A stretch of 64,000 nt of DNA from Gammaproteobacteria bacterium (GTDB lineage: Bacteria > Pseudomonadota > Gammaproteobacteria > Chromatiales > Chromatiaceae), in the NCBI GenBank assembly GCA_020445415.1, contig JAGRGP010000026.1, forward strand, positions 1-64,000, in the 5' to 3' direction. The position numbers were made by a program, and so were the translations under genes. The notes beneath the pieces are model-generated. The model had not been told where the DNA came from, made no database searches, and was given only the letters and a program-made list of their open reading frames with translations. Positions 1-64,000 of this stretch are shown here, one piece after another. How positions within the stretch are numbered: the stretch's first letter is position 1; every line of letters begins with the position of its first letter.

Positions 1-245
1 GCCACCATGTTGGTCTCGTCGCTGTTGGTGACCGCCAGTATCATCTCCGCATCCTCGCCACCCGCCTGTAACAAAACATCGGGGTGGGCGGCATGGCCCT
101 GGATGGTACGCAAATCGAGCCGATCCTGGAGCTCGCCGAGCAACTCCGCGTCTTGATCAACCACGGTAATATCGTTGGCTTCCGATGCCAAATTATTGGC
201 CACCGAGGTTCCTACCTGTCCGGCTCCAAGAATGATGATCTTCAT
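1..245 (-). CDS. trkA: TrkA, potassium uptake regulatory subunit (N-terminal part)
   Basis: Only the first 81 codons lie in the window; the gene runs off the left edge. The protein begins [17 protein letters not shown], the glycine-rich Rossmann loop (GxGxVG) of the TrkA/RCK NAD-binding fold, and continues with an acidic VVDQD strand end that should bind the nucleotide ribose and then [16 protein letters not shown], typical of TrkA-N domains. TrkA is the cytoplasmic NAD(H)-binding gate subunit of the TrkH/TrkG potassium channel. It lies 100 bp downstream of ntrX on the same strand; the order rsmB-DUF4390-ntrY-ntrX-trkA is common in Gammaproteobacteria. The C-terminal RCK half cannot be judged from here. 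Confidence 0.93.
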
Positions 246-345
246 GGCAGAATTTTCAATTGGCGCCCAAAGAACGGTAACCGTGAATCCCGGCGACCGG
301 AGCTAAGCGGCATGGCCCTTAACCTGTCGTCCGTATCACGCGCAC

Positions 346-1716
346 CTACTTCCTGTCCTTTATCTCAACTCCGAGTGACCGAAGTTTGCGGTAAAGGTGT
401 GTCCTCTCCATCCCGACCTCCTCCGCCATGTTGCTGACATTGCCCCCATATTTGCCGAGCTGGTACTCCAGGTAAATCTTTTCGAACTGTTCGCGAGCCT
501 GACGCAAGGGCTGGTCGAAAGAGACCGGAAGTGCACTGAGTCCCTCGCCTCTCACCTCCACCGAGCCTAACGCCAACTCAACCTCATTCTGACTGATCTC
601 CTCGCCGGTACCGAGAATTAATAGCCGCTGCACCAGGTTTTTTAGTTCACGCAAATTGCCCGGCCAATCATAGTTACGCAGGAAATTCTGCGCGGCAAGG
701 GTAAAATGCCGGTAGGGCAGCTTTTCATGGTCGACAAAATAATCCAAATAGAAATTCAGTAACTCCGGTACGTCTTCGCGGTGTTCGCGTAATGGGGGGA
801 TATGCAGTGGGACGACATTGAGATGGTAGAACAGGTCTTCCCGAAAGTTACCCGCCCTGACCTCTTGCTCCAAATTCCGCTGGGTTGCCGCGATAATGCG
901 GACCTCGACCGCGACCGGCTCGCTTCCTCCCACTCGAAGAAACATGTTGTTGTCGAGGGCGCTCTGTAACTGTAGCTGGGCATCGAGCTCCATGTCCCCC
1001 ACCTCATCCAGGTACAAGGCCCCTCCCCTGGCCTGCTCCAGGGCGCCATAGTGAATCCGGTCGTTGTCTTCGCTGCCAAACAACCCCCTCACCGCATGCC
1101 CAGGCGCCATGGATGCCACCCGGACATCCACGAACGGCAGTTCCCGCCGGGGGCTTTGGGAGTGAAGGTAACGGGCAAAGGTTTCCCGGCCACTACCAGG
1201 TTCTCCGGTGATCAGCACCCAAGTATCGTGCCGAGCAATGCGCTTTACCTGCTCTTTTAGCCGCTGAATAACCATACTCTTGCCGGCCGGCTCGATAACG
1301 GGCGGATGGTGGCGGCGCAACCCAATGTTTTCCATCTTAAGTTTGTCGGCTTCCAGTGCCCGCTCAACGGTTAGCAGCAGTTTTGCCAACGACAAGGGTT
1401 TCTCCAAGAAATCGTAAGCGCCCAAACGGGTCGCTTCGACCGCGGTTTCCACTGTGCCGTGTCCTGACATGATGATTACCGGACAGGGAATTCCATCCTC
1501 GTCTATCCACTCTTTCAACAGGCTGATGCCATCGATGTCGGGCATCCAGATATCCAGCAGAATAAGATCAGGCCGCCGATCCCTGAGCGCCCGGCGTGCC
1601 GAAGCGCCATCCTCGGCAGCGATCACATCGTAGCCTTCATCCTCAAGAATCTCCTTGACCAAGACTCGGATATCGGGCTCGTCATCCACAACCAAGATAT
1701 GGGCGCCACCACTCAT
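346..1716 (-). CDS. ntrX: NtrX-like response regulator, AAA+ domain without GAFTGA
   Basis: 456 residues. A receiver domain (about 5-120) has the acidic pocket DDE at 11-13, the phosphoacceptor Asp55 and the FLEKP lysine at 107. An AAA+ domain of sigma54-activator type follows (about 145-370), with Walker B ALYLDE at 234-239, then a Fis-type helix-turn-helix near the C-terminus (about 425-450). Two features are atypical: Walker A reads GEPGSGRE (172-179) with Arg for the catalytic Lys, and the stretch between LFG and the second conserved segment (about 216-225) has no GAFTGA sigma54-contact loop. It is therefore probably a phosphorylation-dependent DNA-binding regulator rather than a standard sigma54 activator (inference). 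The start ATG overlaps the ntrY stop by 4 bp, so the pair is translationally coupled. Confidence 0.9.
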   Translation of the reverse strand: MSGGAHILVVDDEPDIRVLVKEILEDEGYDVIAAEDGASARRALRDRRPDLILLDIWMPDIDGISLLKEWIDEDGIPCPVIIMSGHGTVETAVEATRLGAYDFLEKPLSLAKLLLTVERALEADKLKMENIGLRRHHPPVIEPAGKSMVIQRLKEQVKRIARHDTWVLITGEPGSGRETFARYLHSQSPRRELPFVDVRVASMAPGHAVRGLFGSEDNDRIHYGALEQARGGALYLDEVGDMELDAQLQLQSALDNNMFLRVGGSEPVAVEVRIIAATQRNLEQEVRAGNFREDLFYHLNVVPLHIPPLREHREDVPELLNFYLDYFVDHEKLPYRHFTLAAQNFLRNYDWPGNLRELKNLVQRLLILGTGEEISQNEVELALGSVEVRGEGLSALPVSFDQPLRQAREQFEKIYLEYQLGKYGGNVSNMAEEVGMERTHLYRKLRSLGVEIKDRK

Positions 1717-3947
1717 ACTAAGTCCTCCGTGCCCGCAGTTAGTCGCGGAGAATCTCCCGATTCACTCCGACCTTTGGGATCAAACAACGGTAACCGCAGC
1801 ACCACCTCGACCCCGTTTCCGGGACGATTCGCTGCCCAGATCAGGCCCCCATGTTCTTCGATAATCTTCTTCACGATTGCCAGTCCCAGACCTGTACCCT
1901 TCGCCTTGGTGGTCACATACGGTTCAAATAAATGGCTCAGGGTCTCGTCATTGAAACCCGGCCCGTTGTCAGAAACCTTTAATTCTACAAAAGTACACTC
2001 GGATTCGGTCAACACCCGGGTGCTCACTTCGATGCGGGGGTCAGGCGTTTCCGCAACCGCCTCCACCGCATTCTTCACCAGATTATGCACCACCTGCCTA
2101 AGCCGCACCGGATCGGCCTCCACACTCGCTTGACCCGCTGTCAGCGCGATCTCCAGGTCTGGGTGCATACCAGCACTCTTATAGAGGTCCATCACCTCCG
2201 AAACAATATTCTCCAGCGGCACCGGCCTGCGATTGATCTGTGGAGGCCTGGCGTAGTCGGAAAAGGCATTCACCATTTCCTTCATTGCTTCCACCTGCTG
2301 CACAATCGTGTGAGTGGCCCGGTCCAGTACCTGGGCATCCTGTGGCGGCATGCTGTTTAGATACTTGTGCCGCAACCGCTCGGCAGAGAGCTGAATCGGC
2401 GTGAGTGGGTTCTTTATCTCGTGCGCGAGGCGACGGGCGACCTCGCCCCAAGCGGCATCCCGCTGGGCTTTGATCAGCGTGGTAATGTCGTCAAAGACCA
2501 GGGCGTAACCCACCGATTCATCATTCGGTTGAGCCAGAGGCGTCCCTCGACACAGCAGTACTTGGCGCCCTTCGCCGCCAAACAGTGTTACCTGCTCGCG
2601 CCAGTCGCGCACTTCGTCCTCGATGGGCTCCCTAATCGCCTCGACGAACTGTTTGAGTTGCGCGGAAACCATCGCGAGGCCGCTCAACGGCCGCCCCAGG
2701 AACTCATGGAGGTCTACCTTGAGAATATCGTGAGCCGCCTGGTTCGCGGTTTGGATACAGCCTCCGGCGTCCAACGCCATCACCCCCGAGGAGAGGCGGC
2801 CCAACACGGTTTCCAAGTAAGCGTGCTGCGCCTCGACCAACCGCTGACTGGCAGCAGCATCGTCTCTGGCCTGGGAGATACGGCGGGTCATCGCATTGAA
2901 GGAGGCAACCAAAAATCCCAGCTCATCCCGTAGCTTGGGCAACGGTAACCGCATGTCGTAGTCTCCTGCGGCTACTGCCCGGGTGCCCTCGGCAATATCG
3001 GTAATCGGCGATACCAATCGCCGGGCGGAGAAAAACGCTGCCCAGATGGCGGATAACAAGCTGAACAGCAGCACCAAGGCCAGGGTGAGAGTGAAGGTAT
3101 TCTTGAGGCTGGTACGCAAATAGGCCAATTCCTTATAACGGTTATAGGCGCCTTGGACGGTTTCGGTCAATTGAGAGATGCTGGTCGAGGTGGGAAAAAT
3201 CGCCTGCAGGATATAGCCACGGCTTTTGTCATAGAGAGCCACCCGCACATCCAGAAGGTCGTCTCCCGCGCGGGGCGCAATCGCAACGAAAGGATCACCG
3301 TCGCGTACTTGCTGCAGGATCGAACTCTGAGGTTGATTAGGGACCAGGATCGTGGGATCGACGTTGCTGATGGCAACGGTACCACCGGTAGGCTCCAGTA
3401 ACGCCACCTCGGAAGCCCCAAATCTGGCCCTGAGGTCGTCCAGGCTGACACTGAGACCGGCAACCGAAGTACCGCTTAGATCGGTCAACAACAACTGAGT
3501 CGATTTAAGCCGTTCCCGTTTGTGCAAATCCAGGGATGCTCGGCTGAGCGCCAATGCATCCTCCATCGCTTTGTCGATCTGTACGTCGAACCAACTCTCG
3601 ATCCCTTGCAGCAGGAACTGCTGGGAATAGTAATAGACAACCGTTACCGGCACTAAAGAAAGTACGATAAACAGCACTACCATCCGCAGCGTGAGCCGGG
3701 AGCCGGCCTCCCGGCGGCGAAAGCTGACAAGCAGTTGACCAATATTGACCCCGATCAACATGACCAGGACAAACAACCCCACCAGGCTGACAACCAGCAG
3801 CGGAACAAACAGCCGGCTGAGCTGCTCGGCGTTTTGCACCGCACTGCTCATCAAGTGCAGGGAGGCCAATACCACCGCAAGCAGCCCGAATACCGGCAAC
3901 GCCCCGCTGCTTAAACGCCTTATCGCTGAAGGGGCCATTCGCGCCAT
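1713..3947 (-). CDS. ntrY: NtrY-like membrane sensor histidine kinase
   Basis: About 744 residues from the ATG at 3947; a GTG at 3965 and an ATG at 3938 are alternatives, and none has a clear ribosome site. The order is: two N-terminal membrane helices, a third followed by an extracytoplasmic sensing region (about 110-285), a fourth helix (about 290-315), a HAMP linker, a PAS domain (about 375-480), HisKA with the phosphoacceptor in RRLAHEIKNPLTP, and HATPase_c with DNGPGF and GTGLGL boxes. This is the NtrY architecture; such kinases phosphorylate NtrX and are tied to nitrogen, redox or envelope signals depending on the species. The start lies inside the end of the DUF4390 gene, so the chain DUF4390-ntrY-ntrX is probably one transcript. 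Confidence 0.9.
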   Translation of the reverse strand: MARMAPSAIRRLSSGALPVFGLLAVVLASLHLMSSAVQNAEQLSRLFVPLLVVSLVGLFVLVMLIGVNIGQLLVSFRRREAGSRLTLRMVVLFIVLSLVPVTVVYYYSQQFLLQGIESWFDVQIDKAMEDALALSRASLDLHKRERLKSTQLLLTDLSGTSVAGLSVSLDDLRARFGASEVALLEPTGGTVAISNVDPTILVPNQPQSSILQQVRDGDPFVAIAPRAGDDLLDVRVALYDKSRGYILQAIFPTSTSISQLTETVQGAYNRYKELAYLRTSLKNTFTLTLALVLLFSLLSAIWAAFFSARRLVSPITDIAEGTRAVAAGDYDMRLPLPKLRDELGFLVASFNAMTRRISQARDDAAASQRLVEAQHAYLETVLGRLSSGVMALDAGGCIQTANQAAHDILKVDLHEFLGRPLSGLAMVSAQLKQFVEAIREPIEDEVRDWREQVTLFGGEGRQVLLCRGTPLAQPNDESVGYALVFDDITTLIKAQRDAAWGEVARRLAHEIKNPLTPIQLSAERLRHKYLNSMPPQDAQVLDRATHTIVQQVEAMKEMVNAFSDYARPPQINRRPVPLENIVSEVMDLYKSAGMHPDLEIALTAGQASVEADPVRLRQVVHNLVKNAVEAVAETPDPRIEVSTRVLTESECTFVELKVSDNGPGFNDETLSHLFEPYVTTKAKGTGLGLAIVKKIIEEHGGLIWAANRPGNGVEVVLRLPLFDPKGRSESGDSPRLTAGTEDLV

Positions 3948-4480
3948 TTGCTGCTCAGTTTCCACGAAGAGGTAAGGTAGGCGGTCGGTCGCAACGGCAA
4001 CGGCAACGCTTCGATATCCAGGCTCGCGCGCAACGACAAACGATAAGATTCGCCGGGCGAGAGCCTATCCTCGGCGATTAACGGAAAATCTTTTATCTCT
4101 CCCAACGCTTCGAATGCCGAGCGCTGGGTAAAAAAAGTTTGCTGAACATCACTCTGCAAATCTTCGACCTGATAGGTGGAAGACAGTACCAGATAGCGAA
4201 TCCGGTAGCGCAACCTAAGGTCTAACAGATCATTCTCCCAGATCCAAGATCCCTTCTCCCGCAGTTGAACATGGACCTCGAGCGTAAGCGGTACACCGTT
4301 ATGCAGCGCCTCGATCACCGTGTCCGAAAACTGGTAATCGATATTAGCATCCATCAGGTAGGTACCCTCCACTGGCCGGGCACTGAGCTGCTCTACCCGA
4401 AACTCGGCAGAAGCGGCCACACCCGTCATCAGCATGGCGATTACCACCAGTAGAGTTAGGGCCAAACGGTGCAATCTCAT
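3920..4480 (-). CDS. DUF4390 family exported protein
   Basis: 186 residues with a Sec-type signal peptide (basic MRLHRLALTLL, hydrophobic core, cleavage near ASA at about 22-25). The mature part is beta-rich and contains ANIDYQFSDTVIEAL and the arginine-rich RLRYRIRYLVLSSTYQV segment, typical of the DUF4390 family regularly found between rsmB and ntrY. No catalytic motif is visible. The context suggests a periplasmic partner of the NtrY sensor, but this is inference from gene order alone. It begins 6 bp after the rsmB stop and its 3' end overlaps the ntrY start. Confidence 0.85.
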   Translation of the reverse strand: MRLHRLALTLLVVIAMLMTGVAASAEFRVEQLSARPVEGTYLMDANIDYQFSDTVIEALHNGVPLTLEVHVQLREKGSWIWENDLLDLRLRYRIRYLVLSSTYQVEDLQSDVQQTFFTQRSAFEALGEIKDFPLIAEDRLSPGESYRLSLRASLDIEALPLPLRPTAYLTSSWKLSSKWREWPLQR

Positions 4481-4486
4481 GTTTTT

Positions 4487-5797
4487 CTATAGTTTTTCAA
4501 GAAGTGCATAATAAAAACCGTCCATCTCCTGTTCCCCAGGAAGGGTTTGTCGCCCGGGATGGCAGGGCTGTCCCCAAGTTGCCTCGATGACCCGCTCCCG
4601 AACATCGACACGACCCTCCACAAATCGTCGCATCTGTAACTGATTTTCCTCCGGCAACAGGGAGCAAGTCGCATACAACAGTAGCCCGCCCGGCCTTAAC
4701 AATGGCCAGATAGCATGGAGAATCTGCCGCTGCGTCTCGACCAGCTGGGGAATCTGCTCGGGCTTTCTAAGTATCTTGACGTCAGGGTGGCGGCGGATGA
4801 TCCCAGTAGCCGAACAGGGCACGTCCAACAGTATCCGGTCATAACGCCTCTCCGCCCAGTTCCCCCGGGGACTTCGCGCATCCCCCTCGGCGACCTCCGC
4901 GGAAATCCCAAGCCGGGACAGGTTTTCACGAATTCGACCCAACCGCCGGGAATCGATGTCGATCGCGGTTAGTTCGATCCCTTGGGGCGCCGCTTCAAGC
5001 AGGTGGCACGTCTTACCTCCGGGCGCTGCGCAGGCATCCAGGATCCGTGCTCCGCGCTGGGGTGCGAGCAATCCGGCCGCCAGCTGGGCTCCCCCATCCT
5101 GTACCGAAACCTGACCTTCGGCAAAACCGGGCAGCTCTTCCACCGGCCGAGGCGTTTCGAGCACCAGCCCGCTGGCAACCATCGGCATGGCCCGCGCGGC
5201 TATCCCCTCGCCCGCTAGCCGCTGCAGATAATCTGCCCGGGAAAGACGCGTCAGATTCACCCTTAGGCTCATCGGTGGATGCTCACTGCTCGCCAATACC
5301 AGCCTCTCCCAGTGCTTAGGCCATGCCGACCGCAACCTCTCGAGAAGCCAATCCGGATAGAGATAGCGAACTGAGGGATCCGTAGTGACCGCCGCCAACA
5401 GCGCCTCCCGCTCCCGCTGAAATCGCCTTAGCACCGCATTGACGAGTCCTGCCGCCCAGGGTTTCTTGAGCGCCCTTGACGCCTCGACCGTCTCGGCGAG
5501 CGCCGCATGCGGCGCCACCCGCATATGCTGCAGTTGATAAAGCCCAACCAGTATGAGGGCACGGATATCATTATCCTTAGCTCTTACCGGCCGCTTCATC
5601 AGCCGCTGAGCAAGTGCGTCCAGCTGATTCCACCAGCGAGCCACACCGAAACAGATCTCCTTGACTAGGGCGGCATCCCGTGGCGAGACCCCCTCCAAGC
5701 CATCATCCATGAGCACGGCAAGCGACCGGTTCGTGTTCAGACCGCCCAATAGCGCCGCGGCTACCGCCCTTGGATTGCTACTTCGGCTACCACTCAA
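4487..5797 (-). CDS. rsmB: 16S rRNA m5C967 methyltransferase RsmB
   Basis: About 436 residues from a TTG at 5797, which is preceded by a GGGGGG ribosome site about 6 nt away and overlaps the fmt stop by 11 bp. The reading frame is open further upstream to an ATG at 5911, but that extension is cysteine-rich and lies inside fmt. An N-terminal NusB-like RNA-binding domain (about 10-140) contains KEICFGVARW. It is followed by a Rossmann methyltransferase with the SAM loop DACAAPGGKT, motif IV DVPCSATG (general cysteine) and motif VI YATCSLLPEEN (nucleophilic cysteine). These mark a functional RNA cytosine-5 methyltransferase that modifies C967 of 16S rRNA. The length matches the E. coli family member. 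Confidence 0.95.
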   Translation of the reverse strand: MSGSRSSNPRAVAAALLGGLNTNRSLAVLMDDGLEGVSPRDAALVKEICFGVARWWNQLDALAQRLMKRPVRAKDNDIRALILVGLYQLQHMRVAPHAALAETVEASRALKKPWAAGLVNAVLRRFQREREALLAAVTTDPSVRYLYPDWLLERLRSAWPKHWERLVLASSEHPPMSLRVNLTRLSRADYLQRLAGEGIAARAMPMVASGLVLETPRPVEELPGFAEGQVSVQDGGAQLAAGLLAPQRGARILDACAAPGGKTCHLLEAAPQGIELTAIDIDSRRLGRIRENLSRLGISAEVAEGDARSPRGNWAERRYDRILLDVPCSATGIIRRHPDVKILRKPEQIPQLVETQRQILHAIWPLLRPGGLLLYATCSLLPEENQLQMRRFVEGRVDVRERVIEATWGQPCHPGRQTLPGEQEMDGFYYALLEKL

Positions 5798-6728
5798 ACC
5801 GCACCCCCCGCAGCTGGCGCGCATTGAGAAAATCGCCTGCCAGCAAAGCCCGTTTGCCGGGCATTTGCAACACGTGGATGCGCAGCCCCCCTTCGCCGGT
5901 GGCCACATCAATTCCAGCGGGAGTGGCCTCGGTTACCGTTCCCGGTGGCGCCCCGGACTCCCCCGCTACCACGCTGCTCTCCCATATGCGCAGAGGCTGT
6001 CCTTGCAGTTCCGTGTAGGCTACCGGCCAGGGGTTGAAGGCGCGTACCTTGCGATCCAGTTCGACCGCGGGACGCGACCAATCGATGCGCCCCTCCCCTT
6101 TACCGAGCTTGCGGGCATAGCAAGACAACGTGTCATCCTGGGGTTGTCCCCTCATCCCACCGCTAGCGATCCTCGGCAGCGCCACCATCAGGGCCTCGGC
6201 GCCCAACCGGGCCAATTTGTCATGGAGGCTACCTCCGGTCTCCCGCGTGTCGATCACGCAACGGCGCTGCAACAGTATCGGTCCGTCATCCAAACCCTCC
6301 GACATCTGCATGATAGTGACTCCGCTCTCCTGCTCGCCAGCTTCTATGGCCCGCTGAATAGGCGCGGCCCCCCGCCACCGCGGCAACAGGGAGGCATGAA
6401 CGTTCACACAGCCAAGTCGCGAGGCATTCAGTACCCGTGGCGGCAGAATCAGCCCATAGGCGACGACCACCATCAGATCCGCATGCAATTCCTCCAACCG
6501 CTGAAGATCCTTGGGGTCTCGGAAATTCCCCGGCTGCCTGACCGGCAACTCGTGCTCCAGGGCGCACTGCTTAACCGGGCTGAAGGCAAGCTGGCGGCCG
6601 CGTCCCGCCGGACGGTCGGGCTGTGTGTAGACTGCCGATATTTGATACCCGGAGGCCAAAAGCGCCTCCAGCGAATAGCGCGAGAATTCTGGGGTACCCG
6701 CAAATACGATGTTAAGCTGCTGTTCCAT
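5787..6728 (-). CDS. fmt: Methionyl-tRNA formyltransferase
   Basis: 313 residues, near the usual length. The N-terminal formyltransferase domain has INVFAGTPEFS-type opening residues and the SLLPRWRGAAPIQRAI signature with the catalytic Asn-His-Asp region (VNVHASLLP). The C-terminal OB-like tRNA-binding domain contains FNPWPVAYTEL. It transfers a formyl group from 10-formyltetrahydrofolate to Met-tRNAfMet for initiation. It follows def by 17 bp, and its stop overlaps the rsmB start. The trio def-fmt-rsmB is a conserved operon. Confidence 0.97.
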   Translation of the reverse strand: MEQQLNIVFAGTPEFSRYSLEALLASGYQISAVYTQPDRPAGRGRQLAFSPVKQCALEHELPVRQPGNFRDPKDLQRLEELHADLMVVVAYGLILPPRVLNASRLGCVNVHASLLPRWRGAAPIQRAIEAGEQESGVTIMQMSEGLDDGPILLQRRCVIDTRETGGSLHDKLARLGAEALMVALPRIASGGMRGQPQDDTLSCYARKLGKGEGRIDWSRPAVELDRKVRAFNPWPVAYTELQGQPLRIWESSVVAGESGAPPGTVTEATPAGIDVATGEGGLRIHVLQMPGKRALLAGDFLNARQLRGVRFEW

Positions 6729-6745
6729 TGCGGGGCAGGCCGTTC

Positions 6746-7282
6746 TCAGATCACCTGCCGCCCCGCTGACTCCGGTTCCGCGCGCCCCTGACGATCCTCC
6801 TTCAACAGCCGTTTTCTGATCCGCTGTCGCTTCAGGCCCGAGAGATAATCGATAAACAGCTTTCCTTCGAGATGATCGAGTTCGTGCTGAATACAGACCG
6901 CCAACAAGCCCTCCGCAGCCAGCTCGAATGGCACCCCTTCACGATTTAGCGCCCGCACTTCCACCCGGTCGGCCCTTACCACCCGCTCGTACACGTCAGG
7001 AACCGAGAGACAGCCTTCATCCATCTCCTCCTCCCCGGACTTGCTGATGATCTCCGGATTAATCAGGCAAAGTGGTTCATCGTGAGTTTCCGATATATCG
7101 ATGACTACCACCCTCCGCGAATCATTGACCTGGGTGGCAGCCAGCCCAATGCCCGGCGCCGTGTACATGGTCTCCAGCATGTCATCGACCAACCGACGTA
7201 CCGATTCATCAACACGTTTTACAGGCTGCGCCTTATTGCGAAGCCGTGGATCGGGAAAGTGGAGTATTTTCAGTATAGCCAT
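6746..7282 (-). CDS. def: Peptide deformylase
   Basis: 178 residues. All three signature boxes of the family are present: [15 protein letters not shown] (metal-binding Cys) and QHELDHLEG (HExxH, two metal-binding His and the catalytic Glu). It removes the N-formyl group from nascent proteins in the cytosol. It is the first gene of the def-fmt-rsmB run and divergent from the lysM-dprA-smg-topA run. Confidence 0.97.
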
Positions 7283-7584
7283 TCAAGTTCTCACAATATT
7301 CAAGGAACGCGAGCCCCCTCCGATATCCTCATACCCCCACGATAAAGAAGTACGGATATCTTCCGTAGCAACCGGCCAAGTCCCATTTTTTGACCCGTTT
7401 CATATATTGGTGAAGACACCTCGGATAAAGTTCCTCTGGTAAAAAGATAAGTTAATTCGTTAACATGACTTCAATTATACAGAATTACCTGGCTTACTTC
7501 TGTTCCCCATCACTCAAGATCCGGGATAAAGATCCGCTATTACCCAGAGCCGAAGAATTATATCGATATAGTAAAGGGACAAAT
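7283..7584. promoter_or_regulatory. Divergent intergenic region between def and lysM
   Basis: About 300 bp without a gene. It should hold the divergent promoters for def-fmt-rsmB and lysM-dprA-smg-topA. It contains a small hairpin GTTAA-TTCG-TTAAC at 7451-7464 with a UUCG-type loop, and a 12-bp perfect palindrome TATATCGATATA at 7559-7570 just upstream of the AAAGGG ribosome site of lysM. No promoter pair can be assigned with certainty. An in-frame ATG at 7465 would extend LysM by 40 residues, but that extension would bury the signal peptide, so the region is treated as non-coding. Confidence 0.5.
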
Positions 7585-8622
7585 ATGCTTACGTATATCC
7601 AAAGGTTTCTCAGTATTGTCCTCGGCCTGTACCTGACCGGTAGTGTAATGGCGGCGGATGGAGGGCTACTCAAACCCTCCCACCCCGAACGCTACGTGGT
7701 GGTAAAAGGCGATACGCTATGGGACATCTCGGGACGGTTCCTCAGCGAGCCTTGGCGTTGGCCCGATATCTGGCACGCCAACCCGCAGATCGAGAATCCC
7801 CATCTCATCTATCCCGGGGATATTATCGAACTCTCATACGTTGAGGGGAAACCGCGGCTCTCCCTGAAGCGCGGGGGCCTGGTAAAGCTCTCGCCGAGGG
7901 TTCGCTCCGACGCGGTCGGCAACGCTATTCCCGCCATTCCCATCAATGCCATACAGCAATTCCTGTCGCGCCCATATGTGTTGAACGACACAGCTCTTGA
8001 AGGTGTTCCCTATATTGTTAGTTTCGGTGAGGAACATCTACTCGGCAGCACCAATGTTAAGGCTTATGTGCGATCGATCGAAACCGAGAAACATGCCCAT
8101 TTCGATGTAATTCGGCCGGGCCCCCCCTACCGGGACGGAGACACCGGGGAGATCCTCGGTTACCAGGCTCGATACGTAGGTAACGCGGAGCTTTTCGAAA
8201 CTGGCGATCCCGCAACCGTAATGCTCAACGACATGCAACTGGAATTCACGATCGGCGATCGCCTGATACCCGATACCGAGACCCTCCCGCTGGGCACCTT
8301 CGTTCCCAGAGTTCCGGACCGCGAAATCGGCGGGAGCATCATCGGGGTATTGAACGGAGTCAATCAGATCGGACAATATGATACCGTCGTGCTCGATAGA
8401 GGTGGAGAGGACGGGTTGAAGCCCGGTAACGTACTGGCAATCAACCACCACGGCGCGCTCGTGCGAGACACAGTGGCGAAGTTTGGCGGGACCAAGGTAA
8501 AACTGCCTGACGAACCCGCCGGCATCCTGCTGGTCTATCGCGCCTTTGACCGGGTCAGTTTCGGGCTGGTAATGTACGCAACCCGGGCGATTCACGTCGG
8601 AGATCGCGTAGCGAACCCGTAA
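7585..8622 (+). CDS. LysM-domain exported protein
   Basis: 345 residues from the ATG at 7585. This start is chosen because it has an AAAGGG ribosome site and gives a clean signal peptide (MLTYIQRFLSIVLGLYLTGSVMA, cleavage after VMA). One LysM domain follows directly (YVVVKGDTLWDISGRFL to IYPGDII), a peptidoglycan-binding fold. The remaining 270 residues carry no recognised catalytic motif and form a beta-rich region repeatedly found in LysM proteins encoded next to dprA. It is probably periplasmic and wall-bound. The stop overlaps the dprA ATG in a TAATG junction. Confidence 0.9.
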   Translation: MLTYIQRFLSIVLGLYLTGSVMAADGGLLKPSHPERYVVVKGDTLWDISGRFLSEPWRWPDIWHANPQIENPHLIYPGDIIELSYVEGKPRLSLKRGGLVKLSPRVRSDAVGNAIPAIPINAIQQFLSRPYVLNDTALEGVPYIVSFGEEHLLGSTNVKAYVRSIETEKHAHFDVIRPGPPYRDGDTGEILGYQARYVGNAELFETGDPATVMLNDMQLEFTIGDRLIPDTETLPLGTFVPRVPDREIGGSIIGVLNGVNQIGQYDTVVLDRGGEDGLKPGNVLAINHHGALVRDTVAKFGGTKVKLPDEPAGILLVYRAFDRVSFGLVMYATRAIHVGDRVANP

Positions 8623-9860
8623 TGGCCCAGCCTGCCACCGCAGGCACCCTACCGGAGACTGTCATGGATGACACCCGCCCTCCAGCCGGAGACGACCTAA
8701 AGTATTGGCTCGCATTAGCACATATTCCGGGATTGGGCGATATCCGGGTTGGCCGTATTCTGGAGGACGCCGGGGAGCCCCGATCAATTTTCGATGAACC
8801 GGACCGGTACGCCCAGAGGTTGGGCCTGGGTGAAGCCGCACTGTCCTGGCTCAAGCGTCCCCGCTGGGAAGCGATCGAAACCTCTTTGCGCTGGGTCGAG
8901 CAGGCAAATCATCATATCGTCACAAGGCGCGATCCCCGCTATCCTCGTCTCCTCGAGCAAATTGCCAACCCGCCTGCACTGCTCTATGTCCACGGCGACC
9001 CCGAATTGCTCAGCTCCGCGCAATTGGCGGTAGTGGGAACCCGGAGCCCTTCACACTCGGGGCGGCTAACCGCGCGCGAATTCTGTGCCCACCTGGCCTC
9101 TCTGGGTATTACCATCACCAGTGGCATGGCAGCGGGCATCGACGGCGCCAGCCACGAAGGGGCATTGGATGCTGGAGGTTACACCATCGCCGTTGCCGCC
9201 ACTGGGCTCGATCGGGTATACCCGGCGCATCACCGTAACTTGGCCCATCGGATTACGCGCCGGGGTGCGGTGATATCGGAGTTCCCTCCAGGTACCCCGG
9301 TGGCAAAATATAACTTTCCTCGCCGCAACCGGATCATCAGTGGGCTAAGTATGGGTACCTTGGTGGTAGAGGCCGCTGGCACGAGTGGGTCACTGATAAC
9401 TGCTCGAGAGGCCGCCGAGCAGGGACGTGAGGTATTCGCCATACCTGGCTCAATCCACAACCCCCTGTCCCGCGGCTGCCACCGCTTGATTCGCGAGGGG
9501 GCTAAGCTGGTGGAGACTGCCAGTGACATAATCGAGGAGCTGGGCCCATTGCTCCCATTGCCACCGGCACAGCGCGGCCGCCAAACTGTAAATTCCCAAG
9601 ACTCGCCGACCTGGGACCAAGACTATCAACGCTTGCTTGCCGCGATGGAGTACGATCCCCTGCATCTGGATATCCTCATCCACAGAAGCGGATTGACCGC
9701 GGACGCCGTTTCCTCCATGCTTCTCTTGCTCGAACTCGAAGGGCATGTATCATCTGTGCCCGGCGGACGTTACTGCCTGACCCGGCCATCTGGGCAGTCT
9801 GCCTCGAATCGTCATTCAGGGGAGAACCGGCAACCTCCCGGACAGAAGGTATGCACATGA
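8622..9860 (+). CDS. dprA: DNA-processing protein DprA
   Basis: 412 residues. The Rossmann-like core contains AVVGTRSPSHSGR, the ITSGMAAGIDGASHEGAL box and NFPRRNRIISGLS, all diagnostic for DprA/Smf. A short N-terminal helical region (HIPGLGDIRVGRIL) resembles the SAM/HhH part, and a C-terminal winged-helix segment (LHLDILIHRSGLTADAVSSMLLLLELEG, about 355-385) is present. DprA loads RecA on incoming single-stranded DNA in transformation. The ATG at 8622 overlaps the lysM stop; an ATG 14 codons later is possible. It overlaps smg by 4 bp. Confidence 0.96.
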   Translation: MAQPATAGTLPETVMDDTRPPAGDDLKYWLALAHIPGLGDIRVGRILEDAGEPRSIFDEPDRYAQRLGLGEAALSWLKRPRWEAIETSLRWVEQANHHIVTRRDPRYPRLLEQIANPPALLYVHGDPELLSSAQLAVVGTRSPSHSGRLTAREFCAHLASLGITITSGMAAGIDGASHEGALDAGGYTIAVAATGLDRVYPAHHRNLAHRITRRGAVISEFPPGTPVAKYNFPRRNRIISGLSMGTLVVEAAGTSGSLITAREAAEQGREVFAIPGSIHNPLSRGCHRLIREGAKLVETASDIIEELGPLLPLPPAQRGRQTVNSQDSPTWDQDYQRLLAAMEYDPLHLDILIHRSGLTADAVSSMLLLLELEGHVSSVPGGRYCLTRPSGQSASNRHSGENRQPPGQKVCT

Positions 9861-10333
9861 ACGAAAATGTCGTCGATATCCTGATATATCTATTTGAAAA
9901 CTATATGGATAACGACCAAAATCCGGGATCAGACCAGGCTGCTATTCAGGAGGAGTTATTGCAAGCCGGATTCCCGGAGAGTGAGATAGAAAAGGCGTTC
10001 ACATGGATGGATGGTCTCGCCCTTCAACAGGGATCGCCCTCCCTGGACGCACACACGGATAACGCCCTCCGCATCTATACGAGTGAGGAAATGGCTCACT
10101 TAGATACTGATTCGCGGGGATTGCTGCTATTCCTGGAGCAAACCAATATCTTGGACCCGGCAAATCGCGAACTGGTGATCGAGCGTGCCATGGCCTTGGA
10201 TACCCCACAGGTTGGAGTGGATGAGTTGAAATGGGTGGTGCTGATGGTACTGATGAACCAGCCTGGCCAGGAAACAGCGTTTGCGCAGATGGAAGACCTA
10301 GTGTACAACGACATTCCGGTCTATCTGCATTGA
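9857..10333 (+). CDS. smg: Smg family protein (DUF494)
   Basis: 158 residues from the ATG at 9857, which overlaps the dprA stop (ATGA) and sits about 7 nt after an AGAAGG ribosome site. The ATG at 9851 would touch that site and is rejected. It starts MNENVVDILIYLFENYM, characteristic of Smg. The protein is acidic, helical and cytosolic. Its function is not established. Smg regularly sits between dprA and topA, as here. Confidence 0.93.
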   Translation: MNENVVDILIYLFENYMDNDQNPGSDQAAIQEELLQAGFPESEIEKAFTWMDGLALQQGSPSLDAHTDNALRIYTSEEMAHLDTDSRGLLLFLEQTNILDPANRELVIERAMALDTPQVGVDELKWVVLMVLMNQPGQETAFAQMEDLVYNDIPVYLH

Positions 10334-10467
10334 ACAAACCGCAACAAGCACCAAATCTTAGTGTAGAAATCCCCGTTTTCATTTCGAATGGTTGCAGTTG
10401 ATCCGGCAACCGGCGTGGTTTTTTGAGCATTACACTACCGAGTGGCAAGCAAGATAATACGTATCCG

Positions 10468-12750
10468 ATGAATCTGGTTATCGTCGAGTCTCCGGCCAAG
10501 GCCAAAACGATCAACAAATACCTGGGAAAAGACTTCAAGGTAATGGCCTCCTATGGCCACGTCCGCGACCTGATACCCAAAGAGGGCGCCGTCGACGTAA
10601 CCAACAACTTTGACATGAAGTACCAGGTAATCGATCGAAACGACCGCCATGTCCAAGCCATCTCGAAGGCACTCAAGGAGGCGGATACGCTGTTCCTCGC
10701 CACTGACCCGGACCGGGAAGGGGAGGCAATTTCATGGCATCTCTACGAACTGCTAAAAAACCGCAAGCAGCTCAAGGACAAATTGGTACGGCGGGTGGTT
10801 TTCAATGAAATCACCCAAAAAGCCATTCAAGAGGCCATACAGAATCCACGCGACCTCTCCATGCATTTGGTAAACGCCCAGCAGGCTCGCCGGGCATTGG
10901 ACTACCTGGTTGGCTTTAATCTCTCCCCGCTCTTATGGAAAAAGATAAGGCGAGGCCTTTCCGCAGGCCGGGTGCAGAGCCCCGCGTTACGCATGATCGT
11001 TGAGCGCGAGGAGGAGATCGAGGCCTTCAAGATACGAGAGTACTGGACTATCGAGGCCGATTTGTTGAAGTCCCGGCAAAAATTCGGTGCCCGTCTAACC
11101 CACTACCAGGGGGAAAAACTCAGCCAATTCAGTATTACCAGCAGCGCTCCCGCGCGGGAAGCGGAACAAAATCTGCTGGCGGCCGCCAATGGCTCCCTGG
11201 AGGTGCTGAAGGTTGAAAAGAAACAGCGTAAACGCAATCCAGCCGCGCCGTTTACCACATCGACGCTGCAGCAGGAGGCGGCCCGGAAGTTAGGATTTCA
11301 TGCCCAGCGTACTATGCGCATCGCCCAGCAACTCTACGAGGGAATCGACACCGGACACGGAGCTATCGGACTGATCACTTATATGCGAACCGACTCTGTT
11401 CATCTTGCGGACGAAGCGATATCGGAACTCCGGGAATTCATCCTCAACCGCTTTGACGGCGAACACATTCCTAAACAACCGCGCCTCTACAAGACCAAGG
11501 CAAAGAATGCCCAGGAGGCGCATGAGGCAATCCGACCCACTTCGGTGATGCGTACCCCCGATTCACTGGGGGACTATCTTTCCAAAGACCAGCACCGGCT
11601 CTATGAGCTGATTTGGAAGCGCACCGTCGCCAGCCAAATGATCCACGCCACGATCAACACCGTGACCGCCGACCTGGGGTGTGGAGAGGGCAATCAGTTT
11701 CGCGCCACCGGATCAACCATCACCAATCCCGGATTCATGGCGGTCTATTTGGAGGGTATCGATGACGGCATCAAAGGTGAAGATGACGAAAAGATGTTGC
11801 CTCCGCTGACTGAAGGTGAGCGGGTCCCTCTACAAGGGCTGCGCAGTGTGCAACATTTTACCGAGCCCCCGCCCCGCTTTACCGAAGCCAGCCTGGTCAA
11901 GGCGCTGGAAGAACATGGCATCGGCCGGCCATCCACGTATGCGACGATCATCTCCACACTGCAAGAACGGGAGTATGTGGAACTGGAAAAGAAGCGCTTC
12001 CACCCCACCGACGTCGGCCGGGTGGTTAACCGCTTCCTCACCAACTACTTCACGCGCTATGTCGATTACGACTTTACCGCCCGTCTGGAGGACGAACTCG
12101 ACGCGGTATCGCGGGGTGAGGAGGAGTGGATCCCCTTGCTACGCCAGTTTTGGAGTCCTTTCAAGGAGCGTATAGACCATACTTCGGAAAACGTGCAACG
12201 CCGCGATGTTACCCATGAGGCGATGGAAGAGGCATGCCCTCAGTGCGGCAAACCTTTGTCGATCCGCTTGGGTCGCCATGGCCGCTTCATCGGCTGCACC
12301 AACTATCCGGAATGTGACTATACCCGCGATCTAAACGAAAATGGCAAAGAAGCCGAGCCGCCGGTCATTGTCGAGGAACGAAAGTGCCCGCAGTGTGGTT
12401 CCGACTTGGTGATCAAGCGAGGAAAGTACGGCAAATTCATTGGCTGCTCCAACTACCCGAAATGCCGCCACATCGAGCCACTGGAAAAACCCGTGGATAC
12501 CGGCGTCTTTTGTCCGAAGTGCCGAGCCGGCACATTGGTGCGACGCAAGTCTAGACGGGGCAAGATATTTTACTCCTGCAGTACCTACCCAGACTGTGAT
12601 TATGCCACCTGGAACGAACCTTTGGCCGAACCCTGTCCGCGCTGCGGCTGGCCCATCGTAACGATCAAGACTACCAAGCGCAAAGGGACGGAAAAGGTCT
12701 GCCCGCAAAAGGACTGCTCCTTTGCGGAACCCTACGAAGAAACTCGATAG
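10468..12750 (+). CDS. topA: DNA topoisomerase I
   Basis: 760 residues from the ATG at 10468 (MNLVIVESPAKAKTI), the family's usual start; a TTG at 10423 would add 15 unlikely residues. The Toprim domain has the ESPAKAKT glutamate and DPDREGEA. The catalytic tyrosine is in ITYMRTDS (about Tyr305). The C-terminus holds four cysteine ribbons of C-x2-C...C-x4/5-C type beginning near 12235, 12385, 12514 and 12634, so it is zinc-binding like E. coli TopA. It relaxes negative supercoils as a type IA enzyme. Last of the lysM-dprA-smg-topA run; apbE follows after 24 bp. Confidence 0.97.
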   Translation: MNLVIVESPAKAKTINKYLGKDFKVMASYGHVRDLIPKEGAVDVTNNFDMKYQVIDRNDRHVQAISKALKEADTLFLATDPDREGEAISWHLYELLKNRKQLKDKLVRRVVFNEITQKAIQEAIQNPRDLSMHLVNAQQARRALDYLVGFNLSPLLWKKIRRGLSAGRVQSPALRMIVEREEEIEAFKIREYWTIEADLLKSRQKFGARLTHYQGEKLSQFSITSSAPAREAEQNLLAAANGSLEVLKVEKKQRKRNPAAPFTTSTLQQEAARKLGFHAQRTMRIAQQLYEGIDTGHGAIGLITYMRTDSVHLADEAISELREFILNRFDGEHIPKQPRLYKTKAKNAQEAHEAIRPTSVMRTPDSLGDYLSKDQHRLYELIWKRTVASQMIHATINTVTADLGCGEGNQFRATGSTITNPGFMAVYLEGIDDGIKGEDDEKMLPPLTEGERVPLQGLRSVQHFTEPPPRFTEASLVKALEEHGIGRPSTYATIISTLQEREYVELEKKRFHPTDVGRVVNRFLTNYFTRYVDYDFTARLEDELDAVSRGEEEWIPLLRQFWSPFKERIDHTSENVQRRDVTHEAMEEACPQCGKPLSIRLGRHGRFIGCTNYPECDYTRDLNENGKEAEPPVIVEERKCPQCGSDLVIKRGKYGKFIGCSNYPKCRHIEPLEKPVDTGVFCPKCRAGTLVRRKSRRGKIFYSCSTYPDCDYATWNEPLAEPCPRCGWPIVTIKTTKRKGTEKVCPQKDCSFAEPYEETR

Positions 12751-12774
12751 CCGCGCGCCAGCAGGGCCGCCGCC

Positions 12775-13785
12775 ATGAATCCTGTGTCCGGTATGCTTCT
12801 CCTGCTGATGATTTTGGCAGGTTGTTCCCCGCCACCCCCGGTTCTCGAACTAAACGGCACAACCATGGGTACCCACTACAGCATCAAGCTTGGCGGGATG
12901 CCGGACACTCAAACCCTTGCCGTCCTAAAGCAGCAAATCGAATCGAGGCTAGGGGAAATAGATGGGCAAATGTCCACCTACAAGCAGGCATCGGAATTGT
13001 CCCGTTTCAACGCTAATCGCTCCACCGACTGGATCCCAGTCTCCCGGGAACTGGTTGAAGTGGTGTCGCGAGCTCAGCATCTGTCTGAGTTGAGTAATGG
13101 CGCTTTCGACACAACGGTACAACCGCTGGTGCAACTATGGGGCTTCGGGTCTCGGAAAAGTGATGATCACCCCCCCGGGCAGGACCAGATTTTGGCGGTA
13201 CGACATACTATCGGTTACCGGCAGCTAAACTGGCGCAAAGCACCTCCGGCATTACGCAAGGACCAGCCCGAAATAGAGGTGGATCTCTCGGCAATCGCCA
13301 AAGGGTATGCGGTAGACGAGATAGCCAGGGTGCTAGATCAAGCCAGGCTCTCCCATTATCTTGTAGAAATCGGTGGTGAACTTCGCAGTAGAGGCAAGCG
13401 ATCAGACGGTCAGCCCTGGCGCATCGCCATTCAATTGCCGGATGCGGAGGCGGGATCCGCTCACCGGATCATCGAAGCGAGAGATGTCGCAATGGCCACC
13501 TCGGGTGACTACCGAAATTATTTCGAGTTTGGTGGAATCCGCTACTCACATGCCATTGACCCACGTAGCGGCTGGCCGGTTTCCCATGCGCTGGCCTCTG
13601 TCACCGTCATGGCAGACCAATGCGCCGACGCCGATGGGCTGGCCACCGCCTTGTTTGTAATGGGCCCCGACCCTGGCCTGGATTTTGCCGAGGAAAACGG
13701 TATTGCCGCCTTGTTCATCATCCGGGGTGAACAAGGTTACCAGGAACGCACCACGAGCCACTTTCAAGCCATTGTCAACCACTAA
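12775..13785 (+). CDS. apbE: FAD:protein FMN transferase ApbE
   Basis: 336 residues with a lipoprotein signal peptide ending in a lipobox LAG-Cys17, so it is likely anchored on the periplasmic side. Family boxes seen are GTTMGTHYSI, LSAIAKGYAVDEIA (FAD site), EIGGELRSRG and HAIDPRSGWPV (Mg2+ and flavin site). The enzyme attaches FMN to threonine in partners such as NqrB/NqrC or RnfD/RnfG. No such partner is encoded in this window. It follows topA closely and may be co-transcribed. Confidence 0.95.
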   Translation: MNPVSGMLLLLMILAGCSPPPPVLELNGTTMGTHYSIKLGGMPDTQTLAVLKQQIESRLGEIDGQMSTYKQASELSRFNANRSTDWIPVSRELVEVVSRAQHLSELSNGAFDTTVQPLVQLWGFGSRKSDDHPPGQDQILAVRHTIGYRQLNWRKAPPALRKDQPEIEVDLSAIAKGYAVDEIARVLDQARLSHYLVEIGGELRSRGKRSDGQPWRIAIQLPDAEAGSAHRIIEARDVAMATSGDYRNYFEFGGIRYSHAIDPRSGWPVSHALASVTVMADQCADADGLATALFVMGPDPGLDFAEENGIAALFIIRGEQGYQERTTSHFQAIVNH

Positions 13786-13838
13786 TCCAGCGCGCGAATC
13801 CACAACCGGTATCCGGCACCGCTAACTGACAGCTAACC

Positions 13839-13861
13839 CTCGGCCAAACAACGCTGCCGAG
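13839..13861. terminator. Hairpin downstream of apbE
   Basis: Inverted repeat CTCGGC / GCCGAG with an 11-nt loop. A TTTTT run lies only about 15 nt beyond the stem, so it is at best a weak intrinsic terminator separating apbE from purE. Confidence 0.3.
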
Positions 13862-13905
13862 CTGGATCAAAACACCTTTTTGAGCCTGCGAAACCCTGGT
13901 AACAA

Positions 13906-13934
13906 TTGTCCCCAAGCTAGCCAAAGTTTATAAA
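13906..13934 (+). promoter_or_regulatory. Sigma70-type promoter of purE-tsaC
   Basis: A -35 box TTGTCC (13906-13911, 4 of 6 consensus bases) and a -10 box TATAAA (13929-13934, 5 of 6) are separated by exactly 17 bp. The -10 box lies 46 bp before the purE ATG. No clear PurR operator is seen beside it. Confidence 0.6.
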
Positions 13935-13980
13935 ATCCGATATCTTCCGAAACTTTTCCCAGCCGCAGGTATTTAACGTC

Positions 13981-14487
13981 ATGAGTAAACCTTTTGTTGC
14001 CGTCTTGATGGGATCGGACTCCGATCTACCCATTCTCCAGTCCACTATGGATGTACTCAAGAAGTTGAGTGTGCCGTTCGAGGCAAAGATCACCTCTGCT
14101 CACCGCACCCCGGATGCAACACACGCCTATGTAAAGGATGCAGACGCCCGCGGCTGTGCGGTATTTATCTGCGCCGCAGGACTCGCCGCCCATTTGGCCG
14201 GAGCTGTTGCCGGTTTGACCCTGAAACCGGTAATTGGCATTCCCCTGGATGCCGGACCGCTCCAGGGCATGGACTCCCTGCTGTCCACGGTGCAGATGCC
14301 CGGTGGAATTCCAGTTGCCACCGTAGCCGTTGGCAAACCCGGCGCCAAAAATGCCGGTTACCTCGCGGCACAGATTATCTCCCTGGTTGATCCCGAACTA
14401 GCCGAACGGGTGAGGGCGGAGCGCAAAGCGAATGCGGACGGCGTCAAAGCCAAAGATGCCGAGTTGCAGGCCCGGTTGGCGGGATGA
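13981..14487 (+). CDS. purE: N5-carboxyaminoimidazole ribonucleotide mutase PurE
   Basis: 168 residues. Class I PurE motifs are present: MGSDSDLP near the N-terminus, SAHRTPD (the catalytic His loop) and [10 protein letters not shown], followed by [14 protein letters not shown]. It converts N5-CAIR to CAIR in purine synthesis, and class I enzymes need the ATP-dependent PurK to supply N5-CAIR. The usual neighbour purK is absent; tsaC follows after 7 bp, an order also seen in other Gammaproteobacteria. A good sigma70-type promoter lies upstream. Confidence 0.95.
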
Positions 14488-14494
14488 AACAGCA

Positions 14495-15061
14495 ATGGCA
14501 GCCAACCTACAGCCACGGAAGCTGCGCGAGGCAACCCAGGTATTCCGGCATGGCGGACTGATTGCCTACCCTACGGAGGCGGTGTATGGCTTAGGATGCG
14601 ACCCACTCAACGGCCACGCGGTAGAACGACTGCTCCGGATCAAGGCACGCCCGCTGGAGAAAGGCGTAATCTTAATCGCCGCCGACTTCTCACAGCTGTT
14701 GCCGTTTATCGGCAAACTACCGGACAAGCTCCTGGAACCCGTGCTGCACAGTTGGCCAGGGCCCTATACCTGGATCTTTCCGGCCGCAAAAAATTTGCCC
14801 CGATGGCTGACAGGAGCTCAGGATACCCTAGCTGTGCGGGTTACCAACCATCCGCTGTGTATCGCGCTTTGCCGCAGCTGCGCGTCTCCGCTGGTCTCCA
14901 CCAGCGCCAACCCTGGGGGGCGCCGACCGGCCCGTAGTGCACTCGCCGTGAGACGTTACTTTAAAGATGAACTCGATTGCATATTACACGGTGATCTCGG
15001 CGGTCAATCACGGCCAACCCGTATCCGTAACGCCCTCGATGGGCAGGTGTTACGAGCATAA
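14495..15061 (+). CDS. tsaC: L-threonylcarbamoyladenylate synthase TsaC/YrdC
   Basis: 188 residues from the ATG at 14495; an ATG at 14432 lies inside purE and would add 21 unrelated residues. The opening LREATQVFRHGGLIAYPTEAVYGLGCDP, RLLRIKARPLEKG and LVSTSANPGGRRPA are the YrdC signatures for the ATP and threonine pocket. The length matches the single-domain TsaC form rather than the longer Sua5. It makes threonylcarbamoyl-AMP for the t6A37 modification of ANN-decoding tRNAs. Its stop codon lies in the A-tract of the oppositely oriented terminator. Confidence 0.95.
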   Translation: MAANLQPRKLREATQVFRHGGLIAYPTEAVYGLGCDPLNGHAVERLLRIKARPLEKGVILIAADFSQLLPFIGKLPDKLLEPVLHSWPGPYTWIFPAAKNLPRWLTGAQDTLAVRVTNHPLCIALCRSCASPLVSTSANPGGRRPARSALAVRRYFKDELDCILHGDLGGQSRPTRIRNALDGQVLRA

Positions 15062-15086
15062 AAAAAGCCCATCGAGGACGATGGGC
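15034..15086. repeat. Three-arm inverted repeat at the tsaC 3' end
   Basis: Arm A (15034-15044, CCTCGATGGGC) is the perfect 11-bp reverse complement of arm B (15067-15077). Arm B can instead pair with arm C (15079-15086, CGATGGGC) across an AGGA loop. Only one of the two hairpins can form at a time. Arm A lies within the last codons of tsaC. Confidence 0.75.
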
Positions 15087-15087
15087 C
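15060..15087 (-). terminator. Intrinsic terminator of the mlaC-like transcript
   Basis: Read on the minus strand, an 8-bp GC-rich perfect stem (GCCCATCG/CGATGGGC, loop TCCT) is followed at once by seven T. It lies about 180 nt beyond the mlaC-like stop and overlaps the tsaC stop codon. On the plus strand no T-run follows, so it acts mainly for the leftward transcript. Confidence 0.8.
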
Positions 15088-15266
15088 TTGCAAAGCGCTT
15101 ATACAGCAGCGCTGGAGGAGGACGCTCAAGAAATCTCGTGACCTCAATTAGCCTGGTCACGCCTGCTGCCCCCGGCAAGCCCGAGAGCACGACAATTCGC
15201 TACTTACAATAGCTAGCGGTAGCTTGCGCGAAATCTTTAGGTTTTTTTCACCATCCCCAGCTCGAT

Positions 15267-15938
15267 TCAACTGCTTTCGTTGTTTGTCACACGACTGTCG
15301 TTGAGCACGGTTATTTTTTCGATCAGTCCCGCTATGCCAAGGAGCCTCACCTCTTTCGAAAAGCTGCTTCGGTAATTTGTCACTAGGCTGATTCCGTCTA
15401 TTCGAACATCGTACGCCATCCATTTGCCGTCCCTGAGGATCATGCTGTAAAGCAGGTCGACGGGAGCGACCTGAGAACGTATCAGTTGCGCCCGAACGGT
15501 TGCCAGCTTGGCTCCCGACTTCAGTGCCGAAGGAATGACTCGCATCTCCCAGGCACCAAGCTCATTCAACGCGGTGGCATAGCTACGCACCAACAGTTTT
15601 CGGAACTGGTGAATGAATTCCTGACGCTGCACCGGCGTGGCACTGCGCCAATGCTTGCCAAGTACCAAACTCGAAACCCGCTCGAAATCGACATGAGGAA
15701 GCAATATCTCGTCCGCCAGCTGGTAGACATAGCCCGGGTCGGTCTTTAAACGTTCCCTCTGGTTCTCGAGCACCCGCAACATCTCGGTCGATACACGCTC
15801 AACAACCCGCTCAGGCCCCTGCGGTTCTCCGGCCGGTGCGCTTCCGGGCAACAGTAGCAACAGCACGGCGGTCAGAAATGACGCAACCAGATACCCCGTG
15901 ACAGATGCGCCACCCGTCACTGACAACCTTGTGATCAT
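15267..15938 (-). CDS. MlaC/Ttg2D-like phospholipid-binding periplasmic protein
   Basis: 223 residues from the ATG at 15938, which has a strong GGAGGGG site 7 nt upstream; a TTG at 15959 would overlap that site. A signal peptide with a long hydrophobic core (about 14-33) ends near PAGEPQG. The mature part matches the MlaC/Tgt2 fold: LADEILLPHVDFERVSSLVLGKHWRSATPVQRQEF, then LLVRSYATALNEL and the C-terminal strand DGKWMAYDVRIDGISLVTNYRSSF. MlaC ferries phospholipids between the outer-membrane MlaA complex and the inner-membrane MlaFEDB transporter. No other mla gene is adjacent, so this is a stand-alone homologue and its partner is unknown. Confidence 0.85.
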   Translation of the reverse strand: MITRLSVTGGASVTGYLVASFLTAVLLLLLPGSAPAGEPQGPERVVERVSTEMLRVLENQRERLKTDPGYVYQLADEILLPHVDFERVSSLVLGKHWRSATPVQRQEFIHQFRKLLVRSYATALNELGAWEMRVIPSALKSGAKLATVRAQLIRSQVAPVDLLYSMILRDGKWMAYDVRIDGISLVTNYRSSFSKEVRLLGIAGLIEKITVLNDSRVTNNESS

Positions 15939-15963
15939 TATCAATCCCCTCCCGGACAACAGG

Positions 15964-15977
15964 CCGGCAGCTGCCGG
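15964..15977. promoter_or_regulatory. 14-bp perfect palindrome in the mlaC-like leader
   Basis: CCGGCAGCTGCCGG is a perfect palindrome 26 bp upstream of the mlaC-like ATG. A perfect minus-strand TATAAT lies further upstream (16016-16021) but without a good -35 box. The palindrome could be a repressor operator or an mRNA hairpin. Confidence 0.4.
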
Positions 15978-16082
15978 TTTCTACTCGTCATAGCGGTCTA
16001 CAACAATCGAACTTGATTATAAATGTGTAGAATTTCGCCTATATAACCTTTAAAAGAAGCCAATTCCCAGAATTACCCTGTG

Positions 16083-16439
16083 CTACGTGTCGGCGTCCCG
16101 AATGTGGTTCGCAATCCAGTCATGAATCCAATGAAAGGGGCGTGATCCACTAAACCTGCCCACTTCCACTCCGCCGAGAAACAGGATTACCGTAGGAAAC
16201 CCCCGAAGCCGGTAGTGACCGGCGAGCCTCATGTTATCGTCTACCTCGATCTTCGCCAGGCTAATCTTCCCATCGTAACTTAACACCGCTCGCTCGAGCG
16301 CCGGTGTCAAAGCGAGACAGGGTGCACACCACGCCGCCCAAAAATCCACCAAAACCGCGCACCTGGCCGACGCTTCGATTACTCGCTCCCGAAAATCCCC
16401 TTCATCGACGTCAAAAATAAAGCTTGATCGCTGTTTCAT
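16083..16439 (-). CDS. Thioredoxin family protein
   Basis: 118 residues from the ATG at 16439. The frame is open further upstream to 16658, but that part overlaps the divergent hemB start and is not thioredoxin-like. It has VLVDFWAAWCAPC with the CxxC redox site, and a cis-proline loop in RLRGFPTVILFLGG; no signal peptide is seen, so it is cytosolic. The C-terminal RPFHWIHDWIANHI replaces the usual thioredoxin helix end. A general disulfide reductase role is likely but the partner is unknown. Confidence 0.85.
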   Translation of the reverse strand: MKQRSSFIFDVDEGDFRERVIEASARCAVLVDFWAAWCAPCLALTPALERAVLSYDGKISLAKIEVDDNMRLAGHYRLRGFPTVILFLGGVEVGRFSGSRPFHWIHDWIANHIRDADT

Positions 16440-16527
16440 AATCTTGAGTTCCCGGCCGCTGTAACACCCGGACAATCCCTCTGCGCTTGGAGCATTTACC
16501 CTGCATAGAGTATCTTTAGCGGCCTGA

Positions 16528-17571
<1,044 letters not shown>

Positions 17572-17595
17572 CCCCAAGTGCACCGGGAAAAATCA

Positions 17596-18420
17596 ATGCC
17601 AGACCGCTACGCCGTCATCGGAAATCCAGTCGCTCACAGCAAGTCCCCCGAGATCCACGCGGCGTTTGCGAACCAAACCGGGCAAGACATGGTTTACGAG
17701 CGAATCCGTGGGAGCGATGACCGTTTCGAGCATCAGGTGCGGGAATTTCTCACCCATGGAGGGCGTGGTCTGAATGTCACGGTGCCGTTCAAAGAACGGG
17801 CCTGCCAGCTGGCCACAGAACTTAGCGACCGAGCCAAAGACGCGGGAGCGGTCAATACCCTGATCGTTACCCGAGAGGGTGAACTCCGGGGTGACAACAG
17901 CGATGGTATCGGGCTGCTGCGCGATCTTTCCCGCAATCACCACATCACCCTGACGGGCAGTCGCATTTTGCTGCTGGGCGCCGGCGGGGCCTCCCGAGGG
18001 GTAATGAGGCATCTGCTGGATCAAGGTCCCGAGTTGCTGGTTATCGCTAACCGGACGGTGGACAAGGCCCGGTTACTCGCCCGCCAGCTTGCTACTCCCG
18101 CCAAGGTGGAGGGCTGCGGATTAGCAGATCTGGCAGGTCAAACTTTTGACCTGATTGTTAATGGAACATCGGCGGGTCTGAACGGTGGAATACCGGATAT
18201 ACCCCGGAATATCCTGACACCCGGCGGAAGTACCTATGACATGATGTATGCCGATAAACCTACGGATTTTGTCCGCTGGGGAAAGTCTCAAGGTGCCAGA
18301 AACGCCTTGGATGGCTTGGGGATGCTAGTCGAACAGGCAGCCGAGTCGTTCTATCTTTGGCGTGGAGTGCGGCCATTCACCCAGCCCGTCATCGCAATGT
18401 TACGGGCACCAACCGAGTAA
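17596..18420 (+). CDS. aroE: Shikimate dehydrogenase
   Basis: 274 residues from the ATG at 17596, preceded by GGGAAAA. It starts MPDRYAVIGNPVAHSKSPEIH, the shikimate-binding SKSP loop. LNVTVPFKE carries the catalytic Lys, DNSDGIG the substrate Asp, LLLGAGGASRGV the NADP-binding glycine loop and ANRTVDKA the basic NADP-selective segment. It reduces 3-dehydroshikimate in chorismate synthesis. It follows hemB by 24 bp and is probably co-transcribed with it. Confidence 0.97.
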   Translation: MPDRYAVIGNPVAHSKSPEIHAAFANQTGQDMVYERIRGSDDRFEHQVREFLTHGGRGLNVTVPFKERACQLATELSDRAKDAGAVNTLIVTREGELRGDNSDGIGLLRDLSRNHHITLTGSRILLLGAGGASRGVMRHLLDQGPELLVIANRTVDKARLLARQLATPAKVEGCGLADLAGQTFDLIVNGTSAGLNGGIPDIPRNILTPGGSTYDMMYADKPTDFVRWGKSQGARNALDGLGMLVEQAAESFYLWRGVRPFTQPVIAMLRAPTE

Positions 18421-18507
18421 ACATCCATCGACGCTGCCCGCTGTTGACTAGCTCGTCTGGTAAACTTTTTTAATCGTCGGCCGATACTGCGGTCAAACCA
18501 AACCCAC

Positions 18508-20814
18508 TTGAATTTTAAGGGGTCGACCATAGATAGCCAACCGCACAACTCGCTTCCCCAGGAGGATTCCAGAGACTGCGCCAGACGCGAGATACTAGAC
18601 GCTCGTCAGCTATCGCAGTTATTGGATCTGCAACAGACGATTCTTGAGTCGATAACCTTGGGCAAGGGATTTTCCGCGTTGCTGCAAGCGCTTTGTCGTA
18701 TGATCGAAGCCATGATCCCGCAATCACTGGCGTCGATCATGCTATTGGATAACGACCGCAAAACAATGCGGTTCAAATCCGGGCCCTCCATTCCCGAAGA
18801 GATCATCAAGATATTTGACGGAATTCGTCCCTCCGAGAACATGGGATCCTGCAGTAACGCGATCCTGACCGGTGCGCCCGTGTTCGTTTCCGATGTTCCC
18901 TCCGATCCCCGCTGGGACGGCGTCCGCCAGCTTGCCGCTGCACATCGGATAGGCTCCTGTTGGTCGATACCCATATTTGCCGAAAACCGATATCTATTGG
19001 GCACCTTTGCCATCACCTCCGAGCATAAGCGTGCCCCCACTCCGTTTCACACCCGCGTCCTGGATACCAGCTCTTATCTCGCCGGAATCATCATCAGAAA
19101 CTGGCAGCGGGAACAGCGATTGTTACAGTGGAATGCGGTATTCGACAATGCCTCCGAAGGCATGGTTATTACAGACATCAATGGCCTGATCATCGACGTA
19201 AACCAGTCTTTCACTAAGATTACCGGCTATACCCCGGATGAAGTTAAAGGACGCACACCTCATGTGCTGAATTCCGGCAAGCACGACAAGTCTTTTTTCC
19301 AAGCATTGTGGGCCAGTCTGGCTGAGACAGGCCGGTGGCAAGGAGAGATCTGGAACCGGCGCAAGAGCGGAGATGTCTATCCCGAGTGGCTAAGCGTCTC
19401 CCGGATCCAGAACCGGGAGGGCGAGACTTGCAACTATGTTGGGGTCTTCTCGGATATCAGCAGCCTCAAGGAGTCGGAACGCAAACTTTACCACATGGCT
19501 CATCACGATCCGCTAACCGGACTCCCCAATCGGCTGCTGATGACCGCCAGGCTTGAGCATGCCATCGGCCAGGCGAAACGAAACCCGGCCCGCCTGGCGG
19601 TGCTGTTTCTTGATCTCGACCGGTTCAAAAACATCAATGATGCTTACGGCCATGAGATAGGCGACCAGCTGCTGGTTAATGTTGCCTCCCGCCTCAAGGT
19701 GCGTCTGCGAGAGCAAGATACCATTGCGCGGCTTGGTGGCGACGAATTTGTGGTTATCCTCGAGCAGATTCAGAGCGCCGACTGTGCCATGACCATAGCC
19801 TCATCCTTCATCGAATCACTGAGCCGGCCATTCAATCTAGTCAATAACGAAGTGTATGCCACTCCCAGTATCGGCATCGCGATGTATCCCGAGGATGGCA
19901 CCGAATCCGACACATTGATCAAAAATGCCGATATCGCCATGTATCGCGCCAAGGAACAGGGGCGTCACCGGTATTGTCTGTACACCCCAACGCTCTCCAG
20001 TCGGCTGGAGCACCGTCTCTCCTATGAGACGCTGCTGAGACGGGCCTTGGAGCGCAATGAATTTCAGCTCTTTTATCAACCTCAGGTGCGCGCAGTCGAC
20101 CGTAAGATCCTGGGTGCCGAGGTGTTGCTGCGCTGGCATCATCCAGAACAGGGATTGCAGTTACCGGGGATGTTTATTCCCGTGTTGGAAGAAGCGGATC
20201 TCATGGATGAGGTTGGCAATTGGGTCCTCAACAGTGCCTGTCAACAGCTACGGGAATGGCGGCAAAAAGGTCTGCCCCAGATCAGGTTGGCGGTCAATCT
20301 TTCAGCTAAACAGATATCTCCTGGGTACATACGGGATCAGCTTCCGGCCCTGTTATCTCAATACCAACTGGGCCCACAATGCTTGGAACTCGAGATTACC
20401 GAGCACAACATCATGGAAAGCGGTGAACAGGCCACGCAATTAATAGCGAGCCTGCGGGATCTCGGTATAAGCCTGGCTATCGACGATTTCGGTACCGGCT
20501 ATTCATCCCTCGCGAGACTAAAGCGGCTGCCGGTGCATTGTCTCAAGATTGACCGTTCGTTAGTCCGTGACATCCCGCTCGACACCAATGATCAGGCAAT
20601 CTGCCGTGCTGTGGTAGCCCTCGGACATAGCCTGGGAATCCGTATCGTCGCCGAGGGTGTGGAAGTGGAAGAACAGGCGGATTTTCTTCTGCAGATAAAC
20701 TGCGACGAGCTCCAAGGCTATCTATATGGCCGCCCGATGGAAAGCGGGGAATTCGAACATCTGCTCCGCCGCCAACTCTCCACAGCATCAAGCAGACCGG
20801 TAACGTGCCGCTAG
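18508..20814 (+). CDS. GAF-PAS-GGDEF-EAL cyclic-di-GMP protein
   Basis: 768 residues counted from a TTG at 18508. A GAF domain (about 35-190) is followed by a PAS domain with a PAC tail (about 205-320). The GGDEF domain keeps GGDEF at about 410-414 and the inhibitory-site motif REQD five residues before it. The EAL domain (about 515-765) has EVLLRW in place of EALLRW, DDFGTGYSS, EGVE and LQGYLYGRP. Both catalytic domains therefore look competent, making it a dual-domain c-di-GMP enzyme controlled by two N-terminal sensor domains. There is no membrane segment. The start is unusual: an AAGGGG ribosome site sits 6 nt before an in-frame ATA at 18529, while the TTG lacks one. The 3' end overlaps the convergent carbonic anhydrase gene by 27 bp. 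Confidence 0.93.
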   Translation: MNFKGSTIDSQPHNSLPQEDSRDCARREILDARQLSQLLDLQQTILESITLGKGFSALLQALCRMIEAMIPQSLASIMLLDNDRKTMRFKSGPSIPEEIIKIFDGIRPSENMGSCSNAILTGAPVFVSDVPSDPRWDGVRQLAAAHRIGSCWSIPIFAENRYLLGTFAITSEHKRAPTPFHTRVLDTSSYLAGIIIRNWQREQRLLQWNAVFDNASEGMVITDINGLIIDVNQSFTKITGYTPDEVKGRTPHVLNSGKHDKSFFQALWASLAETGRWQGEIWNRRKSGDVYPEWLSVSRIQNREGETCNYVGVFSDISSLKESERKLYHMAHHDPLTGLPNRLLMTARLEHAIGQAKRNPARLAVLFLDLDRFKNINDAYGHEIGDQLLVNVASRLKVRLREQDTIARLGGDEFVVILEQIQSADCAMTIASSFIESLSRPFNLVNNEVYATPSIGIAMYPEDGTESDTLIKNADIAMYRAKEQGRHRYCLYTPTLSSRLEHRLSYETLLRRALERNEFQLFYQPQVRAVDRKILGAEVLLRWHHPEQGLQLPGMFIPVLEEADLMDEVGNWVLNSACQQLREWRQKGLPQIRLAVNLSAKQISPGYIRDQLPALLSQYQLGPQCLELEITEHNIMESGEQATQLIASLRDLGISLAIDDFGTGYSSLARLKRLPVHCLKIDRSLVRDIPLDTNDQAICRAVVALGHSLGIRIVAEGVEVEEQADFLLQINCDELQGYLYGRPMESGEFEHLLRRQLSTASSRPVTCR

Positions 20815-21321
20815 CCTGATATAATTGTTGGCCAAATAGTCGAAAAATTCGAACTCGCGGTCGGTCAACTCCCGTGCCTGCTTGGCAGGTCTGCCCTGCC
20901 AGAGGTAACCACCGGCGAGACGCTTTCCAGGGGGAACCAAGCTGCCCGCCGCCAGTATCACCTGGGGCTCTACCACGGCGCCGTCCATTACCACCGCGCA
21001 CATTCCGATCAAGCACTGATCACCCACTTCGCACCCATGCAACATCACCTTGTGGCCCACGGTTACATCATTGCCGATAATCAGTGGAAACCCACCTGGG
21101 TTGAAGTCGCTGGCGTGGGTGACATGCAGTACACTTCCATCCTGTATGTTGGTCCGGGAGCCGATGCGAATGAAATTTACATCACCGCGGATTACCGTCA
21201 TCGGCCATACAGAAGATTGCTCACCAATCTCCACATCGCCAATGACTACTGCACTCTCATCCACCCAGACATCCGGGGCGATCGAAGGAAACTTTCCATC
21301 AAACGGACGTATTGGCGACAT
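20788..21321 (-). CDS. Gamma-carbonic-anhydrase family protein (YrdA/PaaY type)
   Basis: 177 residues forming a left-handed beta-helix of hexapeptide repeats (VVIGDVEIGEQSSVWPMTVIRGDVNFIRIGSRTNIQDGSVLH) and a C-terminal helix. The histidine pattern VLHVTH and VGHKVMLHGCEVGD matches the three zinc or iron ligands of the gamma-CA family. The acid loop of the archetypal Cam enzyme is missing, as in most bacterial YrdA-like members, so carbonic anhydrase activity is uncertain. Soluble and presumably trimeric. Convergent with the c-di-GMP gene and overlapping it. Confidence 0.92.
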   Translation of the reverse strand: MSPIRPFDGKFPSIAPDVWVDESAVVIGDVEIGEQSSVWPMTVIRGDVNFIRIGSRTNIQDGSVLHVTHASDFNPGGFPLIIGNDVTVGHKVMLHGCEVGDQCLIGMCAVVMDGAVVEPQVILAAGSLVPPGKRLAGGYLWQGRPAKQARELTDREFEFFDYLANNYIRLAARYRSA

Positions 21322-21393
21322 TCAAGGCTCCCCCGGGCACTGCCGATAGTGGGTTATCAGGTTATTCGTCTTTGAGTCTAACGGAGATTCAGA

Positions 21394-21969
21394 ATGGAAA
21401 TCACTACTTTTATTGTAACCGGCGTCATTGGGATCATATTGCTCTATGCAATCGTGATCTATAACGGACTAGTCAGGCTCAAACACGGCATGACCAAGGC
21501 CTGGTCAAACATCGATGTGTTATTGAAGCAACGCCATGACGAACTGCCGAAACTTGTGGAAACCTGCCGTCGTTACATGCAGTACGAGCAACAAACGCTG
21601 GACCAGGTTATGAAGGCACGCGCCGCGGTATCATCCGCCGGGCAACGGCGTGATCTGGGGGCGCTGGGAACAGCCGAGGGGGAATTGCGGCTTGGGCTTG
21701 GCAATTTGTTTGCGCTGGCTGAAGCCTATCCCGAGCTGAAGGCAAACGAAACCTTCCGCCACCTTCAGGAAAGAATCACGGGCTTGGAGGAAAGCATCGC
21801 CCACCGCCGGGAGTTCTACAACGAGAGTGTCAATATCAACAATGTCCGTATCGAGCAATTTCCAGATATGATCCTGGCATCCCTGTTCAAGTTTGGCGCC
21901 GGGGACCTACTGGAGTTTGCGGATACCGAAAAGACAGATGTTGATGTGAAAGCACTGTTCGCACGCTAA
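21394..21969 (+). CDS. lemA: LemA family protein
   Basis: 191 residues. One N-terminal membrane helix (about 5-25) precedes YNGLVRLKHGMTKAWSNIDVLLKQRHDELPKLVET, the LemA signature, and a long antiparallel helical region. The C-terminal YNESVNINNVRIEQFPDMILASLF is also family-typical. LemA proteins are inner-membrane proteins linked to envelope stress or repair systems; the biochemical role is not settled. Its partner here is the GIDE-domain protein at 22815-23768, with a PlsC-like gene inserted between them on the other strand. Confidence 0.93.
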   Translation: MEITTFIVTGVIGIILLYAIVIYNGLVRLKHGMTKAWSNIDVLLKQRHDELPKLVETCRRYMQYEQQTLDQVMKARAAVSSAGQRRDLGALGTAEGELRLGLGNLFALAEAYPELKANETFRHLQERITGLEESIAHRREFYNESVNINNVRIEQFPDMILASLFKFGAGDLLEFADTEKTDVDVKALFAR

Positions 21970-21978
21970 CCAACACCT

Positions 21979-22743
21979 TCAATCCAGATACTTTTGCTGC
22001 CAGACCAAAAATTGCCTGCGAACCGCCTCGCTGTATTGCTCCTTGTCGGTAAAGTCCCCGGGGTTGAATGCATCATACAGGTAATAATTGGCCCGGTTAT
22101 TTCGGGTCCGCATTAACTCGAGCAGTTTCCGTGGCAAGGACTGTGAACCCCAATAAAAGTCGCGTTGGGATTCATAATGAATAAACACGGGTACGATAGG
22201 AATGCCGGTACGGAGCGAGATACCGAACACGCCATATCGAAAGCTATCATGCACTCTCATACCTTTGACGCCACCCTCAGGATAGACGGAGACATTTCTG
22301 CCTTCCTTGAGCCGCTGCTCGATAATCCTCGCCGCCTTTGCTCTGGACTCTCGCGATTCCCTCTGCACAAACAGCGTCCCCGCCGCCACGCTGATGCGGC
22401 CAACGATCCACCAGTCCCTGACTTCGATTTTGGCCAAACCGTCTACGTTGAAGAGAGCCGGGATACCCACATCCTCGAATGCCGATGGGTGATTGGCGAC
22501 CAGCAGATAACGCGGGGGAAGGGGGTGCAGATTCTTTTGATGCAACCTGAGGTCCACCCCCAAGGCGTGCACGAAAGCTCGGCACCAAATCCTGAACAAA
22601 CGGACATACCATCGACCCCGGCGCTCTCCCGGCAGAAAGCTCGCCAGGTAAAGTGGCACCGTAAGCACCGCAAGCTCGACCCAGCCAAGCAACATCCAAA
22701 GGATACGGATGGAATACGCGATCAAAGTCTGTTGTGGCCCCAA
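21979..22743 (-). CDS. PlsC-like 1-acyl-glycerol-phosphate acyltransferase
   Basis: 254 residues with a hydrophobic N-terminal segment (about 8-35) and an acyltransferase core. Motif I reads NHPSAFED (starting near residue 82): the position four residues after the catalytic His is Glu instead of the usual Asp, with Asp one residue later. Motif III is NVSVYPEGGVKGMR, close to the FPEGTRS box, and a later GIPIVPVFIHYES matches the final box. It should acylate a lysophospholipid or a related acceptor at the inner membrane. Its 3' end converges on lemA (9 bp apart), and it lies divergent from the GIDE-domain gene. Confidence 0.85.
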   Translation of the reverse strand: MGPQQTLIAYSIRILWMLLGWVELAVLTVPLYLASFLPGERRGRWYVRLFRIWCRAFVHALGVDLRLHQKNLHPLPPRYLLVANHPSAFEDVGIPALFNVDGLAKIEVRDWWIVGRISVAAGTLFVQRESRESRAKAARIIEQRLKEGRNVSVYPEGGVKGMRVHDSFRYGVFGISLRTGIPIVPVFIHYESQRDFYWGSQSLPRKLLELMRTRNNRANYYLYDAFNPGDFTDKEQYSEAVRRQFLVWQQKYLD

Positions 22744-22814
22744 TGCAATGTGAATTCCAATGCGCAGGTTACACCAAATCTCAATAAAAAGGCGGTGCTT
22801 CCGCTTGACCGCTC

Positions 22815-23768
22815 ATGAGCATCGCACAGCAGGCGGGAAATTTGGCCTTGTGGGAATTTTGGCTGCTGTTTGTACTCGGGTTGAGCGTTGCTTTCGGCGC
22901 TCTCTACTTTGGTTTCCGATATCTGTATTTACTCCGTCTAATCGAGAACCTCCCCACATCGGCGATTGGCCATGCTCAACAGGGTTACGTTGAGCTGAAT
23001 GGATCCGCCCAAGCCCTGGATGGATCGCCTCTCCGCGGACCTCTCTCCGGAAATGCTTGCTGCTGGTATCGATATGCGGTGGAGAAAAAAGGAAGCAAGG
23101 GCTGGCGCAGGGTGGACCGTGGAGAAAGTACCGCCCATTTCGTAATCCGCGATCAAACCGGTGATTGTGTCGTGGACCCGGCGGGAGCCAAAATTTACCC
23201 CGCTAACCAGGCTATCTGGCATGGCAGACTCAGACACCCCAAGGATCTCCACACCGCTCAGACGCCACGCTCGATATTGGGCACGGTCGGTGAGATCCTT
23301 ACCACGGAGATTGGGTCTTCAACGAAATATCGCTACAGCGAGGCACGAATCGTCGAGGGAGAGACTGTCTTTGTCACCGGTTACCTTAGGACTTTGGACG
23401 AAATCGATCTTGTGGCGCTGAGACAACAGTCTCAACGGGCCATACTGAGTGGGTGGAAAAGCAATCAAGCCCGCTTGCTGGCCCAATTCGACAGCAACCG
23501 GGACGGCACTATCGACTCACGAGAGTGGGAACTCGCCCGCCAAGCCGCTCATACCAAGAGTGTATTCAGGCAACGTCAATGGCTCAAGTCGGCCATACCG
23601 CACAGTCTTTCGGCCCAAGGTCCGGGGCTGCTACCGTTTCTTATATCCACAAAACCAGAATCTGAGCTGGTAAGGATCTACCGACTCAAGACACTCGGCG
23701 CGCTGTCGCTTTTCCTTGTGGCTGGCTCATGGAGCCTGTGGTTGCTATCCATCCTGCCAGGGGGATGA
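22815..23768 (+). CDS. GIDE-domain membrane protein with an EF-hand
   Basis: 317 residues. An N-terminal membrane helix (about 13-33) is followed by a GIDE-type region (about 45-210) with the hallmark segments GSAQALDGSPLRGPLSGNACCWYRYAVEKK, RDQTGDCVVDPAGAKI and SEARIVEGETVFVTGYLR. Residues 226-237 are a canonical EF-hand calcium loop (DSNRDGTIDSRE). A second membrane helix is near 297-315. GIDE proteins were first named from a mitochondrial E3 ligase, but this protein has no RING domain; bacterial members accompany LemA and their activity is unknown. The EF-hand lies in the loop between the two membrane helices. Confidence 0.85.
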   Translation: MSIAQQAGNLALWEFWLLFVLGLSVAFGALYFGFRYLYLLRLIENLPTSAIGHAQQGYVELNGSAQALDGSPLRGPLSGNACCWYRYAVEKKGSKGWRRVDRGESTAHFVIRDQTGDCVVDPAGAKIYPANQAIWHGRLRHPKDLHTAQTPRSILGTVGEILTTEIGSSTKYRYSEARIVEGETVFVTGYLRTLDEIDLVALRQQSQRAILSGWKSNQARLLAQFDSNRDGTIDSREWELARQAAHTKSVFRQRQWLKSAIPHSLSAQGPGLLPFLISTKPESELVRIYRLKTLGALSLFLVAGSWSLWLLSILPGG

Positions 23769-23837
23769 CTGTCTGACTACCGGAATTCGTGTCAAAATAA
23801 TATTTCTGCCGAAACCCGGTTGACCAAGAGACAGAAT

Positions 23838-25883
23838 ATGAAGAATCCCTTGCTGGACCTGGAAGGACTGCCCCCCTTTTCTCAAATCAAGCCCGAGCAT
23901 GTTGAACCTGCTATCAACAGATTACTCACATCTGGACGGGAGCAGATCGCGGCGCTGCTTGACGCACCCGGTCCATTTACCTGGGATAACTTGGTGGCTG
24001 CACTGGAAAGAATCGATGACCGGCTAGGACGAGCCTGGTCTCCGGTCAGCCATATGAATTCCGTGGTCAATAGCGAAGCGCTCCGGCAAGCCTATAATGC
24101 TTGCCTACCGAAACTGAGCGAATATGCTACTGAGGTCGGTCAGAACGAACGCTTGTTCAATGCCTACCAGGAGGTCGCCAACAACGATGAGGGGTTGGAC
24201 CAGCCACAACGTAAACTACTAAAAAACACACTTCGGGATTTTCATCTATCCGGGGTTGATTTACCGCCGGCCGAAAAGGCTCGCTATAAAGAAATTAGCC
24301 AACAGCTCTCCTCGCTGGCCAGTCAATTCGAAGAAAACCTGTTGGACGCCACCAATAACTGGTCCAAGCCGATCACCCAACGGGAACAACTGGCCGGCCT
24401 ACCCCAGTCGGCGCTTGACCTGGCTGAACAGACTGCCCGCGAGCGAGGGCAACAGGAAGGTTGGATGCTCACCCTGGATTTTCCATCCTATATGCCGGTC
24501 ATGACGTATGCCGACAATCGTGAACTGCGAGAGGAGCTATACCAAGCCTATTCCACCCGGGCATCCGATCAGGGTCCCGACGGGGGAAGGTGGGACAATA
24601 CCGAGATCATGGATCAGATACTGGCGCTCCGGCACGAGCAGTCCCAGTTGCTTGGTTTCGAGAATTATGCCGAATGCTCTCTGGCAACCAAAATGGCGGA
24701 CTCTTGTAGCCAGGTCATGGACTTCCTTGTTGATCTCGCACGACGCTCACGCTCACAGGCCGCCAACGAACTGGAACAACTCAAGGCTTTTGCCCTTGAC
24801 CGCTATGGAATGGGGCAATTGGAAGCCTGGGATATCGGTTACTATTCCGAAAAGCTTCGGCAACACCGATATGACGTTACCCAAGAGCAGCTAAGACCCT
24901 ATTTTCCCATTACCCGAGTACTGCCAGGCCTATTCGCCGTGGTCGGCCGGCTTTATGGCATTGAGATTATCGAGGTGGAAGGAATCGATAGCTGGCACCC
25001 CGACGTACGATTCTTCGAGGTCAAGGATTCTCGGGGGATGTTGCGCGGCCAATTTTACTTGGACCTCTACGCCCGCCCCCATAAGCGGGGCGGTGCATGG
25101 ATGGATGGCTGTATCGACCGTATGTTCTCTCAGGAATACGATCAGCTTCCAGTAGCATACCTTACCTGTAACTTTTCGCCGCCGGTTGGGGATAAGCCTG
25201 CGCTGCTGACCCACGCGGAGGTCGAGACACTGTTCCACGAATTTGGGCATGGACTGCATCATTTGCTGACACTGATCAATTACCCGGGGGTCGCGGGAAT
25301 CAATGGAGTGGCGTGGGACGCGGTGGAATTACCCAGCCAGTTCATGGAAAACTGGTGCTGGGAACACGAGGCACTTGTCCTATTCTCCGGGCATTTTGAA
25401 AGCGGAGAACCCATCCCCGACGACCTTCTCGATAAAATGAGAGCGGCAAAAAATTTCCAGTCGGGCATGCAAATGGTCCGCCAATTGGAATTCGCTATCT
25501 TTGACTTAAGGATCCACCGCGACTACGATCCTCGGCGGGGTGGACGGGTCTACCAGATCCTGGAGGAAGTACGGGAACAGGTGGCAGTGGTCCGCCCTCC
25601 TCGATACAACCGTTTCGCCCATGGGTTTTCCCATATCTTTGCCGGTGGGTACGCTGCCGGCTACTTCAGTTACAAGTGGGCCGAGCTGCTGTCGGCGGAT
25701 GCCTTCTCGTTATTTGAAGAAAAAGGCATTTTCGACCGCGCGACCGGTGATGCCTTTTTACACAACATACTAGAGAAAGGCGGATCGGAGGACGCCATGG
25801 ACCTTTTCGTCGCTTTTCGAGGAAGAAGGCCTGCCATCAACGCCTTGCTGCGCCATAGTGGAATTGCTCAGGCAGAGGGATAG
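23838..25883 (+). CDS. prlC: Oligopeptidase A (M3 metallopeptidase)
   Basis: 681 residues from the ATG at 23838 (AAGAGA upstream); a TTG at 23820 would add six residues. The zinc site [12 protein letters not shown] gives HExxH at about His467, with the third ligand Glu in [10 protein letters not shown] about 27 residues later. The length equals the E. coli enzyme. It is a cytosolic oligopeptidase that degrades signal peptides and short peptides. It is followed by ubiD after 2 bp, so the two are likely co-transcribed. Confidence 0.96.
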
Positions 25884-25885
25884 CT

Positions 25886-27349
25886 ATGCACTTTAAGGAT
25901 CTGCGTGATTTCATCACACAACTGGAAGCTCGGGGTGAATTGAAACGAGTGGATCTGGAGGTGGATCCCAAACTCGAGATAACCGAGATCTGCGACCGTA
26001 CTCTGCGCAAAGGAGGGCCGGCTTTACTCTTCGAACGGGTCACCGGCTCAAGATACCCACTGCTGGGGAACCTGTTCGGCACACCCCATCGGGTCGCGCT
26101 AGGTATGGGTCAAGAATCCATTGGAGCGTTGCGAGACGTGGGGAGGCTGCTGGCGGCCCTGAAGGAACCCGATCCCCCCAAGGGCGTAAAGGATGCCTGG
26201 GACAAAATTCCGCTTTATCGGAAGGTGCTGGACATGGCGCCGAGGCTTGTCAACAACCCACCCTGCCAGGAATATGCGACTGCCGGACAGGAGGTTGATC
26301 TGACACGCTTGCCAATCCAGACCTGCTGGCCGGATGACGCCGCCCCCTTGATAACTTGGGGGTTGGTGGTGACTCGCGGTCCACACAAAACGCGCCAAAA
26401 CCTGGGTATCTACCGGATGCAGTTACTGGGGCCAAACCGGGTGATCATGCGTTGGCTTTCCCACAGAGGCGGCGCCCTTGATTTCAGAGATTGGCAGCAG
26501 GCACACCCCGATGAACCCTTTCCCGTTGCCGTCGCGCTGGGCGCTGATCCCGCTACTATTCTGGGTGCGGTGACCCCGGTACCAGACTCGCTTTCCGAAT
26601 ATGCTTTCGCTGGTCTGCTGAGAGGTGGGCGTAGCGAGGTCGCAACCTGTATTGACAACTCCTTACAGGTTCCCGCGTCGGCGGAATTCGTACTGGAAGG
26701 CGTAATCCAACCGGGTGACCACGCCCAGGAAGGGCCTTTCGGGGATCATACGGGGTATTACAACGAGGTCGAAACTTTTCCCGTCTTTACGGTCACGCGG
26801 ATGACTTGGCGGCGTGACCCCATCTACCACAGCACTTATACGGGTAGGCCACCGGATGAACCGGCCGTGTTGGGTGTCGCCTTGAATGAGGTTTTCGTGC
26901 CGCTATTACAGAAACAGTTTCCTGAAATAACCGACTTTTACCTCCCACCCGAGGGTTGTTCCTACCGGCTGGCCGTGGTCTCAATGAATAAGCAATATCC
27001 TGGTCATGCCAAACGCGTCATGATGGGCGTCTGGTCATACCTGAGGCAGTTTATGTACACCAAGCTGGTAATCGTGACAGATAGCGACGTAAATGTCCGT
27101 GATTGGAAAGACGTGATCTGGGCCATCACCACGCGGATGGATCCGGCCCGGGATACTCTGATAGTAGAAAACACCCCGATTGACTATCTGGACTTCGCTT
27201 CTCCCGTATCGGGGTTAGGATCGAAAATTGGTTTTGATGCCACCAACAAGTGGGCCGGGGAAACACAGCGCGCTTGGGGGCGCCCCATCTCGATGAGCGA
27301 CTCGGTTAAGACCCGAATAGATAGCATCTGGCAGGAACTGGGATTATAG
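25886..27349 (+). CDS. ubiD: 3-octaprenyl-4-hydroxybenzoate decarboxylase UbiD
   Basis: 487 residues. [22 protein letters not shown], the [21 protein letters not shown] segment with prenyl-FMN and metal contacts, [10 protein letters not shown] (catalytic Glu neighbourhood) and [24 protein letters not shown] near the C-terminus all match UbiD. It decarboxylates the ubiquinone precursor using prenylated FMN made by UbiX; no ubiX is present in this window. It lies downstream of prlC and upstream of the ParA gene. Confidence 0.97.
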
Positions 27350-27410
27350 AAATCGTTGCAAACGAAGCGTGATTCCCAGCTATCGAGGTACTGTTGAGGA
27401 GATAAATGAG

Positions 27411-28046
27411 ATGCACACAATTATCCTAATGAACTCCAAGGGGGGATGTGGCAAAACTACATTGGCAACCAATATAGCGGCTTGGTACGCAGACGAGGGC
27501 GCCCGCGTGTGTCTCGCAGACTACGACCCCCAGCGATCATCCCTGGATTGGTTATTAGCGCGGGGAGACTATCAGGGAATTCCCGAAATCCGCGCTATCG
27601 ATGCGGTGAATCACCCGCTACGCCCTCCTAAGGGGACCGATATCTTGGTTATCGACGCCCCTGCAGGTACCCATGGCGGAGAGATTGGTAAGCTTCTAAA
27701 AAGGGTGGACACGTTGCTAATGCCGGTTCTGCCATCCCTTATCGATATGCGTGCTTGCAGCCACTTTCTCAAGGAGCTGATGGCTAGTGGGCGAGCAGCC
27801 CGAGGACAGATCCGAACGGGCATCATCGCCAACCGTGTTCGTGAAAACACCCGGGTCTTTCAACAGCTAGATCAATATCTAGGGGATTTAAAGATTCCCA
27901 TATTGACGCATTTAAGGGAGAGCCAAAATTATATTCGCTCAGCCGAAACGGGGCTCGGGATATTTGAACTGGCTCCCTCTTTAGTGTGGCAGGACGTCAT
28001 CCAGTGGGACCCGGTGTTCGATTGGCTAGCACAACAACAGGACTGA
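27411..28046 (+). CDS. Orphan ParA/MinD-type ATPase
   Basis: 211 residues from the ATG at 27411, with GAGGAG about 9 nt upstream. The deviant Walker A KGGCGKTT is at residues 10-17 and includes the signature lysine Lys10. Walker A' is ADYDPQRSS and Walker B is ILVIDAPAG. It lacks the N-terminal DNA-binding extension of plasmid ParA proteins and no parB or centromere-like repeats lie nearby. Such small stand-alone ParA proteins position cargo such as chemoreceptor arrays, carboxysomes or flagella; the cargo here is unknown. It lies 61 bp after ubiD and is convergent with the SDR gene. Confidence 0.88.
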   Translation: MHTIILMNSKGGCGKTTLATNIAAWYADEGARVCLADYDPQRSSLDWLLARGDYQGIPEIRAIDAVNHPLRPPKGTDILVIDAPAGTHGGEIGKLLKRVDTLLMPVLPSLIDMRACSHFLKELMASGRAARGQIRTGIIANRVRENTRVFQQLDQYLGDLKIPILTHLRESQNYIRSAETGLGIFELAPSLVWQDVIQWDPVFDWLAQQQD

Positions 28047-28108
28047 CTAGCGAAGCAGATTAATCAGCTTGCGCACCCCGTGCAACAAAACTCGCTTCAA
28101 CCGGCTTT

Positions 28109-28975
28109 TTATGTATCTGCAACCAGGCAGGAGCGCAATCCGCTTTCGAGGGAAGGGTAACGGAGGGTTACTTGGAGTTCTTCTCGCATTCGGCGATTAT
28201 CCAGTCGACGCGACTCCCGCATATAGGAGAGCATCCCAGAGCTTAGTCGGTCAGGCGCCTCACTAAGGGGAATCTGTAGAGGACGGGGGAGGCTGTATAG
28301 ATCGGCGATCTTGTTGAAATAGTCGGTCATCGTTGTAGGATGCCCATCACTAACATTGTAGACGCCGCCGCTCTCACCCCTTTGCATCGCGGCCATACAG
28401 ATTGTCACTAGGTCGTCTACATGAATCCTATTTGTGTAGGGCGCCTCCTCCTCACGAATCACATATACACCGTTGCGTAACCGTTCGATTGGGAGTCTTC
28501 CAGGGCCATATATTCCAGCCACCCTAAGAATCACCAACTCCACTCCGTAGTTGGCGCAAGCCGCCATCAGGCTGCGCTCCGCGTCGAGCCTGCGGCATGC
28601 TCTATCCGCCATAGGAGAAGGTGTTCTTTCTTCGGTTACCCAGTCTCCGCCACAGTTTCCGTAGACCCCTGTGGTGCTTAGATACACCAATCTGATGGGG
28701 GCGCCCTGGCTATCGAAAGCTTCAATAAGGTGCCTCACCCGAGTGTCTTTACGTCCCGCCCCGGGTGGTGGCACGAAATAGAACATTGACCTACCAGCCA
28801 TCGGAATCCGGGCGAGGGGCAGGTAATCAAGATCTACGGAAACCTCAACCAATCCCTGGTTAGTCAGCGCCGAGGCAACGGATGTGCCTCGGGTCACTCC
28901 CACAACCCCCTGGTTGAGTTTCAGGTACCGTGACGCCACTTTTTGCCCCAGATAACCGCACCCGATAATTATCAT
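28109..28975 (-). CDS. NAD(P)-dependent sugar-epimerase-like SDR protein (YeeZ type)
   Basis: 288 residues with an N-terminal nucleotide loop GCGYLGQKVA, RIHVDDLVTICMAA and a YNVSDG box. The central STTGVYGN segment corresponds to the extended-SDR active-site region, but the usual YxxxK is not obvious (RACRRLDAERSL stands at that position), as in the atypical SDR5 (YeeZ) group. Substrate unknown and presumably cytosolic. It is often found near ubiD or ferredoxin-reductase genes in Gammaproteobacteria, and here it is divergent from that reductase gene. Confidence 0.8.
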   Translation of the reverse strand: MIIIGCGYLGQKVASRYLKLNQGVVGVTRGTSVASALTNQGLVEVSVDLDYLPLARIPMAGRSMFYFVPPPGAGRKDTRVRHLIEAFDSQGAPIRLVYLSTTGVYGNCGGDWVTEERTPSPMADRACRRLDAERSLMAACANYGVELVILRVAGIYGPGRLPIERLRNGVYVIREEEAPYTNRIHVDDLVTICMAAMQRGESGGVYNVSDGHPTTMTDYFNKIADLYSLPRPLQIPLSEAPDRLSSGMLSYMRESRRLDNRRMREELQVTLRYPSLESGLRSCLVADT

Positions 28976-29049
28976 ATTTATATTAAGGTTTTAATCCTTA
29001 GCAAATTAGTAGAGAATTCCCAACCCTGTACTGAAAAGCGGTATAACTC

Positions 29050-30093
29050 ATGAGCTTCACCGTAACGATCAAAGCCAGCGGCCACCAGTTTAGCACCGAA
29101 CCTGGGGAGTGCATTCTCGATGCCGCAGATCGGCAGGGAATTATGCTTCCCTACGGGTGTCGTAACGGACTCTGCGGCTCTTGTGCCGGAACCTTAGTCA
29201 CGGGGACAGTCGACTATCCCGACGAATTTGGCGAAGACTTTCAGGGATTACCCATGAACCGCTGCCTTCCCTGTCAAGCCATGCCGACAAGCGATGTCGT
29301 CATAGACATCCACGAGGTGGAATCGAATCAGGAAGTAGCGGCGCGTATTATTCCTTGCCAAATCGCCCGCAAGGAGCAGTTGGCACATGACGTTATGCGC
29401 ATCTATCTCGAACTCCCGAAGGATCAACGACTACAATTCTTTGCGGGACAATATCTTGATTTCTTGCTGAGTGATGGACGTCGCAGAGCTTTTTCCATTG
29501 CCAACGCTCCCCATGACGATGCCTTTATTGAGCTTCATATCCGTCACGTCCCCGGAGGCGAGTTCACCGATTACGTTTTCAATCAGATGCGGGAAGGCAG
29601 CATACAAAGGATAGAAGCGCCCAAAGGAGCATTTTACTTACGCGAGTCTTCAGGCCGGCCGCTGATTATGATGGCTGGTGGAACCGGTTTCGCTCCGCTT
29701 AAGGGAATCATCGAGCACGCCTTTCACATCAAAGATGATCGGCCGATTCATCTCTATTGGGGGGTGCGCTCGGCGCGAGATATCTATCTACCGGATCTAC
29801 CCAATCAGTGGATCCGAGCACGGCCTCATTTCCAATACACTCCGGTACTTTCCGAACCCGACAGTAATTGGGAAGGAAGAATTGGCTGGGTACATGAAGC
29901 AGTACTTCAAGATTTCTCTGATCTCACGGATTTTGACCTCTACATGAGTGGACCCCCACCCATGGTCTATGCGGGACACAAGGCGTTCTTGGCTGCGGGG
30001 CTCCGGGAAGAACATATGTACTCGGATGTGTTCGAGTGGGCCAAAGATAATCCCGCTATCAAACCATTGGAACTCACTGGTAAGGCTGAGTGA
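29050..30093 (+). CDS. Ferredoxin-NAD(P)H reductase fusion (AscD/CDP-glucoseen reductase-like)
   Basis: 347 residues. A plant-type 2Fe-2S ferredoxin domain has Cys37, Cys42, Cys45 and Cys75 in C-x4-C-x2-C-x29-C spacing. It is followed by an FAD domain with RRAFSIANAP (R-x-x-S flavin motif) and an NAD(P) domain with MAGGTGFAPLKGI and the C-terminal YMSGPPPMVYAG. Databases often name such proteins CDP-6-deoxy-delta-3,4-glucoseen reductase, but no sugar pathway genes are here, and the recurring neighbour of this family in Gammaproteobacteria is ubiD. A role as an electron donor linked to ubiquinone or flavin chemistry is inference. Its 3' end converges on hemY, 16 bp apart. Confidence 0.9.
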   Translation: MSFTVTIKASGHQFSTEPGECILDAADRQGIMLPYGCRNGLCGSCAGTLVTGTVDYPDEFGEDFQGLPMNRCLPCQAMPTSDVVIDIHEVESNQEVAARIIPCQIARKEQLAHDVMRIYLELPKDQRLQFFAGQYLDFLLSDGRRRAFSIANAPHDDAFIELHIRHVPGGEFTDYVFNQMREGSIQRIEAPKGAFYLRESSGRPLIMMAGGTGFAPLKGIIEHAFHIKDDRPIHLYWGVRSARDIYLPDLPNQWIRARPHFQYTPVLSEPDSNWEGRIGWVHEAVLQDFSDLTDFDLYMSGPPPMVYAGHKAFLAAGLREEHMYSDVFEWAKDNPAIKPLELTGKAE

Positions 30094-30109
30094 ATCCGCC
30101 TTGGATGGC

Positions 30110-31441
30110 TCACCGTTGCTCTTGAAGCCTGGATTTGGGCGCCCTCCGCTCCACCAGCAAACGGGGCGGATTGACATCGGTGGGATGAACGGCGCGCTGC
30201 TTGTAGCTACCTTCCAGCTGCCCCTGCCCTAGGATGTCTGGCAACTCTTCTGGCAAGGGGATGTCGCTAATTAGATCCAACGCCGATTTGTAATGGCGCA
30301 CCGCCAAAGCGCTCTCGCCCATTTTTTCAACAAGCGCCCCCAGCTCTCGGTAGGCGGCAGCAGTAGGCTGGCTTCCGATACTGGCTTCGAAATAACTGCG
30401 CGCCTTTCCCCACAGCCGATTCTTGACACTCAACCGCCCCAGCGCCAGCAACAAGATCGGATTTCTTGGATTTTCTTCCAGCCAACCTTCTGCCGTGGAC
30501 AGTTGCGCCACGATATCGCTGGCAGTGACTCGACCATAGAGCTCCACCAGCGCATCGTTCCACCGCCGACGAATAGCGCTTCTCAACAATTTTTCCAGTC
30601 GATCTTCCTCACCCCGAGCCTTCAGAAAAGATGCGTAGCCCTTGATCAGCTCCACGTTGCGGCGCAAAGAAAGGGGAATACGCTCCCAAGTCGCACCCAA
30701 CGCCTTGCTGTCGGCAGCCTCGCTCGCTGCTCCAAGCAAATTCAAGTACACCTTTACCCCTAACGCCGTCATCTCAGCCTGGTCTACAACCCGACGTTTG
30801 GCTAGGTCAGGCAGCAGCTGCTCCAACCCGCCCCAATCTTCCAATTTTTCGTAAAGGTCTTTGAGAAGTCGAAGTACATGGGTATGGCGGGGGGCAATGC
30901 TCCGCAGGTGCTGCAACGTAGCCAACGCCTGTTCCATTTGGGCATGTCCGAGCTGTAGCTCCGCCTGGGTCAATCCAACGGCAACATCGGCGGCAGGCAT
31001 ACTATCATGTGCCTGTTGAAGATAGTGGTCACGACGTTCGTACGCACCCTGATGTTGCGCAGACCTCGCCGCTGCCAAAAAGTTAAGCAATGGAGTTTCG
31101 GAACGGGCAACGTGCCGTACGAGATTCTTCTCCGCGCTCTTCCAGCGTCCCTCGGACATCTCGATTAAACCCTGGGTGAGCTCTTGCCGGGCACGCTGCA
31201 CCGCTCGCGTGTCATGCCATACGTTTAAATTTCGGGGGAGATTCCAAAGCCGTGCAATGACCTTCACCAACAGGTAGAGAACACCGAACAGGAGTAAATT
31301 GAGGAATGCGAAAAACGCCAGGCTGCCCTCGATGGTCCACTGTTTATAGCCGATCAACACATAGCCATTGTCTTGTTTAATCGCCAGCGCGACGAATACA
31401 GACATCACGAGCACCACGAGGCTTACCACCAGGGTCTTCAT
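30110..31441 (-). CDS. hemY: HemY, inner-membrane TPR protein
   Basis: 443 residues. Two N-terminal membrane helices (about 3-21 and 42-63) belong to the HemY_N region; the rest is a series of TPR-like helical pairs. The protein is not the protoporphyrinogen oxidase also called HemY, and its role in tetrapyrrole synthesis is undefined; it may scaffold heme enzymes at the membrane. The start ATG overlaps the hemX stop by 4 bp. It is the last gene of hemC-hemD-hemX-hemY. Confidence 0.93.
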   Translation of the reverse strand: MKTLVVSLVVLVMSVFVALAIKQDNGYVLIGYKQWTIEGSLAFFAFLNLLLFGVLYLLVKVIARLWNLPRNLNVWHDTRAVQRARQELTQGLIEMSEGRWKSAEKNLVRHVARSETPLLNFLAAARSAQHQGAYERRDHYLQQAHDSMPAADVAVGLTQAELQLGHAQMEQALATLQHLRSIAPRHTHVLRLLKDLYEKLEDWGGLEQLLPDLAKRRVVDQAEMTALGVKVYLNLLGAASEAADSKALGATWERIPLSLRRNVELIKGYASFLKARGEEDRLEKLLRSAIRRRWNDALVELYGRVTASDIVAQLSTAEGWLEENPRNPILLLALGRLSVKNRLWGKARSYFEASIGSQPTAAAYRELGALVEKMGESALAVRHYKSALDLISDIPLPEELPDILGQGQLEGSYKQRAVHPTDVNPPRLLVERRAPKSRLQEQR

Positions 31442-32595
31442 CCGCCCCCACCCCCTGGCGCCCCGGTAGCTGACAGGTTTGCCCTCAGCGCGGACAAAGA
31501 CGATAGGAAATCAGCGCTTTCGGAGGTTATATCCATCGATTGGAGTTTGCCGATTTCCGCACTGAATGAGCGCGTGGTTTCATCTTCCTGGTCAAAATAA
31601 TCTGCCAGCCAATGAGATACCATCTCCAAGCTTGTCTCGTACAGCGATTGGTTCTCATATATCAGCGAGAGTTGTGCCACCGCCAACTGCAGCCGAATGT
31701 TCTGATACACAAAATATTGTTGCTGTGGGGACAATACGGCGTTTACCGGTTGCCCGCGCCGCCTGATCACCATGATAGACTTGAAACCTTCCCAGCTATC
31801 ATGCAGCAACGTTTCGACGGAACGCTCTTCAGGGGCGGTAGGTGAGGGACTGCCCCCCGAGCGCTCGTCAGGATTGAACGAAAGGCCACGGATCTTCAGT
31901 TGATCCACAGTTTGCACCAATTGGACAACACGGGAGGCCACCCGGTCAGTGTTCACTTTGGAGCTTCCCTCCAATTTGCCAATCTCTTTCTGAAGTATCG
32001 CTCTTGTCTCCTGCCACGCAGGATCGCCGGTAGCTTCTAACCGCTCCTGCGCCGCCCTCATGGCGAGCAGCGCGGTCTTGGGATCATGGTCCAGGCTCAG
32101 ACGATGTTCAGCCACAGACAGCAGATAATCTGCCTCGGCCACCATCCAATCGGTGCCACTCTTACCCATCCGATCGGTTACCGAAGCTAAGGCACTCCTA
32201 ATCTCCTCGCCTTCCCGCAGTAAGCGATCCCGCTCTTCCGCGAGCCACCGCTCCCGGTCTTCCAGCGCGCTGCGATGCGCATCGAGCCGCGCGAGCTGTT
32301 GCTCCAAAGATTGGCTGGCTGCCTGCATACCGGAAAAGAGGTCGCCGGAGCGCTGTTCAGTCCCCGAAAACGATTGGGTCAGTGCCTGAACAGAGGCATC
32401 CATGCTGCTCAAACGCCAGTATCCAAACATCAACCCGCCGATGGTTGCAGCCAGAGCAATCAACGAAATCACCATGGCCATCGCCCCGGTACGGCCAGTG
32501 CGCCGCTGTTCGGCATGCTCGATCACCGCCTCACCGGTAATATCCCGAATATCGGCCTCTTCGACTTCCTCGCCAATCGGCTCGGTACTCTTCAT
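31438..32595 (-). CDS. hemX: HemX, membrane-anchored coiled-coil protein
   Basis: 385 residues from the ATG at 32595; a TTG at 32607 is upstream without a ribosome site. A cytoplasmic acidic N-terminus is followed by one membrane helix (about 39-61), a coiled-coil stretch (about 70-145) and the conserved C-terminal region with ADYLLSVAEHRLSLDHDPKTAL and YFVYQNIRLQLAVAQL. Older annotations call it uroporphyrinogen-III C-methyltransferase, but no SAM-binding methylase motifs are visible. Its place between hemD and hemY implies a structural role in heme synthesis. Confidence 0.93.
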   Translation of the reverse strand: MKSTEPIGEEVEEADIRDITGEAVIEHAEQRRTGRTGAMAMVISLIALAATIGGLMFGYWRLSSMDASVQALTQSFSGTEQRSGDLFSGMQAASQSLEQQLARLDAHRSALEDRERWLAEERDRLLREGEEIRSALASVTDRMGKSGTDWMVAEADYLLSVAEHRLSLDHDPKTALLAMRAAQERLEATGDPAWQETRAILQKEIGKLEGSSKVNTDRVASRVVQLVQTVDQLKIRGLSFNPDERSGGSPSPTAPEERSVETLLHDSWEGFKSIMVIRRRGQPVNAVLSPQQQYFVYQNIRLQLAVAQLSLIYENQSLYETSLEMVSHWLADYFDQEDETTRSFSAEIGKLQSMDITSESADFLSSLSALRANLSATGAPGGGGG

Positions 32596-32677
32596 GTGCT
32601 CACACAACTATCCGTTCTTAAATTTGATGATCGCCAAATCGTAGCAGAAGTTCGCAACTGGCGCCCGCCAACAACGA

Positions 32678-33448
32678 TTATCGGGAATCCATCCAGCGAC
32701 ACAACGTCTCCATGATGGAATCATCATCCGGACCTTCCGCCAATATCACCTGCTGAAAACCGAGTGCACGGGCATGGTCTCGCATGCGTTCGGACACCAC
32801 CAACAGTGGCAGGGTTAACAAACGCTCGCTGCCGCTGCTGCCAAATAGCGCCAGTAAGTTGTCGATAATCTCACCGCTGGTCGCTGTGACCAGCTTGAGG
32901 TCGGACCACCAAGGAAGCTGCTCGACCTTTACGGCCAGTTCGGGACAGACTCTCCGGTAGACCTCCGCATACTCGACTGATGCCCCCCGGGCCCTCAGTG
33001 AGTCACCGAGAAAGGCACGCCCCCCCTCCCCACGAAATATCAGTATGCGCTGTCCCGACACTGACTGCAGCTCCCGTGCCTCCAGCAACGCTTCGGAGTC
33101 GAAGTGATGTTCCGGCACAATCGTCAGAGGAAAGCCGTGTTCGGCGAGAGCCCGGGCGGTAGCTCGTCCGATTGCGGCGATCTTGGCTTTTCCAGGCAAC
33201 CGATTGTCGAGATAGCCCAGCCCCCGAGTGACCGCATTCACACTGATGAATATCAGAATGTCATAGCTGGCAACGTTATTCAGTGCCCCGCGTACCTTCC
33301 CAGGATCAACAGGAGGTGCAATTTCAAGCGCCGGAAATTTCAAGGGCTCTCCACCGAGTTCCTCGATCATCCTGCATAGACTGCCCGCCTGATCTTTGGG
33401 GCGAGTAACCAGGATACCCAGCCCCCGCAGATTATACCGGTCGTTCAC
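32678..33448 (-). CDS. hemD: Uroporphyrinogen-III synthase
   Basis: 256 residues from the GTG at 33448; the adjacent TTG at 33451 is also possible. It has ILVTRPKDQAGSLCRMIEELGG at the N-terminus, the internal hinge FRGEGGRAFLGDSLRARGASVEYAEVYRR, and VTATSGEIIDNL near the active cleft. HemD proteins are poorly conserved, and these segments with the position right after hemC make the call firm. It cyclises hydroxymethylbilane to uroporphyrinogen III. Only 7 bp separate it from the hemC stop. Confidence 0.95.
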   Translation of the reverse strand: MNDRYNLRGLGILVTRPKDQAGSLCRMIEELGGEPLKFPALEIAPPVDPGKVRGALNNVASYDILIFISVNAVTRGLGYLDNRLPGKAKIAAIGRATARALAEHGFPLTIVPEHHFDSEALLEARELQSVSGQRILIFRGEGGRAFLGDSLRARGASVEYAEVYRRVCPELAVKVEQLPWWSDLKLVTATSGEIIDNLLALFGSSGSERLLTLPLLVVSERMRDHARALGFQQVILAEGPDDDSIMETLCRWMDSR

Positions 33449-33455
33449 CAAACGC

Positions 33456-34385
33456 TCATTCTTGATACAGATGTTTCAATATCTGGTCCGCCCCTTGGCC
33501 AAGCAGTTCTTCAGCCAAGGCGATCCCCAGCGCTTCTGCCTCGGCGACGCCTCCCCGCATCTCCGCGCGCATTACCCGGCTGCCATCGGGCTCTCCTACC
33601 AAGCCGCGCACAAACAGCATGTCATGACTGATCACAGCATATCCGGCAATGGGTACCTGGCACCCACCCATCAACCGCGTATTCAGGGCCCGTTCAGCCT
33701 GCACACAGACGGCGGTCTCATGATCATCGAGGACCTCCAGCAGCCTGTTCACCCGCTCATCGTCGGTCCGGCATTCTATACCTATCGCACCCTGACCGAT
33801 GGCGGGTAGGCACTGATCGGGAGAAAGTATGCAACTGATCCGCTTTTTTAAGCCCAGCCGCTTGAGCCCCGCTGATGCCAATACGATTCCATCGAACTCT
33901 CCGTCGTCAAGCTTCCGCAGGCGAGTATTGACATTGCCCCGCAGCGAAACCAGCTTGAGATCCGGGCGAAGCTCTGCGATCTGGCACTGCCGGCGCAAAC
34001 TCGACGTGCCGAGTACCGCGCCTTCTGGCACTTGCTCGAGGTTTGGATACTGGTTGGAGACAAATGCATCCCGGGGGTCCTCACGCTCCAGGATCACGGG
34101 CAAATGCAAGCCGTCGGGAAGAGATACCGGGACATCCTTCATGGAATGGACCGCTATGTCGGCCCTCCCATCCAGGAGTCCCTGTTCGAGCTCCTTAACG
34201 AACAATCCTTTGCCGCCTATCTTCGCTAACGGTGTATCGAGAATCTTGTCCCCTTGGGTGGCCATTCCGACGAACTCCACCCCCAATCCAAGATGGGCCT
34301 TCTGCAATAATCGGCCTACCTGCTCCGCCTGCCACATGGCCAAAGGGGACCTGCGGGTAGCGATTCGAATAAGTTGATTCGGCAT
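33456..34385 (-). CDS. hemC: Porphobilinogen deaminase (hydroxymethylbilane synthase)
   Basis: 309 residues from the ATG at 34385; a GTG at 34400 would add five. It starts [20 protein letters not shown]. The cofactor-binding arginines are in [12 protein letters not shown] and [14 protein letters not shown], and the dipyrromethane cofactor cysteine is in [14 protein letters not shown]. It links four porphobilinogens into hydroxymethylbilane. It lies 82 bp after the algR-like gene on the same strand. Confidence 0.97.
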
Positions 34386-34467
34386 CTCTGTGGCTCTCAC
34401 GGAAATAAAGGGCGAATCCTAAAGCCTCCCGAAGGGCCTGGCAAATCACCGGGCACGAATGGGACCG

Positions 34468-35202
34468 CTAGACGGCGCCCTCCTTTAGCCAGCGGCGGAT
34501 CTGGGGTAGATGACGCCGACTTATCTCCAGCTGCTCTTCGGTATCTTCTAGGCGCGCCATACAGCGCCCGTCGGGGCGTTTTTCTAGCCCGATCAGCCGT
34601 GACCGGGAAACCAGCGCATTACGGTGAATACGGAAAAACTTGTCGCCGAATTGCCGTTCCAGCGCCTTGAGAGATCCCTCCAGCAGCGCCTCACCATCAG
34701 CACAGACCGCGGCCACATACTTCTGGTCCGCGCGTAGGAAGATGACGTCGTCAACCGGGATACGTTTTATACCGCCCCGGTAATTGGTACTCAGATAAGC
34801 CGGCACTGCCGGTTTCCGGTGGAGTGCCTGAAGCTGCGCCCGGGTGGGTGCGCCAGCCCGAACCAGGGACTTTTCCAACCGCTGCCGGCGAATGGGCTTG
34901 AGGAGATAGTCGACTGCGCTGCCCTGAAATGCCGCTAACGCATGCTCCTCATAAGCGGTCACGAATATGACCGCGGGGGGTATCCTCGCTTCTGCTAATT
35001 GTGCCGCTGCCTCGATACCGTCCATCTCGGGCATGCGTACATCCATAAGAACCAGATCGACCTCCAGCTTACGGCATAGCGCCAAGGCCTCGCGTCCGTT
35101 GGCGGCCTCTCCCACCAATCGGTAGGGAGGGCCGATTTCCGCCAGCAGGGCGCACAACCGCTGTCTGGCGAGAAGCTCATCATCCACAATCAATATGTTC
35201 AT
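34468..35202 (-). CDS. algR: AlgR-like LytTR response regulator
   Basis: 244 residues from the ATG at 35202, which overlaps the kinase stop (ATGA). The receiver domain has VDDE, the phosphoacceptor in VLMDVRMPEMDG and the lysine in YLLKPI. A LytTR DNA-binding domain follows (about 135-240) with FLRADQKYVAAVCADG and FFRIHRNALVSRSRLIG. This is the AlgR/LytR/AgrA type, which binds DNA through beta strands. In Pseudomonas AlgR controls alginate and type IV pili; here the targets are unknown and only the architecture and gene order support the name. Confidence 0.92.
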   Translation of the reverse strand: MNILIVDDELLARQRLCALLAEIGPPYRLVGEAANGREALALCRKLEVDLVLMDVRMPEMDGIEAAAQLAEARIPPAVIFVTAYEEHALAAFQGSAVDYLLKPIRRQRLEKSLVRAGAPTRAQLQALHRKPAVPAYLSTNYRGGIKRIPVDDVIFLRADQKYVAAVCADGEALLEGSLKALERQFGDKFFRIHRNALVSRSRLIGLEKRPDGRCMARLEDTEEQLEISRRHLPQIRRWLKEGAV

Positions 35203-36257
35203 TCTTCCACCCAAGGATAGGGGAAGGTCAGGCGAACCTGATACTCCCCGTCCACCTCACCGATGATCAAATTTGCTTCGCCATCAAAAAAACCCTGAAG
35301 CCGCTGGCGGATGTTCTCGACCGCCATCGCGTTACCTTCCCGACGTCTGTCTCCGGCGTTCACCGGCACGGTATTGCGTATACTGATATTGACCCGCCTC
35401 CGGCGGTACCTCCCACTGACATGGATCACCCCCTGGCCGACGCTGGGTTCAACCCCATGGTAGACCGCGTTTTCAAATAACGGTTGAAGTATCAGCGCGG
35501 GCAACGGCGCCTCATCTGGCAATGGCTCGAGATCCCACTCAACCTCGAGCCGATCTCCCAGCCGTTGTTGTTCGATACGGAGATAGCCCCGCACCAACTC
35601 GATCTCGTCACCCAGCGTGGAGAGCCGCTGGCTGTTACCAAGACTGGCACGAAACAGATCGGAAAGATCCTCTACCACCGCTTCCGCCAACGCGGGATCG
35701 GTGCGGGTAAGCTGGGCTATGGTGTTCATACTGTTGAACAGGAAGTGAGGGCGGATGCGAGATTGCAGTGCCTGAAATCGAGCCTCGGACTCTGCCTCTA
35801 CCTGCTGCCGCCAAAGATACTGTATGTATAGATACCGGAGTAACAGAGCTGCCATGATGGCGCTGATGCCCAAGCTTTCCACTATAAATAGCAACCCGCT
35901 GGCTGAATTCAGGGGCCAGCCAAGTAGCGCCAGCGCGCACAACGCCGCAAACAGGGTTACCCCCAAGAGCAGCAGCCAGGACAGCACACCCGCCATGCTG
36001 TTTCCTAGGCGACGAATCCGAGGTCCGGCCATGCAAAGTAGGGCCGCCCCGAACAACGCAATCCACTGGATGAGCAGCGAGCGCATGCTCAGTTCGGAAT
36101 AAAAACTATCCATCGAACGCAGCGATCCCAGAGTCAACACCACGGCCAGCAGCTCGGCGCTGATGACTACCGCGAACACCATTCTGATACTGCAAAAATT
36201 GGGCAGGAACGAACCCGTGGCCCGCTCCTTACTCGACTGGGTATCCAGTTTGGCCAT
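35199..36257 (-). CDS. algZ: AlgZ/FimS-like LytS-family histidine kinase
   Basis: 352 residues. Four membrane helices span about 25-145 in two pairs. The LytS-type His-kinase region has the phosphoacceptor in QSRIRPHFLFNSMNTIAQL, followed by an atypical HATPase in which the N-box is in LILQPLFENAVYHG; the usual DxGxG box is weak. This matches FimS/AlgZ kinases. It is coupled to the algR-like gene and diverges from argH, as in Pseudomonas (argH-algZ-algR-hemC). AGGAGG lies 11 nt before the start. Confidence 0.92.
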   Translation of the reverse strand: MAKLDTQSSKERATGSFLPNFCSIRMVFAVVISAELLAVVLTLGSLRSMDSFYSELSMRSLLIQWIALFGAALLCMAGPRIRRLGNSMAGVLSWLLLLGVTLFAALCALALLGWPLNSASGLLFIVESLGISAIMAALLLRYLYIQYLWRQQVEAESEARFQALQSRIRPHFLFNSMNTIAQLTRTDPALAEAVVEDLSDLFRASLGNSQRLSTLGDEIELVRGYLRIEQQRLGDRLEVEWDLEPLPDEAPLPALILQPLFENAVYHGVEPSVGQGVIHVSGRYRRRRVNISIRNTVPVNAGDRRREGNAMAVENIRQRLQGFFDGEANLIIGEVDGEYQVRLTFPYPWVEE

Positions 36258-36368
36258 TGGCCGTTATGCCTCCTGACAATACTGTTACAATCCACCTCTG
36301 TAGTGGGCGGCAAAAACCCCCTTCAACACTAGGATAGCGGACCGGCAGGCGGTTCTCTTGAAGTATGG

Positions 36369-36393
36369 TGAATTACCTGCAGGCGCAGATTCA
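36369..36393. promoter_or_regulatory. Imperfect inverted repeat upstream of argH
   Basis: TGAAT and ATTCA flank an inner CTGC-AGGC-GCAG hairpin, giving a 9-bp stem with a 3-nt bulge. The half-sites resemble ARG-box halves, but they lie 15 bp apart rather than the usual 4 bp, so ArgR binding is doubtful. It may be an operator in the algZ-argH divergent region or an mRNA hairpin. Confidence 0.25.
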
Positions 36394-36440
36394 TTTCATG
36401 TACGGATCCCGCGGGGTCCACGGGTTGGGAGCACCCTGGT

Positions 36441-37823
36441 ATGAACGACAGCAAACTCTGGTCCGGCCGCTTCAACCAACCTACCGACGCGTTTGTCGAA
36501 GCGTTTACCGCTTCGGTGGCGTTTGATCAGCGGCTGTATCATTACGATATCCAGGGCTCAATCGCCCATGCGCGCATGCTGGCTCGTCAGGGTATCATCA
36601 GCGAACGGGAGAGCAAGGATATCGTTACGGGGCTGGAACGGATTTTGTCCCGCATCGAGTCGGGCGGCTTTGCATGGTCAATCGTCCAAGAAGACGTCCA
36701 CATGAATATCGAGTCCGCCCTTACGGCGGAAATTGGCGCTGCCGGTAAGAAACTGCACACCGGACGTTCCCGTAATGATCAGGTTGCTACCGACATCCGG
36801 CTCTGGTTGCGGGACGAAATCGGTGAACTGCGTCAGGCCATCCTGAGGTTGCAACAGGCCTTGCTGGATCTGGCAGAGCGAGAGGCGGACACCATCATGC
36901 CTGGATTTACCCACCTCCAAACCGCCCAGCCAGTGACGTTCGGGCACCATATGATGGCCTGGTTCGAGATGTTGCAAAGAGACCGAGAGCGGCTCGCCGA
37001 TTGCAACAAGCGGGTCAACACCTTGCCGCTGGGCGCTGCGGCATTGGCCGGCACAACCTATCCAATCGACCGTGACTATACCGCCCAGTTATTGGGATTT
37101 GAACGTCTGGCGGAGAACTCTCTGGATGCCGTCAGTGACCGGGATTTTGCCATAGAATTCACTGCCGCGGCGGCCCTGACCATGATGCATTTGTCGCGTA
37201 TGTCCGAAGAGTTGATCATCTGGTCTTCAGCCCAGTTCGCCTTCATTGAACTCTCCGACAGCTTCTGTACCGGCTCATCCATCATGCCGCAGAAGAAGAA
37301 CCCTGATGTGCCCGAACTCATTCGCGGAAAAAGCGGACGCATCTTTGGCCATCTGATCAGCCTACTGACCTTAATGAAGGGTCAACCACTTGCCTATAAC
37401 AAGGATAATCAAGAAGATAAAGAACCACTATTCGACACCGTTGACAACCTGAAGGGGTCCCTCAGGATCTTCGCCGACATGGTTCCGGCGATCAGTTGCC
37501 GCAAAGATGCCATGCGAGCGGCGGCACTGAAGGGTTTTGCTACCGCTACCGATCTGGCAGATTACCTGGTACGCCTTGGCCTTCCGTTTCGGGATGCCCA
37601 TGAAGTGGTTGGGCGAGCGGTTTCTTTGTGCGTGGAAAAACGTTGCGATCTAACACAACTCTCCCTTGAGGAGCTGCAAGGATTTTCCAACCTGATCCGA
37701 GAGGATGTGTTTCAGGTACTGACACTGGAAGGCTCGGTTGCCGCCCGCAATCACCGGGGAGCCACCGCCCCTGACCAGGTTCGAGCAGCCGTGAAACAGG
37801 GCCGGGAACGCCTAACTTGTTAG
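36441..37823 (+). CDS. argH: Argininosuccinate lyase
   Basis: 460 residues. It begins [25 protein letters not shown]. The fumarase/aspartase superfamily signature is [20 protein letters not shown], the family boxes [13 protein letters not shown] and [16 protein letters not shown] are intact, and the catalytic serine lies in the signature loop. It splits argininosuccinate to arginine and fumarate. It diverges from algZ and is followed 36 bp later by a MazG-like gene. Confidence 0.97.
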
Positions 37824-37859
37824 CCATGCTGCATTTCTGGAGTGCGGAGGAGTTGGATC

Positions 37860-38231
37860 ATGCATAACGACTGTCTCGACGGATTGAGTCAGCGCCTGCG
37901 GGAATTTGCCAGGCAGCGGGACTGGGAGCAGTTTCACTCGCCCAAGAATCTCTCCATGGCCATGATCGCCGAGTGCGCTGAACTGGTAGAGCATTTCCAG
38001 TGGCTCAGTGAGGAGCAGAGCATGTCCCTACCCGCGCAGAAGAAAACCGAGGTGGCCCTGGAACTGGCTGACATCTTGATCTATTTGGTACGTTGCGCCG
38101 AGCGTTTGGATATCGACCTTGTTGCCGCCGCCTACGAAAAAATCGGCATTAATGAGCAGCGATATCCGGTTGCTAGGGTGTTCGGTGACGCCAGACGGGC
38201 CGATGAATATCCACCGGAAGAGGAAAATTAA
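37860..38231 (+). CDS. MazG-like nucleotide pyrophosphohydrolase (RS21-C6/dCTPase type)
   Basis: 123 residues from the ATG at 37860, which has GGAGGAG 7 nt upstream; an ATG at 37842 would overlap that site. It is all-helical with the MazG metal site: MIAECAELVEHFQW (E-x2-E pair) and EVALELADILIYLVRCAERL (E-x2-D pair). RS21-C6/XTP3-TPA-type members hydrolyse dCTP and modified dNTPs to monophosphates as house-cleaning enzymes. The acidic C-terminus EYPPEEEN overlaps the convergent unknown gene by 4 bp. Confidence 0.88.
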   Translation: MHNDCLDGLSQRLREFARQRDWEQFHSPKNLSMAMIAECAELVEHFQWLSEEQSMSLPAQKKTEVALELADILIYLVRCAERLDIDLVAAAYEKIGINEQRYPVARVFGDARRADEYPPEEEN

Positions 38232-38638
38232 CCCGGCCAACCCAGCTGTTTCCAGAACACCGTCCGCCGCCGGCTCGCGTGCCTGAAGCCGGCCATCGCC
38301 TCTGCTTGGCTGGCTACCAAAACCGCCTCTGGGATGCGCGCCTTGATGGACATCGCCAGATTGATGCAACCCTCCGCACCGGGGCGAACGCTAATCCACA
38401 GCAGATTCAGCCTAAGATTAAGATCGGCAAACACCACGCGTTCGGCAAATTCGGAAAACACCTGCTGTAATATCTCTAACACCTTTTCGCGACGCTCTTC
38501 CGGCCACTCACCTAGCTTGGGAATAAGCATCATGAAATCAGTCAATGACCTGCCCTCCTTATCCCGTGTTGGCACCCGCTGCCACAAGGGCTGGCCGGGA
38601 TGAATGCCTATTTTGTCCAATAATACGATAGCGGTCAT
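38228..38638 (-). CDS. Conserved-looking protein of unknown function
   Basis: 136 residues, not recognised. The start ATG has an AGGA ribosome site 8 nt upstream. It has no signal peptide, membrane helix or cysteine pair. Visible features are an amphipathic helix (WPEERREKVLEILQQVFSEF), a hydrophobic strand region (RLNLLWISVRP) and a C-terminal basic patch (GFRHASRRRTVFWKQ), suggesting a small alpha/beta cytosolic protein. It lies alone between mazG-like and the PAS/GGDEF gene and overlaps the mazG-like stop by 4 bp. Codon use resembles its neighbours. Confidence 0.65.
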   Translation of the reverse strand: MTAIVLLDKIGIHPGQPLWQRVPTRDKEGRSLTDFMMLIPKLGEWPEERREKVLEILQQVFSEFAERVVFADLNLRLNLLWISVRPGAEGCINLAMSIKARIPEAVLVASQAEAMAGFRHASRRRTVFWKQLGWPG

Positions 38639-38861
38639 GGCGGTTATCCTGCCGTAATGAATCGAAAGCCCATGGACAGCCCATCACTCTCCGGTGAGTA
38701 GATCCCGTCCCGGTAACACCTCCCATCCCCTGCACCTCTTTTCAAAGTAGACCGATAACCGAGCGCTGTCACCACCTGTGCGCCTGGTAGTTCAAGCCAG
38801 CTAACGAGTTGCCGATAAGATCATGACACGATACCGAATGTGTTAAGGAAGGAGCAAAACC

Positions 38862-39698
38862 TTGAGCATAAGCGGCGACTTAGCAGAAACTTGGCTGAAT
38901 AGCTGTCCCTGTGGTGCCTTGTCCCTGGATGATCAGGGGAAGATTCAGTACCTCAATCCGGCACTGGAAAAGATGCTGGACATCTCCGCTGCACAGCTAG
39001 TCGGGCTCAGCCCGTCAAGCGCGTGTCCACCCCTTCCCAAAGGCCTGTTCGAGGCAAGCGGGCTGCTGCAGTTGACAGGTCCCGAAGCCGGGCGTGAGCG
39101 CTGGCTTGATTGCAGCGTGCACCCTAGCGGACCGGGCCGCGCCGCAATCCATTTTTTTGTCGATGTCACGGAACTGGTAACCCTCCGCAGAGATAGGCTG
39201 AAACTCCAGCAACAGGTAGAAGACCTCACTATCACGGATGAGCTTACCGGACTGGCCAACCAGCGGGCGTTAAACCGAGCGCTGAGTGCCCAGGTAACCC
39301 GAAGCCGAAGGTACCAAAATCCACTCAGCCTCGCGCTACTTGAAATCACGGAAACGAATGGAACTCAAGCTGATTTGTCTGACGACACAATCCTGGCCGC
39401 TAGCCGATTTCTACGGGATCGCTTCCGCTGGGTCGACGTGATTGCCCGCTGGGACAACAACCACTTCGTCATTATCCTTCCCGAAACCAACCACGAACAG
39501 GCTGTTGACCTGATCTCCGGTATCAGCCGGGGTTTTGGTGAGCTTGAGCTCAACGACCTGGGGCACCACCACCCCCTGGTATTGCGCTACGGGATCGCCC
39601 AATGGCTGAAAGGCAACGACACGAGAATTCTAATGGAGCGCGCCGCCGAAAGCCTGACGTCCTTTGGCCTGGGTACCCAGTCAGCACTCATTAACTGA
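38862..39698 (+). CDS. PAS protein with degenerate GGDEF domain, coupled to cyaA
   Basis: 278 residues from a TTG at 38862, preceded by a strong AAGGAAGGAG site 7 nt away. A PAS domain (about 10-110; KIQYLNPALEKMLDIS) is joined to a GGDEF-fold domain (about 125-275; ITDELTGLANQRALNRAL). The active-site motif reads DNNHF (198-202) instead of GGDEF, so diguanylate cyclase activity should be lost. The inhibitory-site motif RWVD (189-192) stands exactly five residues before it, as in active enzymes, so it may still bind c-di-GMP. Cytosolic, no membrane helix. cyaA starts 3 bp after the stop, indicating translational coupling. Confidence 0.9.
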   Translation: MSISGDLAETWLNSCPCGALSLDDQGKIQYLNPALEKMLDISAAQLVGLSPSSACPPLPKGLFEASGLLQLTGPEAGRERWLDCSVHPSGPGRAAIHFFVDVTELVTLRRDRLKLQQQVEDLTITDELTGLANQRALNRALSAQVTRSRRYQNPLSLALLEITETNGTQADLSDDTILAASRFLRDRFRWVDVIARWDNNHFVIILPETNHEQAVDLISGISRGFGELELNDLGHHHPLVLRYGIAQWLKGNDTRILMERAAESLTSFGLGTQSALIN

Positions 39699-39701
39699 TG
39701 C

Positions 39702-42566
39702 ATGGCTACCCCTTTAACCTTCAAGGATGGCATCGGCCGCAAGGATCTGCAGACCATCAAGCGGCGTTTTGTGGCGATCCATCGGGAACGACTGCAACGT
39801 ATTGAGGGTGAGCTATTGCCCGGCCAGCGGGTGCTGCTGCAACTACTGCCACTGCTCTTTCATATCAATCATCCGATGTTACCGGGGTTCTCTGGCACTG
39901 ATACCCCATCTGGGATACCAGACTATTCTCCCGGCAAGGTCCAGCTCCAAACGGCCAAGAGGCTGAGCCGAAGCTTCGAGTACCAGAAACGCGCCCGGCG
40001 CCGATTTCAGATCCAGGGGCTCTACCTCATGGGGAGTATCGGCAGCGTCGCGCATACCGCCGGCAGTGATCTCGACGTCTGGCTTTGTCATGACCCAACC
40101 CTGAGTCAAGGGTCCTTGCAATCATTGCGCACCAAATCTCGACGGATAGAGAATTGGGGTAAGGAACTGGGGCTGGAGGTGCATATCTTCATTATGAATG
40201 TGGAGGATTTCCGGCAAGGCAAGCGGGATACCCTCTCTCACGAGAGCAGTGGCAGTACCCAACGGCGGCTCCTGCTGGAGGAATTCTACCGCACCGGTGT
40301 GCTGTTGGCGGGCCGCTACCCCCTGTGGTGGCTGGTGCCCCCGGACCAGGAGGCGGAATATAGCACCTACGCCGAGATGCTGCTCCACAAACGATTTGTG
40401 GAACGCATCGACTGTCTCGACTTCGGTGGCCTGGAAAGTCTCTCCGCAGATGAATTTTTTGGCGCGGCCCACTGGCAACTCTACAAGGGAATCGAATCAC
40501 CTTATAAAACCATCCTAAAGCTACTCCTGAGCGAAGCTTATTCTCGCGAATACCCTAAGGTACGCTGGTTGTGCCAAGAGGCTAAAGCGGCGATATACGA
40601 AGGACAAACCGACTTGGACGAGCTGGACCCTTACGTGTTGATGTATCGTCGGCTTGCCCAATATCTCGGTGATGGCAAGAGCAATAAACGTCTGGAGCTG
40701 GCCCGCCGCTGCTTCTATTTCAAGACCGAACAGAAGCTGAGCCTCATGACAATGGGGCAGTCCCATTCCTGGCAATGGCGGCTGATGCAGCAACTGACTC
40801 AGGAATGGGGATGGAGCCATGAACTGCTTGCCATTCTGGATGACCGTGAGCACTGGAAGATCGACCGGGTGCTGGAGGAACGAAATACCCTGGTAAAGGA
40901 GCTTTCCGACAGTTTCAGGCTGCTCACGGATTTTGCCAGAACCTATGCCGGAGACAGCGACATCGATCCGGAAGAACTGAGCCTACTCGGCAGAAAGCTC
41001 TACACCGCTTTGGAAAAACGGCCGGGGAAGATTGACAGCATCAATCCTGGGATTTCAAAGAGCCTGGAGGAACCGCGCGTCTCTCTGCATTACCGGCCAC
41101 TGGGCGACGATCAAGGTTGGCTGCTGTTCCTCGGTGAAATCACTGCCGAGCAGGCACTGGTTACAAATCCTATCAAGAGCACCGGTGGTCTTATCGAGAT
41201 GCTGACCTGGTGCCACGTCAATAAGGTCATCGGACCAGCGACCAGGGTCATCCTTTACCCCGAGGCTTGTCCGGTCAGAGCGGACGAATTGCGTTCGCTG
41301 CTCGGTTGTCTGCGGCAAATCTATCCTTGCGGGGCCTTATCCGAAGTCCCGATGGATCAGCTGTCAGCCCAACCTCAGGCGCTTGCCTGCACGCTGTTCG
41401 TAAATACCGGCACCGACCCGATGCATCGGCTCTCCAAGCAGGGCAAACAGCTTACCAGCAACCGCTGCGATCCCTTGAGCTTCGGTGCCGCCCATGCGTC
41501 CCTGGTTGGGGTAGTGGAACAACTCGTAACCACCAGCTGGGGAGAAACGCTGGTGTTCAGCTACCAGGGATCCGAGGGATTGCTGGACGGCCTCTGCCAC
41601 TATCTTCAGTTGACCGTAGTGCGAGGGAAGGGCGATCCACCACCCCAGGTAACCGCTCACAGCTTTTCGTCGGTGAGATCGGCCGGAATTGCCCGCCGCG
41701 TGGCGGAACTCTACAACGATGTATGTGCCGCCTTTCATCGCAAGGGTATGGGCCTGAATTGCCGCTATGTCCTGCAATTGGAAGACGAATACTACATGAT
41801 CCGGTATCGGGACGGCCGATTTGGTTACGATCCCATTCCATCCCTGGATGAATTGCTCGAAATCTTGGGAACGGCGCGTTACCGCTTCTCACCGGTTGTA
41901 ATCGACCGGATGGCACTGCGCGATACCCCGTACCCGGCTATCTTCCAACACAACCGGGAGGGCACCATACAGCTTTTCTATCATAACGAGCGAGGCAAGA
42001 CGCTACTCTACGTGCTCGATGAACAGGGTGCCCTGCTCACTCAACAGTTACCGGCCACCGACGAACATTATCTGCTCCTTCAGCAACAGCGCTTTCTCAA
42101 CGGGATTCGCATGATGCGCAGCCTAATGGCCGAAGAACCTGCCCACCGTCTGCTTCTCGACTCACCAGAATTTTACCAACTGACCCAAGACCGAGAGGGC
42201 CTATTCGGCACAACTCCCCGTAACCCGCCCAGGCACCGGCTCCCCGATAATTACCTAGAACTCAGGCTACTCGGTGATCGGCTGGATCTACAGGGGGCCT
42301 CTCATGTGCTGGTTTGTGGTGACCGGGAATTCACCTCGCTCGAGTACGGCGACAAACTCTACGACGCGGTTGCTCGACATATCCTCTCTCAACGGCAAAG
42401 TAAGCAACCCTACCCTATTTATCTAACTGGGCTCGAGCTCACCAGTATTTCGGGCGAGGGCGCTGCCACCACCATCCAGCTATTCGCTTTCAAGAAGCGC
42501 CTCGAAAAAAAACTGGCCACCGCCATGGACAGGTTATATCGCGAGCCCGCTGCCGCGGTATACTAA
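39702..42566 (+). CDS. cyaA: Class I adenylate cyclase
   Basis: 954 residues, somewhat longer than the E. coli enzyme. The N-terminal nucleotidyltransferase-type catalytic region has GSIGSVAHTAGSDLDVWLC (Gly111-Ser112, Asp123/Asp125), the metal-binding pattern of class I cyclases, followed by FRQGKRDTLSHESSGSTQR and LAGRYPLWWLVPP. The C-terminal half (about 550-954) is the regulatory region found in proteobacterial CyaA. It converts ATP to cAMP, the ligand of Crp/Vfr. It is coupled to the upstream PAS/degenerate-GGDEF gene, unlike its solitary position in enterics. Confidence 0.95.
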   Translation: MATPLTFKDGIGRKDLQTIKRRFVAIHRERLQRIEGELLPGQRVLLQLLPLLFHINHPMLPGFSGTDTPSGIPDYSPGKVQLQTAKRLSRSFEYQKRARRRFQIQGLYLMGSIGSVAHTAGSDLDVWLCHDPTLSQGSLQSLRTKSRRIENWGKELGLEVHIFIMNVEDFRQGKRDTLSHESSGSTQRRLLLEEFYRTGVLLAGRYPLWWLVPPDQEAEYSTYAEMLLHKRFVERIDCLDFGGLESLSADEFFGAAHWQLYKGIESPYKTILKLLLSEAYSREYPKVRWLCQEAKAAIYEGQTDLDELDPYVLMYRRLAQYLGDGKSNKRLELARRCFYFKTEQKLSLMTMGQSHSWQWRLMQQLTQEWGWSHELLAILDDREHWKIDRVLEERNTLVKELSDSFRLLTDFARTYAGDSDIDPEELSLLGRKLYTALEKRPGKIDSINPGISKSLEEPRVSLHYRPLGDDQGWLLFLGEITAEQALVTNPIKSTGGLIEMLTWCHVNKVIGPATRVILYPEACPVRADELRSLLGCLRQIYPCGALSEVPMDQLSAQPQALACTLFVNTGTDPMHRLSKQGKQLTSNRCDPLSFGAAHASLVGVVEQLVTTSWGETLVFSYQGSEGLLDGLCHYLQLTVVRGKGDPPPQVTAHSFSSVRSAGIARRVAELYNDVCAAFHRKGMGLNCRYVLQLEDEYYMIRYRDGRFGYDPIPSLDELLEILGTARYRFSPVVIDRMALRDTPYPAIFQHNREGTIQLFYHNERGKTLLYVLDEQGALLTQQLPATDEHYLLLQQQRFLNGIRMMRSLMAEEPAHRLLLDSPEFYQLTQDREGLFGTTPRNPPRHRLPDNYLELRLLGDRLDLQGASHVLVCGDREFTSLEYGDKLYDAVARHILSQRQSKQPYPIYLTGLELTSISGEGAATTIQLFAFKKRLEKKLATAMDRLYREPAAAVY

Positions 42567-42599
42567 GGTCCTCGATCCAAGAAACCGACCGGAATCACC

Positions 42600-42770
42600 A
42601 TGCACTGCTGGCCACGCTACTTACTTTGGGGACTGATCACCGTGCTCGGTGTGAGCAACATGCTTGCTGCTTGCGGCCAGAAAGGCCCTCTCTACCTGCC
42701 CGATAAACGGGCCGACTCTCAGGACGAGCAATCTCAATCAGCCACCCAAAAAGGTGCCTCCACTCACTAG
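42600..42770 (+). CDS. lptM: LptM (YifL)-type small lipoprotein
   Basis: 56 residues, MHCWPRYLLWGLITVLGV followed by the lipobox LAAC and the family hallmark CGQKGPLYLP, then an acidic, glutamine-rich tail. LptM lipoproteins stabilise the LptD/LptE outer-membrane translocon by promoting correct disulfides. The gene usually precedes lysA-dapF; here lysA is missing and an NlpC/P60 gene sits convergently instead, overlapping the lptM end by 33 bp. It lies 33 bp after cyaA and may be transcribed with it. Confidence 0.88.
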   Translation: MHCWPRYLLWGLITVLGVSNMLAACGQKGPLYLPDKRADSQDEQSQSATQKGASTH

Positions 42771-43253
42771 CCTCTGGCGCCAATAGGGGACATCGATCCG
42801 TTCCACGCGAACCCTTCCTCCCGTGGACGGGGCATGGATAAACTCCCCATTACCGGCGTAAATCCCTACATGCCCACCCTTGCCTGAAATATTGAAAAAC
42901 ACGAGGTCGCCGGGACGCAAATTGTAAATACTCACTGGCGAAGAGGCCCGGCGTTGCCGAGACGATGTCCGGGGAACTGCCAACCCCGCCTTATCGTGGC
43001 TATAGTGGACCAGACCGCTACAGTCGAAACCGCGCTCGGGGGTAGCCCCCCCATACCGGTACGGCACGCCGATCTGGCCACGCGCGGTCTCTACCACCAG
43101 GGTACGGGTACCTCGTTGCCTGTCTGAGGCATGCCGGGTGTCCATCTCCACCCGCGTCAGATCACCGGAGCATCCGCCAAGTGCCAACAAAAGCAGAAAA
43201 ATTACTGCCAGCGGAGAGGCCAACGGTGCGAGTCGGTGGATGAAGTAACCCAT
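42738..43253 (-). CDS. NlpC/P60 family lipoprotein peptidase
   Basis: 171 residues with a lipoprotein signal peptide ending LALGGC. The NlpC/P60 cysteine-peptidase triad is visible: Cys in RGFDCSGLVHYS, His in GGHVGIYAGNG, and the third polar residue His in FIHAPSTGG. It likely cuts murein peptide cross-links or stems (D-Glu-mDAP bond) from the outer-membrane side, like Spr/MepS. It is convergent with lptM. The 612-bp non-coding interval before dapF lies upstream. Confidence 0.92.
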   Translation of the reverse strand: MGYFIHRLAPLASPLAVIFLLLLALGGCSGDLTRVEMDTRHASDRQRGTRTLVVETARGQIGVPYRYGGATPERGFDCSGLVHYSHDKAGLAVPRTSSRQRRASSPVSIYNLRPGDLVFFNISGKGGHVGIYAGNGEFIHAPSTGGRVRVERIDVPYWRQRLVSGGTFLGG

Positions 43254-43865
43254 TTCAGCTCCTACGCCAAATCATACTTGCCAATGCACGACACCAGAAT
43301 ACATCAGCTTCTAATAGCAAATCTTTATCTAAATTAGACATATATCGAACATCATTCAACATCGATACAACTGACTAGCATAAGTTTTCGGAAACATAAT
43401 GCTTATCGGCGTATGAACAGAAATCAAAAACAATAGGTACCGGGCAGGTCTTGGCGGCGCCAGCGTGCGGGAGCTGGCATCTAGTACCCCAGACGCCCCC
43501 GGGGCGGTTGCCCGTACCACGACTTTCTCCCTTAACAAATCCGTGCCCCTGTACGCGGTAATTGACTGATAAGGGCAACATAGTGGCACCGGCCAAAGAC
43601 CCGGGGTTGTACAACGGACGCTAAGCGCACCGCATGCAGCCTACCTACGAAACTGTCACTAACTACTTGGATTATGAATTCGTTCCGGTGCGAAAGGTCT
43701 CGTACATCTGATATCGCAATTACTGCCGTTTTCTGAAATCGATAGCCGGTGATCTGGGTGCCTTTCGAGACAGTACGGTTGTAGAATCAAACATTCGATA
43801 TATGGCTCGATACGAGCCTTTATAAGGCAAGCTGTTGGCAGGGAAACCGGGGGCAATTTACGCCG
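43254..43865. other. 612-bp intergenic interval with structured element
   Basis: No convincing gene on either strand. The left part (to about 43435) is AT-rich and contains a hairpin GCAT-AA-GTTT-TCGG-AAAC-ATA-ATGC at 43378-43402. The middle holds the foldback described at 43436-43518. The right part leads to the dapF ribosome region and shows nothing clear. It occupies the place where lysA lies in many relatives, but I see no lysA remnant. Confidence 0.6.
43436..43518. repeat. 83-bp foldback with possible three-way junction
   Basis: Outer arms GGTACCGGGCA (43436-43446) and TGCCCGTACC (43509-43518) pair over 10 bp with one bulged C. Inside, GTCTTGG (43448-43454) pairs with CCCAGAC (43488-43494) with one mismatch and encloses the hairpin GCCAGC/GCTGGC (43459-43464 and 43473-43478). 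A third small stem, GCCC/GGGC, lies within 43495-43505. It is GC-rich between AT-rich flanks. It could be a structured RNA or a miniature mobile element; no target-site duplication is evident. Confidence 0.5.
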
Positions 43866-44705
43866 ATGAAGACGATTCTCCAATTCACTAAGATGCAGGG
43901 TCTGGGCAACGACTTTGTCGTGATCGACGCCACCCGCCATCCCATAGAACTTAGCACCGCGCAATACCGGTTCATTGCCGATCGGCACTTCGGTATCGGC
44001 TGCGACCAAATTCTGTTGGTTGAGCCCGCGAAAAAAACCGGGACCGATTTTCACTATCGGATCTTTAATGCCGACGGTGGCGAAGTTGAACAATGCGGTA
44101 ACGGCGCACGCTGTTTCGCGCACTATGTTCGTGATTGTGGCTTAACGCGTAAAGATGTTATAAATGTGAGCACTTACTCCGGCATCATAACGCTTACCGT
44201 ATTGGAAAACGGGGATATCCAGGTCAATATGGGAAAGCCGATTTTAGACCCACCGGCGATCCCCTTCACCGCTCCCCAAGAGACAGCGCCGCTCTACTCG
44301 ATTGCGGTGGGCGAGGAAACTTTACAAATCGGCGCGGTATCTATGGGAAATCCCCACGCGGTGTTGGAAGTAAGCAACGTGGACATGGCGAATGTGGAAC
44401 ACTATGGGCCCCTGCTAGAAGCCCATCCCCGTTTTCCTCAACGTGTCAATGTTGGATTCATGGAAATCCGCAGTCCCGAGCACATCCGGCTGCGGGTTTA
44501 CGAGCGGGGCGCGGGAGAGACTCTTGCCTGCGGCACCGGTGCCTGCGCGGCCGTGGTGGTTGGCAGATTGAGGGGCATTCTGGACGAACGGGTGTCGGTC
44601 GATCTACCCGGTGGGAAACTTATGGTAGAGTGGCGGGGTGTAGGCCATCCAGTATGGATGAGCGGTCCCGCGGCGCGGGTCTATGACGGGAGGATTGCGT
44701 TGTGA
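43866..44705 (+). CDS. dapF: Diaminopimelate epimerase
   Basis: 279 residues. [14 protein letters not shown] at the N-terminus and the two catalytic cysteines in [16 protein letters not shown] and [14 protein letters not shown] are intact. It interconverts LL- and meso-diaminopimelate for lysine and peptidoglycan synthesis. It overlaps the DUF484 gene by 4 bp in the conserved dapF-DUF484-xerC order. The usual upstream lysA is absent. Confidence 0.97.
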
Positions 44706-45382
44706 GCCCACGGTCAAAGAAAGTAGCGATCGCCGAGCTTATGGAAGACCAGGTTGCAGAATACCTTGGTAACCATCCTAACTTTTTCAGCCATTACCCA
44801 GGGCTACTGCTTGATATGGAGCTGTCCCATCCAAGCGGTGACGCGGTATCCCTGATCGAGCGCCAGGTGAAATCGTTTCGGGCAGAAGTAGCTTACTACA
44901 AGCAGCAGCTTGATAAGTTGTTCGCGGTAGCACGGGAAAACGAAAAACTTAATCAACGCCTCCACCATCTCACACTGACATTACTCGAAGCGGCAACCTT
45001 TGATGAGGTAGCCAACGCGCTGGAAGACGAATTTCACGAGGATTTCCAGGCAGAGGCGATGGAGCTGCATCTTTTTTCGGCCGCCGAAGCGGACCGCGAC
45101 ATTAACCCGGATCTCGATGGTTTTGGCCATTTCCTGGATAATGGCGTCCCTCAGTGCGGCCATTTACCCCAATCGAAATTAGAGTATTTGTTTGGGCCTC
45201 AGGCCCAGGACATCCGGTCCACCGCTTTGATTCCCATAAGGGGTGCGGGATTGCTCGGACTTCTGGCCTTTGGCAGCTACAACAAAGACCGCTTTCATCC
45301 TGACATGGGCACAGAATATCTGACCCGCCTGGGGGAGATTGTCAGTAAGTCCCTGGAAGTCGTCTCCGAACCCGGACTTTGA
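44702..45382 (+). CDS. DUF484 family protein (GAF-like)
   Basis: 226 residues from a GTG that overlaps the dapF stop. The family opening [42 protein letters not shown] is followed by a coiled-coil helix and a GAF-like C-terminal domain. No ligand is known. It is conserved between dapF and xerC, and its position suggests a link to XerC function, but no mechanism is established. Confidence 0.92.
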
Positions 45383-45388
45383 GGACGG

Positions 45389-46294
45389 ATGGCCGTTCAG
45401 AATCTTGGCCAATGGCTAGCACGCTATCTCCACCACCTGCGCCACGAGCGGCGCCTTGCCGCGAACACTCTAAAAAGCTACCAACGCGACCTCCAACAGG
45501 TGGTTAGCTGGTGCGATATCGAGGGAATATCCTGCTGGGAGCAGCTGGATCCGCGTCAACTTCGCGTTTATGTTTCCAGGCGTCATCGCCAGGGCCTAAG
45601 TGGCAAGAGCCTGCAGCGAGAACTCTCCGCTTTGCGCGGTCTGTATTGCTACTTGCTAAGGGAGGGCGTGGTCCAAGGCAACCCCGCACAGGGTCTGCGC
45701 GCCCCGAAAAACCGACGCAAACTTCCCGTAACCATGGATGTGGATCAACTTGCAGGGTTGCTGGATGTGGATACCAGCGCCCCGCTAGACATCCGCGATC
45801 TCGCTATGATGGAACTTTTTTACTCATCGGGGCTGAGGTTGGCTGAGTTAGTCTCGTTGAATCTAGACGATGTCAGCCGCCAGGATGATACCCTCCAGGT
45901 TATCGGAAAGGGCTCGAAAACCCGGCGCATCCCGGTGGGATCAAAGGCCAGGGGCGCCCTCGATCGATGGTTAAAACTGAGACCAGAATTGGCAGCCATC
46001 GGAGAACAGGCGCTATTTGTCAGCCAGCGGGGAGGACGCATTCACCCCCGAACCGTACAGACAAGACTGAAGCACTGGGCTAGCCGTCAAGGAGCCTCCC
46101 GGGCAATTCATCCACATATGTTGCGCCATTCGTTTGCCAGCCATTTGTTGGAATCGTCGGGTGATCTCCGGGCGGTTCAAGAGCTGCTGGGGCATACCAA
46201 TATCAGTACTACCCAAATCTATACTCACCTCGACTTCCAACACCTGGCCCAAGTTTATGACCAGGCGCACCCCAGGGCACGAAAAAAGGGCTAG
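45389..46294 (+). CDS. xerC: Tyrosine recombinase XerC
   Basis: 301 residues. The N-terminal SAM-like core-binding domain (LRHERRLAANTLKSYQRDL) is followed by the catalytic domain with Arg in SGLRLAELVSL, Lys in VIGKGSKTRR, HxxR in HPHMLRHSFASHLL, the second His in LLGHTNISTTQ and the nucleophilic Tyr in IYTHLD. It resolves chromosome dimers at dif with XerD. The gene context marks it as the housekeeping XerC and not an integron or phage integrase. Confidence 0.96.
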   Translation: MAVQNLGQWLARYLHHLRHERRLAANTLKSYQRDLQQVVSWCDIEGISCWEQLDPRQLRVYVSRRHRQGLSGKSLQRELSALRGLYCYLLREGVVQGNPAQGLRAPKNRRKLPVTMDVDQLAGLLDVDTSAPLDIRDLAMMELFYSSGLRLAELVSLNLDDVSRQDDTLQVIGKGSKTRRIPVGSKARGALDRWLKLRPELAAIGEQALFVSQRGGRIHPRTVQTRLKHWASRQGASRAIHPHMLRHSFASHLLESSGDLRAVQELLGHTNISTTQIYTHLDFQHLAQVYDQAHPRARKKG

Positions 46295-46342
46295 CTCGAA
46301 AATCTCCAGAACTTTAACCCCTTCCAGCCGACATCAGAGCCC

Positions 46343-46366
46343 CGCATAGCTGCCTTGAGCTATGCG
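46343..46366. terminator. Hairpin between convergent xerC and maeB
   Basis: CGCATAGCT / AGCTATGCG is a perfect 9-bp stem with a GCCTTG loop in the 91-bp space between the two convergent genes. No T-run follows on either strand, so it may stop transcription only with help or protect 3' ends. Confidence 0.45.
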
Positions 46367-46385
46367 CGAATTAACATACAATAGC

Positions 46386-48656
46386 TCAGTCGACACCCCT
46401 TTTGCGGTGGATTTCGGCGACGGTAAAGGCGCTCATATTGAAGATCCCTCGCGACGTTACCGACGGAATAACAATGTGGGCAGGCTTTTTGAGTCCCGTG
46501 AGCAGTGGCCCCATCAACAAGGCATCGGTCAGTGATCGAATCAGCCCGAGCGCGATATTGGCGGTATCAAGATTAGGCATAATCAGCAGATTCGCGCTCC
46601 CTGTTAGATTGGCGTCGGGAAAAACGGTATTGCGTAGTGACTCATTGAGCGCCGAAAAAGCATGCATCTCACCGTCAATTTCCACCTCTGTGAGTTCATT
46701 GCGCAGTATCTCGGCGGCCTTGTGCATCTTCACCGCGGAGTCCGCCTTTGATGTGCCGAAATTGGAATGAGAGAGCAAGGCAACTTTCGGTTTTATACCG
46801 AAGTGGCGCACCAGATCGATACTTGCCTTGGTAGTCGCAACGATCTGCTCCATGCTGGGATCCACAGTGAGAAATGAATCGGCAATGAACAGCGGTCCGT
46901 TGGGGAGCAGCAAAGGGCAGAGCGATGAAATTGGGCGATGGGACCCTAACACATCACGAATATCCCGAAAATGGCTCTCAAAGCGGCCTACCTTTCCGCA
47001 AATCAATCCATCGGCATCGCCACATGCCACCATGACCGCCGCCAACACCGTAGTATTGGTATGCATCAGGGTTTCGGCTGCCTCGACCGAGACACCGCTG
47101 CGGCCAACCATCGCATGATAGAACTTGGAGTATCGCCGGTCCCGGTCTGCCTCTTCGGGGTTGACTACCTCCACCTCTTTTCCTAGCCGGATACGTAGCC
47201 CCAAATCTCGGATACGCTTGCGGATCGCATCGGGACGACCGATCACAATCGGATGGGCCACCCCTTCATCGACGACTGCTTGGACCGCCAGCAAGATATC
47301 CCGGTTTTCCCCTTCCGGATACACCAATTTCTCCGGATTTCTGCGAGCGATATCGATGAATGGCTGCATGAACAACCCGGTGCGATTGACAAACTCGTGC
47401 TGCTTTTTCCGGTAGGAGTCCAGATCCTCGATCGGGCGGGTGGCGACACCACTTTCCATCGCCGCACGAACCACCGCCACCGGCACCTCTTCGATCAAAC
47501 GGGAGTCAAAGGGCTTGGGAATCAGGTAGTCCGGGCCAAACCGCAACTCCTCTCCGGCATAAGCATCGGTGACAATATCGGTAGCCTCCATACGCGCGAG
47601 GTCCGCTATCGCCTTGACGCAGGCTGCCTTCATCTCATCGTTGATGGTGGTTGCACCGCAATCCAGAGCACCCCGGAATACAAAGGGAAAGCAGAGCACA
47701 TTGTTCACTTGATTAGGGTAATCTGAACGGCCGGTGGCTAGGATGGCATCGGGGCGCACCTCCTTCGCCAGCTCTGGCATAATCTCTGGAACCGGATTGG
47801 AAAGGGCCAGGATTAACGGCCGGTTAGCCATCGACTTGACCATGTCCTGGGTAAGCACACCAGGTCCGGAAAGGCCCATGAAGATGTCGGCGCCAACAAT
47901 TACCTGCTTGAGGGTCCTTGCCTCCGTGCGCTGGGCATACTGCGCTTTCCAAGGATTCATACCCTCGGTACGGCCAACATAGATCAGTCCCTTGCTGTCG
48001 ACCATGAAAATGTTCTCTGTGCTGAGCCCCATGTTGACCAGTAGGTTCACACAAGCAATGCTGGCGGCCCCGGCACCCGATACCACCAGCTTGACATCCT
48101 CGATTTTCTTCTCCACCACCTGCAATCCGTTGTAAACAGCGGCCGCCGCGACAATCGCAGTGCCGTGTTGGTCGTCATGGAATACCGGAATGCCCATGCG
48201 CTCCTTGAGCCTCTGTTCCACGAGAAAACATTCCGGAGCCTTGATATCTTCCAGGTTGATGGCGCCAAAAGTAGGCTCAAGGGCAGCTATGATGTCGACT
48301 AGCTTATCGACATCCGTCTCGTTGATCTCAATATCGAAAACATCGATGTTGGCAAACTTTTTGAACAGTACCGCCTTGCCTTCCATGACCGGCTTACCTG
48401 CGAGTGGGCCGATGTTGCCAAGACCCAACACCGCCGTCCCATTGGTGATCACTCCGACCAGATTACCCCGCGCTGTGAGTCTGGCGGCTTCCGCCGCATT
48501 CTTTACGATCAATTCACAGGCATATGCCACCCCCGGAGAGTAGGCCAGGGAGAGATCACGCTTGTTGGCCAGCGGCTTGGTGGGCTTGATGGCAAGCTTT
48601 CCGGGAGTAGGGTCGGTGTGATAAATGAGAGCGCTCTCTTTGAACGAGTCGGCCAT
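46386..48656 (-). CDS. maeB: NADP-dependent malic enzyme with C-terminal PTA-like domain
   Basis: 756 residues from the ATG at 48656; an upstream in-frame start at 48698 is possible. The malic-enzyme half (about 1-425) has the [15 protein letters not shown] opening, [12 protein letters not shown] and the dinucleotide loop [17 protein letters not shown]. The C-terminal half (about 435-756) is a phosphotransacetylase-like domain ([26 protein letters not shown]) that in MaeB acts as a regulatory acetyl-CoA-binding module. It decarboxylates malate to pyruvate. Monocistronic as far as can be seen. Confidence 0.96.
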
Positions 48657-48839
48657 GATTAGCTTCCCAAGGGGTGACGGACTAGGGCGAATTGGCAATT
48701 CCAGACCCAGCGGATGGCTGATACGGCTGCTGGTGGGGATCAGATTATAGGTGAGCCTTGCAGAAACAACAAACCCGCACCCTGCCCCCCGGTATCCGAC
48801 TATCCTACTCCGCCAGCGGAGGCCGAACAGCAGACCGGA

Positions 48840-49385
48840 TCAGGGCATGAATGGATTCATCATACCCATTGGTTTGGCAATCTGGCGCACGTTTTCTCGC
48901 ATGCTCGCAACACTGCCGGTCATATGAAGTACCCGTTGATCGATATTCAACATACCTCCACGCAACACTGCCATCTCATTCTTGATGCCGGCAACCTGGC
49001 CGTTCATGCTGCGCATCGCCCCTCCGATACGGGGTAAAGCCCCCGACATAGAAGCGGTGTTTTCGGTAATCTTTCCCATGTATCCCACATGCTGGTCGAA
49101 ACTCTCGATCCGCTGGGTGATATCCAGCATGCTTCCCTTCACGTGCCGCAGATTTTCGTGCATGGAATCCATGTTGAAGACAATACCGTTGAGATCCTGG
49201 TATAGCACCCGAATGTAATAGACGTTGAAAACGGCGATTATCACCAGCATGACCGATATGGAGAGTATCACCAGGTTGGTCACCCAGAAATGACGATGGC
49301 GCTCGTCCAGATGAATCTGGGTCTCCCTGCCCAAACGGGCGACCGCCTCGACAAGCACTCTTCTTGGATCATCCGCCACGGCCAA
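48840..49385 (-). CDS. Membrane-anchored coiled-coil protein A of a tandem pair
   Basis: 181 residues of unknown function. An N-terminal cytoplasmic part is followed by one membrane helix (about 34-57), then a long amphipathic helical region (about 62-165) rich in Met, Asn and Gln heptads resembling chemoreceptor coiled coils but without the MCP signalling hairpin. It ends PMGMMNPFMP. It starts 3 bp after the stop of its neighbour, which has the same architecture. A possible hairpin (48808-48821) lies just downstream, without a T-run. Confidence 0.7.
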   Translation of the reverse strand: MAVADDPRRVLVEAVARLGRETQIHLDERHRHFWVTNLVILSISVMLVIIAVFNVYYIRVLYQDLNGIVFNMDSMHENLRHVKGSMLDITQRIESFDQHVGYMGKITENTASMSGALPRIGGAMRSMNGQVAGIKNEMAVLRGGMLNIDQRVLHMTGSVASMRENVRQIAKPMGMMNPFMP

Positions 49386-49388
49386 CTC

Positions 49389-49967
49389 CTACGGAAAGGG
49401 GATCATCTTGTTTAGGCTGCGCGCCGATCCACCCAACCGATGCATCTCCAAGCCCATGTTCAACACCTCGAAATCCATGCGATCCATTGAAACTGATATG
49501 TTACCCACGTTCCCCCGGACCTGGATCAGGTGCTGACCGATCTCTCCAACCGCACCTTGAATGGCTTCCAGATTTTCCGCGATACCCAGCATCTCCCTAT
49601 CCATGACCTTGGTTTGGTCATTGATCTGCTGTAAGTTGGCGACCTGGCGTTCCATCGAATTTACATGTCCGCTGATTCGGGCCATGTTCTGCGAAACGAT
49701 AGCAAAATCCTGATTCATCTCGCTTACGACACTGGAGATACGGTTAATCTGGGACGACAACGTGAGCAGAAGTATCAGGATGGAGACAGCAATGATGGCA
49801 AGAATAATGATTCCCGCCCGGATACTATAATTTAATCGATCAGCCAACTTATTCTTGATATCGATCTGGCTGAGCATTATGCCTTCAAACGAACTGATCG
49901 CCCGTAATAATTGCTGCTGCTGAAGCTCCTCGCTGCCAGATCTGGCATCGGCATTCTTTTCAGTCAT
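49389..49967 (-). CDS. Membrane-anchored coiled-coil protein B of a tandem pair
   Basis: 192 residues from the ATG at 49967; a GTG at 49982 would add five. It has an acidic, glutamine-rich cytoplasmic segment (about 1-48), one membrane helix (about 50-70), then a coiled-coil region with repeated M-x2-I/V-x3-M spacing. It ends SLNKMIPFP, echoing the PFMP end of its neighbour, and the segment VRGNVGNISVSMDRM parallels LRGGMLNIDQRVLHM there. The two are probably paralogues acting together at the inner membrane. No enzyme motif is seen. Confidence 0.7.
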   Translation of the reverse strand: MTEKNADARSGSEELQQQQLLRAISSFEGIMLSQIDIKNKLADRLNYSIRAGIIILAIIAVSILILLLTLSSQINRISSVVSEMNQDFAIVSQNMARISGHVNSMERQVANLQQINDQTKVMDREMLGIAENLEAIQGAVGEIGQHLIQVRGNVGNISVSMDRMDFEVLNMGLEMHRLGGSARSLNKMIPFP

Positions 49968-50337
49968 ATCGGCGACATCCACCCATCACCAAAGCCATAC
50001 ACATATTTTGCGTATCAGCTACCACTGTTACATACAAAATGACACTACTCAAGGCGCCCGTCACAACCGATAGATAAAAACACCGGGACCCATGACCATC
50101 CAACCTCCAGAGTTCGCTTCCGGAAGGGCACAAATTCGGGATCGGGGCGTTCCTTCGGCAACCTCGAGGCGATTTGGACGCAAGAGCACGCCCAACCCTT
50201 GAAATTGGGCTGATTCCCCCAACCTGCTTCGGTTAGAATGCCGGTTGCCAGTACCTAGTCACTTACCACCCGCTAACTGGTGGCCAGGGCCAGCACTAAA
50301 CTGTAGAAACTATCTCCGAAAAATCGAGGTTGACAGC
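49968..50337. other. Divergent intergenic region before hslV
   Basis: 370 bp with no gene. It holds the probable heat-shock promoter of hslV (50196-50221) and should also contain the promoter of the leftward coiled-coil pair. An in-frame ATG at 50245 would extend HslV by 31 residues unlike any HslV, so that part is treated as non-coding. Confidence 0.6.
50196..50221 (+). promoter_or_regulatory. Sigma32-type heat-shock promoter of hslVU
   Basis: The -35 element CCCTTGAAA (50196-50204) contains the full CTTGAAA consensus. After 12 bp comes CCCCA (50217-50221), matching the start of the CCCCAT -10 element. A GCCCAA/TTGGGC inverted repeat (50190-50195, 50205-50210) brackets the -35 region. It lies about 117 bp before the hslV start. 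E. coli hslVU is also sigma32-dependent. Confidence 0.7.
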
Positions 50338-50883
50338 GTGGAGCCACTAAAAGGCACGACAATTCTCTCCATCCGGCGAAATGGCAAGGTGGTGATTGGC
50401 GGAGATGGTCAAGTCTCCATGGGAAACACGGTGATGAAAGGCAATGCCAGAAAGGTGCGCCGGCTCTATAAAGACCGGGTGCTTGCCGGCTTTGCCGGTG
50501 CCACGGCTGACGCGTTCACCCTATTCGAACGTTTCGAAGGTAAGCTTGAAAAGCACCATGGTCACTTGACCCGCGCTGCCGTGGAACTGGCCAAGGATTG
50601 GCGTACCGACCGGTCGCTAAGGCGCCTTGAGGCGTTGCTGGTGGTCGCCGACCGGGATGCCTCACTGATCATATCGGGGACCGGTGACGTAATCGAACCC
50701 GAGGAGAGTCTGATGGCGATTGGATCCGGGGGGTCATTCGCGCTCGCCGCAGCCCGGGCACTGCTGCACAATACGGACCTTGAGGCGCGGGATATGGTGG
50801 AGAGGGCGCTGAACATCGCGGCGGATATCTGTGTATTTACCAATCACAACTTGACCATAGAGGAGCTCGACGCTGATCAATGA
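50338..50883 (+). CDS. hslV: HslV, peptidase subunit of the HslUV protease
   Basis: 181 residues from the GTG at 50338, which has GAGGT 7 nt upstream and gives the normal N-terminus (short pro-segment before [22 protein letters not shown]). The Thr after Gly becomes the N-terminal nucleophile after processing. It has the proteasome-beta fold motif [18 protein letters not shown]. It forms the dodecameric core of the ATP-dependent HslUV protease. It precedes hslU by 12 bp. Confidence 0.96.
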
Positions 50884-50895
50884 GCGTCACCTGCC

Positions 50896-52236
50896 ATGCC
50901 AGAAATCACACCCCAAGAGATTGTCCGGGAGCTGGACAAACACATCGTCGGCCAAGACGCTGCTAAGCGGTCAGTTGCCATCGCCCTGCGCAACCGGTGG
51001 CGCCGTACCCAGGTTCCGGAAGCGCTACGTAACGAGATTACGCCCAAAAATATCCTCATGATAGGTCCTACGGGCGTGGGAAAGACCGAGATTGCACGTC
51101 GTCTGGCAAAGTTGGCCAATGCGCCGTTCATCAAGATCGAGGCCACCAAGTTTACCGAAGTGGGTTACGTGGGCCGCGATGTAGAGTCCATTATCCGCGA
51201 CCTTGCCGACTCGGCCATGAAGATGGTGCGAGAGCAAGAGTTGGAGAAAGTGCAAGACAAGGCCGCCGATGCCGCCGAGGAGAGAATCCTCGATGCCCTG
51301 CTGCCGCGCCCCAAGGTTAACAGCTGGGAAACAGAGAGTGACCGCGCGACGCGCGACGATTCCGCTACGCGCGACAAATTCCGCATCAAACTGCGTAATG
51401 GAGCGCTCGACGACAAAGAGATCAAGATCGAAGTCTCCAGTGTCTCCCTGGGGGTAGAGATCATGGCACCCCCCGGCATGGAAGAGATGACTAACCAACT
51501 CCAGGGATTGTTTCAAAATCTGGGGAGCGGCCGCACTCGCAAGCGGCAGATGCGGGTAAAGGACGCCCTGAAGATAATCAAGGACGAAGAAGCCGCCAAG
51601 CGGGTGAACGACGAGGACCTCAAACTGCGCGCACTGGAGATGGTCGAGCAGAATGGTATCGTGTTCCTCGATGAACTGGATAAGGTCGCGAGACGCTCCG
51701 AATACGGCGGGCCGGACGTTTCCAGGGAAGGTGTGCAGCGTGACCTGCTGCCGTTGGTGGAAGGCTGCACGGTATCTACCAAACAGGGCATGGTGAAGAC
51801 CGACCATATCCTGTTTATCGCCTCCGGTGCCTTTCATCTCGCCAAGCCCTCAGATCTGATCCCCGAACTGCAGGGACGCCTGCCCATCCGGGTCGAACTC
51901 AGTGCCCTCACTAGCGAAGATTTCGTGCGTATCCTGACCGAGCCAGATGCCTCCCTGACCGACCAATACCGGGCGCTGCTGGAGACGGAGAACGTGCAGC
52001 TATCGTTCACTGAGGACGGTATCCGACGCATAGCCGAGATCGCCTGGCAGGTCAACGAAAGTACCGAGAATATCGGTGCCAGGCGGCTGCATACAGTGAT
52101 GGAGCGCCTACTGGAGGGCGTCTCTTTTACCGCCTCCGAAATACCTGGCACTGCCGTGACGATCGATGCGGCTTACGTAGACAGCAATCTCAATGAATTG
52201 GCTTCCAATGACGATCTGAGCCGGTTCATCCTGTAA
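50896..52236 (+). CDS. hslU: HslU, ATPase subunit of the HslUV protease
   Basis: 446 residues. It has [26 protein letters not shown], Walker [13 protein letters not shown], the pore motif GYVGRD, Walker [10 protein letters not shown], a helical I-domain (about 110-240) and [17 protein letters not shown] with the arginine sensor. The C-terminus is DLSRFIL, the tail that docks into HslV. It unfolds substrates and feeds them to HslV. It is followed by the DUF971 gene 19 bp later. Confidence 0.97.
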
Positions 52237-52255
52237 CTACCGAGGACTATCCCGT

Positions 52256-52624
52256 ATGTCGAAACATATACCGACCGAGTTGAATTTGCACCGCCAATCC
52301 CGCGTTTTGGAGCTGACCTTCGACGACGGCGCCCATTTCAATCTCCCCTGTGAGTATCTTCGGGTCTATTCCCCCTCGGCGGAGGTTCAAGGCCATGGTC
52401 CCGGCCAAGAGGTGCTGCAGTTGGACAAAGAACAGGTGAATATCGAACATATCGACCCGGTGGGGCACTACGCCGTCTGCCTGCACTTCGATGACGGCCA
52501 CAATACCGGCATCTATTCCTGGGATACCTTGTACGACCTGGGCGCCAACCATGAGCGGAAGTGGCATGAATATCTTAGCCGTCTCGAGGCCGCGGGCCAC
52601 AAACGCCGCGACAACGCCTCATGA
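52256..52624 (+). CDS. DUF971 protein (gamma-butyrobetaine hydroxylase-like N-terminal domain)
   Basis: 122 residues covering one DUF971 domain: LNLHRQSRVLELTFDDGAHFNLPCEYLRVYSPSAEVQGHG and DDGHNTGIYSWDTLYDLG. In eukaryotic BBOX1 and TMLHE this domain carries a zinc site; the bacterial stand-alone forms have no proven function, though they sit near iron-sulfur or ubiquinone genes. It is conserved next to hslU-ubiE in Gammaproteobacteria, as here. Confidence 0.9.
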   Translation: MSKHIPTELNLHRQSRVLELTFDDGAHFNLPCEYLRVYSPSAEVQGHGPGQEVLQLDKEQVNIEHIDPVGHYAVCLHFDDGHNTGIYSWDTLYDLGANHERKWHEYLSRLEAAGHKRRDNAS

Positions 52625-52702
52625 TCCGGTTTCCTTCATCGCGGTGCTGGTAATAGAATCCCGAAGATAGGGGGCCGACCCGGCCAACTGGAGTTCACTG
52701 CC

Positions 52703-53452
52703 ATGAAACATGACGACACCACCCATTTCGGCTATCAGCGGATCAACGCTGGCGATAAAGCCAAGCGGGTGCGGGAGGTGTTTGATTCGGTCGCGAGCCG
52801 CTACGATCTGATGAATGACCTGATGTCGATGGGGATCCACCGGCTCTGGAAGCGTATCGCGGTAGAACTGGCCGGAATCCGTCCGGGACAACGGGTGCTC
52901 GACCTAGCCTCCGGAACCGGTGATCTAGCGGCTCGATTTGCCGGTCTGGCGGGCCCCCAGGGGCTGGTTATCATGTCGGATATCAATGCCGCTATGTTGC
53001 AACAGGGCAGAGACAGAATGGTCGACCGGGGATTCTTGGGTAACCTCGCCTATGCCCAGATCAATGCTGAGAACATCCCGTTTCCCGATCAATGTTTCGA
53101 CTGTATCTCCATTGGCTTCGGCCTGCGTAATGTTACCGATAAACAGCGCGCGTTACAGGAGATGCAGCGGGTCCTGAAGCCGGGAGGACGGGTGCTGATC
53201 TTGGAGTTTTCCCACCCCCGCAGTAAACCGTTCAGGGCCGTCTATGACATTTACTCCTTCAAGATCCTGCCATTGATCGGAAAGCTGGTGGTCAACGACG
53301 ACGCCAGCTATCGCTATCTTGCCGAATCCATTCGCATGCATCCGGATCAAGAGACACTCAAGGAGATGCTGGAACAAGCGGGCTTCGAACTCTGCGACTA
53401 TCACAATCTTACCGGCGGGGTGGTAGCCGTCCATCGCGGGTTTAAACTTTGA
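52703..53452 (+). CDS. ubiE: Ubiquinone/menaquinone C-methyltransferase UbiE
   Basis: 249 residues. It has [44 protein letters not shown] at the start, the SAM loop [12 protein letters not shown], and [25 protein letters not shown], all diagnostic for UbiE. It methylates C2 of the benzoquinol in ubiquinone synthesis. It stands first in the ubiE-ubiJ-ubiB order. Confidence 0.97.
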
Positions 53453-53492
53453 ACGATCCCGTGGCAAGGCTTTCCATGGCCCGGGACCAGCA

Positions 53493-54119
53493 ATGGTAGG
53501 AAGCATACACAGTCTAACCAGTGCTGGTCTCGAAACGGCTATCAATCGCCTCATCGCCCTGGATCCGGTCGCATCGCAAGCCCTCGCCGATATTCATGGC
53601 AAGGTGGTCTGCTTGGAGTTTTCGGGGCTGAACAGCCGCTACTATCTGATCCCGGAGCCGGGGCGGTTGCAGGTACTTTCCCACCATGAAGGAGAACCGG
53701 ATTGCCTGATCCGCGGCAGCCCGATGGCACTGCTGCGAATGAATGGCCGCCGAGAAGGTTCCAGCCAGCTATTTTCCGGAGAGGTAAGTATCACCGGCGA
53801 TACCGAACTGGCGCACCGGATCGCTAAGATTCTCGCAACGTTCGAGATCGACTGGGAGGAGCAGCTCTCTCGGCTCACCGGGGATATCCTGGCGCACCAG
53901 GCCGGGGATCTCGTTCGGCAGGCAGGCGCCTGGGGCCGCGACCGTTTCAAGACGCTGACCTTAAACGGTGGCGAGTACCTCCAAGAGGAGTCGCAGTTGT
54001 TGCCAACGCGGATCGAGATCGAGGAATTTCTCACCGGTGTCGATACCCTACGCGACGATACGGAACGGCTACAGGCGCGCATTGTGCGGCTGAGTCAAAG
54101 CCTCGAAGACGGAACATGA
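53493..54119 (+). CDS. ubiJ: UbiJ, ubiquinone biosynthesis accessory factor
   Basis: 208 residues. An SCP2-like lipid-binding domain (about 10-125; VCLEFSGLNSRYYLIPEPG, FSGEVSITGDTELAHRIAKIL) is followed by IDWEEQLSRLTGDILAHQAGDLVR and a helical C-terminus with a coiled coil near 175-205. UbiJ and UbiK organise the soluble Ubi complex and bind the lipid intermediate. Its stop overlaps the ubiB ATG by 4 bp. Confidence 0.94.
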   Translation: MVGSIHSLTSAGLETAINRLIALDPVASQALADIHGKVVCLEFSGLNSRYYLIPEPGRLQVLSHHEGEPDCLIRGSPMALLRMNGRREGSSQLFSGEVSITGDTELAHRIAKILATFEIDWEEQLSRLTGDILAHQAGDLVRQAGAWGRDRFKTLTLNGGEYLQEESQLLPTRIEIEEFLTGVDTLRDDTERLQARIVRLSQSLEDGT

Positions 54120-55771
54120 TACGCCCGAGCGAAGCCCTGCGGCTCCTTCATATCAACTGGGTCCTCTTGCAGAACGGTCTGGACGAGGTAATCCTGGCCG
54201 CCCACATCTTCCGTCCGATTCGATTCCTCATCTACCTCTCCCCCCTTTATTGGGCAAGGCGCAACAGACTTCCGCCCTATCCAGTGCGAATTCGGCAAGC
54301 GCTCGAGGATCTTGGCCCCATCTTCGTAAAATTTGGTCAAATCCTGTCCACCCGACGAGATTTAGTCAGCGCGGAAATCGGTGACGAGCTGGCCAAGCTT
54401 CAGGATAAGGTCCAACCCTTCTCCGGCACTCAGGCACGAACCTTGATCGAGCAGGCCTTTAGAAAACCGATAACGGAACTGTTCGATGATTTTGACGAGG
54501 TGCCGTTGGCCTCCGCCTCCATCGCCCAAGTTCACACGGCTCGTTTAAAAAATGGAAAGAAGGTAGTTGTGAAGGTGTTGCGCCCAGGTATCGAAAAGAT
54601 CATCCGGCGCGATATGGGATTGCTCTACTTGATTGCCGGTCTGGCCAATCGATACTGGCATGAAGCTCGCCGGCTACGCCCGTTGGAGGTAGTTGATGAC
54701 TACAAGAAGACGATTCTCGACGAACTCGACCTGCAACGGGAGGCGGCTAACGCCTCCCAGCTAAGGCGAAACTGGGAGGGCAGCAGGCTCCTGTATGTCC
54801 CGGAAGTATACTGGGACTTTACCCGCCGCAATGTCCTGGTGATGGAGCGCATTTCTGGCACTCCAGTTGGGGATATCCCAGCCCTAAAGGCTCAAGGGAT
54901 CAGCATGCGGCAGTTGGGCGAACAGGGCGTGGAGATATTCTTTACCCAGGTGTTTCGGGACAATTTTTTTCATGCTGATATGCATCCGGGGAATATCTTC
55001 GTGGAACCCGATGGCCGCTATATCGCAGTGGATTTCGGGATCGTCGGTTCTCTCACTATCAATGACCAACGTTACCTGGCCGAGAACCTGCTGGCCTTTT
55101 TCAACCGGGACTACAATCGGGTTGCAGAACTTCACATAGAATCCGGATGGGTGCCTAAAGGCACCCGAGTAGACGAATTCGAGGCTGCGATTCGCTCGGT
55201 TTGCGAACCTATCTTCAACAAACCGCTGAGCGAAATCTCATTTGGCCATTTTCTTCTAAGCCTGTTCCAGACCGCCCGGCGTTTCAATATGGAGATCCAG
55301 CCGCAATTGGTCTTGCTGCAGAAAACACTGCTCTACATCGAAGGACTGGGGCGCCAACTCTATCCCGAACTCGATCTCTGGTCCACCGCCAAGCCGTTTT
55401 TGGAACGCTGGACCACGGAGCAGATGGGGCCCGGCGGGTTCTCCAAAAGGCTGCGAAAAAATTTACCGCGGATCACGGAGTATGCTGCCGATGTGCCGCT
55501 GCTGATGCACAAGGTTCTCCGCGACGCCAGCGAAGGCCATCTCGAACTGCAAGTGAAATCTAATCAGCTGGAGAAGCTAGCAAGCGAGCTACGGTCAGGA
55601 CACAAAAACACCGTGCAGGCTATCAGCGGAGGGGCCATGCTGATCTCCGGCGCATTGTTGCTAACCCTGGGCCCCAGCCTGTTATTGCCAGCGAGCGTGG
55701 TAATCGGCAGCGGCGTGGCCCTTGGCGTTGGAGGGGGGCTAATCCTGATGCGTGCCTGGTTCAGGACCTGA
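54116..55771 (+). CDS. ubiB: UbiB, atypical protein kinase-like ATPase
   Basis: 551 residues. The UbiB signature KFGQILSTRRDL, the ADCK-type substitution of the P-loop (ASASIAQVH), the catalytic lysine in VVKVLRPGI and the metal-binding DFGIVG are present. Two C-terminal membrane helices (about 500-545) anchor it in the inner membrane. UbiB supports extraction or assembly of hydrophobic ubiquinone intermediates. The 3' end overlaps the convergent yajL-like gene by 11 bp. Confidence 0.97.
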   Translation: MIRPSEALRLLHINWVLLQNGLDEVILAAHIFRPIRFLIYLSPLYWARRNRLPPYPVRIRQALEDLGPIFVKFGQILSTRRDLVSAEIGDELAKLQDKVQPFSGTQARTLIEQAFRKPITELFDDFDEVPLASASIAQVHTARLKNGKKVVVKVLRPGIEKIIRRDMGLLYLIAGLANRYWHEARRLRPLEVVDDYKKTILDELDLQREAANASQLRRNWEGSRLLYVPEVYWDFTRRNVLVMERISGTPVGDIPALKAQGISMRQLGEQGVEIFFTQVFRDNFFHADMHPGNIFVEPDGRYIAVDFGIVGSLTINDQRYLAENLLAFFNRDYNRVAELHIESGWVPKGTRVDEFEAAIRSVCEPIFNKPLSEISFGHFLLSLFQTARRFNMEIQPQLVLLQKTLLYIEGLGRQLYPELDLWSTAKPFLERWTTEQMGPGGFSKRLRKNLPRITEYAADVPLLMHKVLRDASEGHLELQVKSNQLEKLASELRSGHKNTVQAISGGAMLISGALLLTLGPSLLLPASVVIGSGVALGVGGGLILMRAWFRT

Positions 55772-56312
55772 CCAGAGCAGACTCTACCACCTGACGGCAC
55801 GCAGAGCCCCGCAATATTTCGATCAGCTCCAAGGCAAACTCCATCGCGGTACCTGGCCCCCGCGACGTAATTACATGGCCATCCCGCACTACCGGCTCCG
55901 TGCTGATTTCCATGTTAGGGGCAATCACCTGATCCAATACGCCAGGATAACCAGTGGCCCGGTGACCATCCAGTATTCCGGCACTGGCCAGCACCTTTGG
56001 CGCGGCACAGATCGCGGCGGTATATCGCCCTGCCTCGTTCATTCGTTGCAGCAAGGCAGTAACCCGTGGGTCCCGTACCAGATTATCCGCCCCCGGCTGT
56101 CCCCCGGGGAGGATAACGATATCGAACTCTTCCTCTAACACTTCGTCGAGCAGACGATCCGGAAGCAACCGCACGCCCCTGCTGGCGGTTACCGGCCCAG
56201 CTGCCAAGCCAGCGGTGACAACCTCAACACCGGCTCGGCGCAGGAGATCGATAATCGTTACTGCTTCGAGTTCTTCACAACCTGTTGCGAGGGGGACGAG
56301 GGCTCTTGCCAT
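55761..56312 (-). CDS. yajL: DJ-1/PfpI family protein (YajL-like)
   Basis: 183 residues. The conserved nucleophile-elbow cysteine is in YTAAICAAPKVLA, with Glu in CEELEAV and the glycine-rich ILPGGQPGADNL. This matches YajL/DJ-1, redox-sensitive proteins with chaperone or glyoxalase-like activity. The start lies 55 bp inside the end of yibQ; GGAG lies upstream. It is the last gene of envC-ctpA-yibQ-yajL. Confidence 0.92.
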   Translation of the reverse strand: MARALVPLATGCEELEAVTIIDLLRRAGVEVVTAGLAAGPVTASRGVRLLPDRLLDEVLEEEFDIVILPGGQPGADNLVRDPRVTALLQRMNEAGRYTAAICAAPKVLASAGILDGHRATGYPGVLDQVIAPNMEISTEPVVRDGHVITSRGPGTAMEFALELIEILRGSACRQVVESALVRS

Positions 56313-57085
56313 ATTTCACTGCTCCGTTGCAGGTGGATCAACTCCGACGCACTCACTAAATCGACGCCCAGAGACTCCAAGTGGGCCAACGCATATTCAA
56401 GTACCCGTATTGTTTCCGGATACGGGTGTCCGATACCAACCGCGAAACCTTGCTCCAGAGCTTTGTCAATCAGCCGCTGAAACTGTCGGTTGATCGATAC
56501 CGGTGCCTTATCATTATCCAAAAATACATCCCGCCGGGTATTCGGTACACGAAACGCTTCCGCCTGTTCCTGGGCGACTGTTTCATGGGTGGTCCTACTG
56601 TCAATAAAATAGAGGTCGGGCCGCTCCTGCAACACCTCCATCAACCACGCCATGGCACCGGGGTGACGGGTTAGCAGGCTCCCCATATGATTATTGACGC
56701 CGGCAACATAAGGGACGGATGCCAATCCGTTTCTGAAAGTCGACTTAAAGTCCGTTTCGGTCATATGAAGCTTGAGGGCACCGGGTCCTAAATCGGTACC
56801 ATCGTGCGCATCCATGGGAAGATGCAGCATGACCTCCTTACCTCGTTGATGGGCCGCTTCGGCAAGTGTGATCGCATAGGGGGTGTGAGGAAGAAAGGCA
56901 TAGGTTAGTTTCCCCGGCAGCGCGATTGCTGCCTGACCGTGAACCAGGTGGTTTCCCATATCGTCGATTACCACCGCAATCACCGGTGGTCGAGCAGCGG
57001 CCAGGTTCGGAAGGCTGAGCGCCCAAACCAGCCACACAGCCCGCAAGCAGCACGTCCATGGGGATGAGCAGCCGCCTTTCATCAA
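56258..57085 (-). CDS. yibQ: YibQ-like divergent polysaccharide deacetylase
   Basis: 275 residues with a signal peptide (to about ARP at 32-34). The deacetylase-like metal motifs are VIAVVIDDMG, HLPMDAHD and NNHMGSLLT; these fit the YibQ branch of the NodB-like superfamily. The substrate is unknown, possibly peptidoglycan or another glycan in the periplasm. It overlaps the ctpA stop by 4 bp and belongs to the conserved envC-ctpA-yibQ cluster. Confidence 0.9.
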   Translation of the reverse strand: MMKGGCSSPWTCCLRAVWLVWALSLPNLAAARPPVIAVVIDDMGNHLVHGQAAIALPGKLTYAFLPHTPYAITLAEAAHQRGKEVMLHLPMDAHDGTDLGPGALKLHMTETDFKSTFRNGLASVPYVAGVNNHMGSLLTRHPGAMAWLMEVLQERPDLYFIDSRTTHETVAQEQAEAFRVPNTRRDVFLDNDKAPVSINRQFQRLIDKALEQGFAVGIGHPYPETIRVLEYALAHLESLGVDLVSASELIHLQRSSEIWQEPSSPSQQVVKNSKQ

Positions 57086-58386
57086 CCCCTGTTCTTCAAG
57101 ATCTGGAGCCCCTTAAGTAGATTAAGCGCCTCGCTCAATTGATAGTCTTGCTCGGCGAGAGCCCGCTGCTGTACTCCCCCTGCCGATGTTTCCCGTTTCA
57201 CTGATCGGGAACCACCGTTCTTTAGGTGTCCAGAGAGATCAGCCTCTTTAACCCTTGTGACGTCCGGAGTCTCCACCGCGGTGACCTTGACATCGGACAG
57301 CAGGATATCGGGGGTGATTCCCTCGGCCTGGATGGATCGCCCTGACGGAGTGAAGTAACGGGCTGTGGTCAGCTTGACTGCAGACTGCTCGCTGACCGGG
57401 ATAATGGTTTGTACCGAGCCTTTGCCAAAACTCTGGCTGCCCATGATGACCGCTCGCTTGTGATCCTGGAGCGCGCCGGCAACGATTTCGGACGCCGACG
57501 CCGAACCCTCGTTAACCAGCACGACCATTGGCGCCCCTTCGAGTACGTCATCCGGTGCCGCGGTAAAGTCAAGCCGCGAGCTATCGTCACGGCCCATGGT
57601 ATAAACGATGATCCCGTCGGTGAGAAAGGCATCACTCACTGCGACCGCCCCATTTAGCACCCCCCCGGGATTGTTGCGCAAATCCAAAACCAGACCTTGC
57701 AATTGGCCACCTGCCTCTTGTTTCAGTTTACCGATGGCCTCCAGCATGTCATCGGTGCTGCGTGACTGGAACTGCGAAATGCGTACATAGCCGAAACCGT
57801 CTTCAAGCATCCGGCTTCTGATGCTGACGACCTTTATTACATCCCGGACGATAGTCAGATTGATGGGCTTATCCACATTTTCCCGGACTATGGTCAACGT
57901 GATCGGAGTACCCGTCTTGCCGCGCATCAACTTGACGGCATCGTCCAGACCCATCCCCTTGACCGGCTTCTCGTCTAGGCGAATGATTAAGTCACCAGCC
58001 TTGACTCCCGCCTTTTGGGCCGGTGTGTCGTCAATCGGCGAAATTACCTTGATAAACCCGTTTTCCAAGCCTACCTCGATACCAAGACCACCAAATTCGC
58101 CACTGGTCCCTACCTGCAGCTCTTTGTATTCGTCGGCATCGAGATAAGCGGAATGGGGATCCAACCCGGTGAGCATGCCGCGGATAGCATACTCTAAGAG
58201 CACATCGTCCTGGACTGGCTCCACATAGTCTTGTTTGATGCGTCCGAAGATCTCGGCAAACGCCCGTAGCTCCTGCAACGGCAACGGTGCGCCGTTTTCC
58301 GCCCCGACCGCCTGGCCTTGATGGAAGGCACCCCACACCCACAGGGTCAGTAGCAGGGATACCAATAGTCTTCTCTGTGTTTTCAT
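57082..58386 (-). CDS. ctpA: Carboxyl-terminal processing protease CtpA (S41)
   Basis: 434 residues with a signal peptide ending near VGA. A PDZ domain (about 90-165; GGLGIEVGLENGFIKVISPI) precedes the S41 catalytic domain with the Ser in NEGSASASEIVAGAL and the Lys in QSFGKGSVQT. It is a periplasmic Ser/Lys protease; homologues with a lipoprotein adaptor control murein endopeptidases such as MepS-like enzymes, one of which (NlpC/P60) lies at 42738-43253, but a link is inference. Confidence 0.95.
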   Translation of the reverse strand: MKTQRRLLVSLLLTLWVWGAFHQGQAVGAENGAPLPLQELRAFAEIFGRIKQDYVEPVQDDVLLEYAIRGMLTGLDPHSAYLDADEYKELQVGTSGEFGGLGIEVGLENGFIKVISPIDDTPAQKAGVKAGDLIIRLDEKPVKGMGLDDAVKLMRGKTGTPITLTIVRENVDKPINLTIVRDVIKVVSIRSRMLEDGFGYVRISQFQSRSTDDMLEAIGKLKQEAGGQLQGLVLDLRNNPGGVLNGAVAVSDAFLTDGIIVYTMGRDDSSRLDFTAAPDDVLEGAPMVVLVNEGSASASEIVAGALQDHKRAVIMGSQSFGKGSVQTIIPVSEQSAVKLTTARYFTPSGRSIQAEGITPDILLSDVKVTAVETPDVTRVKEADLSGHLKNGGSRSVKRETSAGGVQQRALAEQDYQLSEALNLLKGLQILKNRG

Positions 58387-58427
58387 ACGATTAATAACTC
58401 ACTGCCGGCCAAGCCGGCGTATGCTCC

Positions 58428-59672
58428 CTAGCCCATCGTGGATCCATGATTGCCCAAACGCTTCGCAAGTGGCATAGCGCTATTGAGTAGGCCAATCAGC
58501 CCACGATCTGTACGCCGACACCAGCGGGTTGGATTGACTGGCTTCCCTTTGGCGCGAATACCAAAATAAACCCCACTCTCCGTTCTGCCGCCGGTGGTTC
58601 CAACCAACGCCAATGGCTCGCCGGCTTCGACCCACTCGCCGATCTCCTTGAAGAGACTCTGATTGTGTCCATAAAGCGTCATATAGCCATCACCGTGATC
58701 AACGATGACCAGTAATCCAAACCCTCGCAACCAATCCGCGAAGGCAACCCTCCCACGATGCACCGCCCTAACCTCCGCTCCTTCCGGAGCGGCAATCATC
58801 ACCCCATCCCATTTGATACTGCCGCCCCTAGATTGCCCGAAACCCGCAATCAACCGACCTCTGGCGGGCCAATCTAGCTTGCCTTTAAGCGATTTGAATG
58901 GTTGAACACCCGTCTGCTCAAGCGGTTGCAGAATATTCGCTTCATGCAGTTTATTGACAAGATCCTGTAATCGTCGTTCATCCCGCTCCAGCTCACTCAG
59001 GCGCTGAGTCTTGTCACTGATTTCCTGCCCAAGCGCGGCAATTACCTGCTGTCGAGCCTGCCGGGTCTCTTCCAGCTGGGCCTGCTCCAGCAACTCACTT
59101 TCACTCAGCGTTTGCAACTGTTGCCGCTGTTCCTGCAGTCTCTCGGTGGTTTGCTCCAACGCCTTGACGAGTTCGTGGATCCGGGTCATCCGCTCGAGGC
59201 GAGCCCGATTGAAGTAGTCGTAATACACCAGCATGCGGCTGACTATTTCCGGATCCTGTTGGTTGAGCAAAATCTTTAGTCGCTCCTGGCGGCCCATGGC
59301 ATAGGCCGCTCGCACCTGACGGGAAATCGCCCGTTGCTGCGCCTCAAGTCCCTTCTCAAACTGTACCTTCTCAGACTCGAGAGACCGCAATTGTGCATGC
59401 TTTGCTTCCAACTGCCCCGATATTTCAACCAACCGGCGCGTCCTCATCCCAATACTGCTCTCGGTAAGACGTAGCTCTTCGAGTAACTCGTTACGGCGGC
59501 GCTCGCTTTCACTCAAGTGAACCTTAAGGCCTTCGATTTCGACCTTGATATCCCTTAACCGTGACTCCTGGTCTCCGTCCTTCTCCAACGCCAATACATG
59601 GTTGACCCTTAAAAGAGTTAACCCAAGTGCCAGGATCACGCCCCAGGCCAGCCTTTTATTGAATCCAATCAT
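58428..59672 (-). CDS. envC: EnvC-like murein hydrolase activator
   Basis: 414 residues from the ATG at 59672; a GTG at 59723 would place extra residues before the signal peptide. After the signal peptide (about 1-28) comes a long coiled coil (about 34-250) and a LytM/M23 domain (about 290-395; KWDGVMIAAPEGAEVRAVHRGRVAFADWL, VDHGDGYMTLYGHN). The catalytic zinc ligands of M23 enzymes are partly missing (KWDGV in place of the usual HxGxD), so it should be an activator of amidases AmiA/AmiB at the septum, as for EnvC. ctpA follows. Confidence 0.93.
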   Translation of the reverse strand: MIGFNKRLAWGVILALGLTLLRVNHVLALEKDGDQESRLRDIKVEIEGLKVHLSESERRRNELLEELRLTESSIGMRTRRLVEISGQLEAKHAQLRSLESEKVQFEKGLEAQQRAISRQVRAAYAMGRQERLKILLNQQDPEIVSRMLVYYDYFNRARLERMTRIHELVKALEQTTERLQEQRQQLQTLSESELLEQAQLEETRQARQQVIAALGQEISDKTQRLSELERDERRLQDLVNKLHEANILQPLEQTGVQPFKSLKGKLDWPARGRLIAGFGQSRGGSIKWDGVMIAAPEGAEVRAVHRGRVAFADWLRGFGLLVIVDHGDGYMTLYGHNQSLFKEIGEWVEAGEPLALVGTTGGRTESGVYFGIRAKGKPVNPTRWCRRTDRGLIGLLNSAMPLAKRLGNHGSTMG

Positions 59673-60117
59673 GCGACTCAAAGATCGGCCCCGGATAACG
59701 GCGACCAGCCATCCCTCGGCCACCTACCACAATCGGGCCGCATGCCCCACCCCGATACCAGGCGTCCGCAACCGATTCTCGCTCGTTCACCCGCCTGCCT
59801 TCGGCGAAGGCTTCGCACAACCTCGGTTCCCGTCACCTCCATCCCGTTTCGTTACCGTCCGTGCAGCGGTCCACTGGGGTTCATGATGACTAGCTCACTC
59901 AATAATTCAACCATCTAACCCCTTGATTAAATGCGTATTAGAGCACCTTTCAAAGACTATTAATAGCAATTATGAAACGCACCGCCCGGAACCAAATGCG
60001 GAGTTAACTCCCTACCGCCACCGACGACCAATTACAGCACCAATAAAAAATCACTGGAAATCCCGTAAAATATCTAGCATATTATTTTATTAGCTCACTT
60101 TAACAGAGGTCCGCTGA
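59673..60117. other. Divergent intergenic region between envC and arsR
   Basis: 445 bp with no gene. It contains two interlocking inverted repeats, CCTTCGGCGAAGG (59798-59810) and GCGAAGGCTTCGC (59804-59816), then AT-rich sequence leading to the arsR gene. In many relatives gpmI lies at this position; no trace of it is seen. Confidence 0.5.
60066..60089. promoter_or_regulatory. AT-rich palindrome upstream of the arsR gene
   Basis: Perfect 7-bp arms TAAAATA (60066-60072) and TATTTTA (60083-60089) flank a 10-bp spacer that includes a TATCTA-like -10 element. It lies 29 bp before the arsR start. ArsR/BigR-type repressors bind such AT-rich palindromes over their own promoter, so this is a candidate autoregulatory operator. 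Confidence 0.55.
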
Positions 60118-60489
60118 ATGGAAGACAAGTTTGGGAGTCCCAAAAAATTGGTACTCGATGCCGATACTGAGTTTGACAGCGAAGTCGACAACCTCTTCGC
60201 CGATGACGCCGATATCGAGCGCGCTTCCCGGTCTCTAAAAGCCATGTCTCACCCTCTGCGGCTAAAAATCCTTTGCACCCTGGGCGCCCAGGAAGTTAGC
60301 GTTCAAGATATTGTTGAACAGGTTGGCACTTCTCAAAGCAACATTTCCCAGCATTTAGCGATTCTACGGGACAAGGGAATACTGGCATCGAGAAAGGATG
60401 CCAATCGAGTCTATTACCGGGTAAGCGATTCGCGTACCTTGCAATTGGTCGGAATGATGCGCGAGGTTTTTTGTACCCACGCCCACTAG
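60118..60489 (+). CDS. ArsR-family regulator with two-cysteine persulfide-sensor pattern
   Basis: 123 residues. A winged helix of ArsR type (about 32-115) has SHPLRLKILCTLG, the recognition helix SQSNISQHLAILRDKG and the wing RVYYRVSD. Cys53 (in ILCTL) and Cys119 (in VFCTH) are the only cysteines. They lie 66 residues apart in helices 2 and 5, the same spacing and places as Cys41/Cys107 of SqrR and Cys42/Cys108 of BigR, which form a polysulfide bridge. The metal-site CxC motif of ArsR/SmtB is missing. An acidic 30-residue N-terminal extension is unusual. A rhodanese gene follows, and an AT-rich palindrome lies upstream. Confidence 0.88.
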   Translation: MEDKFGSPKKLVLDADTEFDSEVDNLFADDADIERASRSLKAMSHPLRLKILCTLGAQEVSVQDIVEQVGTSQSNISQHLAILRDKGILASRKDANRVYYRVSDSRTLQLVGMMREVFCTHAH

Positions 60490-60732
60490 GTCATTAGTGG
60501 CGGATCCATACAAAAGGTCCGGCGTAACACCTTGATGGGAACAAGGCCGGTCTCTACCCCAGGCTGCCCCAATCTGGGTGAAGGTGGCGGCCAAGCCCAC
60601 GCTAACTGAATCGCACCTGCGCTGTACTGCCAACAGATCACTGGGGTGGGACTCACCACACGGTTTCGATTTCAGCTCGGCGTCCCTGTGCGGTAAGATG
60701 CCCCTCCGGCTATCAATCTGAATCGAATACCC

Positions 60733-61155
60733 ATGGAACAACTAATAGAATTTGCCTCCAACCATGTCTACCTGGTCGTTGCCCTCTTCGTGGTTTCGGC
60801 CCTGTTGGTTCATAATCTGATAACTGGGATGGATAAATCGTCCATTATGCCCCAGCAAGCCACCGAACTGATCAATCGAGAGGATGCTGTAGTCGTGGAC
60901 GTGCGTCCAATGTCGGACTTCTCGTCCGGACATATCATCAATGCCATCAACATTCCCGTGAATGGCCTCCAGGGCCAGCTGCAACGTCTCGACAAGTATA
61001 AGAACCGGCCGCTTATTGTCGCTTGCCGCTCCGGGGCTCAATCATCGGGCGCCGCGCGGCAATTGAGGAAAGCTGGATTTGAACGAGTATTTAATCTTAG
61101 AGGCGGCATTCTTGCCTGGCAGAACGCAAACCTTCCTGTCAGCCGGAAAAAATAG
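60733..61155 (+). CDS. yibN: Membrane-anchored rhodanese (YibN type)
   Basis: 140 residues. An N-terminal membrane helix (about 10-30) tethers a single rhodanese domain with [16 protein letters not shown] and the active-site loop [10 protein letters not shown] with the persulfide-carrying Cys. This matches YibN, an inner-membrane sulfurtransferase-like protein encoded before secB in Gammaproteobacteria. It lies 243 bp downstream of the ArsR gene, so it may have its own promoter. I see nothing convincing in that gap. Confidence 0.93.
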
Positions 61156-61196
61156 CCTTCCCTTGTCGTTACCAACCAGACAGTGAGATCCGAGAC

Positions 61197-61676
61197 ATGA
61201 GCGAAAATAACCCAACAGATCAACCCAAACGTGAGTTCACGCTTCAACGAATTTACGTCAAGGATATCTCCTTTGAGACTCCCAATTCCCCAGCAATCTT
61301 CACCGAGGAATGGAAACCGGAGTCCAGCCTAAACTTGAACAGTAGCGTCAACAAACTGGATAACGACATCTACGAGGTGGTTCTTTCGATCACCGTTACC
61401 ACCAAGGTTGGAGAGAAAACTGCGTTTTTGGTCGAGGTACAGCAGGCAGGCATCTTCGCGGTGAAGGGATTTCCTGACAACGAAATGGGGCACATGATGA
61501 GCGCTTATTGCCCCAACATCCTCTTTCCTTACGCCAGAGAGGTGGTATCGGATCTGGTAAACAAGGGTAGTTTCCCGCAGATGCTGCTTTCGCCTGTCAG
61601 TTTTGAAGCGCTTTATGCCCAACATCTGCAGCAGCAGGCAAATCAAAAACAGACTGCTTCCGACAAGACCCACTGA
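61197..61676 (+). CDS. secB: SecB export chaperone
   Basis: 159 residues. It has [22 protein letters not shown] and the [29 protein letters not shown] core, the SecB signature, and [10 protein letters not shown]-type segment [18 protein letters not shown] tetrameric chaperone holding preproteins for SecA. It follows yibN by 41 bp and precedes gpsA by 5 bp, the typical order; grxC, present between yibN and secB in enterics, is missing. Confidence 0.97.
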
Positions 61677-61681
61677 CCGCT

Positions 61682-62704
61682 TTGGCTACCCGTAACGGGG
61701 GATCACACCCGGCGGTCATTGCCGTGCTCGGCGCCGGCTCCTGGGGAAGTGCTCTGGCGATATTGCTCTGCAGAAATGGAGCCGAAGTCAGACTGTGGAG
61801 TCATCTTCCCCAGCAGGTTGAACTGCTACGGCTTAAGCGGGAGAACCGCGAATACCTACCGTCGATTAAGTTTCCGGCGGCGCTTGTCCCAACCGCCGAT
61901 CTCGCCTCCGCGGTTGCCGGTGCGAACGAAGTCCTGGTAGCGGTGCCAAGTCATGCTTTCCGGGATGTTCTGCAAGCAGCGAAACCGCTCTTGGACGCCC
62001 ACACCACCCTGAGTTGGGCCACCAAGGGTCTGCAGCCGGGTACCGGCAAACTCCTCCATGAAGTTGCCGACGAAATCTTGGGAGGTCGGTCCACGGCGGT
62101 TGTATCCGGTCCCAGTTTTGCCATGGAGGTCGCACGCGGGCTGCCAACCGCGCTGACGGTGGCCTCGCGATCCAGCTCACATGCCTCCCGCATGGCCGGG
62201 TATCTCCATTCCGAATCCTTTCGTGCCTACACCAGCAACGATATCACCGGCCTAGAGATTGGTGGAGCATCTAAGAATATTATGGCCATCGCGGCCGGTA
62301 TTGCGGACGGACTGGGATTTGGAGCCAATACCCGCGCGGCGCTGATCACCCGTGGACTAGCCGAGATCATGCGGCTGGGATTAGCCTTGGGAGGACGGCC
62401 TGAAACATTGATGGGGTTGGGAGGCCTGGGAGATCTGGTATTAACCTGTACCGACGATCAATCCCGTAACCGGCGGTTGGGGCTGGCATTGGCTCGGGGG
62501 AATTCTCTGGAAGCGGCACTCCAGACGATTGGACAAGAGGTAGAAGGAGTAGCTACCACCAAGGCGGTACGTCGACTGTCCCTGGGCATGAGAGTTGAAA
62601 TGCCTATTACGGAGCAAACCTATCGGGTGCTCTACGATGGACTTCCACCCGAAACTGCCGTGAGAGCGCTGCTGGAACGACGCCCGAAGCAAGAGTCTTC
62701 CTGA
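61682..62704 (+). CDS. gpsA: Glycerol-3-phosphate dehydrogenase [NAD(P)+]
   Basis: 340 residues from a TTG at 61682. It has the dinucleotide loop VLGAGSWGSALAI, VPSHAFRDVL, the catalytic Lys region SWATKGLQPGTG and GASKNIMAIAAGIADGLGFGANTRAALITRGLAEI with the active-site lysine. It reduces dihydroxyacetone phosphate to sn-glycerol-3-phosphate for phospholipid synthesis. It is the last of yibN-secB-gpsA and converges on trmL, 8 bp apart. Confidence 0.96.
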   Translation: MATRNGGSHPAVIAVLGAGSWGSALAILLCRNGAEVRLWSHLPQQVELLRLKRENREYLPSIKFPAALVPTADLASAVAGANEVLVAVPSHAFRDVLQAAKPLLDAHTTLSWATKGLQPGTGKLLHEVADEILGGRSTAVVSGPSFAMEVARGLPTALTVASRSSSHASRMAGYLHSESFRAYTSNDITGLEIGGASKNIMAIAAGIADGLGFGANTRAALITRGLAEIMRLGLALGGRPETLMGLGGLGDLVLTCTDDQSRNRRLGLALARGNSLEAALQTIGQEVEGVATTKAVRRLSLGMRVEMPITEQTYRVLYDGLPPETAVRALLERRPKQESS

Positions 62705-62712
62705 CCCCCGGT

Positions 62713-63168
62713 TCAGGCAAAATCCTGCTGCCGCCATGCCTCGTAAAGAATTATCGCAACCGCGTTGGATAGATTGAGGCTGCGACTGGCGGACTGCATG
62801 GGTATGCGGATGATCTGCCCCGCTGGCAGCGCATCCAGTAAACCCTGGGGGAGCCCCCGACTTTCCGGTCCAAATAACAACAGGTCGTTCGGTGAATAGC
62901 GTACCTTATCGTAGCGGACCTTGCCCCGTGTGGAGCAAGCGATTATCCGCACACCATCCACGGCGGCGAAGAATTTGTCCAAGGAATGATACTCATACAC
63001 CCGAGCGAGGTCATGATAATCCAGACCCGCGCGGCGCAGATATCGGTCTTCCAATTGAAATCCAAGGGGGTGGATCAGGTGAAGCCTGCTGCCACTGTTG
63101 GCGCACAGGCGTATGATATTACCCGTATTTGGCGGGATCTCGGGTTCGTACAATGCAATATTGAACAC
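62713..63168 (-). CDS. trmL: tRNA (cytidine/uridine(34)-2'-O)-methyltransferase TrmL
   Basis: 151 residues from the GTG at 63168, which gives the standard SPOUT start [24 protein letters not shown]. Residues upstream to 63243 are unrelated and overlap the divergent pyrD start. The trefoil-knot motifs are [11 protein letters not shown] and [26 protein letters not shown]. It methylates the wobble ribose of tRNALeu isoacceptors. Its start and the pyrD start are 50 bp apart. Confidence 0.95.
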
Positions 63169-63218
63169 CTGGAGCAGTCCGTAATGACAAGCGTAATTAC
63201 TGAAATTGGATACTACCG

Positions 63219-64000
63219 ATGACGATTTTGACACCCGACCCACGCCTGGCGGTGGATTTTTGTGGGCTTAGGTTCAATTCACCCCTAGTGCTGCTGTCAG
63301 GGTGCGTCGGCTTCGGCGAAGAATATACACGGGTAAAGGGCTTTTCAAACCGTGATGCAGGGGCCGTTTGCCTGAAGGGCACCACATTGGCTCCCAGGTT
63401 GGGTAATTCTCCCCATCGTATCTGTGAAACCCCCCAAGGCATGCTCAATGCGATCGGCCTGCAGAACCCGGGGGTTAATTGGGTGGTAGATGAAATCCTG
63501 CCTTCCCTGGATTTTTCGGAAACCCGCTTCATCGCCAACGTCTCGGGGTCCACCGTGGAGGAATACGAAGCGGTAACTCGCCGCTTCAACGACTCCCCTA
63601 TTGACGCCATCGAGATCAACATCTCCTGTCCTAACGTTAAAGAGGGCGGCGTAGCTTTTGGGAATGATCCGGCGATGTCCGCCCGGGTGGTCGAGGCATG
63701 CCGACGAGTCACCGACAAGCCCCTGATCACCAAGCTCTCCCCTAATCAAACCGATATCGCCGCCAATGCCCGAGGATGTATCGAGGCGGGCAGCGACGCC
63801 TTCTCCGTTATCAACACACTGATGGGGATGGCCATCGATATCGAAAGCCGCACACCGGTCATCGGTAACAACCAGGGAGGGCTATCAGGGCCGGCGATCA
63901 AGCCTGTTGCGCTGCTGAAGGTCCATCAAGTCTATCAAGTATGCCGAGCGCACCGGATTCCTATCATCGGACAGGGGGGGATATGCAGTGCCGAAGACGC
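63219..64000 (+). CDS. pyrD: Dihydroorotate dehydrogenase, class 1B (partial)
   Basis: 260 codons are present; the gene runs off the right edge. It begins [16 protein letters not shown]. Class 1 hallmarks are [41 protein letters not shown] and INISCPNV, in which Cys replaces the catalytic Ser of the membrane-bound class 2 enzyme. [31 protein letters not shown] is typical of class 1B, which uses NAD+ through the iron-sulfur flavoprotein subunit PyrK. Such enzymes are less usual in Gammaproteobacteria, where class 2 PyrD is common. A pyrK partner may lie beyond the window. Confidence 0.9.

Follow-up and report, generated by a model that had tools for sequence, protein, structure and literature searches.

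Why a GGDEF protein with a degenerate active site should be encoded immediately upstream of a class I adenylate cyclase is the question raised by this locus. In the window (the whole stretch of DNA that was analyzed, 64,000 nt long), the stop codon of a PAS-GGDEF gene (TGA, 39696 to 39698) lies 3 nt ahead of the cyaA ATG at 39702, confirming the spacing given in an earlier note on this DNA. The open reading frame (38862 to 39698, plus strand) opens with a TTG preceded by a ribosome site that was rated good (AAGGAAGGAG). The features of the locus are as follows.

36441 to 37823, plus strand: argH, argininosuccinate lyase, an unrelated gene in the conserved block that serves as a control for passive synteny
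37842 to 38231, plus strand: MazG-like nucleotide pyrophosphohydrolase, found in the conserved block of many genomes
38862 to 39698, plus strand: PAS plus degenerate GGDEF protein (278 aa, TTG start), the proposed c-di-GMP receptor
38895 to 39176, plus strand: PAS domain, residues 12 to 105 (Pfam PAS_4, 8.7e-8)
39231 to 39659, plus strand: degenerate GGDEF domain, residues 124 to 266 (Pfam GGDEF, 8.6e-15)
39300 to 39314, plus strand: RSRRY, residues 147 to 151, strongly conserved in the 100-member alignment
39426 to 39437, plus strand: RWVD, the I-site motif RxxD, residues 189 to 192 (R, W, and D in 100 of 100 family members)
39453 to 39467, plus strand: DNNHF in place of GG(D/E)EF, residues 198 to 202 (0 of 100 members canonical)
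39519 to 39521, plus strand: G220, where PleD has R390, its third I-site residue (91 of 100 members have K or R here)
39702 to 42566, plus strand: cyaA, class I adenylate cyclase (954 aa), starting 3 nt past the PAS-GGDEF stop

At the active site the sequence is DNNHF, with RWVD placed exactly five residues (VIARW) ahead of it, as the earlier note had claimed; the motifs were confirmed at 39453 to 39467 and 39426 to 39437, respectively. The domain is the weakest among the 32 GGDEF matches of its genome. A second GGDEF domain within the window (19498 to 19971, plus strand), inside a 788-aa open frame, is canonical (REQDTIARLGGDEF). The PAS domain is a possible signal input, with no conserved cofactor residue evident. 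No DNA-binding domain is present in the PAS-GGDEF protein. Its best NCBIfam and PDB sequence match is SiaD of P. aeruginosa, with which it shares the GGDEF fold, but SiaD is a diguanylate cyclase and the window protein scores 68 bits, far below the SiaD family cut-off of 290. The predicted structure is weak (pLDDT 58.6, from an alignment of two sequences); the order of secondary structure and the Foldseek matches of this low-confidence model are of the PAS-GGDEF type, the matches listed being GGDEF structures. The adjoining CyaA is full length (Pfam PF12633, 1.5e-69; PF01295, 1.2e-117) and carries the SDLD of the nucleotidyltransferase motif.

Our preferred reading, to which we give somewhat less than an even chance, is that the protein is a catalytically dead, PAS-sensing c-di-GMP receptor that feeds the cAMP-CRP pathway, most likely through contact with CyaA. 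The dead GGDEF domain would bind c-di-GMP at its retained I-site, formed by RWxD and the arginines of RxRRY, and would combine this binding with a PAS-sensed signal. The result would then reach the cAMP-CRP pathway, with contact to the co-encoded CyaA as the most likely route, and would be a main input to cAMP synthesis in lineages that lack the EIIA-Glc sugar signal. We infer the binding, the contact, and the direction of its effect from sequence.

In a single protein, retention of RxxD has little meaning alone and is expected by descent. In the window's genome, RxxD stands at equal spacing in 19 of the 20 canonical GGDEF domains read by script (four further canonical domains, which the pattern misread, were left out of the count), and it is kept in three of five other GGDEF domains with degenerate active sites. 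Since the motif is near-universal in the genome's canonical domains, a freshly dead cyclase would keep it by descent. We therefore turn to the family. Seventeen orthologues were aligned, this alignment served as the query in a search of 369 gammaproteobacterial genomes, and 100 members, comprising the fetched loci and near relatives of the window protein, were aligned. None of the 100 has GG(D/E)EF, DxDxFK, or the GRN tail, and the A-site has drifted, with metal-binding D161 kept in 6%, G198 in 14%, and G199 in 9% of members. The conservation of RxxD among homologues, which the earlier note had proposed as a check, was found to be complete: R189, W190, and D192 are present in 100 of 100 members, as are R150, Y151, E208, and T209. 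Retention at the family level is informative because R, W, and D are invariant while the catalytic residues have been lost. Active-site loss and strict I-site retention are thus family traits, and loss of catalysis throughout the family is nearly certain from its sequences.

R147 and R150 of RSRRY, which we take to match the secondary I-site arginines of PleD (R313) and WspR (R198) in position, are kept in the window copy. Across the family R147 is present in 94 of 100 members and R149 in 99 of 100, so that the secondary arginine positions are retained in 94 to 100% of members. Position 220, 31 residues past R189, is K or R in 91 of 100; the exceptions, with G, Q, N, or S, are the window copy and several of its closest relatives. 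The glycine at position 220, which is not basic, is a real weakness of the window's own copy as a c-di-GMP binder. The spacing of 31 is that of the third I-site residue in SgmT (R763/R794; PMC3509222), where the window has G. SgmT of Myxococcus xanthus and PopA of Caulobacter are GGDEF proteins with degenerate A-sites that bind c-di-GMP via an intact I-site (PMC3509222). Like them, the family has lost the GGDEF motif and kept RxxD, and catalysis is not expected; the window protein shares with the PopA/SgmT type a GGDEF fold, a degenerate A-site, and RxxD five residues ahead of it. SgmT, however, is a histidine kinase and PopA a response regulator, whereas in the present family the GGDEF domain follows a lone PAS domain and the gene lies beside cyaA or crp. 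Binding of c-di-GMP at the I-site is judged likely.

The same conservation could be read differently. The protein might work with CyaA or the cAMP pathway under the control of its PAS domain, RWxD and RxRRY being kept for folding, dimerization, or another ligand rather than for c-di-GMP, an explanation that we consider rather unlikely. The Trp inside RxxD is a signature of the PAS-GGDEF family that occurs in no canonical GGDEF domain read in the window's genome, the window copy and several close relatives have lost the third I-site residue, and PET at residues 207 to 209 and W248 hardly vary either, which places part of the conservation outside the I-site. Against this, the charge required at the I-site positions defined in PleD, WspR, and SgmT is preserved in about 91 to 100% of members, whereas the catalytic positions drift freely. 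In a phylogenetic tree, the family is set apart from canonical cyclases. No family-level match was found outside Gammaproteobacteria in a sample of 299 genomes across the phylum, where the best match (9e-36) falls in the range of ordinary PAS-GGDEF cyclases. Among the relatives sampled, a close one is a metagenome-assembled genome labeled Gammaproteobacteria bacterium HKST-UBA182.

The gene pairing described in the earlier note from a single locus is conserved class-wide: class I cyaA occurs in 106 of the 369 gammaproteobacterial genomes, and a family member is directly adjacent to it in 55 of these 106. At these 55 loci, 34 members are divergent from cyaA and 21 lie co-directionally upstream, with none downstream or convergent. 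In the window's own taxonomic family, 3 to 19 nt separate the member from cyaA in 10 of 13 co-directional genomes, and in the tree the window copy falls in a clade of 14 cyaA-linked rows that has good support. The original gene order was apparently argH, a MazG-like gene (in many genomes), the GGDEF gene, and cyaA, and many lineages carry the GGDEF gene in inverted orientation. No enrichment of CRP boxes was found between divergent GGDEF and cyaA genes (mean best mismatch 3.0, compared to 3.2 in shuffles). Two genomes hold two family members each: of those in G191 (L098 and L139) one is linked to cyaA, and of those in G153 (L124 and L138) one is linked to crp, with the second copy elsewhere in both.

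It is unlikely, in our estimation, that the pairing is passive, that is, an old synteny of argH, MazG-like, GGDEF, and cyaA genes in which the protein has no function in cAMP signaling. The argH gene, which has no cAMP role, adjoins the PAS-GGDEF gene in 30 of the 54 other linked loci and also in genomes without cyaA, and because argH is conserved there, linkage alone amounts to only moderate-to-weak evidence. Yet adjacency to cyaA has survived gene inversions (34 divergent versus 21 co-directional), and the family shows a strong preference for genomes that have class I cyaA, being present in at least 76 of 106 genomes with the gene versus at least 12 of 263 without it (odds ratio about 53, from raw genome counts not corrected for phylogeny). 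A separate clade also lies beside crp in genomes whose cyaA is elsewhere. In these 13 members away from cyaA, the order is GGDEF, osmC (on the opposite strand), and crp; each such crp is the top CRP match of its genome, and one representative passes the NCBI CRP equivalog cut-off. Since these members form about one clade, the linkage resembles one relocation long kept rather than 13 independent events. This separate linkage strengthens the cAMP connection of the family, and a role of the family in the cAMP pathway is on balance probable. Co-location with cyaA or crp is observed directly, and the recurrence of the pairing points to a connection, so far undescribed, between two major signaling systems of bacteria.

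Whether CyaA itself is the target is less clear-cut. A c-di-GMP receptor could act on CRP, or on cAMP signaling downstream of any cyclase, instead of on CyaA. In addition to the 13 members beside crp, 12 genomes keep a family member although they lack an intact class I cyaA: 11 show no trace of the gene and one has fragments. Class III cyclase matches, one or more per genome, occur in all 12, and CRP in 11. In eight of the 12, the PAS-GGDEF gene lies beside argH. The persistence of the protein after loss of CyaA speaks against an exclusive partnership with CyaA and would fit an action at CRP or on more than one cyclase. We nevertheless regard this reading, in which CRP or a step downstream of any cyclase replaces CyaA as the direct target, as quite improbable; 55 members lie beside cyaA versus only 13 beside crp. 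Returning to the preferred reading, direct control of CyaA by the PAS-GGDEF protein is a plausible hypothesis. The CyaA-coupled receptor put forward in the earlier note therefore survives in part: the invariant RxxD and the linkage to cyaA speak for it, whereas an exclusive role at CyaA is weakened by the 12 genomes without intact CyaA and by the argH synteny. The idea that the protein still makes c-di-GMP despite its aberrant motif deserves almost no credence: some degenerate motifs do work, as with the active AGDEF protein VCA0965 of V. cholerae (PMC3974145), but this family has lost the metal-binding aspartates, DxDxFK, and the GRN tail besides GGDEF.

Two kinds of locus among the CyaA-less genomes can be recorded here. 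In G349 (L189/L190), the class I cyaA fragments contain in-frame TAG codons and the family member is kept beside argH. In G350 and G134, which have no class I cyaA, the members (L136 and L137) adjoin a more distant CRP/FNR-type regulator that is 29% identical to CRP, possibly a third type of neighborhood.

In E. coli, CyaA is controlled by EIIA-Glc, and to our knowledge the control of class I CyaA outside enteric bacteria is poorly known. Activation of adenylate cyclase by the PTS has been reviewed (PMC11139211). EIIA-Glc was found in two of the 106 genomes with class I cyaA, with none above the cut-off in any of the 55 cyaA-linked genomes, and the window's genome has no PF00358 (EIIA-Glc) protein, on which control of the E. 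coli type depends. Its absence does not single out the PAS-GGDEF protein, because most genomes with unlinked cyaA lack EIIA-Glc too. The proposed role resembles that of EIIA-Glc in that a separate protein would set the activity of a class I adenylate cyclase, but EIIA-Glc belongs to the sugar PTS, whereas the PAS-GGDEF protein would be responsive to c-di-GMP or to a signal sensed by its PAS domain. Each of the 80 genomes checked has nine or more GGDEF matches at 1e-20 or better, a threshold not reached by the window protein itself (8.6e-15), and c-di-GMP should therefore be available. It is conceivable, if on balance somewhat improbable, that this undescribed family of dead GGDEF proteins acts class-wide as a c-di-GMP-responsive regulator of class I CyaA, or of a cAMP-CRP step, where EIIA-Glc control is absent.

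Known connections between the two second messengers are built differently. In Pseudomonas putida, c-di-GMP lowers cAMP through FleQ repression of cyaA (PMC8125075); as in our proposal, c-di-GMP acts at cyaA, but FleQ works on transcription, whereas the PAS-GGDEF protein would work at the protein level. In Xanthomonas, the CRP-like protein Clp likewise joins c-di-GMP to the CRP regulon (PMC6637768), but there the c-di-GMP receptor is Clp itself, whereas in our proposal that part would fall to a separate protein derived from a GGDEF domain. No degenerate GGDEF gene beside clp was seen in that paper. CavA of A. baumannii was considered as a described relative and ruled out because it is a class III cyclase. 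In the open-access literature (subscription papers were not covered), we found no paper tying a GGDEF gene to cyaA by neighborhood and no direct wiring of c-di-GMP to cAMP synthesis at the protein level; knowledge of cross-regulation between c-di-GMP and cAMP has been called "extremely limited" (PMC11139211). If the reading of a class-wide regulator is true, c-di-GMP would be wired directly into cAMP signaling at the protein level in the many gammaproteobacteria that lack EIIA-Glc control. A widespread gene beside cyaA or crp, recognizable by the diagnostic combination of RWxD and a lost GGDEF, is a concrete and cheap experimental target.

Individual neighborhoods hold further detail. At L068 of genome G121 (minus strand), a long open frame raised the suspicion of a natural GGDEF-CyaA fusion, which was rejected when a stop was found to separate the two genes. 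The CyaA at this locus appears to lack the SDxD nucleotidyltransferase motif, reading GSTGELIRPRDASFRLLVV where GSxxxxxxxxSDLDVW is expected, and by its sequence this CyaA may be catalytically dead while its PAS-GGDEF partner is kept. On the far side of argH in the window, positions 35199 to 36257 (minus strand) encode a LytS-type histidine kinase (Pfam His_kinase) that adjoins argH, an arrangement that resembles the algZ/fimS-argH order of pseudomonads.
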